NCBI GenBank assembly: GCA_950295325.1
Contig: OX485809.1
Location: forward strand, 5,394,001-5,458,000
Direction: 5' to 3'
Source: Polytrichum commune
Lineage: Eukaryota > Streptophyta > Polytrichopsida > Polytrichales > Polytrichaceae
DNA length: 64,000 bases
Both the position numbers and the translations under genes were made by a program. Within the stretch, counting starts at the first letter, position 1. The number at the start of each line of letters is the position of its first letter. Shown here piece by piece: positions 1-64,000 of this stretch. The notes under the pieces are model-generated. The model was given only the letters and a program-made list of their open reading frames with translations, made no database searches and was not told the origin of the DNA.

Positions 1-609
1 TCCGTCTGTCCAAAATTACTTAAAAGGAATATAGAGTACAAAAAATTACAGTGACTTGGACAATATAAGTAATGGAAGGGTGCAAACAAATGGACCATTT
101 TTGAAATTTAAGTAATTATAGGGAGGCTTTAATTCAGCCCTTGAAGGTAAATAGCCCCAAAACAAAAAAACCCCCAGCCGCACGTGGTGCACAAAATGCC
201 TTAGAGTGATCTACCCGTGGCTCCCATTCGCTAAGACCCACTTTGTATCCCACATGAAAACTACATTATGGCACAAGTAAAAATGCAATAGAGAGCCCTC
301 TATGGTATGCAAGAGTTGCATGGAACACATGGAACTTTCACTTGCGTCCCAATGGGGAAATTTTCCAAAATTCCCCTTCATGTCCCGTGGTTCGTAAGGC
401 TTGGAAGGGAATATGAAAAGAGTGGGAATTTTGCTCATGTCCCTTGATTGATAATGGGAATGTACAGTTGGACATGGGAGATTATGTAGATGGGACGTTT
501 TGTATAGATGATGGGAATATGCTACTTGGGAGTTTTTTAAGGGGAAACTTTAAATTTGTATTAATCTTATACATTCCATACACTTGCTCTAACCTATGTT
601 GTAGGCCCT
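1..609. other. No recognisable gene
   Basis: Short open frames exist on both strands (about 75 aa on minus at 211-438, 60 aa on plus at 444-626), but neither shows a motif I recognise. The stretch is AT-rich and looks like decayed intergenic DNA. Confidence 0.5.
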
Positions 610-715
610 TCCAACTTACAAGATGAGGCCTAGGGGTGTTGGCAAAAGGATTCAAACCTCACAACCCTACTCCAACACCTTAGTCACCAACTCGTTGCAC
701 ATCACACATGTAATT
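610..715 (-). mobile_element. tRNA-derived SINE candidate (fragment)
   Basis: On the minus strand, GGTTTGAATCC (forward 648-658) matches the pol III B box with one change. An A-box-like GGTGACTAAGGTG lies upstream of it (forward 676-688), at a spacing suited to a tRNA-like head. The sequence around the boxes does not fold as an obvious functional tRNA. I infer a plant tRNA-derived SINE head. No tail or target duplication was established. Confidence 0.4.
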
Positions 716-2462
716 GGAGGGCTTTTAAGCACTTTATATGTAAAGCTGGCATTTACCTTGTAATGTAAGAATGTAGAAATTAGAACACCTCTCTTCCATC
801 CAACATAAAAACTTGTCCCTTATAGATTTTTGGCGGATTCATCTCAAATAATTTGGACTAGACTAATTTGGGGTCTATGAACCTAAAACCGGTGTCTAAA
901 TGACTAAAACTAGTCAATTGAGGCTTCTTTACTATTTCAAGGCTTCTTGTTGGATGAATGAAGAACACTTGTAGGCTGTAATACTCTCTCTCTCTCTCTC
1001 TCTCACACACACGCACATTGGTAATTACTTATGAAGGTGACTCACATCTAGATCTAGACTAGATCTACAAGATCTCTAAAACGAATCAAAGATAGAACAT
1101 TCGTTCATGGACATTCAATAATAAACATGCGATTAGTATGAGATGATTAGCAAGTCCAAATCAAAGTTGTAATCACTTTTCCGATATTTTTTGGAGCTCA
1201 TAATGATACTTGATTCATTGTCAAAGTAAAAATCCTAAACCAACGGAAATCAAGTCAAGTGTGGAGGGGGCATCATGTTTTGAAATAAAATTATTGTATT
1301 CCCATTATTGAAAAGTTGAAATTGTCTCTTTGATCGAGAGGGACAATTGTGAAATGAATCAAATTCTCATATTTGATGCATCTCACTTTGGTTTGTCCCA
1401 TGATGATTCCCCTTTATCATGGGACATACAAACTTCCCATCTATAACATTATGACCTATGGGATTTAAGGGGTATGTCCCATGTTCTTCCCATGGGACAC
1501 AGTTGAAAGTTGCTTGTGGAAGCATGCAAATATTGAGTACGGCGGCAACACGGTGATCGCCAACGAATACTTTATAGGCTTCTTTGAGAAAGGGCGGGCC
1601 TCCCAAATTGTGTTGTGCATATGTAACGGAGAAAAGTAAGTGGCTTTGGGATATTCCTCAAGCGACCTTTGAAGGTGTGGTGTAGCTACTTTTCGAGGAT
1701 CAATGTCTGCACTTTGGGACCATGCTTTTCACGGTTGGCTAACCTTAGTTGTTTTACAACACTCACACTTGACATTGGCCTTGACATTGCTACCCTAAAA
1801 AGGATGTTTAGTGTTTGATACACCAAACACGAATGCATACACTAAATGTCAATAACCCTATGAAAATAAGTAATAGTAAATGTAACCTAAAACATTAAAT
1901 ATCAACTATGGTAATATGTGGAAGTTACATGCTTGAACATAGTGTTAGTAAGGATATATACTTTTTAGAAAATAAAAACTAAGATAGAAGGAGAATTTTA
2001 GCATATCTTCTAGCATTTTAGCCTTTCAATATTTCAATATTCTACTGAAATCCATGCTTCACAGGAAGGGAGGTGGTAGTAGGGAAGGTAGTGGCACATT
2101 TATGTCTAGCATTAATTATCAAGGAATTGAAAATTAGAGTTGAGGAGGGCGGGGTGGTAACAACACTAAATATAATCAAACACTAAATACCTTTTTTTTA
2201 GTGTAGTGGCAACCTCTTGCATTTCTTTGGTTGTTTTATTCTTACCCTCCGTCTCTTCACTTCACCCAAGCTCCCCCTTCCGAGTTTGGCTCAAGGTGTA
2301 GGGGTGTTGCCGGGTGAATGTTCATAGTGCCTACCAAAGGGGAAGGTGTATGTGAAAAAAACAAATTGCTATTGTAGAGGCATGTGATTTCTATTTTAAG
2401 CCAATGGAACTCATACATCAGAGTGAGAGACCCCGAGTTACTTTGAAGGTTTATGGCATTTG
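716..2462. other. No recognisable gene
   Basis: Only short open frames occur, without recognisable motifs. A minus-strand frame of 79 aa (1367-1606) lies in a stretch rich in repeated words such as CCCATG and CATGGG. One microsatellite lies inside and is listed separately. Confidence 0.5.
984..1016. repeat. (CT)n(CA)n microsatellite
   Basis: About 21 bases of alternating CT pass into CA repeats with one interruption. It is a compound dinucleotide microsatellite in intergenic DNA. Confidence 0.9.
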
Positions 2463-2815
2463 GTGTCACATGCGTAATAGTGTCACTTACCCTATTTTGA
2501 GGTGCATGTTAGGTCACAAATGACACTTGGCATCAGTATCCTCAAGAACATCTTCCTCTTGCATACTAGAATGTAAACACATGACACTTGCCATCTGTAT
2601 GCTCAATATATCTTCCCCATGTTGCATATCAAAATGCAAAACTATCATCCCAAGTATCCCAATGTGCTACGCTAATGTCATAATATAAATATTTTTTCAC
2701 ATTAATGAATTACTTACGTTGACAAATAGTATTACGTTGGCATATCACAGTGTGAGACCTCTAGGCATCTAGTTTAGTCCCTTTGCAAATAGTGTATGTG
2801 ACACTAAATACCATA
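2463..2815. mobile_element. TIR element, AGTGTCACAT family, copy 1
   Basis: The left end reads GTGTCACATGCGTAATAGTG and the right end GCAAATAGTGTATGTGACACT, so the termini are short inverted repeats of AGTGTCACAT type. A second copy at 61303-61733 shares the ends, the run TAATAGTGTCA, repeated ATGACACTTG words, an internal AATATTTTTTCACAT block and the TTGCAAATAGTGTATGTG right end. There is no coding capacity. It behaves like a non-autonomous DNA element (MITE-like). The superfamily is not assigned because no clean target duplication was found. Confidence 0.6.
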
Positions 2816-3991
2816 AACAATGTAGTGAGCGTAAATTGAGATGAATCAACAACCAACCATGCAGCCCATAGAGAGACACTTTTTACTATTCCCGCCTCGG
2901 TTAGTGTTAGACAACCAAACTAGGTGTTGTTGTGGTTGTCATTTTATTCCCTTGGCCAAGTCAAGACCATTGTGCCACAATCAAGAAGGGAATCTAGAAA
3001 ACAAAAAATGCATGTGAAGCACGGTGTATGTTTGACAAATTTCATCTGACATTCAACTTCAAATCCAAAGTGTCACATGACGTTTTCAAAAACGGAAACG
3101 AATGTCAATCAACATGTACGTTTTCTTCCAAAATGTCACCTCAACGTCCCATGCCTAGTAGTACGTGTCATTTCAATTTCTAATGTGGCAATTGACGTGC
3201 GGTTTTTTCTTCACAAGTCACACTACATGTCAAATTCTAAAATTGTGCGTGTCAATTGATGTGCATTATTTATTTTTATGATTTATTTTAATTTTTTTTG
3301 GGCGGAAGCTTTTGCGTGTCAAATGTCAAAAATACACACTGATGTGGAGGTTGGAAGTGGCCATATATATAATAGGGCAACAACACCTTGAATTGCAAGG
3401 GCGGGGATTGTTGTTGTTTCTGGTGGTGGGCCTCCTGCCACCACCCCTACTTACATACAGTAGTCTGCGCCTGACGCTTCTGAGATAATTCTTGCATTGG
3501 TCGGCTTCATTCATCCGCCATCTGTTGGACACAAGTTTACTAAATCTGGAGTGGCAGCACTGTTTCCATACTCGACAAGCATCTGCATTTCAGTGACCTC
3601 AAACTTGTAGAAATTCAAGAGCTTGCTGTGCATGTAAGTAGTTTATTAGCCTACTGCAGCGTAGCAGCTTCAGGCTTAGCTCGGAGGGTGACACACGAGT
3701 CGAGGACATGCAGACTCAAGTCTGAAACCGAGACCCAAGATGTCTTATGCAAACAGCAATCTGCATAGCTAGAGAAGAGAAGCGGTGGGGAAGTTTGTAA
3801 GTGTGAAATCCTAACCTTCTTCACATGCTTAGTTGTTGACGACTCTGATCATGACGACGACCTAAGCTTAAGCAATGTGTAAGTTGTCGATGGCCACCAC
3901 AGATCGTACTCCCCTTTGTAGCTGTTGATGATGATGATACCTTTCCACCTACCTTACCCCTTAAGATCACTTCCTTTTCCATCACTCAGCG
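2816..3991. other. No recognisable gene
   Basis: No open frame with recognisable domains. The 3040-3260 part is rich in near-repeats of GTGTCA and ATGTCA words, perhaps from a decayed relative of the neighbouring TIR element. Confidence 0.4.
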
Positions 3992-4007
3992 AGTGTGTGT
4001 CTGTGTC

Positions 4008-4053
<46 letters not shown>
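3992..4053. repeat. (GT)n(GA)n compound microsatellite
   Basis: An interrupted GT run passes into about 28 bases of perfect GA repeat. The two overlapping minus-strand frames that read Ser-Leu and Thr-His runs here are products of the repeat, not genes. Confidence 0.9.
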
Positions 4054-4058
<5 letters not shown>

Positions 4059-5052
4059 AAGATAGACAGACAGAAAAAGCACAATGAGGTAGCTTAGCTC
4101 GGTTGCAAATCTCCAGATAATGTTGGTTGGTTCGGGGGGAGGTCCATGTTGCAGGGTGGCGATGGGGATGATCAAGTGACCTGCAAGTGTTTGTTGCTTT
4201 GTCATTCGGTGTTGTCTGACTCACCGTAGTTTAGTTCAGTGCGGTTTAGCTTAGTTGAGTTCCTTGGGGTTTGGTCCGCTGCAGAAGAGAGCTGACTATG
4301 TGGTGGGAAATGTTGATGCAACTTGGGTGTGGGTTAAGGTGACTCGCAACAAGGTATTGCAAGCCGGTGGCCATGGAGCCTCAAGAAAAGGGTTCAGCGA
4401 TGTTGATGATGAGCTCATAATAAGCCCAGTAAGCTCACTAATGGACCATATTGATCAATGGTCACATGCATGTTTGCAGGGGAGCTGGGCTGCAGTTGTA
4501 CACGAATAGTCTTCAGGAATGGTGCTGATGTACTTATGAGGAGGATGGCTATGGCGAGCCAGAAAGTGCAGGAATGGGGCAGGAATACAGGTCAAGTTCG
4601 GCGAAAGCATCATTAGTATATGAAGTCTTCCTCTTGGATTTGAGGAGCCCTCCTTTTCCCAGTTCTGCACTTTCGGCATGAGTCTATCTATGCCAGCGCC
4701 ATGGCAACCGAAAGATACATACATCTCAGAGGTAGCTGGCCGAAGTTGACGGTCCAACTCCAAGAGTTGAGGTCGCAGAAAAGGTACTCGATCTAAGTTA
4801 GGTTATTCCTCTCTGGAAGGTGATGCACAGGGGTAGAGCAGGTGCATGAACACTTTGTCGTATTGAAAGCCTCCGAGCATCCTTACTCATTTGCATTACT
4901 GGATGGCCATCATAGAATGAAAGCAAGCCCTGCACTTTATTGATGTGTGGCGAGCGAGCGAGCTGCTCACTCTTCAACCCCCTTTCCTTGTATCTTTAGA
5001 GAGGGTAGAATGCAGACAATGCGTTGATGCGTGAAGAATTCATATTTGGTTT
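4054..5052. other. No recognisable gene; distal upstream region of the kinase gene
   Basis: Open frames of 84 aa (plus, 4255-4509) and 102 aa (minus, 4455-4763) occur but have no recognised motif and overlap each other. The stretch lies 0.9-1.9 kb upstream of the kinase start and could include promoter sequence. Confidence 0.4.
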
Positions 5053-5880
5053 GGGCTCAACTTCATCACGTGTCAAGCTCAGCTTCGACTTCAGCTACTA
5101 AGCCGATTAAACCTGTGTGCATTGAACATCTGCATGTGCACAAATATTTTAAGATTAGTGATGGTTGAGCTGGGGAGAAGGCGGTAACTTTAATTACGTA
5201 GTAGTGGCCACATAACAGGAGCTCATCTGAAACTGCATGTGAGCACTTCATCTTCTCCTGCTGGCCGAAATCGAGGGTGTGCATTGGAATCTAGCTAGTA
5301 ATAGAGCTTTCATCAAGACTGGTGACGAGTTTGAAGATGTTAAGTGATTCTTGAGCTGGGGGAGAAGGCAGTAACAAGTAGTAGTGGCCACATAATAGAT
5401 GCTCAACTTCATGTGGAGGGGCACCTTCGGCATTGCCCGAAATCTGTGTACATTGAAATCTGTGCACGTAGCTTCATCAAGGCTGGTGATGTGATTTCAA
5501 GATGAGTAGTATTTGAACTGGGGAGAAGGCAGTAGTAAAATTATTGGAACTTAATAGATCTCAACTTCAAGCTGTGATCGCTCTCCTTCGGCTACTGGCC
5601 GAAAATCTGTGTGCGTTGGAATCTCCGCTCGGAGCCTTATCATCAAGACTGGTGAAGTAGTTTCAAGATTCGTAATGTGTTTGAGCTGGGAAGAAGGCGG
5701 TATCTTAGTATTGGTCACATATTAGAGCCCCAACCTCACGTGGGAACTTTTGTTTGGCCTACTGGCCGAGACATGTGTGCACTGGAATCTTGCACTCACG
5801 GCTTGAAAAACTGGTGTTTCTGAAGATTGGCGATGTTTGAGCTGGGGAGAAGGCTGTAAGTAGTATTGGTAGTGGTTCGG
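5053..5880. repeat. Degenerate tandem array, about 155-185-bp unit, five to six copies
   Basis: The landmark GAGCTGGGGAGAAGGC (with small changes) recurs near 5168, 5352, 5516, 5685 and 5840. Between the landmarks the order is constant: a GGCCACATAATAGAGCTC-like block, CTCAACTTCA, TGGCCGAAATC, TGTGTGCATTGGAATC and CATCAAGACTGGTGA. A partial first unit starts near 5053. The array ends about 40 bp before the kinase ORF, so it occupies the promoter or 5' UTR. The units differ by indels and many substitutions, so the array is old. Confidence 0.85.
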
Positions 5881-5918
5881 CGAAGTCATCATGTCTGAGC
5901 CATTTTGAGGCATCCGGT

Positions 5919-8576
5919 GTGAGAGAAAAGAGAGTTCAAATGGCTGTGAGAAGGGCCTTGCAGGCCCATGCACCTTACCCTAATTCACCATCACCATCAC
6001 CGAGCTCCCACAATAGCAAACACCATAACCTTGCCTTAGGCTTGGCTTTAGGATTGAGCCTGGCATTACTGATTGCAACCATAGTGTTGGCATGGGTGAT
6101 ATACCATCGCTTGAAGACAAGCCGCACAAGCCCATACGACCTAAACACATCCAAAACCTTGCAAAAGTTTTCTTACAGACAGCTGAAGCAAGCCACAGTG
6201 AACTTCTCGGAGTCACAGAAACTAGGGCAAGGGGGGTTTGGGGCAGTGTACAAGGGGCAACTACGCACAGGAGTGGAAGTAGCTGTGAAGAGAATCGATG
6301 TTTCCTCTGTACAAGGCGAAGTTGCATTCCAAAATGAGGTTTCCATCATAGGAAGGATCACATCTCCTCACATTGTGAAGCTGCTAGGGTTCTGTGCACA
6401 TGGGCCACGGAGATTGCTTGTGTATGAGTACATGGCTAACAGGAGCTTACAGGAAGCTCTGTTCGATGAGGTTTATGCTGCTCGATTGGACTGGGACATG
6501 CGATTTCGCATTGTGCTAAACACGGCGGAAGGGTTAGCTTATTTACATGGAAAGTGTGACCCTCCTGTGATCCATGGGGATGTGAAACCGAGCAATGTGC
6601 TCTTGGATGGCGAGTTTAAAGCCAAGCTTGCAGACTTCGGGCTTGCTAGGGTTAGGTCGGAGGAGAGCATCCTGGAGGTGCAGACACAGGAAGCACAGAG
6701 AGAGGCTGTGGAGAAAGAAAGGATGAGGTATGAGAGGGTGGTAAGAGACAGAGCAAGGAGGCAGAGACGGAGAGAAGAAGCTGAGAGGAAGAAACATCAG
6801 ACTCAGAATGTTGTGGAGGATGGTGGTAACAAGAGAAATCATCATCAGAACCCATCCATGGAGTTTGCATTTGAGCCTAACCCTGAGGGTGGGGGAGAGA
6901 GGAAAAGCTCAGCTTCCATGTTCGATGGGTTGTCCACGGAGGAAGAAACAAGTGGTATCATGTTGGACTCCCCTTGCTCCAAGGGTGGGAACAGCACTCC
7001 CACAAGCATTCTCAGACACAAAATGGGAGCATCACCTCCAGCAATCCGAGGAGCATTGCCTGAGCTTGTGTCAGAATGCTCACCAGTTTCAGCTCCAGCT
7101 GTTGGAACCGATGCCACAGACACAGAGGAGATAAGCTGGCAGGACTGTGATGAGAGCAGATCATACCCACAGTCTCCCATGTCGGTGACTAAACTGGAGA
7201 TTAGGTCTGACATGGATGGAGACAATTTCTTGAGTGCTGAAGAGGGAGAAACTGATATGGAGAAGAGTGTGATTTTGAGCATGGATGGCACAGGTGAGGA
7301 GGGGTGGAGTACAGTGAGTCCCTCCCAGCCTGATTTGGATTTCACTCTGGAAGCATCATCGGCAGGGCAAGGTGGTGAGGTTCGAAAAGGGTTAGGTCGC
7401 AAAGAGAAGAAGGTCGGGAGATCTTGGAGTAGGGATTGGTGGCGGAAACATCAGCAACGAGGCAATGGTCATGGAGGCCATGGGAATGGCAATGCCAATG
7501 GCAATGGATTAGGTGATGGTGATGGTGATGGTGGCAACAACAATGGCAATGGATTAGATTTGGATGTGAAGGATGCAGAAATTCATCAGAGTGCCATGAG
7601 CATGAAAGAGCAGCTTCAGAAGAGTGAGGAGCTCAATGAAATGGAGGGTGATGGAACCACACGAAGATCGAAGAGCCGCGCTGCAGAGCGCAGGCAGCGA
7701 TCGAGAAGCTCTGGGTGGGTGGGATCGTTTATTGGTGAGATGAGCAAAGTGGACAGCAAGAAGCAGAAGCTCCCTGCAAAGCAGCAACACGACAAGCTCA
7801 AAGGGCGGGAGTGGTGGCGCGAAGAGTACTGCGAGGAGCTCTGCAACAAGAGCAGGGAGTTTCGAAAAGTAGAAAAGGGGAATAAACATGAGGGGGGGAA
7901 CCGCAGCAGCCGGCGGCACAAGAAAGACGATTACACGAAATGGATTCGGGATTTTAGTCAGGAGTACGGGCCGGAGCTCGGGATGCACAGCAAGAACCAC
8001 CACAGCAAGAACCTGGAGGTTCGCAGGGAGAATCGCAAGTCGAGGTCGCGGCGGGAGGAGTTCTGGAGTGGCGACTCCTACCGGGGGGTTAGCAGCACAC
8101 CGAGCATGCGGGGGACGATTTGCTATGTGGCGCCGGAGTACGGAGGTGCTGGATTGCTCTCGGAGAAAAGTGATGTGTACAGCTTCGGCGTCCTTCTTCT
8201 CGTCTTGATTGCGGGCCGGCGGCCACTCCAAGTGACGGCTTCCCCGATGTCCGATTTCGAGCGCGCTAATCTCATCTCATGGGCGCGTCTGTTGGCACAG
8301 AGTGGCAATATTCTTGACCTCGTCGACCCCAGCCTTCAGTCCACCGCGTACTCGGAGGACCAAGCGGTCATGTGCATCACCGTGGCCTTGCTCTGCTTGC
8401 AACGGTTGCCGACTGCTCGGCCGAGTATGAACGACATTGTCAAGATCCTCAATGGAGAATTTGAGGTTCCTGACCTCCCCTTTGAGTTTTCGCCGTCTCC
8501 CCCAGGCTTCAAGTCGCGCCGAAAGCCCTCAGCTGAAGAAATTGTGATGCTTTCAGAGCCTCCAATCACTGTTTAG
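5919..8576 (+). CDS. Membrane receptor-like kinase with a long insert in the activation segment (At1g80870-like)
   Basis: Single-exon ORF of 885 aa; Met8 (5940) is an alternative start. There is a short Pro/Ser-rich head, one transmembrane helix at about residues 37-62 and no real ectodomain. The kinase domain shows GQGGFG at 103-108, VAVK Lys124, HGDVKPSN at 219-226 (Gly replaces Arg of HRD, so non-RD) and DFG at 239-241. About 480 residues of charged, low-complexity sequence then intervene before GTICYVAPE at 732-740. The kinase resumes with SDVYSFG and a normal C lobe. The insert holds Gly/Asn repeats (about 511-548) and Trp motifs such as RDWWRKH, REWWREEYCEEL and KWIRDF. Family knowledge: plant kinases of the At1g80870 type carry a similar insert with WW motifs. 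The role is presumably membrane signalling; ligand and substrate are unknown. The uninterrupted frame over 2.6 kb argues for a functional gene. Confidence 0.9.
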   Translation: MREKRVQMAVRRALQAHAPYPNSPSPSPSSHNSKHHNLALGLALGLSLALLIATIVLAWVIYHRLKTSRTSPYDLNTSKTLQKFSYRQLKQATVNFSESQKLGQGGFGAVYKGQLRTGVEVAVKRIDVSSVQGEVAFQNEVSIIGRITSPHIVKLLGFCAHGPRRLLVYEYMANRSLQEALFDEVYAARLDWDMRFRIVLNTAEGLAYLHGKCDPPVIHGDVKPSNVLLDGEFKAKLADFGLARVRSEESILEVQTQEAQREAVEKERMRYERVVRDRARRQRRREEAERKKHQTQNVVEDGGNKRNHHQNPSMEFAFEPNPEGGGERKSSASMFDGLSTEEETSGIMLDSPCSKGGNSTPTSILRHKMGASPPAIRGALPELVSECSPVSAPAVGTDATDTEEISWQDCDESRSYPQSPMSVTKLEIRSDMDGDNFLSAEEGETDMEKSVILSMDGTGEEGWSTVSPSQPDLDFTLEASSAGQGGEVRKGLGRKEKKVGRSWSRDWWRKHQQRGNGHGGHGNGNANGNGLGDGDGDGGNNNGNGLDLDVKDAEIHQSAMSMKEQLQKSEELNEMEGDGTTRRSKSRAAERRQRSRSSGWVGSFIGEMSKVDSKKQKLPAKQQHDKLKGREWWREEYCEELCNKSREFRKVEKGNKHEGGNRSSRRHKKDDYTKWIRDFSQEYGPELGMHSKNHHSKNLEVRRENRKSRSRREEFWSGDSYRGVSSTPSMRGTICYVAPEYGGAGLLSEKSDVYSFGVLLLVLIAGRRPLQVTASPMSDFERANLISWARLLAQSGNILDLVDPSLQSTAYSEDQAVMCITVALLCLQRLPTARPSMNDIVKILNGEFEVPDLPFEFSPSPPGFKSRRKPSAEEIVMLSEPPITV

Positions 8577-8880
8577 TTCTCCTTCGCAGAATCGTCTTGC
8601 AACAACAGAAAAGACGTGGAGGATAATGTCATCATGAGAAGATGAGGTCGAGCTTCTTTGTGGAATATCTGAATTCAAGACACTACAATTTTACGGGGAC
8701 AACTGGGGAGGGCCATGTGAGGTGGATGATGAAGGTGGGAGAATTTCTTACTTTTTTCTGCATTGAACTTGAAAGTGTTGCTGCATGTACAACTTTCATA
8801 TGCGCTGTTTTGATTCTGTGCAAGAGAGAATTTCAATCCGCTGATGAGAATGACGAAGTTGGGTGCAGGAAGTGGTAGCT
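8577..8880 (+). other. Probable 3' UTR of the split-kinase gene
   Basis: This follows the TAG stop directly. Its first 100 bases have a degraded copy about 6 kb downstream (14607-14710), joined to a copy of the last coding bases. The 78-aa frame at 8642-8878 has no recognised motif. Confidence 0.4.
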
Positions 8881-9520
8881 TGCCAAATCCATGAATGATG
8901 AATGTGTGGGCCTCACAATCTGGAAATGGCAGCAGCCACTACTTGATTTTGCACTTAGATGAGCTACTCTCAGTTGAATCTACACTGTTTTGCATTGAAC
9001 AGGAAAGTCTTGCATGTACAACTTAAATATGCACTACTTTAATACTGTGATAGAGGATGTCATTTGCAGATGAGAATGGTAAAGTTAGGTACAGTAAGTG
9101 GCAGCTTGCCTTATCCATGAAGGTGTGGGCCTTGCATTTGGGCAACAGCAGCCATTACTTTGACTTTGCACTGGGATGAGCTACTTGAATGCAGTAGAAT
9201 GTACCCTGTTTGATTGGGTGTGTGTTTAGGAGTTTGGGCACAATTTTTTGCACTTAGTGCTGGCCATTGGCAATGATGATGGTGAAATAATTTAGCTCAG
9301 AGAACTACAACGTCCTGTATTGTGGTGCACATATCACCGTGTTTACTTCTTGGCAGGATTGAGAGGCTTCAATTCGCTTTAGATTGAAATTGCATATGCT
9401 GTATACTTGTTTTGGATTGAACAGGAAAGTCTTTTATATGTGCTTGTTTGTTTCTGCGAAATTCATTTGCCAATGACAATGATGAGGTTAGGTGCAGGAA
9501 GTGGTAAGTTGCCATAGCCA
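8770..9520. repeat. Degenerate repeat, three copies, downstream of the kinase
   Basis: A block with the order ATTGAACAGGAAAGTCTTGC, a run of ATATGC words, GATGAGAATG, GTTAGGTGCAGGAAGTGG and AGCTTGCC occurs near 8760-8885, 8990-9105 and 9415-9505. Copies 1 and 2 are spaced about 230 bp apart and copies 2 and 3 about 400 bp. No coding capacity. Confidence 0.7.
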
Positions 9521-9755
9521 CAAATGACGAAAGTTTGTTAGCTTAGTCTTGGCATACATGTAACTTATAATGATCTACACACTAATTTAGGAGCTGTTGA
9601 GTGAGCATCTTGGAGGTTGTATACTCGGTGAGATTCTTTTTGGCAAGGGTTTTCTAAGTTGAATCCTGGTAGATGGGAGAAGGCTTTTGTCCGAAGATAG
9701 GTAACAATGAGGTGCCAACTAATTTGCTACTTGACATTGCTTGGCATTCATGGAT

Positions 9756-9918
9756 GTAATCAAGGACCTTGATTCTTGGATTTACTCTTGAAGCTAGAAT
9801 AAAAAGATAATGTCCTTACACATGCCTAAGAATGCTGTAATCAAGGACCTTGATTCTCGGATTTACTCTTTAAGCTAGAATAAAAAGACATTGTCCTTGC
9901 ACATGCCTAAGAATGCTA
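9756..9918. repeat. Tandem duplication of about 80 bp
   Basis: TAATCAAGGACCTTGATTCT begins both units. Each continues through GGATTTACTCTT, AAGCTAGAATAAAAAGA, TGTCCTT and ACATGCCTAAGAATGCT. The two units differ at only a handful of positions, so this duplication is younger than the arrays around it. Confidence 0.9.
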
Positions 9919-10934
9919 TGATTGAACGACTTGTGGTGTGTCTCCAGAAAATAGCACTGGTGGGGGATGGCGGGGAGCTATGCAACTGCTCACTGACCCT
10001 TGACTGTAAGTTTTCTACCTGCTGTTCTCATATGTTAAGTCTTTCAAGTTGTAGAAACTATGATGTGAGCAGCCTTGAAAATCTTTGATATTCAATGATA
10101 ATTACATGGCTGATTGACTAGAATACATCTGATTATAAGACTATCCTACCCTGGTGAATGTCCTTAGAATTGTATCAGATTTATGATATAGATGGGAAGG
10201 CATGCATGGCATCTATGCACTTTCCTTAGAAGTGTCAGTTAATGTACCTACGGCACCTAATCTTACTGAAGAATCTAAATGTAATTGAAAAAGAAAGTTT
10301 GGCGAATTAGGCATAGCAACTTTTGAATGTTCTTTTAGTAGAAAACTGTGATCTTGACATTTTTGGACAAGTCTGTTATAATTCATCTGTCTGCTCAAAA
10401 TATTACACTGGTTATTTGCGGCAGATGGCTGGATCTGAAAAGGGCACTCAGAGGATTGATTTGTTTTCTATGCAGGTGGTGAGTCCACTGGAGTGGCTTC
10501 TATTTAACTACCAACTTGCAATCCCTCCCTTCACATATTCTATACAACGTCTGTGCCCTTCAATCTGAATTTATGGCAAAGTTGTAAGGTGCAGATCACA
10601 TCATAGTACTCCAAAGACATGATGGTAGATGACATGTAAAACAGATGGAGGATTGGCATTAGAACAACCACATTTGTAGGTGGCCATCATCCACCTTAGC
10701 AGAGAAATTGTATGTAACATTTGGAAGTTCACAAAAACGAGTTCACATTCTACCATATTCTACCCTATTCTACTCCATTCCATTCTATTCTACTCTATAC
10801 TATATTATCCTATAAATGATGTACTTTAATCACAACATTGGTGCCTTCGTTGAGAGCCCTATTCACTGAAGTTGAACACAAGATCACGTCATGGGTGTGC
10901 AATGAAGTTGGGTGTAAAACTCTACGCAGTAAAG
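9919..10934. other. No recognisable gene
   Basis: Only short unassigned frames (65 aa on plus at 9891-10088, 81 aa on plus at 10323-10568). Near 10745-10805 there is a simple-sequence patch built of ATTCTAC and ATTCTAT words. Confidence 0.5.
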
Positions 10935-11518
10935 CTATGACCAATAGGGAAGGAAGTGTGCAAGCTGTGGTTGGTACTTTGATGGAGTGCTATGCAATTT
11001 GAATTTTGGTGACAATTTGTCTCCAATCTTCTTCCAAGTGTTATTGTCTATGCTGTATGTCACAACACTACACCGACACATTACAACATACAAAACACCC
11101 TTACAAGTTGCGCACCTGAATTTCCAAAAATGCAAGGAAGAAGGAAATTGATTATTGGAGTCTCCCATACATTTGTTGCAGAATCAAAGATGCAAACATA
11201 ACCATGGAGATCTTTAGTAATATTGATTAGTTTGTAGCTTTGGAGGTCATGCGCAACTAGAAGATTGCAATGCATAAACCAGGATTGTGTTGAACAAACG
11301 GGATTGCCAGTGGAAGTCTCCGTATTTGCTGGGACTGTCGTGTCATCAGATTGCATGCCAAGAGGTACCCCCATATCAAATAAGCCCAAGTGCAAATCTC
11401 CGATAACTTGAAGCGACATAGGTGTTACAATGCCTGGCTCAACAATGTGGGATTTGTTTGGCATTAAAATGCTATTCTTGTGATGGCAGAGGGTGAGCAA
11501 GTGTGCCGCTAACTTCAT
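10935..11518 (-). pseudogene. F-box/kelch-like relic, frame-shifted
   Basis: The minus strand carries two overlapping frames (145 aa at 11518-11081 and 77 aa at 11168-10935). The first contains GYVCIFDSATNVWE. The second contains CKGVLYVVM followed by VVTYSIDNNTWKKIG. Paired Tyr/Phe-Asp ... Trp phrases separated by a CxGVLY phrase are typical of kelch blades in plant F-box/kelch proteins. The switch of frame near 11100-11160 shows a frameshift. No F-box segment was found upstream and no intact start. I call it a decayed gene or retrocopy; the family assignment rests on short motifs only. Confidence 0.4.
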
Positions 11519-12886
11519 CGTACTTCACATGGGCAGACAACTCCATGATGCAGTATGTGGCTTTTGTATTGCTGCCATATATATGCTCACATGATAAAAG
11601 GAGGCATACCACCCTATACTGCATCACGGGACATCGTGATCAGCACAGGGCCAACATGTTCATATTCCTGCCGGTACCTTGCTACGGGCGTTATTTTTTC
11701 TTTTCTTTCTGCTCATATGACACCCTCCTCTCAACATAACCAAACTACTCATCTGAGCTAAAGTCAACCAAATCATATGGTCAACCCACAAAATAACAAT
11801 ACCGAAAGGTAGAGCACACATTGGAAATCATAGGAAATGAAATAGTAGACCACTTAGCAATTGAAGGTACCACCCTTGACAAGTCCACTACCACACCCAC
11901 ATCCACATAGCACACACCACACGGTATTGGTTATATAGAATACCCACTGAAGTACACAAGGATAAAATCTGAAACCTCAACTCGTACATCAACAAGAACA
12001 CTAGAAATAGCTAAAACCAAATCCTCATATAGAGATAGACGGGTCTCCAACGAGAAAATAGACCGCTAACGATCAAACCAAATTTGGAAAGCCCCCAACA
12101 TCCCTAATGCTCAAATAACACAAGTGCTAAACTTATGGTATGCCCAATATATGGGCAACCACTAAAAGAACATCTTTCAACCACTCGCCCAAACCCAAAT
12201 TGCACATTATGCCTATATAGAAAAATCAACACATGACGGCACCTATTCTCCACATGCTCAAACCAACATACAAAATGCTAAGAATGGCCATACACAACAA
12301 TGTTGTCCATCAAATAGGATATATAAATAATCAAATAGACACACTGCAAGATTTTATACACTCACCAATGCAAGTAACCAAAACTCCAAACCATAAGACG
12401 TGATCATCCCGGGATGGCTGCTTGATTGCTCATGCACTCTCACTTCATGCATGGCTAGACTAATTCCTGACATCTTATGTGTACTAGGAGCCCCCAATGA
12501 CAACCAACCAACATTAGACAAATCACCACCAAGCACTATCCAATTTGTAAAATTCACCTATTGCCGTGATAGATTCCCCACCACCGCCACACATGAAAAG
12601 TTAAATAAGTACAACCTACTTATCCAACAACTCGGATCAATAGCTTGGAAAGCTACACCTTATTACAATCACAACGGGATTAAAAGGAGCCATCCATCAA
12701 AACTCAATTGAACAATAAAAACACCTCAAAGTACCCCCAAATAGAAAATAGAAAATAAAAACTTATGAAACAAATACATCACATTGTCATCAAATTTTAT
12801 CTAACAACCCTATAATGGCAGCCGAGGTTGGGAACATATCATTTCAGAAGAAAATGTTGATGTGAATTTTGGCCCATTTTCATTGC
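11519..12886. other. No recognisable gene
   Basis: AT-rich DNA with short frames that show no recognised motif (for example 103 aa on plus at 12400-12711). No repeat structure was noticed. Confidence 0.5.
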
Positions 12887-12889
12887 TTA

Positions 12890-13361
12890 GGGAAACTTTA
12901 CATATAGACCAAGAGTTGTGACCAAATAGATTTAAGGGCCCTTGAAAATCATGCAAAGCCCGTACCATGGGATATAGAAATCTAATTTTGTAATTTGATG
13001 GGCCCTCAAGCTTAGTGGAAAGTGAAAGTAGACCATATTGAGGGACCACAACATGTGTTTGGGTTTGGATCCCCACCGCGACAATATAAAATTTTTAGGA
13101 GCCAATCGCAATCTAATTAATTGCCACAACCCTAGTTCTATGTTAGACCCACCTTCTTTTTGATGGGCCTAATGCAATATCCGGTAGATCATGAAACATT
13201 ATCTACTTGTTGTAAATTTCTTATCCATTCAAAATTCTTTGGTCCCTTAGGTCTTCAAGGTCTAACGTAAAGTGAACATGGAATATCTTCACCTTCTCAA
13301 CCAATCACATAGTTTATATATCATAGGTCAAGGGCCCTCAAGCTCTAGTATAAAGTGGCCC
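12890..13361. mobile_element. Tourist-like MITE (PIF/Harbinger type), diverged copy
   Basis: Flanked by TTA on both sides (12887-12889 and 13362-13364), as expected for the 3-bp duplication of PIF/Harbinger elements. It aligns in order with the copy at 27194-27770: ACCAAGAG-TGTGACC, GCCCGTACCATGGG, GGGCCCTCAAGC, GACCATATTGAGGGACCA, GGTCTTCAAGG and finally AAAGTGGCCC at the right end. The left end has drifted to GGGAAACTTTACAT. No coding capacity. Confidence 0.75.
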
Positions 13362-13364
13362 TTA

Positions 13365-14171
13365 GAATTCCGGTGCCTCCAGAGCACTATGTTTGCCATT
13401 AATAGTGATGACGACCTCTGATCAAGCACTCGGGAAAAAAATGCAAAATACAAGATCTGCTTTATTTCACTTCATCCTCTCTCACTAAGGTAGAAATACC
13501 ATAACCCGTGAAAATAAGGTGGTTTGCATTGAAGATATGGTCTGACAATCATGAGATAATTTTCCAAGATAGACGAGAAGGATTCATGAAGAATGCAAGT
13601 TGTTTTATATTTTTCTGTCTTGTACAAAAAATGCTACAAATTTTCAAAGTGAAAAGTTGTCAAACCCCCTACTCGTTCACTAGATTCTTCCTACACCGAA
13701 CACGGTAATCCACATTTCCATACAGAACATCGCCTAAATCGGTTACCTCATGAGTACATCAACACTTGACTCCCATTGGCTACACTAAGTGTGCACGCAT
13801 TGAAGTTGCCGCCGAGCCATGATCCGTTTTAGAAATGACACTTCACCATTATGACGGCGATCTAGTGCACGGCTAGAGGGTGGTTAACCGCTTATGATAT
13901 TTCTACCTTCTGGATCATTCTTAGTGGATGTGCATATGATGAGGAATGAACGGTTGAATTTGCATTTGGAAAATTGGAAGGGATGGTGAATTTGGGGTGA
14001 TTTTTTTGCCTTTGATTTTCCGGTGAGTGCCTAGAACCATTACCATCGAGAACTAAATTCTTCCAGTGCTGGTGATTGTGAGCATTAACGCCAACACCCT
14101 CAAAAACTTGACTTTATGTGCAAAAGAATGCAAGACAAGTGCTGTGAAGATACATGATCACCTGCAATCTG
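13365..14171. other. No recognisable gene
   Basis: A 66-aa plus frame at 13508-13708 has no recognised motif. No repeats were seen. Confidence 0.5.
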
Positions 14172-14710
14172 GGAGAATTCGAGGTTCCTGACCAGTGGCG
14201 GTCTGGTATCATTTTTGGGGGAATTTTTTCTTTAAAAAAAAAAAAAAAAAAAAACAAACCCGTTTAGGTATCTATAATGAGTATTTCGCACTTTTTGATA
14301 CTAGTAGGGTATGGGTGTTTGACAATATTTTTGTCTTCAACACCATTTGAGTTTACATATCACGCAAGAATATTCATATCTAGGTAAAATCGTCGTGGTA
14401 TTAATATGGTTTAGAATGGTACTGACCCAAATAATAACTCGGGTAAACAAAGATCCTCTCGCTTTGACATGTCCACCAAATATCAATATGTGAGCAATAT
14501 TACAATTTTGATACCCATACGTAGGTTCTTTGATGCCATTATTGATGTTGATTATTGATACCATGCAATCACATATACACCAGACCAACATTGTTCCTGA
14601 CCTCCACTTTGCAGAACCTTGTTGCAACAACAGAAAGTCATGGAGGATGATGTGATTAATTGAAGCTTCTTTGCTGAAGATCTGAATTCAGGAAACTTTT
14701 TATGAATGAT
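14172..14710 (+). pseudogene. Relic of the split-kinase 3' end, interrupted by an insertion
   Basis: GAGAATTCGAGGTTCCTGACC at 14173-14193 copies the kinase gene's last coding part (8456-8476 region). After an insertion, CTCCACTTTGCAGAA, TTGCAACAACAGAAA, a TGGAGGATGATGT-like run, GAAGCTTCTTTG and ATCTGAATTCA continue to about 14700, matching 8577-8680. About 100 bp of the parent between CTGACCTCC and GCAGAA is missing. The relic is non-coding now and shows a partial duplication of the kinase locus 6 kb downstream. Confidence 0.75.
14194..14592. mobile_element. 399-bp insertion with 10-bp target duplication (possibly Mutator-like)
   Basis: GTTCCTGACC is present at 14184-14193 and again at 14593-14602. 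The parent sequence in the kinase gene has it once, so the duplication arose on insertion. The inserted piece carries a short inverted motif GGTCTGGT near both ends (14200 region; as ACCAGACC at 14579-14586) and a 21-base A run at 14234-14254. A duplication of 9-11 bp is typical of Mutator-like elements; the short inverted ends are compatible but weak. No ORF of note. Confidence 0.6.
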
Positions 14711-14839
14711 TTCCAACACAGGGACGATTTTGGGAGCATTAACGTATCGAAGGGCTACTTGCACATACAAAACACCCCTGGGTAGTGCAATTAGTAAACT
14801 TTGTGAGGATGAGTCCCTCTGTGTGGATAGATTTGTTCT

Positions 14840-15450
14840 TTATTTCAACCAGAGTTATGGTCGGGAGTTGTTTGATTTGCACACAACACTTTTCATGTTC
14901 GGTGAGTTTTTGCTACATGCTTGGAGTCAATTTGGAGGTTTGCATGAAGAACTTTCGGCATCAGTTCATTGAGGGCCAAACACATTTAGGCATGTCGAGA
15001 GGTGCTAAATGACTCTGGCCCCCAATGAACCAGTATAGAATGTTCTTTGTTCGAACACCCACACCGACTCCAACATGCACTGAAAACGTACCAAACATGG
15101 AAAGTTTCGTGTGCAAAACAACCACCTCCCAACCAAAACTCCGATTGAGTTCAAAGGACGCCTCTCCTACGTAGAGGGAGAATTAGGCGAGTCTCTTCTA
15201 TTCCCTCCTTTGCGACAAAAACATGGACAGCCAGGTAGAGAGATCAAACTGGAAAGCAAGTGTGAGGGATCAAAAATAGACCAAAAAACATTTGCAAGAA
15301 TGCTTTTAGTGCTCACAAATTGTGTAGGGTGCAAAGCCTCCATGTGAATGGGGTTAATCCACATAACCTAGAAAGGAAAGAGGGAAAGACAACTCTGATG
15401 TTGCCACTAACATAAATTATGGCATTGCTTCATTTTCAAGTTGGTCCAAG
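14840..15450. repeat. Dispersed repeat A, copy 1
   Basis: The stretch from GGTCGGGAGTTGTTTG through CTACAACAC-like, CATGTT-GGTGAGTTTTT, TCATCGAGGG-like and CCCTCAATGAACCA-like blocks aligns in order with 16990-17310. A last block with GACAACTCTGATGTTGCCAC at about 15390-15450 matches 17748-17815. No coding capacity was recognised. It is of unknown transposon class. Confidence 0.6.
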
Positions 15451-16094
15451 TCTATGTGTATTTTCAAAACGGACATAACGAAAATTAGAGGGCCCCGAAA
15501 AGACTCATCTTTTTTTAGGAGGGGAACACCTTGAATGGGTGCAAACAACCCCCTTGATTGGGAGGATCATAAGTGATAGGAACCAAAAATCAAGTGCTAG
15601 GAAGGCCACCCATTTGATTACTATTTTGGCCTTAGGCACCTTAACCTTGGAGTTCCCATGGGATCCAAGTTAAGGCCCTAGGTTTAAGCCACCCTCACAA
15701 TAGATAGAAGTGGCCCAGTGTAAATGAGACTAGGAAACTCTCTAATTTTAAATAGAAACTAGAGGCGCGGGGTGGAGTTTTTAGAAGAGAGGAGGGGATC
15801 AAGAGGTCATTTAGTATGCCTTCTTCACCTTCTTGTTGTCGCTCCTCTTCATAGCTCATGGTTGGGTGGTTTGCGCCACATAAACTCCTCTAGACTTGCA
15901 AAGAGGCAGACTGCATGCAGGTGATGATGTTTTATGCCTTAAGCTTGTGAAAGTAAATTCATCATGTCATCTTTTCAAGGGATGGTACTCTCAAAAATTA
16001 TCTTGAATCCAAGCGGTTCAAATGTAAGCCAATTGAGACAAGTTTGTGCGCAAAAATGGTAAACATTAAGGTTGTCTACTTGAGAATGAGGTTT
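15451..16094. other. No recognisable gene; 3' flank of the phosphorylase gene
   Basis: No open frame of note. The last 100-200 bp before 16095 lie downstream of the minus-strand stop and probably hold its 3' UTR. Confidence 0.5.
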
Positions 16095-19000
16095 TCATGC
16101 CGAAATCGAATCATCATCTTCAACTTGCACTTCGCGAAGAAACTCGGCAGCTTTTTCGGGTGAAACAGGGTTGATGTAGCAACCGCTCCCGAGCTCAAAC
16201 CCACCTGGAGTTGTGAGGTGTGGGACAATGACAAGGTACCAATGATAAAATGCGGAATCACAATGCTCTTGGCCTAAAGGTGCAGTTTGAAGCATGTAAT
16301 TGTATGGTGGACACGAGAATGCGAGGTCCAACTTTTGCAACGTCAACTTCAACATTGCAGCCATAGATTGGATCTGCAGTGGAAACAAAAAAAGACCTTC
16401 TTAGTTAGTTCATGGAAGGGAAAAAGAAGAAGAAGCAAGGGAATTATTTCTGTAGCTTGAAAGTAGGAAGATCAAACTACAGTTCAAACGATGCACTTCT
16501 TGCAAAGGACGTCCTTGATGGTAAACTATTTGTTTAGCAATATTGCAAAATACAATTCTCAAAATAACAGAATTATTCCTTGAAAGTCTCTTAAAAGACT
16601 CATGGTTTGGTAGGGAGTTTTGGTCCACTTCTAACAATTTCCAATTGTTTAACGAGCATTCAACTGGTGTCAGAACCCCAAATCTCAGTGAATATGAAGG
16701 GGAGGCATTTGACTTGCGTCAAATGACAGCTATATGAAAGTGTAGTCGTTATCCACCTTTTGAGAGCACCATTTTAGATGCCTTCAAAAGTTTGCCATGA
16801 AATTTGTTTCTATGATAGCTGTCTTTTTGGCCAAAGCCAAATGCCTCCCCTTTATTTCACTAGAATTACGAGTTCCGCCAAACTTGAACACTCCCAGTTA
16901 AACATTATAGAATGTCAAAAATGGACCACGACTTCACCAAACCATGAGTTTTCGAGGGACTTAAATGGTTAACACTAATATAGTCATCCTCTGACTCAAC
17001 ATGACTTTTGGTCAGGAGTTGCTTGTTTTGCTACAACACCTTCCATGTTTGGTAAGTTTTTTGGTGAATGCTTGGGGGTATGGCGACAAAGACTCTGACA
17101 TTAATTCATCGAGGGTCAAACTCATTCTGGCATGCAATCAAGCACACGCCCTCAATGAACCACAATCAGTTGCTCTTCATTCAAAGTCAAACACTATCTA
17201 CCTCCGAGCATGCATCACCAGAAGTGGAACGAAATTACTGATCTTGTATGCAGAAACAACCTATGGAAAATCACATATAAGGGACCAACTGCCGACCAAA
17301 AGTCCCATTGACTTAATACAAAAGTAATGCGAATGTGTTATAATGCAGATAATCATTTAATTGATTTACCTCCTCATCACCCGTTGTCTCGAAGTTGGAA
17401 GAGTGACGCTTTGGAAGCAACCACGTCTCGTAGGAGTACATCGGTGCATACGGGGCGATGCTGATGAAGTGCTTGTTTTCGTCAATGAGGCGAGCAGAAT
17501 TCACTTTCGTTTCATGGTGCACGACATCACAAAAGATGCACCTCTTGTTCGTGTCATAGTACTCCTGGGCTCCTTGCAGCTCGTCATTCTTGTTGCGGGT
17601 TATGACTGGGAGTGCCATAATTTGGCTGTGTGAATGTGTCATTGAAGCACCTGCTCTGTTACCCCTATTCTTGAACACCTACCCCAGACCATCAACCATG
17701 AACCTCAGATTACACATCACCTCCAAAACAGAGAAAGAATTAAGCAGAGACAACTCTGGTGTTGTCACTCGCGTGCATTATGGTGTTGTTTCATGTTCTC
17801 CAAGTTAGTCTAAGGTAGATATCGCTTATTTGGTTCCGTTTCTTATCAGAACACCTATATTTGAGTGACATCTGGTTTTGGTGTGGCTCCAAGAACAGAT
17901 ACCAAAAAGACACTTGTTCAAAAGAGATTCGCATACATGCTCAAAATATATTACTCATTCTAACCTCAATAGTCTTCAACAGAACTGAGGGGAGCTATAC
18001 GACCATTTAATGAGCACCAGAATCTTCACTTTGATAATGAATAAGATACTCATATGAGCTCCGAAAATTATAAGGAAAGTGGCTGTGGCATCGATTTGGA
18101 TTAGCTAACCTTCTTGTACTAATTGTGTGTTTCATATCCTAGGACAAGTGGGCTAGTCGAAATTAGTAACCATTGAAGACCCATCTAGCTCATTCTATAT
18201 GTAACTCCGAAACACACATCATCACAAGTATTAACTTAGAGGGATCTTGAGCAACATTGACTAATTTGAAAGGTGAACCAGTTCTTAATGTTGAACATTT
18301 GTAGTTGTATATGAGACTTAATTGCTGTCAAGGCTGGACATGGACCTTCCAGAACCAGTTCTTAAGGTTTTAGTGCCATCTGCATGTTTGCAATATGTTT
18401 ACTGTCACTCTTTCAAATCGAACATGGAGTCATGGGATGAGCAAGTTTCACACATCAATACCTGACAAAACTTGAACCTCGGATCCTTCTGAAATTCTTT
18501 GATCCGTGCTTGATAAGCTTTCAACACCTGTAAGCAAAAACAGAAGGAAATAAGAGAGTCAATCATTTGATACCATCCAAGAAACGAAGCCACATAATGA
18601 ACCAGAACCAAAAGCCTTTGTGACAACCATATAGAGGAAGCAACAACATTACAGCAATTACAAAGTTGAAGACATCCTTAGGAATTCCTTAGGGCAGGAA
18701 CCACAAGGTTGAAGACATCGTCAGGAATACCTTGATACACCATTTACAAGATTGGTTACAAGGTTGAAGACATCATCAGAGATTGTTTAGTGCAGCAATT
18801 AAAAGGTTAAAGCACATCATCACCAGGAATTCCATAGTGCCGCAATAATCAAGGCTGAAGAGATGATCAGCAGGAATTCCTTAGTATATAACAAATTACA
18901 AGGTGAAAGACACCATCAGAATTGCTTAGTGCAGCAACCGCAAGGTTGAAGAACATCATCAGGAATGTCCTTAGTACAGAAATTACAGGGTTGACCACAT

Positions 19001-19894
19001 CATCAAGAATTCCCTGCTACACCAATGACAAGGTTGAACACATCATCAAGAATTCCTTAGTGCACCAACTACAAGGTAGAACACATCATCATCAGGAATT
19101 CTTTAGTGCCGCAATAATTAAGGTTGAAGAGTTGATCCGCAGGAATTCCCTAGTACAGCAATAACAAGGTTAACGACACCATCAGGGACTCCTTAGTGCA
19201 GAAATCGCAAGGTTGAAGAACATCATCAGAAATTTCCAGAGTGCAGAAATTACAAGGTTGAACACATCATCATCAGGAATTCCGTACCGCACCAATTACA
19301 AGGTTCAAAACTTCATCATCAGGAATTCCACAAGGTTGTTGACATCGTCACGAATTCCTTAGGACAGCGATTACAAGGTTGAGCACATCATCACCATCAT
19401 CATCATTAGGAATTCCTTAGTGCAGCAATAATCAAATAGGTTGAAGAGATGATGAGCAGGAAAACTTATGGGTGTCCCAAAAGAATTAAATTTACCTCTG
19501 CCACATGAGGAACAGGAAGCTCCGGGATGGTCAACTGATGCTCAGGAGTTTCAATCACAACTTCATGGCTACCAAAGCCCGGGAGCTGACACCGATTGAA
19601 GACCGTGCCTTCCCCGGAGGCTTGCAATTTCAACCCATTCGTGTCCATGGACACGGCAGGGTACTTGTTAACTATCACCCTAACCCTCCAGTCAGGTGCA
19701 TCAGCCTCCTCGCTGTCCCGGAGAGCAAATGTCTCATGCCCATTCTCCATCTCGAAGCCATGGCAGAAATTGCAAGGGCCAGGGTTACCGTCCCGGAAGC
19801 TGTTGAATTTCCTGAACTCGGAGGGGCGCTTCCCCCTTTTGTCTGAAATGATAACCCACCTTTGTAGTAGCAGATCCCTCCTCAGCTCCGCCAT
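16095..19894 (-). CDS. ADP-glucose phosphorylase (GalT/HIT superfamily), four exons
   Basis: Exons on the minus strand are 19894-19496, 18527-18462, 17678-17370 and 16373-16095, all in phase 0 with GT/AG borders, giving 350 aa. That matches the length of Arabidopsis At5g18200, which is characterised as an ADP-glucose phosphorylase rather than a true galactose-1-phosphate uridylyltransferase. Seen: RRDLLLQRWVIIS at the N-terminus, a CNFC zinc pair (C41, C44), ETPEH His119, GASMTHSHSQ with the HxH pair His170/His172 (His172 expected to be the nucleotidylated nucleophile), a second CIFC pair (C202, C205) and FYHWYLVIVPH with His302. No transit peptide is evident, so it is probably cytosolic. The reaction is release of glucose 1-phosphate from ADP-glucose with phosphate. 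Introns hold repeats A and B and a minisatellite, yet all splice sites and catalytic residues are kept, so the gene looks functional. The exact substrate is inferred from similarity. Confidence 0.92.
16990..17310. repeat. Dispersed repeat A, copy 2 (inside intron 3 of the phosphorylase)
   Basis: Starts near GGTCAGGAGTTGCTTG and runs to the block before AGTCCCATTGACTT. It is collinear with 14840-15140. It fills much of intron 3 without disturbing exon 3, whose boundary is at 17370. Confidence 0.6.
17810..18190. repeat. Dispersed repeat B, copy 1 (intron 2 of the phosphorylase)
   Basis: Common blocks with 22633-22985 and 51477-52098 are TAAGGT(G/A)G, TATTTGAGTG, GGTTTTGGTGTGGCTCCAAG, ACCAAAA, AAAAGAGATT, GAGCACCA-AATCTTCACTTTG, AATGAA-AAGATA, GAGCTCCGAAAATTA and ACTAATTGTGTGTTT. 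No coding capacity. It is an unclassified interspersed repeat. Confidence 0.7.
18640..19465. repeat. Degenerate intronic minisatellite, 43-49-bp unit, about 19 copies
   Basis: The unit reads approximately AAGGTTGAAGACATCATCAG, then GAATTCCTTAGTGCAGCAAT, then TAC. It recurs about 19 times through intron 1 of the phosphorylase. A variant carrying CAATAATCAAGG-TGAAGAG and GATCAGCAGGAATTCC recurs near 18842, 19113 and 19425, which hints at a higher-order unit of five to seven monomers. Frequent indels keep it out of any reading frame. Confidence 0.9.
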
Positions 19895-20019
19895 AGCTAT
19901 ATCTGTATCCCCAAATGTATTCTAAACAGCAATGTGCAATGCTGACTCAAAATTACGCTTAAAAAAAGCTTCCCAGGAGTACCAACATAACCTCAACCAG
20001 CATGTAATTAAGGCGGGGA

Positions 20020-20830
20020 AAATTTTGAAGGGATCAGAGATGCTATCGTACAATCTTTATAGATAATCTGAGTAAACTGTTAGGTTGTCAAGCAGGTTAG
20101 CAAGAAGCTCAGTGGGTCTAAGTCTGTCCGAAGTTACTTAGTTGTAGATAAATATGTGATCGACGAACCCAATACCAATAACAATACTACTATGACTACT
20201 ACTACTACTACCAGACCCAAGTTAGCGCCAAATATGCTCCCCAAAACACCACCTTCACCAAAGGGATCTTTAAACCCAAGGAATCAGAGATATTATGTTA
20301 CACTCGTACAGAGAAATGTGAAGAAATTGTTAGGTTGTTAAGAAGATGAACAATAAGCTGCTGCTTACTAGTGGGCTTGAATCTGTCTGGAGTCAATAAA
20401 CCTGCATCAAACTTCCCAAATTAGCTCTGGAAGGGAGGCCCACACTTGAAGAGATTCACTTCAAGATAGAAATGTATCCCACTGTAGTGCAAACTCACTT
20501 AGGTCGTGAAGAAAATTCAGCAAGAACAGCTTCACTCATGTGGTCCACTAGGTAATTAAATCTGTTCAGATACATAAAGTCCTCGTCAGCGCAGTACTGA
20601 CCTCACTTCCCCAAAAGCAGCACCTTCGGACAAGAAATTACAACTGCATCTTATATTAGCAAGAGTGACGATCGATGACTAAAGGCGGCCAAAACGGGTA
20701 ACACTAACCCACACTTCAAGAAAGAGAGGAAAAATCTCCCACAGTTCCAAACTCGCTTAACTAAGTCGTGAAGAAAATCAGCAAGAAGAAATAACTGCTG
20801 CACCTGATGGCTTAAAGAAACCAGGAACCT
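20020..20830. repeat. Degenerate repeat upstream of the phosphorylase gene, about 190-250-bp spacing, four copies
   Basis: The words GTTAGGTTGT-AAG, (T)AGGTCGTGAAGAAAAT, CAGCAAGAA and an AGTGG-CT-AATCTGT block recur near 20080, 20330, 20510 and 20770 in the same order. The array lies just 5' of the start codon at 19894, in the promoter region. Confidence 0.55.
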
Positions 20831-22632
20831 CCTTCACGAGTGCAACCTGCAGATCGCTAGAAATTTCAGAAAAAAGTAGCATCATTCAACTCATGTCTAC
20901 TTGGCAGTCCGTTGTTCATCCCCATGACACACACGATTCTTAGTTTGTGTGCACCAAAATCTTCTCATCACTCTTGATCCTAATTATTCCCCCGAAGCAC
21001 ATGATCACATAAGGACCCCCAACAACGTCATGCAACTACAAGTTCACCTCCAAATGAAATATAAGCAGCTCCCTGGGCCATTAACCTTAGAACCAAAACC
21101 CAAGTTTTACTCAAAACACCGTGAGAGGTGCAAGTTTCAACGGTTCCAGAAGGTTTGGGAGCATTTTGGTTGGTACGTGGCGAGAATTGTTCAAGCGGGG
21201 AAGTTGCACAAGATCTGCGAAGCACGATGGTGGGTTCCACATCGTCTTCCAAACAATTCTGGTAATTCTGTCTACTCAGCTCTAGAAAGAGTATAATAAC
21301 AGGAAGCTTATAACGTTAAGTACGTAGATACATCATAAGAGTGGCATGATCACACATTGTACAGGTACACCAAACACAAACACAAAGGGTGCTAAGTTAA
21401 GCAAAGGGTGCTACATTGGAGCAGTCTCCTTATAGTCTCCAACCTCCCTAATATCATGCATGTGGCAACCAAAGTGCATGTGATGTTAAGGAGGTATGTA
21501 GTGCTAACATGGATGCGTGATAATAAAGAGTCCGTGTAGCATGTGATATTATGGAATGACGCGTTGTAATAATGACAATGATGACAATGTGATGCATGCG
21601 AGCATGTGGTTTTAATGTCGAAACTTGTCATATATGAAAGGGAAATGTGACAAAAAGGAGGGAGATTTAAACTAAGCACATCCGATCCCTAGGGTTTCAG
21701 GGAATAAGAGAGGGAGTGACATTACAAAGGGTGACAATACAAAGTTTAGGGTATATGTCCCACAAGTTCACTCTATATGAACTTCATGCATTGTGGGTCC
21801 CATGATCAAAACTAATATCTTACAATATACAAGGCTTTACATAATTTTAGTGAAAGCTAAGATTCTATTTGATTAAAGATTGTGTGAGGTATTGATAGTT
21901 GATTCTTTTATAAAGGAGTTGAAAGTTGGGCTACAATAGACCCAAGTTATTCTGGCCTTGGAGAGCTTTTTGGACCCCGCAAGCAACACATTTGCGGTTG
22001 GGCCTGACGCACGGGTCCAACTCCTAGGCTAAACCCAACATTGTCCCGTTGTATATATGGCCCTATATTGATAACATGTTAACATGTTCTAAGATGGATG
22101 GGTCTTTGAAGGTTGACTTCTTCTTAATAGCCTAGTTCTTGTAGAATATGAAGCATGCAATTTGTACAAGATGATTAGCAAGATCCAAATTGAGACTGCA
22201 ACTAAAGACATTTTCCTCACAATTTTTGGAACTTGTATGATAACTTATTCATTCTCTCAATAACCGGTCATATAGTTCCATGCCAATTATGTTGACTATT
22301 AAGCCTAGAATGATGATCATATTTTGAACATGCAATCCAATCTCTTTTAGACACATAATGCCATTTAGATATACATTCTTGGAACCACATACCACTCGAA
22401 TATAAGTGTTCTAGTAAACATGGTAACCAAATAAGGGTTGTATACTTATGGTTGAGAGACCTAGATTACATCAGTAAAGCTGGAGTTCGTAGGTACTTAG
22501 TTAGATGCCAGCAGCATAGTTTCTTGTGGTCCAAGGTCTCCGCGTTTGTCCTCTTCTTGTCTCCAAGCGACACTAGATTAAAACTCTTGATATGTTGAGA
22601 CTTTGACTTTAAAATTCTTGCATGCTTTGTAC
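20831..22632. other. No recognisable gene
   Basis: A 115-aa plus frame (20949-21296) and a 95-aa minus frame (21392-21679) show no family motif; the first may belong to promoter or UTR sequence. A short palindromic segment lies near 21972-22022 (TTGGACCC ... GGGTCCAA). Confidence 0.45.
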
Positions 22633-22985
22633 TAAGGTGGGTGTGCCTAATTCGGTTACTTACCTAAATTTGAGTGGTATGTGGTTTTGGTGTGGCTCCA
22701 AGCACGGGTACCAAAATATATACATGTTTAAAAGAGATTGGACTACGTGTTCAAAATATGATCATCATTTTTATCTAAATAGTCAACATAAACAAGCACC
22801 AAAATCTTCACTTTGAGAATGAACAAGATATTCATGTGAGCTCCGAAAATTATGAGGATAGTGACTATGGCTTCAATTTGGCTTTGGTATCCATCTTGTA
22901 CTAATTGTGTGTTTTATATCCTCTAAGAAGTGGCGTATTTGAGGGGGGGGGAGGAGTAACCATTTAAGACCCGTCTACTTTATAT
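22633..22985. repeat. Dispersed repeat B, copy 2
   Basis: Collinear with the intron-2 copy of the phosphorylase gene, including TGGTTTTGGTGTGGCTCCAA and GAGCTCCGAAAATTA. It carries an extra run of about 10 G near 22944 that the other copies lack. Confidence 0.7.
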
Positions 22986-23045
22986 TGATACCTTGATATC
23001 CCACGTTGTTTTGCATATTTATTACCACAATTGTAATAAAATTTG

Positions 23046-23046
<1 letters not shown>

Positions 23047-23080
<34 letters not shown>
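23047..23080. repeat. (TTG)n microsatellite
   Basis: About eleven uninterrupted TTG units in intergenic DNA. Confidence 0.95.
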
Positions 23081-23955
23081 ACGAATAATTAAACAAAGTT
23101 ATAAGTTTTTTGTGATTTGGTTTCGGCCAAGTAATTTGCATAGGTGAGGATGCAATCTACTTGTGAACGGAACCTCCTTGCACATGTCAATGCATATATT
23201 GTACGCAAGGAGTCTTGCTATGGGTTGTAGTAGGCAACATGTGTATGAATTGTGTGTAGTGCTTATTGTATTGTGAGGGCTACTTCCTACAGTCTATATA
23301 TTGTCGCGCTCGTGTCCAACGAAGACACGTGTTGCCAAAGATATGAGATGTTGAGAACTATAAACCTTTGTCTTCACTTCAATGGCAACTAGGAGTGGGC
23401 TTATTTAGGGTCCAAGACCAAAGAAACTCCAAAATTGAGCAATCCTACTGGTTGAGAGCAAAATGACGGACCTAAGGAGTTTGCACTAGGATCCATGCCC
23501 AAGGCATGAGAAAATGATGTGATGCTACTAACCTGCCCAAGATTGTTGGTCCCAACTCAAGAAAATACTTTGCTCAATCTAAGAAACCAAACTTTAAGCC
23601 TGAGTCTCGTGAAAAATGAAGATTATTAAGTGGTGTTTAATACCAAGAGAAGTTGAGCGGTGAGCAATATTATGTGAGCGATGATTCCAAATTTAGGGAA
23701 ATTGTGCAGTTTTAGGTCCACATGTTAAATTTGGCCATTAAATTTTATAAATTTTATATGAAAGTTTATAAAAATTTGAGTAAACACGCATGGTGGAGCC
23801 TATTACCATGTACATGTGGAAAACCTTTCAGTCAAATGTTGTTTTTTTAATACAATATTCCAAATCATTTTTGTGTGCAACCAAATGAATTTCCATACAT
23901 ATAACGACCCTTCCTCACAACTCAAAACAATATGGTAAACACTACATTAGCATCA
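23081..23955. other. No recognisable gene
   Basis: No open frame of 60 codons or more with motifs. AT-rich, and may be the decayed remainder of the SWIM-type element to the right. Confidence 0.5.
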
Positions 23956-24257
23956 TTACTCATGCTCAACATCATTGGCTACCTCATTGTAGGTATACAT
24001 TGGGGCGTGAATGAATTTGTCATTGTCATACTCCATCTTGCATACAAATTTGAACATGTCGTATAGTGTTTGCAATACAACCATTTCCTTTTCTTTCCCA
24101 AAGTTTGAGATGACATTTTGGTGAAGTCCGGGCACATGCAATGTGGGATGTCACCAGTTATAACAAGGTAGGCGATGTCCTCCTTGGAGACAATGTTGGC
24201 TATCACTCCAAATTCTAGATATGGAGTACATGTCTCGAGAATTAGTACCACACGCAC
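23956..24257 (-). pseudogene. SWIM-domain transposase relic, frame-shifted
   Basis: Two overlapping minus-strand frames together read a SWIM zinc finger. The first (24257-23979) has YLVITGDIPHCMCPDFTKM followed by KKRKWLYCKH, fitting CxCx(n)CxH. Just after the CKH the expected continuation is found in the other frame (24141-23956) as MFKFVCKMEYDNDKFIHAP and MYTYNEV. A single frameshift therefore splits it. SWIM fingers of this kind end Mutator-like transposases in many plants; the FIHAP-YTYNEV tail is, as far as I recall, common in seed-free plant copies. Only the C-terminal region remains. Confidence 0.6.
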
Positions 24258-24657
24258 TAACTGGGATTATCAATGTAATTGGGGTTTCTAACACCGTTTT
24301 TGGATTCAATTTAGCTTTACATAGCAACAACTGGGTTTTCCAATAGTGGTCAAGGTCTTAACTTGCTCCCCCACCATTTCATCCTCCCACATGGTAGGTT
24401 TGTGAACATTCACCCCGTCAACACATGTACAGTAACCTCCCGCTTAAGTACGCAACTTGAACATGCGCAATTTGTGTGTACTTAGCTGGTAGGTGCGTAC
24501 TTTAGGGTTTCCCAAATTGCTTGTGTTTTGCTATAGTTGGTAGGTGCGTACTTGAGGATTTAGGGTCTCCCAAATTGCTATTGCTTGTGTTTCGCTATAG
24601 CCGGTAGGTGTGTACTTTAGGGTTTAAGGTTTCCCAAATCGCTTATGTTTCGCTACA

Positions 24658-24798
24658 ATGTCGAAGAAACCAAACGAAAAACGTCTCAATGAGCATCAAC
24701 GTTGTGAAATCATCTTGAAGCTTAGCAGAACAAATTCTCCGAGTAAAAGGGCTCTAGCCCGAGAGTACATCATTAGTGAAGGCGATGTTAACACTTAG
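24658..24798 (+). pseudogene. N-terminal pogo/CENP-B-like DNA-binding fragment, 46 aa
   Basis: A 46-codon frame starts ATG and ends TAG. It contains RLNEHQRCEIILKLSR and SKRALAREYIISEG, the helix-turn-helix pattern found at the start of pogo/Tigger transposases (a Psq/CENP-B-N-type fold that binds the element ends). The stop follows where the second DNA-binding half and the catalytic core should come. It is too short for standard ORF thresholds. Confidence 0.75.
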
Positions 24799-24884
24799 GA
24801 ACCGAAATGCCGGTTTAGAAAACGGAGTTATATTCTAGGGTTTTGACTCTCTTTATAAGCAGGTTCCTAAACATTGAGGATTAG

Positions 24885-25052
24885 TTGCTCTGCCTTGAAA
24901 CTCAAGCAAAAGCAGAGGAAACATTTGATGGCCTTAAGAAATCGTTTGAATCATTTCAGAGCAAGATCCGAGCAGTCGGCCTCAAAGCCAAACGCAAAAA
25001 AAAACTTCAAAACTTACGCCAAATGACGATTCATGACATGTTCAACTCATAA
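24885..25052 (+). pseudogene. C-terminal pogo transposase tail with PIP-box-like end
   Basis: An open stretch without its own start runs from just after an in-frame TAG (24882-24884) to TAA at 25050-25052. It encodes a charged segment (EETFDGLKKSFESFQSKIR) and ends RQMTIHDMFNS. The final QMTIHDMF resembles a PCNA-interacting box (Q-x-x-hydrophobic-x-x-aromatic pair), a motif known at the end of Drosophila pogo transposase. It is out of frame or stop-separated from the N-terminal piece. Confidence 0.55.
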
Positions 25053-25126
25053 ATCTTGAACCCTAAATTTTTTGCCAAAAAATGCGTACTTAACCGGGAT
25101 GCGTACTTAAACGGGAGGTTACTGTA

Positions 25127-26702
25127 AAGCTTGTATGCAATTATCTCCAATGAACATGTCCCATATAGGTACATGTTTTGCGATTCATGTCAAGGACATT
25201 TGATTAAAATAATTTGGGGATTTTTAATACCGTTTAAACATTGAATCGTCTTGAATATTTAAAATATGGACCATCAAATACAAAACATGTCATTACAATT
25301 TTCACCTTCTGGATGGATGGACTTACATGATCATGGAAGCTTCAGCTCATTAAAAAATAGGAGAGGGGAAGTTGTTGCATTCGAGCATCTTTCAACCATC
25401 CATGATAAAAATAAAAAAATAAAACTTTTACCCTATATATTTGTAGTTAATTTATTCTAAGTGTGCCTTGCTAGAGTGATTCGGATCTTTGGAACCACTT
25501 TCAATGTCAAATTAACTAAAAAATAACCTCTTGACTGCAAAGTTTATTTTTTAGAAGGTTTTCATTTGATAAACGAGAGGTAAAGGTAGATGATATCAAA
25601 ACCAACACCCCACCTCAAACCAACATCTTGAAATCTTGCACAATATGTACATATTGATTATGAGAATGTCTACCACCTTTACATCAATTTCCCATGTTGG
25701 TTTTGGGTCATATGTCAATAAAACTTGAAAGTCTTGTAACTTTTGCATATGGAACTCAAATAAGACATAATTTGGTGTGATTCAATTGGTAACAATTTGA
25801 AACTAGATGATGATAATATATATGGTTAGTGCATATACTAACGGTTTGAGCACCCTCTACCCATGCGAGGTGAATAAGCCATATTATTACAAGGATCGAG
25901 TTATTACTAGATACCTTTTGCATATGTAATAGTGGTGGCGCAACTCAAAGAGGTGGGTGTCTAGCCCTGGCCGACCACCCGATGCAAACATGACGATTAT
26001 ATGGAGGCCGATTTTGAGTACTTACAATACATATGCTCCCATAACACAACATAACATTATTAAGTTATGCCCCCTCCCCACCTCACTTTAGCTAAGCCTA
26101 AAGTTGGTTCTAAAAACACGGCCTTCACAACATTGACATTGTCTAGTGCCGAGCCTAGTTGGCAAATGATGTGGCATGGTTTAAAAGTGGAGGTCTTAAG
26201 CCTCAAGCACCAACCCTCCCATCGGTACCTAGACTTGAGGCAAGAATGCAGGACCTTTAAAAGTGTCGCCTCCCGCTCTTGTGATTGGTTGCTTTTAGTC
26301 TTAGCTATGAGGGCAAGAGGAGCTCTATTAACAAAAATTGATGGTAAGACAAATGAGTAGTAAGGCATTTGGGGATGGGACAAAAATTATCCAACATTCA
26401 TTGCTTGGTAGATAAAACAATGAACATGTGTGAAAGTTGTTTAACTTAACCTACTTGAAAATCTCCGGAGCAAGTTCTTGTAGGTGCATTGGGATAGCCG
26501 GATGCCTCTACTATAACCGAGGGAGCTTTACATGAGTTTTAAGAAAAACTTTGGTCATTTGGTTATCAGTGGGGAGGGGCCATTAGAGACTTTGGCATTT
26601 GAAGCTACACTATTTTGTCCAATTAGTGTGGGTTGCCATTCAAAGTTCCATGTTGCTATGACTTTTTACCAACTATTATCGTTTTCTACTAAGTTGTATC
26701 AA
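25127..26702. other. No recognisable gene
   Basis: Frames of 107 aa (minus, 26060-26383) and 97 aa (plus, 26067-26360) overlap on opposite strands and match no family I know. No other structure noticed. Confidence 0.5.
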
Positions 26703-27098
26703 GGGCCGCTTTACACCTAGAGGCCGGGCCAATTCGTTGTGTAAGAGGCTTGAAATTCTAACTTGTGATTGGCCAAAAGGCTGAAATCAGCCCCAACCCC
26801 TTTTATACCTAGAGGCCGGATTTCCAATTAATAGTGCTAGTTCGAACAAAAAAGGGAGATGGTTACCCATCACACGGTGTTGATTTGGCGGTATGAGTTT
26901 TTTAATCAATTAATGCATGGTCTGACATGGTCCGAGCTCGTTGAATTGAGTGCACCCAAAATGGAAGGCCAATTCTTGGCCATAGGGCCAATGTCAAATT
27001 TTAATCTTATTTTTACGGCCTCCAACCCAAAAACGGCTGAAATTTCATACAATCGGCCTCAAGGGAAATTGGCCCCGCCTCTAGGTATAAAGCGACCC
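26703..27098. mobile_element. MITE of PIF/Harbinger type, GGGCCGCTTTACACCTAGAGG ends
   Basis: Left end GGGCCGCTTTACACCTAGAG and the complement of the right end GGGTCGCTTTATACCTAGAG agree over about 30 of 33 bases. Flanks are CAA (26700-26702) and TAA (27099-27101), a near-match to a 3-bp duplication. A third copy of the terminal motif, TTTTATACCTAGAGGCCGG, lies inside at about 26798-26820, suggesting a nested or rearranged end. Confidence 0.75.
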
Positions 27099-27193
27099 TA
27101 ACTACTTATGCAATTTGGATAAAAACTAATACCCTCACTCAAGAAAATGGTAAGGCAACAATGTGTGTAACTCCAAATGGCAACCAACACTAA

Positions 27194-27770
27194 GGGCCAC
27201 TTCACACATGAGCCAAGAGCCGTGACCTTGTAATGGTGAGGACCCTTGACTCTCATCCAAAGGCCGTACCATGGGTGTTGGGAAAGCCATTTTATGTAGT
27301 CTTTGGCCCTCAAGCATAGTGTGAAGTGAGAATGAACCATGTTGCAGGACCATTGCATATTTTGTTGGCGGAAAAAGAGGGGAGGATTTGGTTTAATATA
27401 ATATGTCTCCAAGTTTATCAATTTAAGATAACTACTTGGTGGTGTTTGTCTGTCTTGGAATCTGCCATGCAGTCTGTCCTGAAATCTGTCCTACTGGAAA
27501 AAATATTAAAAAAATCATGGTCTCCCGGAATTTGCGTCAAGCCCACCTCTTGGAGGTGGGCCTGACGCAAATTCCGGTAGACCATGCACCCTTATCCACA
27601 ACTAGCCATGTAGGACTCCATGTAGACTTTTCATCCACGAACTTTTCTTTGGGCCTTAGGCCTTCACCTCCTAGTGTGAAGTGAACTTGGACGGTCTCCG
27701 CCTTTTCGACCAATGAGAGCTCTTACATTGCCATGGTCAAGGGCCTTCAGCCTTGTGTGTGAAGTGGCCC
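27194..27770. mobile_element. Tourist-like MITE (PIF/Harbinger type), GGGCCACTTCACAC ends
   Basis: Begins GGGCCACTTCACACATG and ends with its complement TGTGTGAAGTGGCCC, with TAA exactly duplicated on both sides (27191-27193 and 27771-27773). Related copies lie at 12890, 29164, 33767 (ends only) and 51633. It contains a strong central hairpin (listed separately). Non-coding, 577 bp. Confidence 0.88.
27516..27586. repeat. Near-perfect hairpin inside the MITE
   Basis: The left arm starts CATGGTCTCCCGGAATTTGC and the right arm ends GCAAATTCCGGTAGACCATG. Arms of about 33 bases surround a 3-5-base loop at TCTTGGA, with very few mismatches. The copies at 29164 and 51633 keep a shorter version at the same place. 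Confidence 0.9.
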
Positions 27771-28014
27771 TAATTAGACAAAAGAATAGTGTAGCCGCTT
27801 CACCTACTTTGCGGCTAAAAGGGGCAACCTCGCCTCACCACTTATTAAAGCTCATTTGGGAGTGCGGAATGGCTCCTTATATATAGCCCCATGAGTGTGC
27901 AGGCAGGTGTGTAACAGCTGGGCACTTGCATCCCCTACTATACTTGATAAGTGGGACGCATTTTAAGCAATAAATGTGTGCTTCCCTTTAACACAGGGGC
28001 TGCTGGGTTGCGTC

Positions 28015-29127
28015 CAGTGTTCAAGATTGAAGTCTTCAATGCCCTTCAAACGCGATTTGGCCCTTCAAAATATACCTCTCTCAAAACAGCCCTTCAAAAT
28101 GCAACCCCAAACTCAAAATGAAAACTTCACTTGACGTCCTCAAAATTTTTACACCCGTCAACACTGTAGCGCTACAGTGACGAGGAGGTCGCTACAGTGA
28201 CAACCTCAACACCTAGCAAATGATTCATTCAACATCGATCTGACTTGGAATTCAACTTTTTAGGTCTTGCAAAAGATTGGAATCCAACCCTTTCTTTGGT
28301 AAGCATTGAGTCAGTGTTGTAGTGTGATGTGATTCAATCAATGTGAAATCAGTGCTGATTTGGGTCTACAAATTTAAAGGTTTGTGATGTAATTCACAGG
28401 CTAATCACGAATGAATGTTTTTTGTGGGGTGAAGGCCAGCACACTGGTCTTGACTTGTCCATTTTCAATGCGGCCCGGCTTTTTAGCCCGAAGCACTATC
28501 CCGTAGATGAATTGGGCAGAGGGACATTAACGGAACAATGGTTGAACCGGTTGGTGACACATTTCCGTTGGAGCGATGACCTTGTTAATCAATGCAATGT
28601 GCGCCGAAGTATGCAAGAAGCTTGGGTTTTTTGTGGCAATGACCGGGAGTTCATGATTAATTGGCCAACTATGATGTCGCTATGGCAAGCCATACTTGTG
28701 ATCCCAACTAGCACTGCTGTTTGTGAGCGTGGTTTTTCAAAGCAAAATTGGGTTAAGAGTGAAAGGAGAACTAGACTCAACCTTGACACACTAGATGCTT
28801 TAATGAGGGTTAGTCTAAATGGGTTAGGAGTTGAATTCATGGATTGGGATAGTATTTTTGAATCTTGGAAAATTGGCACAAGAACCAACAAGCGTAGGGC
28901 ATTATCACTAGAAGAGGTGGAGTTAGATGGTTGATTCTTAATTCTTCACATTGTATTGGAAGCATGCACCATATAAATCATGCATAAGTTTAATATGAGT
29001 TTTTTATATTTTATTTCTATATTACTGAATTGATGTCTTGAATTTGAACTAGCCCTTCAACCGAAGGGCTCAAATTCTAGAGCCCTTCAAAATGAAACTC
29101 ATATGAGGGCTTCAATCTTGAACACTG
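28015..29127 (+). mobile_element. hAT element with exact 8-bp target duplication (1,113 bp)
   Basis: GTTGCGTC stands at 28007-28014 and at 29128-29135. The ends are an 18-bp perfect inverted repeat, CAGTGTTCAAGATTGAAG. Subterminal GCCCTTCAAA words repeat several times at each end (28041, 28061, 28090 region; 29052-29095 region) and probably serve as binding sites. Only the last 170 codons of a transposase remain, so it is non-autonomous. The preserved ends and duplication suggest a fairly recent insertion. Confidence 0.92.
28422..28934 (+). pseudogene. hAT transposase C-terminal (dimerisation) fragment, 170 aa
   Basis: The frame contains WPTMMSLWQAILVIPTSTAV followed by CERGFSKQNWVKSERRTRLN and DTLDALMRVSLNG, the standard hAT C-terminal dimerisation region (ZNF862/KDCL-like branch). 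The zinc finger, the RNase-H-like core and most of the protein are absent. It lies in the middle of the hAT element, in the same strand sense as a transposase would. It may be an exon remnant after internal deletion. Confidence 0.88.
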
Positions 29128-29163
29128 GTTGCGTCACATGCATGCCGAGATAATCAGCCTTTT

Positions 29164-29722
29164 GGGCCACTTCACACATGGGCCAAGAGCCGTGACCTTG
29201 TAATGGTGAGGACCCTTTGACTCTCATACAAAGGCCGTACCATGCGTGCTGGGAAAGTTGTTTTATGTAGTCACGGGCCCTCAAGCATAGTGTGAAGTGA
29301 GAATGGACCATGTTGCGGGACTGTTGCATATTTTGTTGGCGGAAAAAGAGAAGAGGATTTGGTTTAATATAATATGTCTCAAACTACATCAATTTAAGAG
29401 AATTACTTGGCGGTGTTTGTTTTTCTTAGAATATGTTATGGAAGCTACCTTGCAATCTGTCATGTTGGAAAAAATATTAAGAAAAAGTCACGGTCTCCCG
29501 GAAATTTGCAAATTCATGCAAATTTAAAGAGACCATGAAACCTTATTCATAGTCAGCCATATAGGATTCCATGTAGACTTTTCATCCATGAAGTCTTCTT
29601 TGGGTCTTTAGGCCTTCACCTTTGTGTGTGAAGTGAACTTGGACGGTCTCCGCCCTTTTGACCAATGACACCTTTTAACTTGCAATGGTCACGGGCCTTC
29701 AATCTTGTGTGTGAAGTGGCCA
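29164..29722. mobile_element. Tourist-like MITE, second copy beside the hAT element
   Basis: Collinear with 27194-27770 over its whole length, including CCAAGAGCCGTGACCTTGTAATGGTGAG and GGCGGAAAAAGAG. Right flank TTA, left flank TTT, so the duplication is imperfect. The central hairpin is shorter than in the first copy. It stands 36 bp to the right of the hAT element. Confidence 0.85.
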
Positions 29723-29734
29723 TTACATGGGACG

Positions 29735-30731
29735 ATAAGTTCCCCCCCCCCCCACCCCATGAACTTCTAGGGGGCACCGGATGGAAATTCCAAGTGTTGC
29801 CCATTCGCAGGGAGGTGACTGGTTTCACGGACGGATGACGCATACCGACGTTTTGCAGGACAACCATTTTTAGTGTTCGTGCATAGCATGTTCTGCATTA
29901 CATCAACATGTAGGTTCATGCATAACATGTTCTTTTGTAAATGACATGTGAGACATTACAGTCGTAATGTTATTCCTAAAGTGAGCAAGGTCGTCATCAG
30001 ACTCTAGAATGGATTCAAGATGAGACATATTGTTGGGAAAATGGGCACTTGCCATCTACACGACATGATTTGTGAAGGCCATTTCCATGGAGGCGAATGT
30101 GATGAGGGAAGATACCTCTAAATCCTATGTCCTTGCAATGAAGGTGAAAGCAATGCTGAAGAACGCAACATTTTCAAGGCCCAGCTACTTCACATGCCCC
30201 TAAAGCTTCGCATTCTTCCAACAACGTTGCAAAGAACTGGAAAAAATAGTGCAATGACTGATTTAAAAAAAAAAAACATAGCACAAATGACGATCATAGT
30301 GAACACATGTGCCGCATAGCACACGACATGCAAAGAACTATGTGCTCTCAGTTCGAACATCCCTAAACCCTAGGTCTGTAAATAACGACACATCCAATTT
30401 TGTAGGACAGTAAATGTTCCACAAGAAATGTAGAACAACATGTATATAACAAGCTATGTAGGACTTGATATGTAGGACATGGTATGTGAGACAAGATCTA
30501 TAGTACAGTATCCGTAGGACATGATATGTGGAACATGGTCTATAGGACATGCTTTGTGGGACTGTGGGACAAGATCTCAAGTATTGGATGACTGTCTTTG
30601 ACGCAAACGTCTATGGACATGAAAGTGGTGTGGACGGAGAAGTTTTTCGTTGCTGACGTAACTTTACGGGGATCCTTGTCGTTGTCAAAGAGAATCCCTA
30701 GAAGTTCGTGGGGGGGGGGAGGGGAACTTAA
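29735..30731. mobile_element. C-rich TIR element, about 1 kb
   Basis: The left end reads TAAGTTCC followed by a C run, CACCCCATGAACTTCTAGGG. The complement of the right end reads TAAGTTCCCCTCC, a C run and CACGAACTTCTAGGG. ACG occurs just outside both ends. The inside is non-coding, with many repeats of a TAGGACATG-type word at 30420-30560. Superfamily unknown. Confidence 0.6.
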
Positions 30732-30734
30732 CGT

Positions 30735-33700
30735 CATTCTAGAGGACTCCATGGAATATGCCTCATATTAGTAAAGAAAAAACCGAACGATGTCAACATG
30801 GAACTGGTTAAACTTGGAAACACTAGGATCTCGACCGATTATGCCCTAAAAGATTCACGGACACTGGATTGGTGATGTTTCCAAAACCGTTTGGCAAGGC
30901 CACCTGCAGATCACTTTAACTTCAATACCATATATATTGACTTCTACTCTAGCACAATTATAGGTGCATAAAACGGAATTATTATTATTATTATACACTT
31001 ACATGAGCGCATAAGCAAATCTAAATGAGGAGATGACTTAAGTGTGCGGGCCCTTCCAGATGGGACCCTAAATCAAAGGAATGTTGATCACAAATAATAT
31101 TGGGTCATCCCAACCTCCATTCTTAACATTGATTTGGGTATGATCACAAGAAGACTCGGAAAAGGAGTTGTTGAAGACCGTGACAAACACCGACGAGGAA
31201 GAAGGGTTTGTGAAGGAGATGAAGTTTCCTTGAAGGAAACATTTGGATGTTTTAAGAACATACACTCTATTCACTCCGGCTTCCTTCAGAGACCGGTCGT
31301 TGTCTTCTTCTTCTTCTTCTTAAGAAAACATTGGGATCGTGGGAGCTCAAAGAGAACGTTGGGTCCGTGGGGGGGGGGGGGGGGAGACTTTCAGGGAACT
31401 GATGAACCAAGACCCCCCGGTCTTCAACCAATGAACCAAGACCCATGCTTTTCAAGCACAAACGAAGACCTCAAACTTATAACTTTTTGAAGGCCTCTAG
31501 ACCCTAAAAGGTAGTTAGTAGAAACTACTAGGAAAAATGTGTGTTCAATGAAAATAGATACTAGAAACTAATTAGATTCTAACATTCAAATAATCTAGAT
31601 GTTATTGTTAAAACTAGCATGGGTGTGCAAATGTTGTTATATTTAAAAATCCAAGGTTTAAAAAATAATCATGTCATTTGTATATTTCACCTACTACATA
31701 AAGGGGGAACTTAGATGCCCTTTGGCACTTCATTTGGCCCCAAATCAATCTACGCTTCAAAATGAGGCATTTTCAAATGTGAAAACTTGTGAAGCAATTA
31801 CAAAGCTTAAAGCATTGATGAGGCTGAAGCAGATTGTGGAGCACTTCGGAAATTGAGTTACTTGAAACCATGAAGCACATCGAGGCTCAAATGTAGTACA
31901 AAAAATTGAAGACAAATGAGGTTTCAAATTGAGTCAACTTGAAAACCCAGGAAATAAAGCAAAAAATATAAGATTGAATTGTTGTTTTCATTTTTACTTG
32001 AGAGAGAAAACCATTTTGCAAGACAATTGAAACATAAATTAAAAAAATTGATCAACTAAACCAATCAAAAAAATATTATACAAAGAATTGATCAACCGAA
32101 TCCATTAGGAGAGATCACATGAAGACTTGATCAACCAGATCAACATAATAAGAACACATACAAATATTTGATTAACCGGATCAATGAAGAGGATCCATGG
32201 TCAAATAAAGAACTTGAGTTTTGTAAATCAGAAAGAACTTGCAGTCGGTAAATTACGAAGCTCGATCACCTTAGTTAATTACCAAGGTATGTTCACATAA
32301 TGATTTGAAAAGATATGGTTAGATCAATTACCAAAGTTTAGAAGCTTATGAGGTCTAATCAATACAAGCCAAGACCATCATTTGGAAGGAAGGCCCAAAA
32401 CTAACCATGTGAAGGCTGTAAAAGTAGGTCAAATCATTCATCACCTTACATTTGAGTTCTTACCTAAGGTTTCGCATCATTGAAGGCAACATACCAATCA
32501 AGAAAAGTTATACATCGATGAACATACTCTCAATCATGAACGGTGAGGTTATAAAGGAATTTAGAAGCCATGAGTAAATGGATCCAGAAAGAGAGTTAAA
32601 TTCATTAAAGATTTTACTTACTAGGAGTTAGTCATAAACATTCATATAAAAATATTGTGTGAAATTGATTAAAACACTAAAAGACACTTAACCTCTACAT
32701 TTAGGGGAACATGACCTTGTAAAACACGAGCACATAACTCCATGAGAATTCCGGGAGAATTTCAAGCAAATTTCTAAAGGATAAATTTTGAATACCTAAA
32801 GTTTTACATATTGACATAGATATATGTAATCATGGGATACTCAAAAAGGAGTTGAAAGTATACCTAGGAGATACTGTCACCCAAACAAAGGAATTTAGAC
32901 ATTGAGAATTTTAGAAGTAACCTAATCCTCTGCATTTATAGGATTTGTGTTCACCGGTCAATAATGGGTTACACCATCTAAGGCTGAGGGGAAGCCTACC
33001 AACCAAAAGTCGACTTCAACACTCACTGTGGAATTTTCCAGGAAAAATGGAGCTTGCTTGTGAATGAGCTCCTATGTGAGGACATGTCCATTAGGTGTCA
33101 CGTGTGAGTTGATTACTTTGCTCTTCAAGGAACGTGAATGGCAACAGTTGACCTGTTGGCGATCCATCACGTTTCTCAACATCACCTTTCATTTTCTTTT
33201 GCCGGTTACAAGCTTTGTTGATAGAAGTCGTTGACAATCACCAAATGACCTTCCTCCGATGTAGTATGTCCTCAACAAATTCCTCCTAACTCGTGAGTCA
33301 CTTTGGTGGGCATACAAATCTACACTCAACTTCCTAAATCTTATGGAGCCTTTGGACTTCCGCAACTTTTATGACTAGGATTAGAGGGACACTTTGACTT
33401 GTGATAATGAAAGAAACAATTATGTTTGTAGTTATTTTTGGCATACTTAATGATCTATTCAATGCACCTGCTACATAGTGGTGGCCAAAAAAATTGCATT
33501 CTTTTTGGAGCACTTAGGTAAGTTGGAGGGTGGCTTGATTCATCAAGAGAATGGAGCCCATTCGGTCGGTTGCCTCAAAATGGAGGAGTCCAATTCCTCC
33601 CTCCATTAGTCCTTGAATGTGATTTGTCATAAGCACCGAGCAATTTATAAAATTTCATAATGAAAAACAAAGTGTTTTGGTGGTCGGTTTTGCACCAAAC

Positions 33701-33763
33701 CGTGGTAGGTAGTGATTAGTGTGGTCAGGTCTTGGACGAGGTTGACAAAAGTTGCCCACACTA
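30735..33763. other. No recognisable gene
   Basis: Three kb without a recognisable domain. A 118-aa plus frame at 31134-31490 runs through a poly-G tract (31371-31384) and a (TCT)n patch and is not convincing. Near 32040-32200 a TTGATCAACCGAATCAA-like phrase recurs about every 50 bp as a weak tandem repeat. Confidence 0.5.
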
Positions 33764-33766
33764 TAA

Positions 33767-34259
33767 GGGCCACTTCACACTATGGCAGAAGGTTGAGAGG
33801 CTGTCAATTTCAACCAATCGTATTGCAAGAAACCAAGAATTTAGCCTCTCGACCTTCACATTAGAGGCCAAAGTTCAAAGGTTGTTGCTCTCCAAAATGC
33901 CTACATGGCAATGTTTTTTTGACCAAGGTGACTCTTGAAGGAAGTTTGGGTCAGATGGGAAGGGAAACCCAAACCATAGTCGAGAAGCCATCGATTTTTT
34001 TTCATAAAAAAAATCAAAACTGACAAGGTCTTGGTTGTTAGATTGGAGGGGTTGTTTTGGAAATGAAATAAAGCGGGATGCTCCTTCTTTCTTTGGACTT
34101 TGGGCTTGGCCTTTGGAGGCTTCACACTATGCCGGGCTGAAGGCTACACTTCCTATATTTTATTGGCTATTTTTAGCCCATTTATTTGGACTCTCAACAA
34201 GGTATGACCATTCAATCTCGCGGCCTTTAGACTTGGATAACCATAGTGTGAAGCGGCCA
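33767..34259. mobile_element. MITE of PIF/Harbinger type, GGGCCACTTCACACTATGG ends
   Basis: TAA is duplicated at 33764-33766 and 34260-34262. The left end GGGCCACTTCACACTATGG pairs with the right end CCATAGTGTGAAGCGGCCA. An internal copy of the end motif, GCTTCACACTATGCC, lies at about 34118-34132. Non-coding. Its right end lies only 18 bp from a full-size Harbinger element with very similar ends. Confidence 0.85.
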
Positions 34260-34846
34260 TAATTCTCTTAGTCTAGAGGGGCGGTTTACACTATGGACCA
34301 TGAAGTCGTCCAACGGCCGTCTAAGCGATGTGATTGGACCTTGAAGTCGTCCTGGGACGACTTGGGTTTACACCAAGGAAAAAATGGCCGAGTGACCACG
34401 GAGGTTGATGTCCACAATTTTTTTTAAGCCTACTCTATCCACTACCATGGTCCAACAGGTTTTTCGTTGGGACAAGCAAAAGAGGTGGTCTGGGAAAAAT
34501 AGCAAGGGCCCACATCAGAAAAATGCCGTTTTAAAGATTTTTTTTGGATTTTTTTAATGATTTTTTTTCCGACTTAGTTAATGATTTTCTTCGGCTGCAG
34601 TTAAAAGGCTGTAACATTGTAAATACATATTTCCGTTATGGTTGAAAACACAGTAGAAAAAAACCCATTTTTGCAACCGTTTTTTTTGCAAGAAATTGAC
34701 CATTTGTATTTGTTCGTTTCACCACTGTTTTGATCTATTTCAACTAGTAGTGTGTGATATTTTTGAGGTAGAAAATGGAGGGTTATGGCGGTGATGGGGG
34801 ATCATAAAGAGAGTCCCAAGGAGAGTGGTCACAAAATTCTGAGTGG

Positions 34847-36097
34847 ATGCAAGAAATGACATCTCCAATTTTCAGACCTCATTATTCAATTTCAGAAATG
34901 CTACAGAGACCTAGTTTGCTTCCATCTTCTTTTAGTCTATTTCTTCCTCTTCCTCCTATAATTCATCCTCATGTAATTCACCCTCCTCTTTCCACTATTG
35001 AAGTTGGAATTTTTGAAGGCAAAGGAATAAGTAGGAAAAAAATGAATGGTTGGAAAGAAGAGGGGGGCACAACAAAAGAAGGATCAAAGAAGGTGAAGAA
35101 AGCGGATGTTATAGAACTTCGAGAATCAGATGAAGAGGAAATGAGAAGAATGAAGTGGAAGAACTTTGAGGTTTACCAGCTCATTGCTATTCAAGGAGAA
35201 ATGAAAGAAGAGTTTGCAAAATCGTCAAACAAACAAGGTAAATTTTCAGAGAAATACAATTTTTTTGAACAAAAACTAAAGCCTTGAAAACTTTGAATGT
35301 CTTGAATATTTTGTATGATGCCGTATGATGGGTTGTAGAAGGCCTTGGCCTTAGCCGTATGCCCCTATGCCCCAAAACAAGGTCGGTTGCTGCCGCAGGG
35401 GTGTTCACGGGTTCCGCGATTTGTGGGTGCCTCGCGCGCGGGAGGAATCGAACCCGGTTCACTTTCGAGCAAAGTTTTCCGTCGCTCACTCACCTACCAC
35501 TACTCCAATCTAATTTATTTAACATTGCTTTCAATTACTTCGTTCATATACATCACTTACTTACCTAGCTTATGTTGTTTTGACATTTCAGTTTGACATT
35601 TATGATTGGATTTTTACAGGTGTTAACGCATGGTTCAAACTGCAAATTCGGCTAATAGCTGCAATAAAACGGTTCAACAAGTTTTGGTTGTCATGTAAAA
35701 AAAATACAAATCCATTCTAAGTGATTACAGAAATGATAAAATGGCTAATGAAATTTCAGGTGCAGATAGATATTAAGAATACAGGTGGTTTACTGAAATG
35801 AATGAGTGACATAACAACACTGCAAGTGTACGCAACCAGATTCCAGCAAGTGCTACAGAATCAACTCTTGAAGATGTCATTCCATCTACTCCTCCATCTC
35901 AGACAACAACTGCTACAACACCAAACTCAACAATAATTTCCATCCAAGACAAGAAGAAAAAAACTCAAGAGAAGATAGAATTTTTGCTAGAACATGTTGT
36001 TGGTAATTCATGCGCTCTTCTTTCCTCATTCCAGGAATCCATAAATTTTATGAAGAACATGAACATAAATCTTGCTGCCCTCCTAGAAAAATTCTAG
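34847..36097 (+). pseudogene. Harbinger ORF1, Myb/trihelix-like DNA-binding protein (degenerate, spliced)
   Basis: Exon 1 ends with WKNFEVYQLIAIQGEMKEEF and NKQG at a donor near 35237. A matching acceptor precedes GVNAWFKLQIRLIAAIKRFN at about 35620, the same exon join as in the second Harbinger element here. A further piece near 35762-35806 reads RWFTEMNE with an in-frame stop just before it. The tail near 35980-36097 (LLEHVVGNSCALLSSFQES to LLEKF) matches the C-terminal helix of the other ORF1. Such proteins act with the transposase in binding the element ends. Internal stops make it a pseudogene. Confidence 0.65.
35330..35515 (-). mobile_element. tRNA-derived SINE candidate inside Harbinger intron
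   Basis: The minus strand has a perfect B box GGTTCGATTCC (forward 35444-35454) preceded by an A-box-like AGTGGTAGGTGAGTG (forward about 35487-35501). The local GC content is much higher than around it. A complete cloverleaf is not obvious. It is placed within the first intron of Harbinger ORF1. Ends and target duplication were not resolved. Confidence 0.45.
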
Positions 36098-36281
36098 CTA
36101 CTCAATTTCACTATCACTATCATTGTCTACTATAGTTGATTTTTTTGCCTTAGTTTGTATTACCACAAACTTTCTACCATTAATTCGTGCATTACTGTGG
36201 ATTCCCGCAAAAATGTTATTTGCCTTCTTGTTTTTTTTAATAAATTTTTAATAAATTTTTATTATTTCTTCATCATTTATT

Positions 36282-37390
36282 TCATTTATCTACAATTAGA
36301 GCATCTTTGGTGGCTAACATCCTCCTCTTCACTTCAGTAATTTCAGCCCTTTCGCCCCGTAATTCACTACCTTCTCGTATTTCTCCCTCATCAATCCTTC
36401 TACTCAATTTATTTTCTACCTCCACTATCCAATTTTCTCCTATGCCTTCCTTGTTCACAATGCGCAAATTATGCAACACTACACAAGTGATTATAATATC
36501 TGGCATATTTTGCAAAGGCACTTCGCATCGCTTCATTATCACCTTCCACCTAACCCTTCAATATCCCAAATGCCCTCTTTACACACATCCTAGTTGAAGA
36601 TTGAATGAAATTCCAATTAGCCTCCTTCCCGGATAGTGTTGTCTTCTCGCCCTTAAACGGACAATACATCCATGACTGAACCGGGTATGCCGCATCCCCT
36701 ATAAATTTGTACGGTTGAAATTTACCTTCTATACATCTACGTCCGATTCTTATAACTTGCAATACGCTCCAATCGTGAAGACTTCCTACCCACTCGAACT
36801 CATAATCCCAAAACATATAATCTGGTCCGACAATTCCTTGTAGAATTGCTGAATGAAATGACTTTCTGCAGTAATAATCTTGTCCGCCAATTAGAGGGGC
36901 TAAAACATGAATATGTGATCCATCTATTGCACATATGATATAAGAAATGCCGTGTAATTTTTCAAACCTTGAAGCTAAAATTCTAAACTGTGATTCGCTC
37001 GGAGTTTGTACAAAAACTGATTGTAGATATTTTCTAACCGCTCTACAAAACTCCCTCACTACTATTGATAATGTATGTTTCTGCACTCCATACAAGTCGC
37101 CTATGGTTTGCAATCCATTACCACTTCCCAACCGATGCAATGACATTGCTATCCTATCTTACACCGGCACCGTAACCCTTAATTGAGTATTTTTTTTTTC
37201 AAATACGGACCTAACCTCTCACACAAAAATCTGAATGTATTGTGTATCACTCGAGTTCGCTTTCTAAATTAATTCTCTGTCCACAAACCCAACAATAAGC
37301 GGTCTACGAATCTAATCATCCGTTCTTGACTCCATATACTCCTCTCTCTATACTCCATATTCTCATAAACCAAGCTCAAAATTGCTAATT
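36282..37390 (-). pseudogene. Harbinger transposase 1, inactivated
   Basis: Minus-strand DDE nuclease. The core frame (37146-36550) has CAIDGSHIHVLAP (first Asp), FIGDAAYPVQSWM (second Asp) and MCVKRAFGILKG, where the catalytic Glu of MCVERAFG is Lys. Right after GILKG one extra T shifts the frame; the continuation RWKVIMKRCEVPLQNMPDII is in the next frame (36542-36282). Upstream of Met37146 the same frame continues through LCERLGPYLKKKNTQLRVTV with a TAA stop, and a further stop lies before that. Thus there are at least two stops, one frameshift and one catalytic change. Confidence 0.85.
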
Positions 37391-38138
37391 TCTCCCATTC
37401 TCCTTATAAAATTAGCGCTTGAATATCTACCACATGCTTTACGAGCGTGTACAAAAACATGTACAATCCTAAAAGCAAAACAAATGTCCTCCCCCCCTCC
37501 TCCATTGCTTGCTGAATTTTTAGGTTCAAGCAAGCGAAAACTAGAAGACAAATAAAGAGAAAAGAAGAAAAGAAAAGAGAATGGTCAAACTTGACTTTTT
37601 CCAAAAATTGCATTTTTTTAATATTAAAAAATCAGCACCTCCACTTTTTGGTGCATGGTCATTCTTCATAGTCCACATTCGGTTTACACCTAGTGAAGGG
37701 CCCATGAACCATGAAAACTAATATTTTAGTAACTCGGACCATGGAAGTTGTCCCATGAAGTCGTCCCACGCAAAATAGGCCTCTTACGTGGGACGACTTC
37801 ATGGTCCATAGTGTAAACCGCCCCTGAGACTTTGGAGCACCAACTAGAATGTTTACCTCAACAACAAACATCCAAGACAATATCCAAGAGCCAAATTATT
37901 ACCAATGTAACTTAACCCACTTAGAACAGCGATTGCTCTTTATTGTTTTAATAAATGAGGCCAACATGTTGTTCCATAATCCACCCCAGTAAGAACCAGG
38001 GGTCCAATACTTGTAAACTTTAAACATTGTGTGTTTATTTTTTTATTTTTAAAAATATTTTTGGCACAAATGAAAAATCTATTGCAACAAAAACAAAATA
38101 CAACCACCCCAGCAGAACCAGCGCAACTTGAGGGAAAA

Positions 38139-39180
38139 TCAAGAGATAATGCTCATATGGGGTCTAACTTTCCAAGTAACCACTAAATTGCTAAGGGTCA
38201 CAATAAGACCTTTGACGCCCCAAATCAAGTCAAGTTCTTTAAGGACATCTTGGTAAGCAACGTTTGGGGCCTTTTCCAAGTCCGAGAGAGTACGTTTCCA
38301 CTCGATCCTATCGTAATCCTGCAAGGCATCCCAAATGACTTGTGTGTTTTCTCAATGGGCCATTGTACAACGTTGAAAACCATATCGTTCCTTTGATGCC
38401 AAATAATCCACATAATACCACTTTTTAAGAAAAACCAAATGCGATTGAACCATTTTAGTGACCTGCAGAGAGGTTGATCAAAGAGGCATTGCATAATGAA
38501 TAAAGGATTTACTCGGGCCAAGGTTCACTTTTCGGGCAAAGAGTTGCCAAATGATATTAGCATCATACCGCCACCCATGTTAAGCAAGTGGACAATTAAA
38601 GAACATGTGTTCAACCAATTCCACAAACTGCGGGCTGCAGTGGGGGTAGCTTTTGTCAATTTCCGTCGAGATTTTCCCACACCATTCATTAACTGCCACA
38701 ACTCTATGAATGACCACAAGAAGGCAATTTCTTTTTGTGCCTTGGCTTTGTGCCAAATGACATTTCCACTTAGGGGATGTGGGGTGGGGGTGGGGGGAGC
38801 TCACTCCTCCATTTACGAGGAACCATTTATTTGAGAACCATTTGCTTAGTAATCCATTTCCTTCCCTCCTTAGCCGAGTAGGCAAAGAAAGGCGCAAGCT
38901 CCTGCCACCACCGTCGAGCAAGGTCAAAAAATAGTTGGTCAAGCTTACCAAAAAATGTATTGAAACTCTAAACATTGTCAACGTGGTTTGCATAACATTT
39001 ACTCATGCTACCCCACATGTTCTCTTTCCCAAGGATTAGGATGGGATCATCAGAGAGTAAAATAGTTGGGACTTCATTATTGTCCATGAAATCAAGTTGA
39101 ATATGATACTTGTGTGTAGGGTCGACAATCCCCAAAACTAGAAGCTATGTGTGGTCATAGATATGGTCTTTTATATTGAT
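38139..39180 (-). pseudogene. LINE reverse-transcriptase C-terminal relic (zf-RVT region)
   Basis: Reading the minus strand across stops and shifts gives, in order, LDFMDNNEVPTILLSDDP and RWWQELAPFFAYSAKEGRKW, then CPHC-like YPHCSPQFVELVEHMFFNCP and finally IMWIIWHQRNDMVFN. The HC-x-x-x-E-x-x-x-H-x-F-x-x-C pattern followed by W-x-x-W-x-x-RN is the zinc-binding tail of plant non-LTR retrotransposon polymerases. No polymerase catalytic block is left in the window. Several stops and frame changes mark it as long dead. Confidence 0.7.
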
Positions 39181-40977
39181 GGTATAAAGAAAAAAATGGA
39201 GCGGTTTTAAAATAAAATAATTCCCACACAATATGTGACTTTAAATTCAAAATTACATAGGTTGTTATAGATATCATGAAAGTAAGTTCACATTATTTCA
39301 AAGATACCATGGTATTAAAAAGTTGCAAAAGGTTTATAGTGTTCTTGAGTGCATATTTATTTTGTGTATGTTTGTTTTGTATCGTGGCAACATGAAATTG
39401 CTTTGAGGTAAAATTGCATTGTAGTGAATCATTAACTTTGCCTTTTTAGACGGTTTTAGAAATGAGCCAAAATTTGCCCTCGGTCAAACAACCAACTAGA
39501 ATTGGCCACACATGTGGAGGATATCATAGGGCATAGCACTCTTGTGACAAGCCGCTTGTTGATTTATGATAAACATATGGTACATGAAAATGACTAACCC
39601 AACCTAATTAAAATATCCTAAAAAGTATGCACAAATAGCAAATTATAACCTAATTGAATGGATCATTCAATTACTTGTCAAACAGATAATACCCCCTAAA
39701 CAATTATACCTTTGCCACATGTGATTCCTGTAAGTCACACCAAGTGTCAACTCCAAGTATTTATGCCTCTTTTGCTATCACATCTAAGTTATTTTGAAAG
39801 TTGATCATTATAGCAAACACAAACATGTGGCATATTAATATACTTATCCATAATCGATAATTGTTGTGGAAATGACTTGTACTTATTGATTTCAAATGTA
39901 TTTATTTGCCTTTGCTTCCAATGTAGCATTACTCAGTGATGAGGGCCCTCAAAATGTAACAATGGGATGTTGGGGCTCAATCTAAATCTTAGTCTTTATG
40001 AGCGTAATTTCAAGCATTCGACTATTATATTCCAAAGGCCCACATAGTGAGAGCTGAACGTTGAGCAATGTAATCAATAAGTGAAATGACCTCTCTCTCT
40101 CTCTCTCTCTCTCTCTCTAGTTCTTGATCAAGGCTATGATATTAAACACTTTGTGATTATAAACTTTCACATTAGTCATCTAGAAATTGTTTTCTTTACA
40201 AATATATGACAATACAAGCAAGAGGTCCTACATATACATACATGGAAAAAGGTCATACTTTCCATACCAGATATGTAACGAGGATGTAGATGAAAGAGGT
40301 AAAGTAACCATGATTACAACTGTGAATCACATATGTAACCCATTGTGAGCCCAAAATGGTGCCCACATGTGGTGATTAACTCTTCGAAACCAATTTTAGT
40401 TTGACTTTGATGTGTTATGATTATTCACAAAACATAAAAAGAGTGAAGTGTGGTTTGGATTTAAGTTTAGGCTTTAGAATGTGTTGTGTGATTATTTCAA
40501 GGTTGAATTCAATAAGAGTATGCCTTGATAATGCGAGTAGGGGGTAAGGTGAAGCAAGGTGAGCTCCGCGGGTTAAATGCCCACTTTTGGATCCACTTTG
40601 TTAGTTTAGGAAGAAGGAAACTTGGTGGATGGGGGTTAGTCCCTACTTTGGAGGAGAGGGTTAAAGGATTGTGATTGGAGGTGCTAATCCTCTCACCCTA
40701 TCCTCACCTCTCTCTCCCTCGCTTCCTCTCTCCCTCTCTCCCTCTTTGCTACTTAAGGTGTTTTTCTCTCATTTTCATCTCTCTCCATCAAGCGCTCTCA
40801 AGGGAGCAAGCTCTTGAGAGCTTGAGCCACGTGTGTGGGTTATTAGTTTTTAGTGAAGTTAATTAGTTAAGCTCTCGCTTTCAAGTTCTCCCACGGGAGT
40901 GAGCTCTTATAGCTTGGAAGCCACGTGTGTGGATTAGTTAGCCCTTAGTGATGTTAGAGAGTTAGTTTAGATTGATT
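39181..40977. other. No recognisable gene
   Basis: AT-rich to about 40500. A (CT)n tract lies at 40091-40119. At about 40815-40960 a 100-bp near-duplicate contains GCTTGAGCCACGTGTGTGG and then GCTTGGAAGCCACGTGTGTGG; both carry a CACGTG core (G-box). No ORF assigned. Confidence 0.5.
40091..40119. repeat. (CT)n microsatellite
   Basis: Fourteen uninterrupted CT units. Confidence 0.95.
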
Positions 40978-41837
40978 ACCGTACCTGCATGGCCAGTTCA
41001 GCAGAAAATAAGTCATTTTGTGAGGTGCCGAAATACGTGATAAATATAAGGCCTCACTGCCCAAATTTGATGAAATTCATGGATGAATTGCCGAAATAGA
41101 TGAAATCAGCACGCGCAACGCGCAGACGACGTTCTGGCTTGGCTTGCCTTGCTCTCCCTTTTACTTGGCGGTGCGAAGATGTTAGGGTTTGTGTCGCGGC
41201 GCTGCAGAGGACCGTCGCAACCTCGGTGCAGATGGATTACGAAGTCTCGTTTCCTCCACATCGGTGTCGATGGATTACGAAGTCTCGTTTCATAGCTACC
41301 AGGCTTCACGCTATCTGTTCCAGTCTGCTTCCGCTACAGCCAATCCGCCATAGCCAGCCTCGGTCATGGCCTGGTGCGTCCCGCGCTCCCTCTCCCTCGC
41401 GCTTACCCTCCACCTTTCGATGCTCCTCTCGGACGCCGCAATTTGGAGTCGTGTGTCATTTAATATGGTGTAGGTTTGCTTAGGTTGTGGTTGCATTTGT
41501 GGTTCTGGGTGGGTGGGTTGTTGTGGCGGGGGTTTGGGAGGCTCCATTCTGATCAGGATTGGGGTCGTAGCGGCGTTTGTCGCGGCCTGATCAGTGCTTT
41601 AGTTCGAGCAGGCTGTAATTGGGAATCCCATTTCGTCCTGTGTGGTGTGGTGTGGTGCGATGTGATGTGATGTGATGTTGTGAGGTGGGGGTTTGTGTTG
41701 TGTTTGTTGTGGTTCTGGATTGTGATCGGGATTGGGGTGGTGTGATGGTTTGTGTGGTCTGGTGGACGAGGAGGCATTGAGAGAGAGAGAGAGAGAGATT
41801 TTCATTGTTGTTGAGGTTTGGGTTGGGGTTTGGTGTG

Positions 41838-42045
41838 GTTCAGCCATGATCAGCTATGGTGTGAGGAATGCATGATCAGCTATGGTGTGATCAGCTATAG
41901 CGGAGGAATGCAAGGTGTGAGAGGATCCTCATTCGGCGGTGGATTGCAGAGCAGGTTCAGCCATGATCAGCTATGGTGTGATCAGCTATAGCGGAGGAAT
42001 GCAAGGTGTGAGAGGATCCTCATTCGGCGGTGGATTGCAGAGCAG
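41838..42045 (+). repeat. Tandem duplication (117 and 91 bp) ending at a splice-donor-like site
   Basis: Copies 41838-41954 and 41955-42045 share GTTCAGCCATGATCAGCTAT, then GGAGGAATGCAAGGTGTGAG and ATTGCAGAGCAG. The first copy has a 26-bp internal duplication of its own. The second copy ends AGAGCAG followed by GTACCT, a possible donor 95 bp before the WD40 exon. The frame reads MISYGVISYSGGMQGVRGSS, which I do not recognise. Confidence 0.85.
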
Positions 42046-42140
42046 GTACCTCCACGATGGTTTACTTTAGCTTGATTCTCTTCTTTTTTTTCGAAATTGG
42101 AGTTTGTTGCTTAATCTGATGTTTGTTTTGGTGTTCTCAG

Positions 42141-42248
42141 ATCAATTCTGTTAAGTTCAATGAGTTTGCAGCAGCAATTGTCTTAGGTGGCTTCGACCGC
42201 AGCGTACGTGCTTGGGATTGCCTCTCTCACAGAACAGATCCAATTCAG
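42141..42248 (+). pseudogene. Captured WD40-repeat exon, WDR83/MORG1-like (36 aa)
   Basis: A single 108-bp exon with AG before it (CTCAG) and GT after it (CAGGTTTG), open in phase 0. It encodes INSVKFNEFAAAIVLGGFDR and SVRAWDCLSHRTDPIQ. The pattern NSVKFNE..., GGFDRSVRAWDC and S.....PIQ corresponds to one blade of plant WDR83 (MAPK organizer 1), a WD40 scaffold linked to splicing and MAPK signalling. No other WDR83 exon is visible nearby and the exon lies inside a TIR element, so I read it as a captured gene fragment. It is free of stops, so capture may be recent or the exon may still be spliced into transcripts. Confidence 0.65.
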
Positions 42249-42525
42249 GTTTGTCACTCTTTCAACTACCTTCTATGGGAAGTTTGGTGTAATTTTGTCT
42301 GCTACATTGGAACTCTTGTACATGTAGAGTACCGAAGTACTGCCTTTGTTTGCATGTTGCCGTTACTTTGATATGCAAGTTCAGGATGAGATTTATTCAA
42401 AAACTACAGTTTTGATACCATTAAAAGGATTCAGCTTTCTCTTCATAGAGTATCAGTTCTTGTGGAGTTTTTGAAGTGTTGGATGAGAGGGAAAACTGAC
42501 AGGCTTTGGCTTTTGTAAATTTCCA

Positions 42526-42837
42526 TTAGTAATGACTGTTTTGAACTCTGTTTGCACCTACACCTTGTCTTTTCCTCTTGTGTTGATTGCCTCCTTTGTG
42601 CTCTTCATCACCTTCCTTCTCTTTCTTGATTTGTTGAGGTTGAAATAGAATTGAAGACTTTCTAAGACGACCTATTGGACGTTTTTCTGGGCTCTCTCTT
42701 TCCAAACTTTTGTGAATTTCAGCTGCCTCATTCAAAACCTCAATTTCTTTTGCAAGAACTACTTCTCTCTCTTCTTGTGTGATTGTTTTGAATATAGAAG
42801 TAAGCATTGTTTGTTTCTTCTCACTGTGAAATGCCAT
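42526..42837 (-). CDS. Unrecognised basic ORF with GRxRK motif, 103 aa
   Basis: The minus-strand frame MAFHSEKKQTMLTSIFKTIT continues into a charged helix (EREVVLAKEIEVLNEAAEIH) and then PEKRPIGRLRKSSILFQPQQ and a Lys/His-rich end. PIGRLRK resembles an AT-hook (GRPRK) with Leu for Pro. It lies inside the TIR element, antisense to the captured exon. It may be the element's own ORF fragment or part of another captured gene. No homologue is known to me. Confidence 0.35.
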   Translation of the reverse strand: MAFHSEKKQTMLTSIFKTITQEEREVVLAKEIEVLNEAAEIHKSLERESPEKRPIGRLRKSSILFQPQQIKKEKEGDEEHKGGNQHKRKRQGVGANRVQNSHY

Positions 42838-43257
42838 TGTAATCTAAGAAACCTCTCACTATCACACTATTCTACACATATAAACCTCTATACTAAATTT
42901 TTGCATCGAAATTGTTCATACATACAACCCCATCCTCAGACTGTGAACTATTTCATGAAAACATATTGTCTACAAAAATCACAGTATTTTTGAGCTTAAA
43001 GCGTTAAGAGGAGGGATAAATGTAACAGAAATAACAAACTACAGTTATAATGCCGAATTTTCCGTTAAAACTGTTCGTTGGTGTTGAATAATGATTAAAA
43101 TATTGTTGTAACTGCAGAACGACCTTGCAGTAATTAAAATAATTATTCGGCACTTAAGTGCCGAATTGGCCATGCAGGTACGGTAGTTTAAATCACGAAA
43201 TCAAGTAGTCAAGTATCTAATTAGGGGCTTAGGGTCACCAAATTAGCTTGTAGTTGA

Positions 43258-43897
43258 GAAGGGTGACCAGCATACAAGGAGCTACGGCCTCGGCCAGCAG
43301 ACTGAAGGGTGACCAACATACAAGGAGCTACGGCCTCGGCCAGCAGACTGAAGGGTGACCAACATACAAGGAGCTACGGCCTCGGCCAGCAGACTGAAGG
43401 GTGACCAACATACAAAAGCTACGGCCTCAGCCAGCAGACTGAAGGGTGACCAACATACAAGGAGCTACGACCTCGGCCAGCAGACTGAAGGGTGACCAAC
43501 ATACAAGGAGCTACGGCCTCGGCCAGCAGACTGAAGGGTGACCATCATACAAGGAGCTACGGCCTCGGCCAGCAGACTGAAGGGTGACCAGCATACAAGG
43601 AGCTACGGCCTTGGCCAGCAGACTGAAGGGTGACCAGCATACAAGGAGCTATGGCCTCGGCCAGCAGACTAAGGGTGACCAGCATACAAGGAGCTACGGC
43701 CTCGGCCAGCAGACTGAAGGGTGACCAGCATACAAGGAGCTACGGCCTCGGCCAGCAGACTGAAGGGTGACCAGCATACAAGGAGCTACGGCCTCGGCCA
43801 GCAGACTGAAGGGCGACCAACATACAAGGAGCTACGGCCTCGGCCCAGCAGACTGAAGGGTGACCAACATACAAGGAGCTGCGGCCTCGGACCAGAC
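43258..43897. repeat. 46-bp minisatellite, 14 contiguous copies
   Basis: The unit starts GAAGGGTGACCAACATACAA and continues GGAGCTACGGCCTCGGCCAG, CAGACT. There are fourteen head-to-tail units: most are 46 bp, units 4 and 10 are 45 bp, unit 13 is 47 bp and the last is partial. Units differ by a few single bases (AACATAC versus AGCATAC divides early from later units), so the array is young. Because 46 is not a multiple of three, the 60-aa frame at 43721-43903 is a by-product. It starts 73 bp after the right end of the captured-exon element. Confidence 0.97.
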
Positions 43898-44461
43898 GAT
43901 TAGGGAACAAGGGTAAACCAAACCGAGCTGAGATGAGTAGACCTGATAATTAGCTAGAGACTAAGTTAGTGAAACCATCACCTAATGAGTGATATGGGTG
44001 ACTTTAGAAGCAGGACTTAGGGAGATGGCTTACTTAGATCAGGCAATGTGTGGGTTGTGTGATTAGATAGCTAGGAGGGTGTGTGGTTTTTACAAGCAAT
44101 TGTGTTCGAGGTTAACCATTATGGAAGTGTTTTTCAACACTTACACCTTTGTGGTAAAAATCAATCGCTTATAAAAAAAAAGGGATAAAATGGAAGACTC
44201 TAGCAAAGGCAATGGGAAGGAGAGGATAATCAAGGGCCAAAGGGGAATATCTTTGAGCGCTTGTGTTGCCAAGGCCGCCGGTTGGACCCTTGAGAAAGCC
44301 AATTCGGCTACAAGTCAAGAGGCTACCATTAATAAACAAAGTGATTCAAAATAACATGAATGCTTAATGATGTGAAGAGACCAATTTTCACGTTACATAC
44401 ACTACATGTGATTCTCAAGACCATCACCCGGACTAGGACGCTTAAGGGTGGTGGAATTGGC
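43898..44461. other. No firm gene; small ORF at 44190-44354
   Basis: A 54-aa plus frame MEDSSKGNGKERIIKGQRGI continues to TAA at 44352-44354. It follows an A run and could be the 5' end of a larger decayed ORF, but no family is recognised. The remainder is empty. Confidence 0.3.
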
Positions 44462-45696
44462 CTCACACCCACGGGGGGGTCACACCCCCTTACATTTTGT
44501 AACCACGTGCGATAATGGGGTATTTAATGGGGGGGTATTTATGCACCTCTCGGTATTTTTTCCCTCCCTATTTGTAGATATAAAGTTACTTTGACATATT
44601 TTTAAGCACCCTATGTTTATTTGTAAATTTTTAGAGAGACCAATTTTTGGCATCATATTTTTTTTTATAAATCGTACAAGTACCAAATAATGAACGGAAT
44701 ACTATAGCATTGCAAAATCAACTATGTGAGCAACAAACGTTCCACACCATCCATCTTATCATTTAATCGGTTTCAATTAGTTATACCAATGCTAAAGCAT
44801 TCAAAATGCCATTCAAAACACAACCAATAACACTTGGAGTTTAGTTAAAAGATTACCAATGAACATGAAGATAACAAAATGTACAAGCTAACATAGACAA
44901 GTTGTAAACACGGATAGAACAAAACAAGAATTATAATCAATTGTCATAAGACATGAAATTTTGCATAATTATCTATTCCAAAACAAAAGATTATTTTCAA
45001 TTGAAAAAACCAAATACAAAAATTGGAAACATTTACTTTAATTGTGTTCACAAACACATTCAACATTGTACCAAATATTTACAATGTGAAGGGTTAGGAT
45101 ATAACTATGCACCCTCCGATACATGTCAAGGTACATATCGATATCCTCTACAATGTCATGATAAGACAAAATGTTTTGGAGAGGTTTAACACCAATGATG
45201 ACAAATAACTAAAACTAATTATTGGCATGAGGCGGTCAACCTTCGAAGTCTTCAACCACTCCATCACGTATCCTCCAAGGCAAAGCGCAATCCTCCGAGT
45301 CTACCATGGTGAGGTGCTAAATGTTGTAGCGCATCATCGATCATCTACAAAAGGTTGTTGTAGCAAAAAGACAATGAATGGAATGTTGGCATATGTGGGG
45401 CTTACCCCACTACAGGCAATTAAACTACTGTAGGGCACTTCATTGGTTGAATGCAACTGCCGCTGCCCCAATAGGTACCACACTGGCGGCAGAGAAGAAC
45501 TACGTGGCCTTGAAAAGTGTGGAGCTTCTGGAAGATGAACTGCCGCTGGTTTTCAAGTGGAAGTTCCGGAATTTAGGGTTTAGGGTTTTGTCTTCACGTG
45601 AAAAAACCTGCTAAGGTGCTTCTCTTCACTTCACTTCTCCTCTCTTCTCTTCTCTTCGAACTTCACTTCCATTACAATTTGTTTCTTTCTGTTTTC

Positions 45697-47206
45697 ATGG
45701 ATTCACAACCGCCCACAAGTGAGAATGTTGGAAACTCAAACTCCCAAGTTGGGAACAGTAGTGCCCCATCTTGGGCTCCATTTGTTGGAAATTTTGGTGG
45801 TGGTGTAGTTCCACCATTCCCATTTCCACATGGTTTTAATGGTAGGTGGCTTGGACCTTTTATGAATTCCATGCTGCAACCCCAACATGGAGATAAGCGG
45901 TCGTCATTGGACACGGGAGAGCTGCCACCACTTCCTAAGAAGAAGCGAGTGTCTCGGAAGAAGGTGAAGGCAGATAACACGGTGGAAGAAGAGGGAAGCC
46001 ATCAATGGAAGGAACACTGGGTGATTCACCTAATCTCTCTCCGTGGTGAGATGCAAGAGACATTTTCTGGGCCTCCTAAACAAGGTATGTGTTGCATTCA
46101 AACTTGTATTGACGACAGCCCCACAACTCAATGAAATGATCTGCACAAAGCAACATACCCCAGATTCTGTCAACATATTTCTTCTCCAGTTGGACATGGA
46201 AAATGCAAAAACCTAGAGACATAGCCAAAAATTACAGAGCATGACTTTGAGAATATTATGCTTGGCACGAATCTGACCTACATGGACGATCATATCTAAT
46301 TTTGGTCTCTTGGTGAGCTCTGAAAGCGGGATGAGTTTTCATAAGCGACTATCCAACCAAATTGCCTGCAACTGTAAAACAACTACTTTGTTTTGTTGAA
46401 CTCACACAAGAATCACTACAATATCTGCAATACTAAACTGATTTGATTATGAATGAATAACCTATTGTATACAATGGTTGGCTCCTTGGAGTGCTTCTTG
46501 AGAAATTTGATCGCACAGGGCTTGAGGGAGCCAGGAAGGTACCCAAAAGTGGCCGCCAGTTTCTGTTTTAGCATAAGCTTCAACCTGATGAGAAATTTGG
46601 CATGGATGAAAAAACTTTTAGGGAGTCTTACACGGTATACATAGGGTTGTTTCGAATTTGTGAAATTGATCATGGGTTTAGGGTTTTGTATTTATGTTTC
46701 TTACTATCACCGTTGTTTTCAATGCAGGAGTCGACAATTGGGCCAGGCTTTACACTCGTTTAGTGAGTATATGCCCTGATTTTTCCAAGGATGCCGAAGC
46801 GTGTCGAAAGAAATGGGCCAGCATTTACGACGCTTACAAAGAAGATAAAGCATGTAATATGAAGTCAGGGAGCAATCGATCCGAGAAATACAAATGATAT
46901 GTTTTGGTAGATGATTATATGCATGATAGGGCTCATGTTGTATCTCATGCCCACGGTAGTGCACAAGAAGACGATGTTATTGAGAAAGGTGAAGGTTCGA
47001 ATCCTACTAGTGTTGTTTCTTTGGAAAAGTCAGTAGAAAAACCAAAAAGACATGAACAATTGATGGAACGGTGCCTTGAAGAAATGCGAGAGAGTGGTAA
47101 ACATGGTAAACAGATGATGGAGAACTTAAAAGCTACTGAAGATATTAAAATTACTTTACTCATGTCAATGCAGGAGACAATGAAGGCTCTTGTTGAGAAA
47201 ATGTAA
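45697..47206 (+). pseudogene. Harbinger ORF1 (Myb/trihelix-like), one nonsense codon
   Basis: Exon 1 45697-46084 (MDSQPPTSENVGNS...) carries a Lys-rich nuclear-localisation-like KKKRVSRKKVK and then QWKEHWVIHLISLRGEMQET. The donor is GTATGT at 46085. Exon 2 46728-47206 follows an AG at 46727 and continues GVDNWARLYTRLVSICPDFS, EACRKKWASIYDAYKED. The trihelix runs across the join. An in-frame TGA at 46895-46897 sits where the family has Trp (K-x-Y pattern before LVDDYMHDRA). After it the frame is open to TAA at 47204-47206 and ends in an acidic helix (ETMKALVEKM). In Harbinger elements this protein binds the ends together with the transposase. Confidence 0.78.
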
Positions 47207-47208
47207 CC

Positions 47209-48522
47209 CTACTGACTATCATAGCCGTGAGGAAATGCCTCTGCTACAAGTCTTTTTTTCTTTGTACTCCAAATAACTTTTGCAATTGAATTTCTTCTTT
47301 CCGCAAGTTGGTGTGGAACTTTTCCATGTGCTTGCATGACTATTTGATATTGGTGTGCTGCTTCTTGCTTCTTACTCTCAAGTTCTTCTCTCGATTCATC
47401 ATTTAAACCAGTTAAATTATTCATTGCATCTGCAACTATTGCTTCTCTTTCAACCTGTCATTTTCAACATACAAGCATTGGAAAATCAATTGAACAGGTG
47501 CACATGCTCGGTTTAGTACTTCACTGAATGAAAGGAAATTCACTAAATGATTTCAACATATAGATTCGTCATGTTTATATTCTTACCTGTGACTGTCCAC
47601 GAACTTTGAAGGCTTTACCGTCATGTACTTCTGCTTGTGCCTCAGACACCCATTCATCATCAAATTTATCACCATGAAGTTGACAAATATTGTGTAGAAT
47701 GATACACGCTCCTACAATGTCCGGAACTTGTTGCAACTTGACCTCCATTATTTTCAATAATATTCTCTAACACCCTTTTAATAAGCCAAAGCTTCTCTCT
47801 ACACACATTCTGGTGCTGCTTTGAATAAAATTCCAATGGTATTGTTCACGAGAAAGCCCATCCTTGTGACCTTTAAATGGAGGAAACATCCACGGGCGTG
47901 CATGATATGTTGCATCTCCTACCAAGGCATATGGTGCCAATCTTCCTTCCTCACAAAATCGACCAATTCTTGTTCGACTCCACAAGTTTGAATCATGCAT
48001 TGACCCAGCCCAACCAATATCATAATCCCATAAAATGCACCTGCTCGTGACAACGCCTTGAAGCAACACTGAATGGAAGCCCTTGCGATTATAATAATCC
48101 GGTGCATGTATAGATGGAGCAACTATTGGAATGTGCGAACCATCAACAACTCCAACTATGTGCGGAATCTGGTGCAAAGCTTCAAATTCTGTTGAAATAT
48201 GGGTCATCATTGAACTCGACGGCCATTTGATATATTTTTTTTTCAAAGATTTCTTCACAGCACCAAGAAATTCAAGAACGATCTTTTGACTTGTGGACAA
48301 ACCAACCTCATATAGATCTGCTATCATCTGCATTCCATGACCAGTTGCAAGTCTTGAAATCGCAATAGCAACTCTAGTCTCAAGGGGAATAGCACGCCTC
48401 ATCCTCGTATCTACTCTCTGCATGTATGGTGCAACACTAGAACATATAAATATAAAAGTCGCTTGTTCCATCCTCATTCGTGTTTTGAACTCTCTTCTGT
48501 TAAATGAACCCAATAAAAACAC
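47209..48522 (-). pseudogene. Harbinger transposase 2, DDE triad intact, one nonsense codon
   Basis: Minus-strand exon 1 (48522-47587) encodes RMEQATFIFICSSVAP, GHGMQMIADLYEVGLS, VVDGSHIPIVAP (first Asp), LVGDATYHARPWM (second Asp) and RMCVERSFGLLKG (Glu). Directly after LLKG come Cys and TAG where relatives have Arg-Trp; the frame then reopens as RILLKIMEVKLQQVPDIVGA. A GT at 47586-47585 and AG at 47456-47455 define a 132-bp intron. Exon 2 (47454-47209) adds VEREAIVADAMNNLTGLNDE and a Lys-rich coiled tail ending DSQ. Upstream of 48522 the likely N-terminus is in another frame, suggesting a slip in a T run. One or two sense changes would separate it from a working copy. Confidence 0.87.
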
Positions 48523-48794
48523 TCAACAAAATTTGGTAATCGATCATGTTTCCACAATGCCCGTGGAGGATGCCTACGCCAAAATTTTGCAATGTAGAAG
48601 ACAAGAAAAAGAGAAGACATCCTTTGATGAAGGAATAACAATTGAACATGCTAAGAATGGGAGCTAATTTCACACATCGTATAAAGAAAGATTTGCCAAA
48701 AGAAAGTAACAAGAAGAGCTCTTTGTCTATCCATCTTCAGCTTCTACCAAAAAGCAAAATTGAATAGCAAACTACATCAAAGAGAGTCGACTCA

Positions 48795-48840
48795 GGGCCA
48801 CTTCACACACAAGACTGATCAGAATGTAACAAGGCCCTCT
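48795..48840. mobile_element. Solitary Tourist-like MITE end
   Basis: GGGCCACTTCACACACAAGA matches the left end of the local MITE family (27194, 29164 copies). No right end lies nearby, so it is a truncated copy or a chance remnant within the larger element. Confidence 0.45.
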
Positions 48841-49050
48841 GTTGGAAGCACAAGGGTTGAACAGAAGCGCTAGCCAAGTTTTCAAAAGATAAACAGATAA
48901 GCATTTTATTACTTTTACAGTATTTTGTGTGGCCCTAAACTGCCTGTCGTGTGGTAGATGACAGGCGGCAAAGTGATGAGATTTTCAGAAAAGTTGCCGG
49001 AACTATAGTTGACTCACTAAACCCGAATTGCCTGTAATGTGGTAAGGCTC

Positions 49051-50280
49051 TTAGACACTACTAGCAAGACAAGTAAAACTAATAACAAAAATTTATGACG
49101 AACGAACTACATTCCAATCTTAATTCTCATAATTTCATGGCTTGAAAACTAGGTTTTTTGAGTTAGAGAATTGAACATGTTTATTCAGAAATCTATGGGA
49201 AACAAGACTTTCACCAGCTTGGATTGTCTGGTAATCATGATTATTTCTCCAGATTTTCTGATTTGTACCAATCGCCAATTCCAATCACTACCCAATTTGG
49301 TATCTGTTCCTTCCCAAGCTCCTCTGGATGCAACTACTGATGCCCATAAACACATCCGATCGTATCCCTCGAAATACAAAACCCCAAGATCCAATCCCAC
49401 AACGCATACACCCAATACTCGTACTCAACCGCAACCGACCCAACAACTTCTTCACACCCAATACTCTTTCTTCAGGGTCTTCCCGCTACGGCATCGGGAG
49501 CGGCCTCCTCCTCATCCTCGTAGTCGAGAAGCTCCTCAGGTTCCGCATAAGTCTCGGTCATTTTCTCCCAACGTTTTGTCTGCACAACCAAAAACTATCT
49601 GTTTCTTGAAGCAGAGGAGCAGAAACTCCGGCGCTTTGGCTCCAAATTGCACAGGAGGATGAATGACAACCAGGTAATACAAAGTTGAATCTTACCGCAC
49701 AACAATCAAGAAAAATCAAGAAGTTGGAGTTCGAAATTGACTCTTACCGCAAGAGGAGCAAGCCGAATCTTTGGCGCTTGTGAAACACCTGTGTGAATGT
49801 TGTGAATGCTATGGAGCAACGAAGAAAGCTCCAAAAAATGTGTCTTACCTACCACCTTTGTGCCGCGCTTCACTACTTCACTGCTTCACGCTTCACCAAC
49901 GCAAGACCTCCTACCCAAACGCTTCACCGCCTTCACGCCACTATGCTTGTCCAAACCCTAAGCCAACCCAAGGGCCGTTGAGAAGTCACAATGTTCCTTC
50001 CCCCCAAAAAATCCACAACATTTTCCCTCCATACTAACACTTTTCATTCAAATTTGGACAAAATTTACACAATTCTTCATCCAAGTAGTCAAACCCATAA
50101 TTATTCTATTGATTCTACTACACACATTTGGGGGGATCCAATATCTATAATCCTATTTTGTTTCTACTGATTACTAAAATGGAGGAATTATTCACCGCCC
50201 TATTTTATATATAATCATGTATGGGACATATTTCCAAAGCTATGGTAGATCTAACGAAGTTATAAATTTTACCCTCAACG
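49051..50280. other. No recognisable gene (outer arm of the poly-G element)
   Basis: A 163-aa plus frame (49171-49662) is Pro/Thr/Gln-rich without a recognised motif, and overlaps other frames (93 aa at 49328-49609). It could be low-complexity chance coding. No support for a gene. Confidence 0.4.
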
Positions 50281-50352
50281 AATTAAATTGACCCTATTTT
50301 TTATCTCACGTGGTTTCTAAAATTCCGATAGTCACCCCCCCGTGCTCACACC

Positions 50353-51476
50353 CATGGTAAAAAATAGGGTTTGGAAAAACTTACCATAGGTAAGAACTCC
50401 AATATAAACCCTTAACCCTAAAAGAAGCCTCCTTTTCTTATCATTCATGCAAGCGCAAGGTGAGGTGACTTTGTGCATACTCACTAGAATTGTTGATATG
50501 TGTGGAAAGTGAGAGAAACAAGGACGAATCACCAAGAGGAGTATTCTACTTGGAGTAACCTAGTCATGGCCAAGGATCATGTTTGAACACCCATATGTCA
50601 TTTGGCAATAAGTGTTATAATTTGAAATATTGCAATGCATTTGATGTTGTTTATATGTGTGCGACATGGATAACAACTGGGTCCTGTTGTTATTTACCTC
50701 GTGTACGTAACTAATCCTCAAATATTTGTTGGTTGGTTGCATGGGCACATGTGAGGTAGGCCCTTCACACTCTCAATACGAGGATGTATTGTGATTATGA
50801 CATTTTAAGCATTTCTATGGGTTGATGTTACTAGGGATTTTTCCTTTGTAAGCACTCCATACATGTGGTGGAGTAGATATGTGTACTTTGTAGTGAAGCA
50901 AGAAGATAGGTGATTAAACCTCAAAGGTATGGGGCAATCAAACTTAAACATTTGTTGTTGGCTACCATGTTATTATGGAAACCCTAGGTAAGGTACATAG
51001 TCTTGCAAAGCATAATGAGTTATAACACAAAATACCCAGGTTATACAACACATAGATGAGCATGATTGCAAACAACTACACTATGCAAAATGCTATTGTG
51101 TTACCAAGTAGGAAGATGCCATGAAAATAGAAAGAGTCTTGTGGAAATTCCCACCCACCCACCCACCCACCCACCCTTGTATTGCAATGAAGAAGTTATT
51201 GAAGGATTTGGCCTCTGAAAAGAGGAAGTTCAAACTTTGTAAAAGTTTTGAAAAGTCAACTCTAGATAGATATATATTATTTTTTCTTTTTCCCTAGTGA
51301 AAATTCTTTGGGTTTCAATATTTTACTCTTGACTAACATGATTGCTTGACTATAGAGTTTCTTAGGTCTTGGACCATAGTGTAAAGTCATCCTAATAGGT
51401 CCTTATCCCATTTATACGTACCCCTCATTGGTTGTTGCCATTTAATCTCTAAATATTTACGGGGCTCCTCGGTCTA
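50353..51476. other. No recognisable gene
   Basis: No ORF of note. A (CCCA)n microsatellite lies at 51150-51176. Confidence 0.5.
51150..51176. repeat. (CCCA)n microsatellite
   Basis: About six and a half uninterrupted CCCA units. Confidence 0.9.
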
Positions 51477-52098
51477 CTAAGGTAGATGTGCCTAACTCCA
51501 ACATAGCAATAATATGGACACCTATATTTGAGTGGCGTGTGACTAGTTGTGGATCTATAACGAACCAAAAAAAAAAACGTGTCTAAAAGATATTGGATTG
51601 AGCACTCAAATATGATAACCATTTTCGGCTCAGTACCACTTCACACACAATAATGAAGGTTTGTGATCATTGCATTCCAAGATCTCTTGTTGGTCAAAAA
51701 GGCTGAGACCATCCAAGTTCACTTCACACTAGAAGGTGAAGGCCCAAGGGCCCATATAAATTATCTTGGATGAAAAATGTACACGGATTCCTACATGGTA
51801 GACTATAAATAATGTTGCATGGTTTGATGGAATTTGTGTTAGGCCTGACGCGAATTCTAGCAAGCCATGTTAATGGTACGGCCTTTGTATGAGAATGAAG
51901 GGCCCTCACAATTACATGGGCACAGCCCTTGGCTTGTGTGTGGAGTGGCCCTTAGTGAGCACAAGAACAACCTCTTTGAGTATGAATAAGATATTATTCA
52001 TACGAGCTCTGGAAATTACAAGGTCAATGACTACAATCAAGCTATTGCACACCAATTGGGTGTTCCATATCTAACAAAGACTCTAGAAGTGGTTGCAA
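51477..52098. repeat. Dispersed repeat B, copy 3, split by a MITE
   Basis: Left part 51477-51632 (TAAGGTAGATGTGCCTAA, TATTTGAGTGGCGTGTG, AAAAGATATTGGATTGAGCA) and right part 51955-52098 (GTGAGCACAAGAA, AATGAATAAGATA, GAGCTCTGGAAATTACAAGG) correspond to adjacent blocks in the copies at 17810 and 22633. The gap is exactly the MITE at 51633-51951. Confidence 0.75.
51633..51951. mobile_element. Tourist-like MITE nested in repeat B (reverse orientation)
   Basis: The complement shows the family blocks of 27194-27770 in order: GGGCCACTCCACACACAAGC, GGTACGG/CCGTACC, and the GAAGTGAACTTGGATGGTCT block. The right end is TGTGTGTGGAGTGGCCC followed by TTA; the left flank is TCA. A short central hairpin with GAATTTGTGTTAGGCCTGAC is retained. 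The interior is shorter than in the other copies (319 bp). Confidence 0.8.
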
Positions 52099-52596
52099 AG
52101 AGACAAAAATACAGAATCACACACGTCTACCTTAATGACCCCAAAAGGAACAAGACACACACATACTTAGGTACTACTTCTTGCTTTGGAATCAAGGGTT
52201 GAGATCCACACCCGTCACAAACCCCAAATGTCCGAAATCAGAACCCCAAATGTACACGTGATGTAGATTCGACGGGTATCTGATGGGTGCAAATCTGAAC
52301 ACTGTTGGAATCAACAGCTGAAAAGTGAAATACGTGTCATTGCCACCTGGACTTCCAACAACATTAAAAATATAAAGGTCCAGCCTAGCCGATTCAATTT
52401 AATGTTTACAATGATGTAACATTGTTCCTTCGAACGCCACTCCGCGTGCCAGCTGGCATATCCTCCGGCACGAGAGCCGCGTTCACACTGGCGCAGTGCC
52501 TGCCTGGCTTTCTTCGGTAATCTTCAACTCTGCTGCGCTCTCTCCGGAATAAGAGCGAGCGAAGGCGCCATTGCGGCTTTTTCCTGCTCACGGTGG
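52099..52596. other. No gene; GC-rich patch at 52430-52600
   Basis: The 52430-52600 part is GC-rich compared with its flanks and could be a transcription start region. No ORF assigned. Confidence 0.35.
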
Positions 52597-52776
52597 ATGG
52601 CTATGGTGCCACCGAATCCCTTTCCACACGTTGTGGATCCAAAGTCCAGGCTCAACAAACTCGCATTCGCCTCGAATGGTGTATTCGTCTACAATGTCGG
52701 CCGACTTGGAGCATTTTTTTTTGCATGTAAATCTCGCGAGTTTGTATCGGGGGATCGAATTTCAAAAGGTTTCTAA
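52597..52776 (+). CDS. Small unrecognised ORF, 59 aa
   Basis: ATG at 52597 opens MAMVPPNPFPHVVDPKSRLN and KLAFASNGVFVYNVGRLGAF before a Lys/Arg-containing end and TAA. I do not recognise it. The part from the Ser-Arg-Leu-Asn-Lys codons onward is itself repeated about 310 bp downstream without an open frame, which argues against strong coding constraint. It could be a first exon, an upstream ORF or chance. Confidence 0.2.
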   Translation: MAMVPPNPFPHVVDPKSRLNKLAFASNGVFVYNVGRLGAFFFACKSREFVSGDRISKGF

Positions 52777-53310
52777 GCCCTGATGGCGTTGGAGGATCTT
52801 GCTGTAACCGAACCGGGTGATTCAGGTACCAAATGAGCATGCATTTAGCCTGAACGACGAGTTCTTAAATTCAGGAGTGTTGCGTTTGGAGTTTCAAATC
52901 ACGTGTATATTCCTTTAGAGACGTTGTAAGTAGATCCAAATTTTAAGAATCCTAAACTGAATTAAACAAGTCCGCATTCGGCCAGAATGGTGCATCTTTG
53001 AGATGTAGGTAGAGTTGGAAGTTTTTGTGCATGTAGTTTCTCGAGTTTGCATCGGTGATCGGAAATCCTTTTTGTTAAGGTAGAAGATGAGCAGAAATTT
53101 ATCATGACCAGCAAGTTCTTGGATTCACAGATATGGAGTAGTGCGTTTGTTATTCTCGAGTTTGAATCGGTGATTAGAAATCGTTCTTGTTAAATTAGAA
53201 GATAGTCAGATACTTAGCCTGACCGGCAAGGTCTTAAATCTATAAGATTCAGAGCGTTGCGTGTGCAGTTTTTAAAGTTTGTATCGAGTATCGGAAAGAA
53301 ATCTAGGTGC
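52655..53310. repeat. Degenerate tandem repeat upstream of the ALE2-like gene
   Basis: The block CAACAAACTCGCATTCGCC..GAATGGTG..TGCATGTAAATCTCGCGAGTTTG at 52655-52745 recurs at about 52965-53055 as CAAGTCCGCATTCGGCC..GAATGGTG..TGCATGTAGTTTCTCGAGTTTG. Partial units (CTCGAGTTTGAATCGGTGAT, AAAGTTTGTATCGAGTATCGG) follow at 53150 and 53270. Between them an ATTTAGCCTGA-CG-CAAGTTCTT phrase repeats as well. Confidence 0.7.
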
Positions 53311-54106
53311 CGGTTACATCGGTGCTTCAGTGGAGGAGCTTGAATTATTGTTGCTTCGTTGAGTCTGCTTGGATATATTTAGTTTGGAGTTTGGAGTTTT
53401 CTTTATTTGTTGTTTGATGTGGAGGTCGCGTTCAGGATCAGAAAGGGAGCAGGTGTGGAGAGGCGATGTGGTTGGACGAGACCGCATTCTTCGCAAGAGG
53501 ATATCTTTAGTTTTGATGTTTGAGTTAGATGCATTTAGAGTTTTGGCGGGGATGGCGATCCTCTGAGGAGGTCTGGTGGAAACCAGGGAGTAATACAGTG
53601 GCGTTGTGAACAATGTCGCGTTCTGTTCTGGTTTCTTGACCACAAGAGGCGTTATTTGCATATTTCGCACTTTCCCGGGACGCGTTTGGACTGAACTGGC
53701 GTGAGATTGCTTTCCCTGTGGAGGCGAATCTGGAGCCACCTCCATTGCATCTGGTTTGGAAGGAGTGTGATGAATGAGACATGGATGTGATTTGGAGTTT
53801 CGACATTTAAGTTGAGTATGGAGCATTAAGGTTGCGAAGCAAGGGAATTAATATGAAGATCCTAAAAGGAGTTCCATTAGACGGGAGTTGTTGCTGAGCC
53901 TCTCGCCTTCTTCGTACTTCTGCTGATGTGGTTAGTCAGACACTGCTTTGCGTTTCTGTAACTTTCGTGTAGAGAGTTTGATTTTTTAGGAGTTGAAACT
54001 CATTATTAGACTGGCTCTCTCGAGTTCACAGATAGTTGCATTCATGTACGTTTTTAGCGTTCGAGCACTAATTCTTGAAGTATTCTCCCATCTAAAGCAA
54101 GTGTAA
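53311..54106. other. No recognisable gene
   Basis: A 170-aa minus frame (53826-53314) is Ser/Pro/Thr-rich and has no recognised motif. It overlaps a 93-aa minus frame in another register (53806-53525). I do not support it as a gene. Confidence 0.4.
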
Positions 54107-54390
54107 TCCATCTGTAACTTGTCAAGACATTCGAGCAGAGATGCAGGATGCTTACTTAAGAATTTAAATTCAGTCTAAATTCCAGTACGTTCCAGTACTA
54201 ATTGTTTCTTTAGATGCATCCTTAACTGCATTGCAGGATGCAGGACGCAGGATTCTTGTAGCATCCTTCCATCTAAATGCAGCTAAGATTGCATCTAAAG
54301 CAAGAATATACATCTGTAATTTGTTAAGTTGACATTGCAGAGATGCAGGGATCTTACTTAAGAACTTAAATCAGTTAATAGTTTAGAATT
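54107..54390. repeat. Near-duplicate block of about 200-bp spacing
   Basis: CATCTAAAGCAAGTGTAATC, CATCTGTAACTTGT, GAGATGCAGGATGCTTACTT and AAGAATTTAAATTCAGT at 54090-54175 recur as GCATCTAAAGCAAGAATATA, CATCTGTAATTTGT, GAGATGCAGGGATCTTACTT and AAGAACTTAAATCAGT at 54292-54375. Confidence 0.75.
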
Positions 54391-54828
54391 TATCTTCTGG
54401 CGCAGTACCACTGAAGATATCGAGGTCTCGCTGTATAGATCTCGGAGTTTGGATTCTGGAAAAATATGAAACAAATATCTCCGTCACGAATGCCGCGAAA
54501 GAAGAATCACCGAACGTCCGCGGCAAGTTTTCGGCTTAATGCCACTGGCATTGTCTCCGGCTTTCCACCATGATTTAACGAGGTATTGTTACATCCAGAA
54601 ATGAGAGCATTTCACTGATTTATCATATACTACTGCCCCTTCAAATTTTCGGAGAGTGTGCCTATCCAAACAGTCCACAACTTCACATCTTCTCCTCGTC
54701 AGCAGCTTCTTGTAACCATCAACAGCCTTTTCGCAATTCGTTGAATAAGTAAGATTCGAGTAGGTGAATGAATTCTAAACAAATTTTCACTGGAATGTTT
54801 TTTGCAAGAAGTTGATAGATCATTCAAG

Positions 54829-54847
54829 TAAACCCTAAACCCTAACC
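54829..54847. promoter_or_regulatory. Telo-box-like motif
   Basis: AAACCCTAAACCCTAACC, about two and a half plant telomere-type units, lies about 720 bp before the ALE2-like start codon. Such telo boxes occur in plant promoters and 5' regions. A function here is not shown. Confidence 0.4.
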
Positions 54848-54849
54848 TT

Positions 54850-55566
54850 TCAATTGCTTATATGCTGGAAACAAGATGGTATCAAATGCATTCAGAGCTA
54901 AACACTGAGGATGAGCTAGGGCAATAAATTAGCAGTTTCAAAAATAAAAGAAACTTCGAGTCATACTTGGGAGGTTGTTATGTCTGTGCATGTCCCCTGG
55001 TCTATTTAGATGGGCTCTATAATGTATCTTCAATATCCTCAGAAGTTGTTCACCTGAATAACTCATGCATATCTATACAGAATTTTTCTCCTAGGCTCAG
55101 CACTGTGCCTCAGAATAGTAAATGCCGAGTTGTTTTCATTTGCAGCAGGGTGAACAAGGCTCATTGATGGCGAAGAGAAGGATCTACGTTGGGGAGACAA
55201 ACGTCCTACACAATCTGCGCTTTCCTTAAAAGTCAACCAGTGTTACTAAATGTATTCCTGACAGTTTGAGGCGATCTGGAGCTGGAAGTGGACTCATCAG
55301 GCGTATGGTTCGCCTAGGGTTTGGGGTTTAGGGATCTGAACTTGATGTAACTGCAGAAGGAACTGTTACGCTAAGAGGATGACTCCAGGAACATCACGGA
55401 AGTTAGGATGGACTTGTCAATCTTTAAAAAAATACAAGTCTGCAAAGGCAATTTGGTTATGCCATTTTGGGTTTCGATTCTTTAACTGAGATGAGGGGAG
55501 TATCTTAAGAGACAATTCCAGGTTTCAGTCAACATCATTCATGTGTTTAGTTACCAAATCGCCACA
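54850..55566. other. Upstream region of the ALE2-like gene
   Basis: No ORF assigned. Probably promoter and 5' UTR; GGGTTTGGGGTTTAGGG at about 55316-55332 is a second telo-box-like word on the other strand. Confidence 0.4.
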
Positions 55567-58500
55567 ATGCGGAGCAATCTCTGCAGGGTTGCAGGGTTGC
55601 TGCCAGTCTTGTTGCTGGCAGCAATTCTCGGAAGCATTTGTTCCGGTGAGTGTAAATTTACCCGCCATTTTTACTTTGTGTTACGTCGATCTGTTTACAA
55701 ACTTATAATGTATAACAGGTGCTCCTCAACTATTGCATCAATTTTACAATTTTCTTTTTGGTGGTTGTAGAGGGATGATTTTCTGTTTAGTAAATGCGCT
55801 CTCCCCTACCTCAAGCTTTTGTTCACTTATCTGGTAGTCGGACCTCTTCAAAAGTTGCGAGAGAAAGATGTCCTCCATTTTCTTCATGATCTCATTGTAG
55901 AAGAGTTGACTCCAGTGTTTGAGGTAGCTGATTTTACGAAGTATGGTCCTTGAATGACAAGTGTGACTGACAATCGTTCCCAGTCTTTGTGATTCACTTC
56001 GCTAAGTTAGTATATCTAGGAGTTTTGACAAGAAAGCATCTCATTTTCGAAGTCTGCATGTGTGTTGCAGTTATCAAGGACGGAAGTATAGTATGCTTCT
56101 TCGGGTATCACTGCATGAACCATGAAAATACACCAGAATTAGGCCATTCTCGCAGGATCTTGTGGGCGAAATTGATCTTCCTAGAAAGGCCCGATCTGCT
56201 CAATTTTGCTAAAAGACAGCCATTAGTACAGACTCTCGATCCATTCAATAGTAGTGACCTTGGTGCTTCAAACGCAGCCGATGTAGCAGACGTTCTCTCC
56301 GATCCGTGTGTTTCTCCTTCTCTAAGTGGTGATTTCAATTTCTCAAGCACAGGTCCCGTTCAAAACTGTACCCGATACATATCAATTCCAGGTGTCTTTC
56401 TACCCTTCCACTCTATTCCAATTCTTCTCTTTCCCAGTTTTCTTGTTCCTGATCCTTTTTAGTTATTCTTCCCTACCTTTTCGACTCCTCAGGTCAGCAC
56501 ACCATATTTGCATTGTCAACGTAGATAGTATGTTTATCCACTTTATCTTTCACTTGACGACTTCCTAATGTGTCAAAAACTGTCTGGTATGTAATGACAG
56601 CACCATCTCCAGGAGCTCTAATTGCTGTCTCACCTTCAGCCAATGGTTCTTCTTCTGCAGGTGCAGACTGTTGTCTTTAACAGGCGTCTTGGTAATCTAA
56701 AAAGTAATGTTAGGTTGCAAAATTGCTACATGTTTGGTACAATAATTAGAGGATCTCTGTGGTCTCATTGATTTTCTAATAATAAGAAAGTCGTATCCCC
56801 GAGAAGGGTCATCTCAAATGTTGTGTTGGGTATCTGTTGACATTGTCTCCCCTCTGTTTTACATGTTCGTCTTCTGATTACCATGGATGAATTTATTGGT
56901 AGTTCCTTGTGCACCGCACTTTGTCTAGTCACGTCATGATAATGAGGAGAGTATGCTACTTCCAATTTTAACAAATATGCATTTACCTTTGATCTGGCTA
57001 TTAACAATAAAATGTTGTGGTATGACAGATTGTCGTCCAACATGCCCGGATGGCTATACATACACACCTCCAGGTGCAGCTTCGTGTGGGTGTGTTATCC
57101 CTATGCACGCACAATTACGTTTGGGAATCAAGCTAGAAAGTCTTTTCCCTCTTGTGTCCGAGCTATCTAAGGAATTAGCGGAAGGCCTCTTTCTCCAAAT
57201 TAGTCAAGTGCGCATAGTAGGGGCTAATGCTGCAGACCAGAGTCAGGATAAGACAGATGTGAATGCCGACTTTGTGCCCTTGGATACATTTGACAACACC
57301 ACAGCTCAACTTCTTTCATCGCGTTTATGGAGTGGACAAGTGCAGCTCAATACAACTTTATTCGGAGTTTATTCAGTAGAATATGTCAAGTACCCAGGTA
57401 CTTGTCCTAAACCTTGTTGTGTGCCAGACTCCTGCAGTTGACTGAAATAATTAATTTTGACATCTGCCAATTTAAGCATATCAGCCTGAACTTCCTTATA
57501 AGGTAGTTCCTACAAAGTGCATTTTCAGCAGACAAACAAGGACTCAACTTTTTTCTCTGTCCCTGTGTTTAGGCCTCCTTTCATCTCCACCATCTCCGTT
57601 TTCTGGAAATATTGCTCCATCACCGGTCACTAACAGCCCAACTTCAAATGCAACAATTCTAAGTGCTGAAGATAAACTTGGGACAGGGCTTATCATTGTG
57701 ATCGTGTTGGCATCGGTTCTGGGGGTAATGATAATCACTGGTATTATTTGGCTCGTCATTTTGCGTCGTAGTCTACATGAAAAGGTGCCACCATCAGTGA
57801 TTGGACCCCTTCAGCCTCATTCTGCAACAAAACGACTAGGTATACTTCATACTGATATATAAGATGTTGGGGATATAACAGTTTTGTTGGGCAAAAAATA
57901 ACATGATATTAGTGCTGCATCTTGTCGAATTCCAGCTGATGGTTTTTGTATAAGAATTAAGGCATCTTAAAAAACTCTTTTTGGTTTCCTGCATTTATAA
58001 ATATTTCAAGTGATGTGGGTTTCTTTTCAGAAACTCCATAGCTTTTGTCGGAGGAGTGTAAATTGGATTGATTTGGAGTCCTGTAAAATGGCGGATGCGT
58101 ATGTTGCATCCAGTGGGCCTCCATTTTATTTAACTAAAAGCAGTGGCCCTATCTGACAAGACATACATGTCAGCAGATATTGGGTCTCCCGTATTGTTTC
58201 TGATTTGCGCAGTGACTCCAGAGGAGTCCTAGTTCTTTCTTTTATAACTAACCTTCTCATGGACATGCAGGTCTAGGGTCGTTGCTGTCAGGGAGCATGG
58301 CAAGCTCTACAACGATCTCATTTGTTTCTAGTATGGCAACATATTCAGGAACTGCCAGGACCTTCACTATTGCAGAGCTAGAAAGAGCAACTGACAATTT
58401 TAGTCTCGAGAATGTTGTTGGCGAAGGAGGTTTTGGAAGAGTTTACCAAGGGGTGCTGGATGATGGTTGTGAGGTGGCTGTGAAAGTGCTCACAAGGGAT

Positions 58501-60217
58501 GATCAGCAAGGTGGCCGTGAATTCATTGCCGAGGTAGAAATGCTGAGCAGGTTACATCACCGAAACCTTGTGAAGTTGATTGGCATCTGCACAGAGGATC
58601 CCCTCCGCTGCTTGGTGTATGAGCTTATTACAAATGGCAGTGTGGAGTCTCACTTGCACGGTATTAACTTACAACACTGTCCTACCTGAACTCATTGCTG
58701 GTAGATTTCCCCCAAGTATAGGATGTCATGCCAATATTTTGAAGCAACCTTGAAATTGTGTATCATAACAGGATAGATGTGTCAAGACATTATGGATTTC
58801 ATGTTATGTTGTATGTGTACAGGTCCAGATAAACGTACTGCTCCACTTGATTGGGATGCACGAGTCAAGATTGCTTTGGGTGCTGCACGGGGATTGGCAT
58901 ATTTACATGAAGATTCTAATCCCAGGGTAATACATCGAGACTTTAAAGCAAGCAATATCTTGCTTGAGGATGACAACAATCCCAAAGTGTCTGACTTCGG
59001 TTTAGCTAAAGCTGCAGCTGAAGGAGGAAAGGAACATATCTCAACTCGAGTTATGGGCACGTTCGGGTAAGTTAACGCTACTCCCGCATTGTCAAATAGG
59101 TTTGATTTGAAGTTGTAGATTCAACTCATTCTGACAGACAATGTGATGAATTGGCGGTGTAGCACATAACTCACCTGGACTAGATGAAGCTGCCAAATTT
59201 TTGAGCTTTCACTTGCAACGAAAACGCTGCTGACGTGGCCTTCATTAGGAAAACTGGTGCTTTCTTGTTCAATAGTCAGTTAGAATTCTATTTGTCAGAT
59301 TGATGAACTTTGTGGGAACTTCTCCCATCCTTCTCAGTGCTGTATCAAACGCTGTTAAAGATGCAAGATGATGTGTATCATGTTGAAATCACCTTGCATT
59401 CCTCAGTATATGAAATTAGCCTCCAGCTTCAGTGGACAAACTTATCTTCTGTCTCCAATCCACCTTCCACGTTATTGTATGAACTGGTGAGATGGGGATT
59501 AAATGCAGGTATGTTGCGCCCGAGTATGCTATGACAGGGCACCTGCTAGTGAAGAGCGATGTCTACAGCTATGGTGTAGTGTTGCTTGAGCTCCTTTCAG
59601 GGCGAAAGCCTGTGGACATGTCTCAACCACAAGGGCAAGAGAATTTAGTTACATGGGCACGCCCACTTCTCACAAGTTTAGATGGACTGGAGCTTATTGT
59701 TGATCCAGACCTGGGAGACAATTTCCCCTTGGACGCGTTTGCAAGAGTAGCTGCCATAGCATCCATGTGCGTACAGCCGGAAGTCTCACATCGGCCGTTT
59801 ATGGGGGAGGTTGTTCAGGCTTTGAAACTTATTTACAATGACTCGGATACAAGTGAGAACGGTCGAGGAACCTCACCCATCTCGGACTTGGTCATAACAC
59901 AGCAATCACGGTTTCTTCCCGAGGCTTCCTTTGTCAATATTTGCTACAATTCAGGACCTATGGACGACTTGGATTTTCAGCAACCCAGGCCTCTTTCTGC
60001 TTCAGCTATATTGTCAGATTCTGGCCGATTTATTCGACAGCTTTCAGGTTCATTTAGACGCTACTGTTCATCTGATCCATTAAAGACTTCCTCGTTACCC
60101 AGGGCACAATGGCGTATACTTGACAATGCGATCGCTGTTGGTACAATGAGTGAGCGTGGAGTGCCAAGATATATGAACCCTTCGAACCGAAGGAGTCTTC
60201 CTGGAATCTGGCCATAG
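55567..60217 (+). CDS. ALE2-like receptor-like protein kinase, eight exons, about 812 aa
   Basis: Exons: 55567-55645, 56071-56391, 56601-56660, 57029-57397, 57573-57839, 58271-58660, 58823-59066, 59509-60217. All borders are GT/AG; introns are phase 1 except the last (phase 2). Seen: signal peptide [20 protein letters not shown]; an ectodomain with [20 protein letters not shown] and VRIVGANA (about residues 154-276), typical of the ALE2 branch; a Pro/Ser linker; one transmembrane helix (about 314-339); then the kinase with GEGGFG 416-421, Lys437, HRD Asp535, DFG 553-555 and APE 580-582. It is an RD kinase at the plasma membrane. Arabidopsis ALE2 acts in epidermal and cuticle formation; a role here is inferred only. 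The exon 2 start is the least certain: other in-phase acceptors exist (for example before 56141), and an in-frame ATG lies at 55543. All catalytic residues are present. Confidence 0.92.
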
Positions 60218-61302
60218 TTTCGTATTTACGAGAGCTTGAGCACATGAAGACCCTTCCAACTTTGGTTGGAGTTTACGTTTGATTGAGTAACTGTGGGTCA
60301 GCTCAGGCACATATTTGCAGCAGCTTGATGGCTCTCATAGAGCCCAGAACTTTGAGCTCTCTGGTTCACCTGATCCATAGCTGTGATGCACGTGTCACAA
60401 ATGTGACAGCTCTGGTGCGGATAAAAGGGGCATGCAGGTGAAAAATTCGCTCCCAAGTACCGGATTGGATTGGAGTCAGGGCTAATGCTTGTGAATTTCA
60501 GAAGAACAAAAATCTGTTCAAATCAACATTCAGAACAAAGCTGACAGGAATGCGGATCCTGAAATAAGAAAGGACCACATTCATTTACAGCTGGGTAGAA
60601 TTCCCAGGTTGAATCTGGGATCTCAGATATAGGATTGATTGGATTCCTTCTGAAAAGGTTTTAATACCTCCCATTCCTGATGCAAATCTTGGCAACCAAA
60701 GGACTGAGCTCCAGTGCAGATGTCAAAACATTTGTTTGTGATGACACACACATGACAAGGTCAGCACTTACCTTGGTCGTATCAATGTACTATGTAGTTA
60801 GCAGTCGACAGGCCAAGATTAGATATGGCAATAGATTTTTGCATCAGTCGGTAAATGCTGATTATTCATATTTGTGATCCACACACTAACCCAATATTGC
60901 TGGGTCTAGCCCTAACCTAGAATTTTTTTGCCACAGCTGGTCTACCTGATTCTGTAGTCCTGGTTGTGAAGCCACTACCAAATCATTATTAAAGCTTCAT
61001 TAAAAAGTGTTGTGGCCCATCGTCCTTGCTTCCAGAAGCTCATGGTTTCGGTGAATGTCTTAATTGCATGTTCTTGTGACGGATGACAGGTTCTCATCAA
61101 ACATTGCTCCGTTTCACGGGCGATATATTTTGGGATGTTCTCCTTCACGATCACTTGCACTTCTCAAGCCCGTTCTTGCACTCTTCAATTCAAACCAAGT
61201 CAAGATCAATATAGACAAGGTAGTGTGCATAACACTGAAGCAAATAAAATTTGAATTCGAAAGTTTCACTGCAAGATAATCACTGCACCACTTATGTTAT
61301 TT
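60218..61302. other. 3' flank of the ALE2-like gene; no further gene
   Basis: The first few hundred bases are probably 3' UTR. The short frames beyond (65 aa at 60680-60877, 71 aa at 61064-61279) have no recognised motif. Confidence 0.45.
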
Positions 61303-61733
61303 AGTGTCACATGCGTAATAGTGTCATTTACCCTATTTTAGGGCGTATCCTAGATTACACTGATGATTAACAACATCATCATTAATGTCACCTCATGATA
61401 CTTGGCATTCAAGTACACTCACTAATATCTCGGCATGAGTAGTTCGATAATGTTATGAGGTGCATGTCTATGTTACACAATGGTCTACGAGTTGACTAAA
61501 GTGTACACAAATGACACTTGATATTCGTATGCTCCGAAGTATATTCCCTTTCCATACTAAAACGCAAGACTATCATCTAACGTATCCACTCCCATATCAT
61601 AACGTAAATATTTTTTCACATGAAGAAGTTACTTATGTTCACGAATGAAATCACATCGGTAACTGGTGAGCGTGACTCTTCGAAACCTCCAGGCATCCAG
61701 TTTACGCCTTTTGCAAATAGTGTATGTGACACT
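61303..61733. mobile_element. TIR element, AGTGTCACAT family, copy 2
   Basis: Begins AGTGTCACATGCGTAATAGT and ends TTGCAAATAGTGTATGTGAC ACT, the same ends as the copy at 2463-2815. It is about 80 bp longer, with extra sequence near 61360-61470. Flanks GTTATTT and CTATTT are similar but not an exact duplication. Confidence 0.65.
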
Positions 61734-62178
61734 CTATTTCCAGTTCACCCACTTCACGTTACATTTATACGATGAGCATGGCATGTTGTAATTTTGAGAA
61801 TGTTTTGCATCACCATGTTCTTGGGCTTTTACTCACAGTAGTATCTAGGTGGTCAACAACAACGCCTAATTGATTGATTCGTTATGTGTCAGAGCTGTGT
61901 GGCTGGGACTCGAGCTGTTTGTTCTTACAGACCGCTATTATTGCCACAGAATTCCTCGTCAAAACTTGGGGGATTTCAAGGTCAAAACGCAGCTGGGGAA
62001 GCATCGGCACCTGTGGGAGGACAACCTGATGCCCAGAAACTTGGCAGAGAGATCGAGCAGGATCGACGTGAAGGTAACAATCCCAGTGTTTAGGATTTTG
62101 ATTTGGTGTGAGTGGCCCCACCTCACAATATCATGGCAGACATTGTGTAAGTTATCACCATTTTCTTTGGGGAAAATA

Positions 62179-62220
62179 ATTGTTTGTTTGTTTGTTTGTT
62201 TGTTTGCTTGTTTGCTTGTG
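62179..62220. repeat. (TTTG)n microsatellite
   Basis: About ten TTTG/TTGC units, the last ones interrupted by C. Confidence 0.9.
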
Positions 62221-63425
62221 CGCAATTTCCAATACATTTTCCGACCCTCGCCACTTAGGAAAAGGAGCATCTCCCGGAACATCCCACACCCACTGCTAGA
62301 GAATAACTTATCTTCACTATTTGCGGGAACAAGGCTTACTCCTTCGAGCTCAATGTACGATGCATAAGGTATGTGGGCCTTCCGTGGTCGGCCTACTTAA
62401 TTACCTACCACTCGAGTATGAGCATCGTGTCCCCATCTTTAATGTATACTTGATTAGATCCATATCCAAGATGTGAATATCGAGCTCTTTGACCGATTTA
62501 AAATCGTGCACTTGACGAATAACTTAGTTTTAGATAGCTCGTGCATCACTTTTCACACAATTGAATATAAGCGGTTGTGTCTAGGTAGTATCTCAAGTAC
62601 ACGTTGTTTTGTGTGTGAAGGCATGGATTACGGGTGGCTTAAGGTAGGTAAGCTTGCATGCACATCATTGTTTAATTTGCGTACTTGCCATTCCATTTGC
62701 TCTTGATGATATTAATATTTGTTGGTGGGCAAATCCAAACGAGAAACATGATAGTTGAGCTTATTGTTTTTTGAACGAAGGCGACTGGCTTACGAAAGTT
62801 GCTTGAAGTGTTGCTTATGGCTTTCCTTTGATGGTTTTTTTTTTCCCCTTCTTTCCTAAATATGTACATTTAGGGTTGAGTATACTTGCTAGAAATATAT
62901 AGGACATTGTTGTTGAAGGACTACCCTGCATGTGGATCCAATGAGGTGAAAATATTCTAATATGTTTCCACTTGTGCCATATTTCATTATATGATTGGTT
63001 GGACCTCTTAAGTGACATGGAAACCAAATTTAGGCAAAGTTGTGTCGATCAGAACTGCACATATGGTACCCACCTTATTTTGCCAAGGGTGTGTTTCACA
63101 ACATCAAGAATGAAGAATGTTGAGTGACAATACATATTTGTACAAAGTGTGACCCACTCCCAATCCTATTCACATGGTAAGTCAATTTTAAATCAGTCAC
63201 CCATTAATAAGCCATGACAACCCCATCCATTGTTTCATGAGGATCATTGGATGGACTTAACTTTTATTTAAATAATATTAGACATATTCTATGGATAGAT
63301 ATTGTATGTCAATAGACTTTCAATATATTGAAAGCTCTTGGAAGATATGTGCCTCCTCAATGCTTACTTTAAGTCATGATGTAGAAATATAATGAGAAAA
63401 AATAAATACTCGTTTTTCATGTTGA

Positions 63426-63469
63426 ATGTATGTATGTATGTATGTATACATACATACATACATATACAT
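63426..63469. repeat. Palindromic (GTAT)n/(ATAC)n tract
   Basis: GTATGTATGTATGTATGTAT runs directly into ACATACATACATACATATAC, so the tract is self-complementary and can form a hairpin or cruciform. Confidence 0.9.
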
Positions 63470-63787
63470 CAATTGATGAATGATTTAAATCCAATCAAAA
63501 CAATTGTTTCCCTATTATCATAATCATATGAAGATACTCTAATGAATGATCCTACCATACAATCCCACATGTTGTAGTTATTGAGGGGACATGGGCCCAA
63601 TGTCACTTAAATGTCATTTTATTGCACTTGACCAAAAGCAAGCAAATTCACCTTAACACCTCAATAATTATCTACTAGTTCCCATCAAAGTACACTATTT
63701 TCATCATGGACACCCCTTTAAGGCCAACTATGTGGGTATTTGACCCTGATTATAGAACATCATACATCACAATAAATATTACAACTA

Positions 63788-63813
63788 TATGTATATGTAT
63801 ATATATATATATA
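63788..63813. repeat. (AT)n microsatellite
   Basis: Alternating purine-pyrimidine TATGTATATGTATATATATA run. Confidence 0.85.
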
Positions 63814-64000
63814 AAATCTATCAAATTTCTCTTCCAACTTATGGCCCTAGGTTCCCCTTAGATTGTATGATGCGTTCTTCCCCTTGGTAGTTATACATTG
63901 GTTCCCTTTGCAGTATGCACACTCCCCCCCCCCTGCGCACGCGTCCCAAATAAAATATACAACCCTAGAATTAGTCAATAGATATCAAAAAGACATTTGT

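Follow-up and report, generated by a model that had tools for sequence, protein, structure and literature searches.

Transposons that carry pieces of host genes have been published in plants as Pack-TYPE elements, and some of these are Mariner elements flanked by a TA duplication (Gisby and Catoni 2022, PMC8903248). The consulted sections of the same paper report a rice Mariner Pack-TYPE element that supplies an exon to a gene, and a review states, in its consulted part, that events involving Pack elements generate genes under purifying selection (PMC8616336). Pogo-like elements have been reported in Selaginella and in dicots, according to the sections consulted of a further study (Mob DNA 2020, PMC7325037). 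The locus described here holds a gene-capturing transposon, an instance of a process of capture that is already known in plants, and the record of its assembly is unusually complete.

The window, by which we mean the whole 64-kb stretch of DNA that was analysed (G000:C7:5394001-5458000), was compared with a genome of 407.8 Mb in 64 contigs. It contains a 2,205-bp element at 40979-43183 on the plus strand, whose ends read CCGTACC...GGTACGG. When the outer TA is included, the inverted ends (40977-41003 and 43159-43185) are complementary at 25 of 27 positions and match perfectly over the outer 19 nt, while perfect 19-nt inverted arms within 5 kb were found in 0 of 20 Markov-1 controls of the window. 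The sequence-only reading had placed a 26-bp inverted repeat around 2.2 kb; the repeat is real, and the correction concerns its limits, since the element proper starts and stops one base inside each end given there.

The ends, target site and arms of the element are as follows, in window coordinates.

40977-40978, no strand: left copy of the TA target-site duplication; a single TA is present at all 9 empty sites fetched.
43184-43185, no strand: right copy of the TA target-site duplication, with one TA at the empty sites.
40979-41003, plus strand: left terminal inverted repeat, defined by end matching and the genome-wide end search.
43159-43183, minus strand: right terminal inverted repeat, defined in the same two ways.
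40979-41232, plus strand: left arm of the transposon, 87-92% identical to the long copies L009-L012.
42568-43183, plus strand: right transposon arm, which shares 93-96% identity with six long copies.

The left flank of the element is a dispersed repeat, for which a first look gave 998 candidates; 40 of these were scored and listed, and 39 lie elsewhere in the genome. From these 39, nine empty repeat copies (L030-L038) were fetched, and in all nine the two flanks join at a single TA, so that the insertion must have duplicated the TA.

Several other features of the window were recorded. There are further 19-nt inverted pairs, which belong to other elements; the motif TGCCGAA has 5 of its 10 window matches inside the element; and Rfam gave 0 matches in the window at the gathering score. 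A 46-bp minisatellite (43258-43895, about 14 copies, 96% match) lies some 70 bp to the right of the element. An element with matching inverted ends (AGGGGCGGTTTACACTATGG...) occupies 34277-37825 and includes a DDE_Tnp_4 frame at 36550-37158 on the minus strand, which presumably assigns it to the PIF/Harbinger-type superfamily; no target duplication was found for it at a filter of 5 bp or more. A second DDE_Tnp_4 transposase frame is located at 47767-48522 on the minus strand. At 28015-29127 there is a 1.1-kb hAT-type element with CAGTG ends, an 8-bp duplication (GTTGCGTC) and a hAT dimerisation domain in the frame 28359-28934. Finally, a 911-codon open frame at 5841-8576 resembles, by eye, a receptor-like kinase whose kinase region is interrupted by a long low-complexity insert. 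The genes point to a plant as the host; an example is a match to the N-terminus of an ALE2-type receptor kinase (E 6.3e-43).

The ends of the element define a small family. Allowing up to 3 mismatches, the end sequence has 54 matches in the genome (27 per strand), and a reversed-pattern control has 0. Pairing the ends within 12 kb yields 25 elements, which span 224-8,672 bp with the TA counted in, and leaves 4 ends unpaired; 19 of the paired members measure 0.2-0.6 kb, the present one 2.2 kb, three 3.2 kb, one 4.6 kb and one 8.7 kb. The TA adjoins 33 of the 34 ends read across 18 fetched copies, the exception being one end of L011. The sequence-only reading had proposed a genome-wide search for an end family and its target duplication, and what emerges is a dispersed family with a TA duplication, whose ends are not unique to this locus.

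The 3.2-kb copies (L010-L012) and the 4.6-kb copy (L009) have the same arms as the element, and their transposase pieces run on the strand opposite to its cargo. The Pfam domain DDE_1 was found above cut-off in L010 (E 4.1e-7) and L011 (E 9.3e-7), and one piece of L009, at 20.6 bits, narrowly misses the cut-off of 22 bits; Pfam matched none of the five further transposase pieces taken from L009-L012. With 150 of 287 candidates scored, a genome search with the transposase protein gave at least 148 matches, of which five have 84-100% identity. The relative L047 (64% identity) has a 590-codon open frame with DDE_1 (E 2.9e-13), and L048 also exceeds the DDE_1 cut-off; a match to HTH_Tnp_Tc5, a Tc5-type helix-turn-helix, is sub-threshold (E 0.036), and matches to DDE_3 remain below their cut-off. 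DDE_1 is a pogo-type Pfam domain, and domains of the DDE_1/DDE_3 type belong to the Tc1/mariner superfamily. A complete intact transposase frame was not found in the long copies of the close family, which share the ends and the DDE_1 pieces. The element itself retains one feature of this kind.

42529-42837, minus strand: 103-codon open frame that begins with the N-terminal region of the family transposase; the same frame is present in the long copies.

In the long copies, the frame is followed by further coding sequence that is absent from the element, and L047 has, by eye, a stretch resembling it that is joined to the catalytic part. The frame has no Pfam match, there is no functional transposase in the element itself, and a Pfam search of the element's own open frames found neither a transposase nor a named gene. 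In viral contigs the end sequence has 0 exact matches, and of 12 candidates none was confirmed as a relative of the minus-strand frame. Given the DDE_1 pieces in its long members, the element is a non-autonomous Tc1/mariner-type transposon of a DDE_1 transposase family, and the DDE_1 match makes this family probably pogo-like. In principle, a transposase that acts on the common ends could mobilise the element.

The cargo consists of pieces of two unlinked genes in the same orientation: a second gene, here called gene X (L016), and WDR83 (L015). With 40 of 42 candidates scored, each captured part matches one other place in the genome; the remaining matches to the element are the family copies and a few short weak ones to the right arm. 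The cargo features are listed below.

41256-42112, plus strand: gene X fragment (L016), comprising a GC-rich 5' region, the presumed first coding exon and the start of the next intron.
41871-42052, plus strand: 91-bp tandem duplication inside the gene X fragment.
42046-42140, plus strand: hybrid intron with the gene X donor and the WDR83 acceptor, joined at CTT (42110-42112).
42110-42509, plus strand: WDR83 fragment 1 (part intron, exon, part intron), 385 of 400 positions identical to L015.
42141-42248, plus strand: captured WDR83 exon, phase 0-0, 36 codons, with 4 changes from the parent, 3 of them amino-acid changing.
42510-42512, plus strand: 3-nt filler CTT, lying where the WDR83 sequence has lost 406 bp relative to L015.
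42513-42572, plus strand: WDR83 fragment 2, 59 of 60 aligned positions identical to L015, one gap.

The 108-nt exon is bordered by AG and GT and aligns to an exon of L015. It was matched by tblastn with an Arabidopsis WDR83 query (E 2.7e-11) and with the WDR83 chain of PDB entry 9s2f (E 2.5e-8). In a phmmer search of the PDB it matches residues 112-147 of 9s2f over 36 of 36 query residues (42.9 bits); this was the only match with one stretch passing alone among the 60 listed, and the four other WD40 chains that ranked above it did so through sums of many weak repeats. The exon peptide alone gave weak WDR5/THOC3 propeller matches in Pfam, below cut-off. The parent is a WDR83 gene on contig C5, in which tblastn with the Arabidopsis query shows seven ordered exon pieces; 406 bp of this gene, including the next WDR83 exon, are missing between 42509 and 42513 of the element.

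The gene X fragment has a 29-bp deletion in addition to the 91-bp tandem duplication, which ends at the donor-like CAG|GTACCT that starts the intron at 42046, and about 23 more bp of gene X directly precede it (about 41231-41253, by eye). The stretch 41256-42112 differs from L016 by 16 substitutions over 604 aligned sites, where there are also 45 gap columns, and by 2 over another 122, a count that omits the rearranged part around the duplication (about 41860-41990). Most of the GC-rich part derives from gene X; the stretch has a GC of 0.57 and a CpG observed/expected ratio of 1.16, values reached by 6 of 1,061 overlapping windows. Pfam gave nothing at cut-off for gene X.

Much of this had been proposed by the sequence-only reading. 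Its 108-bp phase-0 WDR83 exon is borne out by tblastn, phmmer and the alignment with L015, and the parental gene it suggested looking for exists on another contig and matches the exon as well as its flanking introns. The tandem duplication ending at a donor-like site is present, and the GC-rich stretch that it called promoter-like is real; what required correction is the interpretation of this stretch, which forms, together with the duplicated segment, the 5' end of a second captured gene.

The 5' gene region and the hybrid intron could yield a chimeric transcript, and the alternative that survives best is built on this possibility. It supposes a functional chimeric gene: transcription would start at the gene X promoter, splicing of the hybrid intron would join the transcript to the WDR83 exon, and the outcome would be a product or a regulatory RNA, such as small RNAs directed at WDR83 or gene X. 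The retained donor and acceptor signals, the common orientation of the two fragments and the CpG content of the GC-rich part all speak for it, as do 59 ATG-donor combinations in the element that could give an in-frame join to the exon via weaker donor-like sites, so that an in-frame product might still be formed through these. However, a coding frame that begins at the ATG at 41963 and is spliced at the natural gene X donor is shifted when it reaches the captured exon and meets a stop after 14 codons; this donor agrees with the consensus at 7 of 9 positions and the best in-frame donor at 6 of 9. Moreover, the exon evolves at the intron rate: it differs from the parent at 4 of 108 sites and the flanking intron at 11 of 292 (Fisher p=1.0), and no constraint on the exon is apparent from these small numbers. 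Two of the exon changes, Ser to Leu and Arg to Leu, affect residues on which the parent, the Arabidopsis query and the PDB chain agree. Only 9 of the 324 possible single changes of the exon create a stop, so four changes would be expected to leave the frame open, and the open frame is no sign that the exon is used.

Because of the drift of the exon and the frame shift at the natural donor, no protein function is expected, functional exonisation is rejected as the leading reading, and we consider the chimeric gene improbable. The sequence-only reading had suggested that the exon could be spliced into host transcripts; useful splicing finds no support, given the out-of-frame natural donor and the intron-rate divergence, and also the deletion of the next exon and the position of the element in a dispersed repeat. 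As far as these alignments indicate, the captured WDR83 exon is not evidently functional and would be neutral cargo. A stop-free exon with good splice signals can thus be neutral cargo, and a gene model drawn from the exon alone would mislead.

The view that the locus itself has a genuine WDR83 gene or pseudogene of which the exon is a part, the inverted repeat being incidental, is almost certainly wrong. The open exon and its two splice signals would agree with such a gene, but tblastn found no other WDR83 piece in the 64-kb window. The sequence-only reading had named two results that would refute a capture, the remaining WDR83 exons in order within the spacers or beyond the window and ends confined to this locus, and neither was seen. 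The WDR83 gene with its seven ordered exon pieces lies instead on contig C5, and the exon sits inside an element whose empty site appears in 9 of 9 fetched repeat copies.

Target duplications of Mutator-like elements (Pack-MULEs) are 9-11 bp long, and a Pack element of this or another superfamily with a 10-bp offset duplication is almost certainly the wrong reading, since the 9-of-10 match TAGTTTAGAT/TAGTTTAAAT that flanks the element, equalled in only 29 of 3,000 random position pairs, has both its halves at the nearest empty site, L030, without an element and with a single TA, and the family transposase is DDE_1. This near-match was found by similarity alone, and the empty sites show it to be a chance match.

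We prefer, with a probability of about 0.93, the account of a non-autonomous DDE_1 Tc1/mariner-type element that holds a drifting two-gene cargo. The family, the TA insertion, both parental loci and the junctions are direct observations, and the gene-capturing, Pack-type layout that the sequence-only reading had recognised is upheld by the terminal-repeat family, the TA duplication and the two parental loci.

The junctions of the cargo were read by eye. The left arm and gene X have GA in common, after which a short piece of gene X is re-copied; at the next junction CTT is common to gene X and WDR83; the internal junction of WDR83 is a deletion with the CTT filler; and WDR83 fragment 2 and the right arm overlap by the common TCTTT. 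Junctions with 2-5 bp of microhomology or filler fit template switching or end joining, and do not discriminate between the two. No family end was found, at up to 4 mismatches, in the 9-10 kb fetched around L015, L016 or L051.

A plausible course of events is that a family member lost most of its transposase gene and received instead copies of the 5' end of gene X and of an internal WDR83 piece. The cargo would have been copied in by template switching or end joining at microhomologies of 2-5 bp, and the likeliest occasion is the repair that followed when an older copy, still bearing the transposase, was excised or replicated. The cargo differs from its parents at 34 of 1,186 sites, and 7 of 578 sites differ between the host repeat and L030, the closest of its empty paralogues (p=0.03). 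As the cargo is more diverged than the host repeat, the capture would predate the insertion if the rates are similar, which is suggestive of a chimera that then transposed to its present site as one unit. One copy carrying the L015 and L016 cargo was found in the genome.

A second member of the family has also captured a gene. The 8.7-kb copy L017 (G000:C6:43307400-43316400), with TA on both sides, holds 2.0 kb of another locus: its blocks 281-1060, 2644-3046, 4403-4622 and 7854-8464 are collinear with L051:2972-4997 at 96-99%, and the first block has L051 as its single other genome match. The locus encodes a Tlg2-like syntaxin (phmmer E 6.4e-9; Pfam Syntaxin_2 below cut-off). The gap at 1060-2644 of L017 holds a repeated hAT-like insert, and the captured gene is interrupted by later insertions; a close likeness of the hAT element at 28015-29127 of the window is among the interruptions of L017 and is repeated in the genome.

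Captured genes were thus demonstrated in 2 of the 25 paired members, and a 1.35-kb GC-rich insert of L009 (about 1482-2835) may be a third capture; of the 19 short members, nine or more were fetched, and in these the aligned sequence takes up all or nearly all of the length that a cargo could occupy. We lean slightly towards the view that this pogo-like (DDE_1) family repeatedly captures the 5' ends of host genes and fuses unlinked genes via microhomology, which builds hybrid introns with the donor of one gene and the acceptor of another. If repeated capture is true, pogo-like elements are gene-capturing agents comparable to Pack-MULEs. One small family here offers both parental loci, junctions at base level, an empty site and a second capture, which makes the mechanism of capture testable.

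The closest described systems are the Pack-Mariner and Pack-TYPE elements of rice and maize, which, in the consulted sections, share with the present element its non-autonomous nature, terminal inverted repeats, a TA duplication, pieces of host genes and a mostly low copy number; the Pack-TYPE Mariner elements described there have Stow(away)-type ends, whereas the present family has other ends and a DDE_1 transposase (PMC8903248). The consulted part of the same paper favours the fusion of neighbouring insertions, and here two genes are joined via a hybrid intron at short microhomologies. Relics of ends inside the element would be expected under the fusion model, and none above the shuffled maximum occurred among the top 25 places (three shuffles).

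Pogo-like Tc1/mariner elements resemble the element in their terminal inverted repeats and in the TA target site common to the IS630-Tc1-mariner group; the consulted sections describe no gene capture by them, in contrast to the captured genes of the present family (PMC7325037). The probable pogo likeness of the family is read from the DDE_1 match, and the Tc5-type helix-turn-helix stayed below cut-off. Gene capture by pogo-like elements was not found in a literature search judged mostly by titles, which is no proof of absence.

The purifying selection described in the consulted part of the review (PMC8616336) contrasts with the drift of the captured exon in this element. Pack-MULEs and Pack-CACTA elements, as presented in the sections consulted, likewise carry gene fragments between terminal inverted repeats, and they differ from the present element in their superfamily, their ends and their target duplication (PMC8903248).
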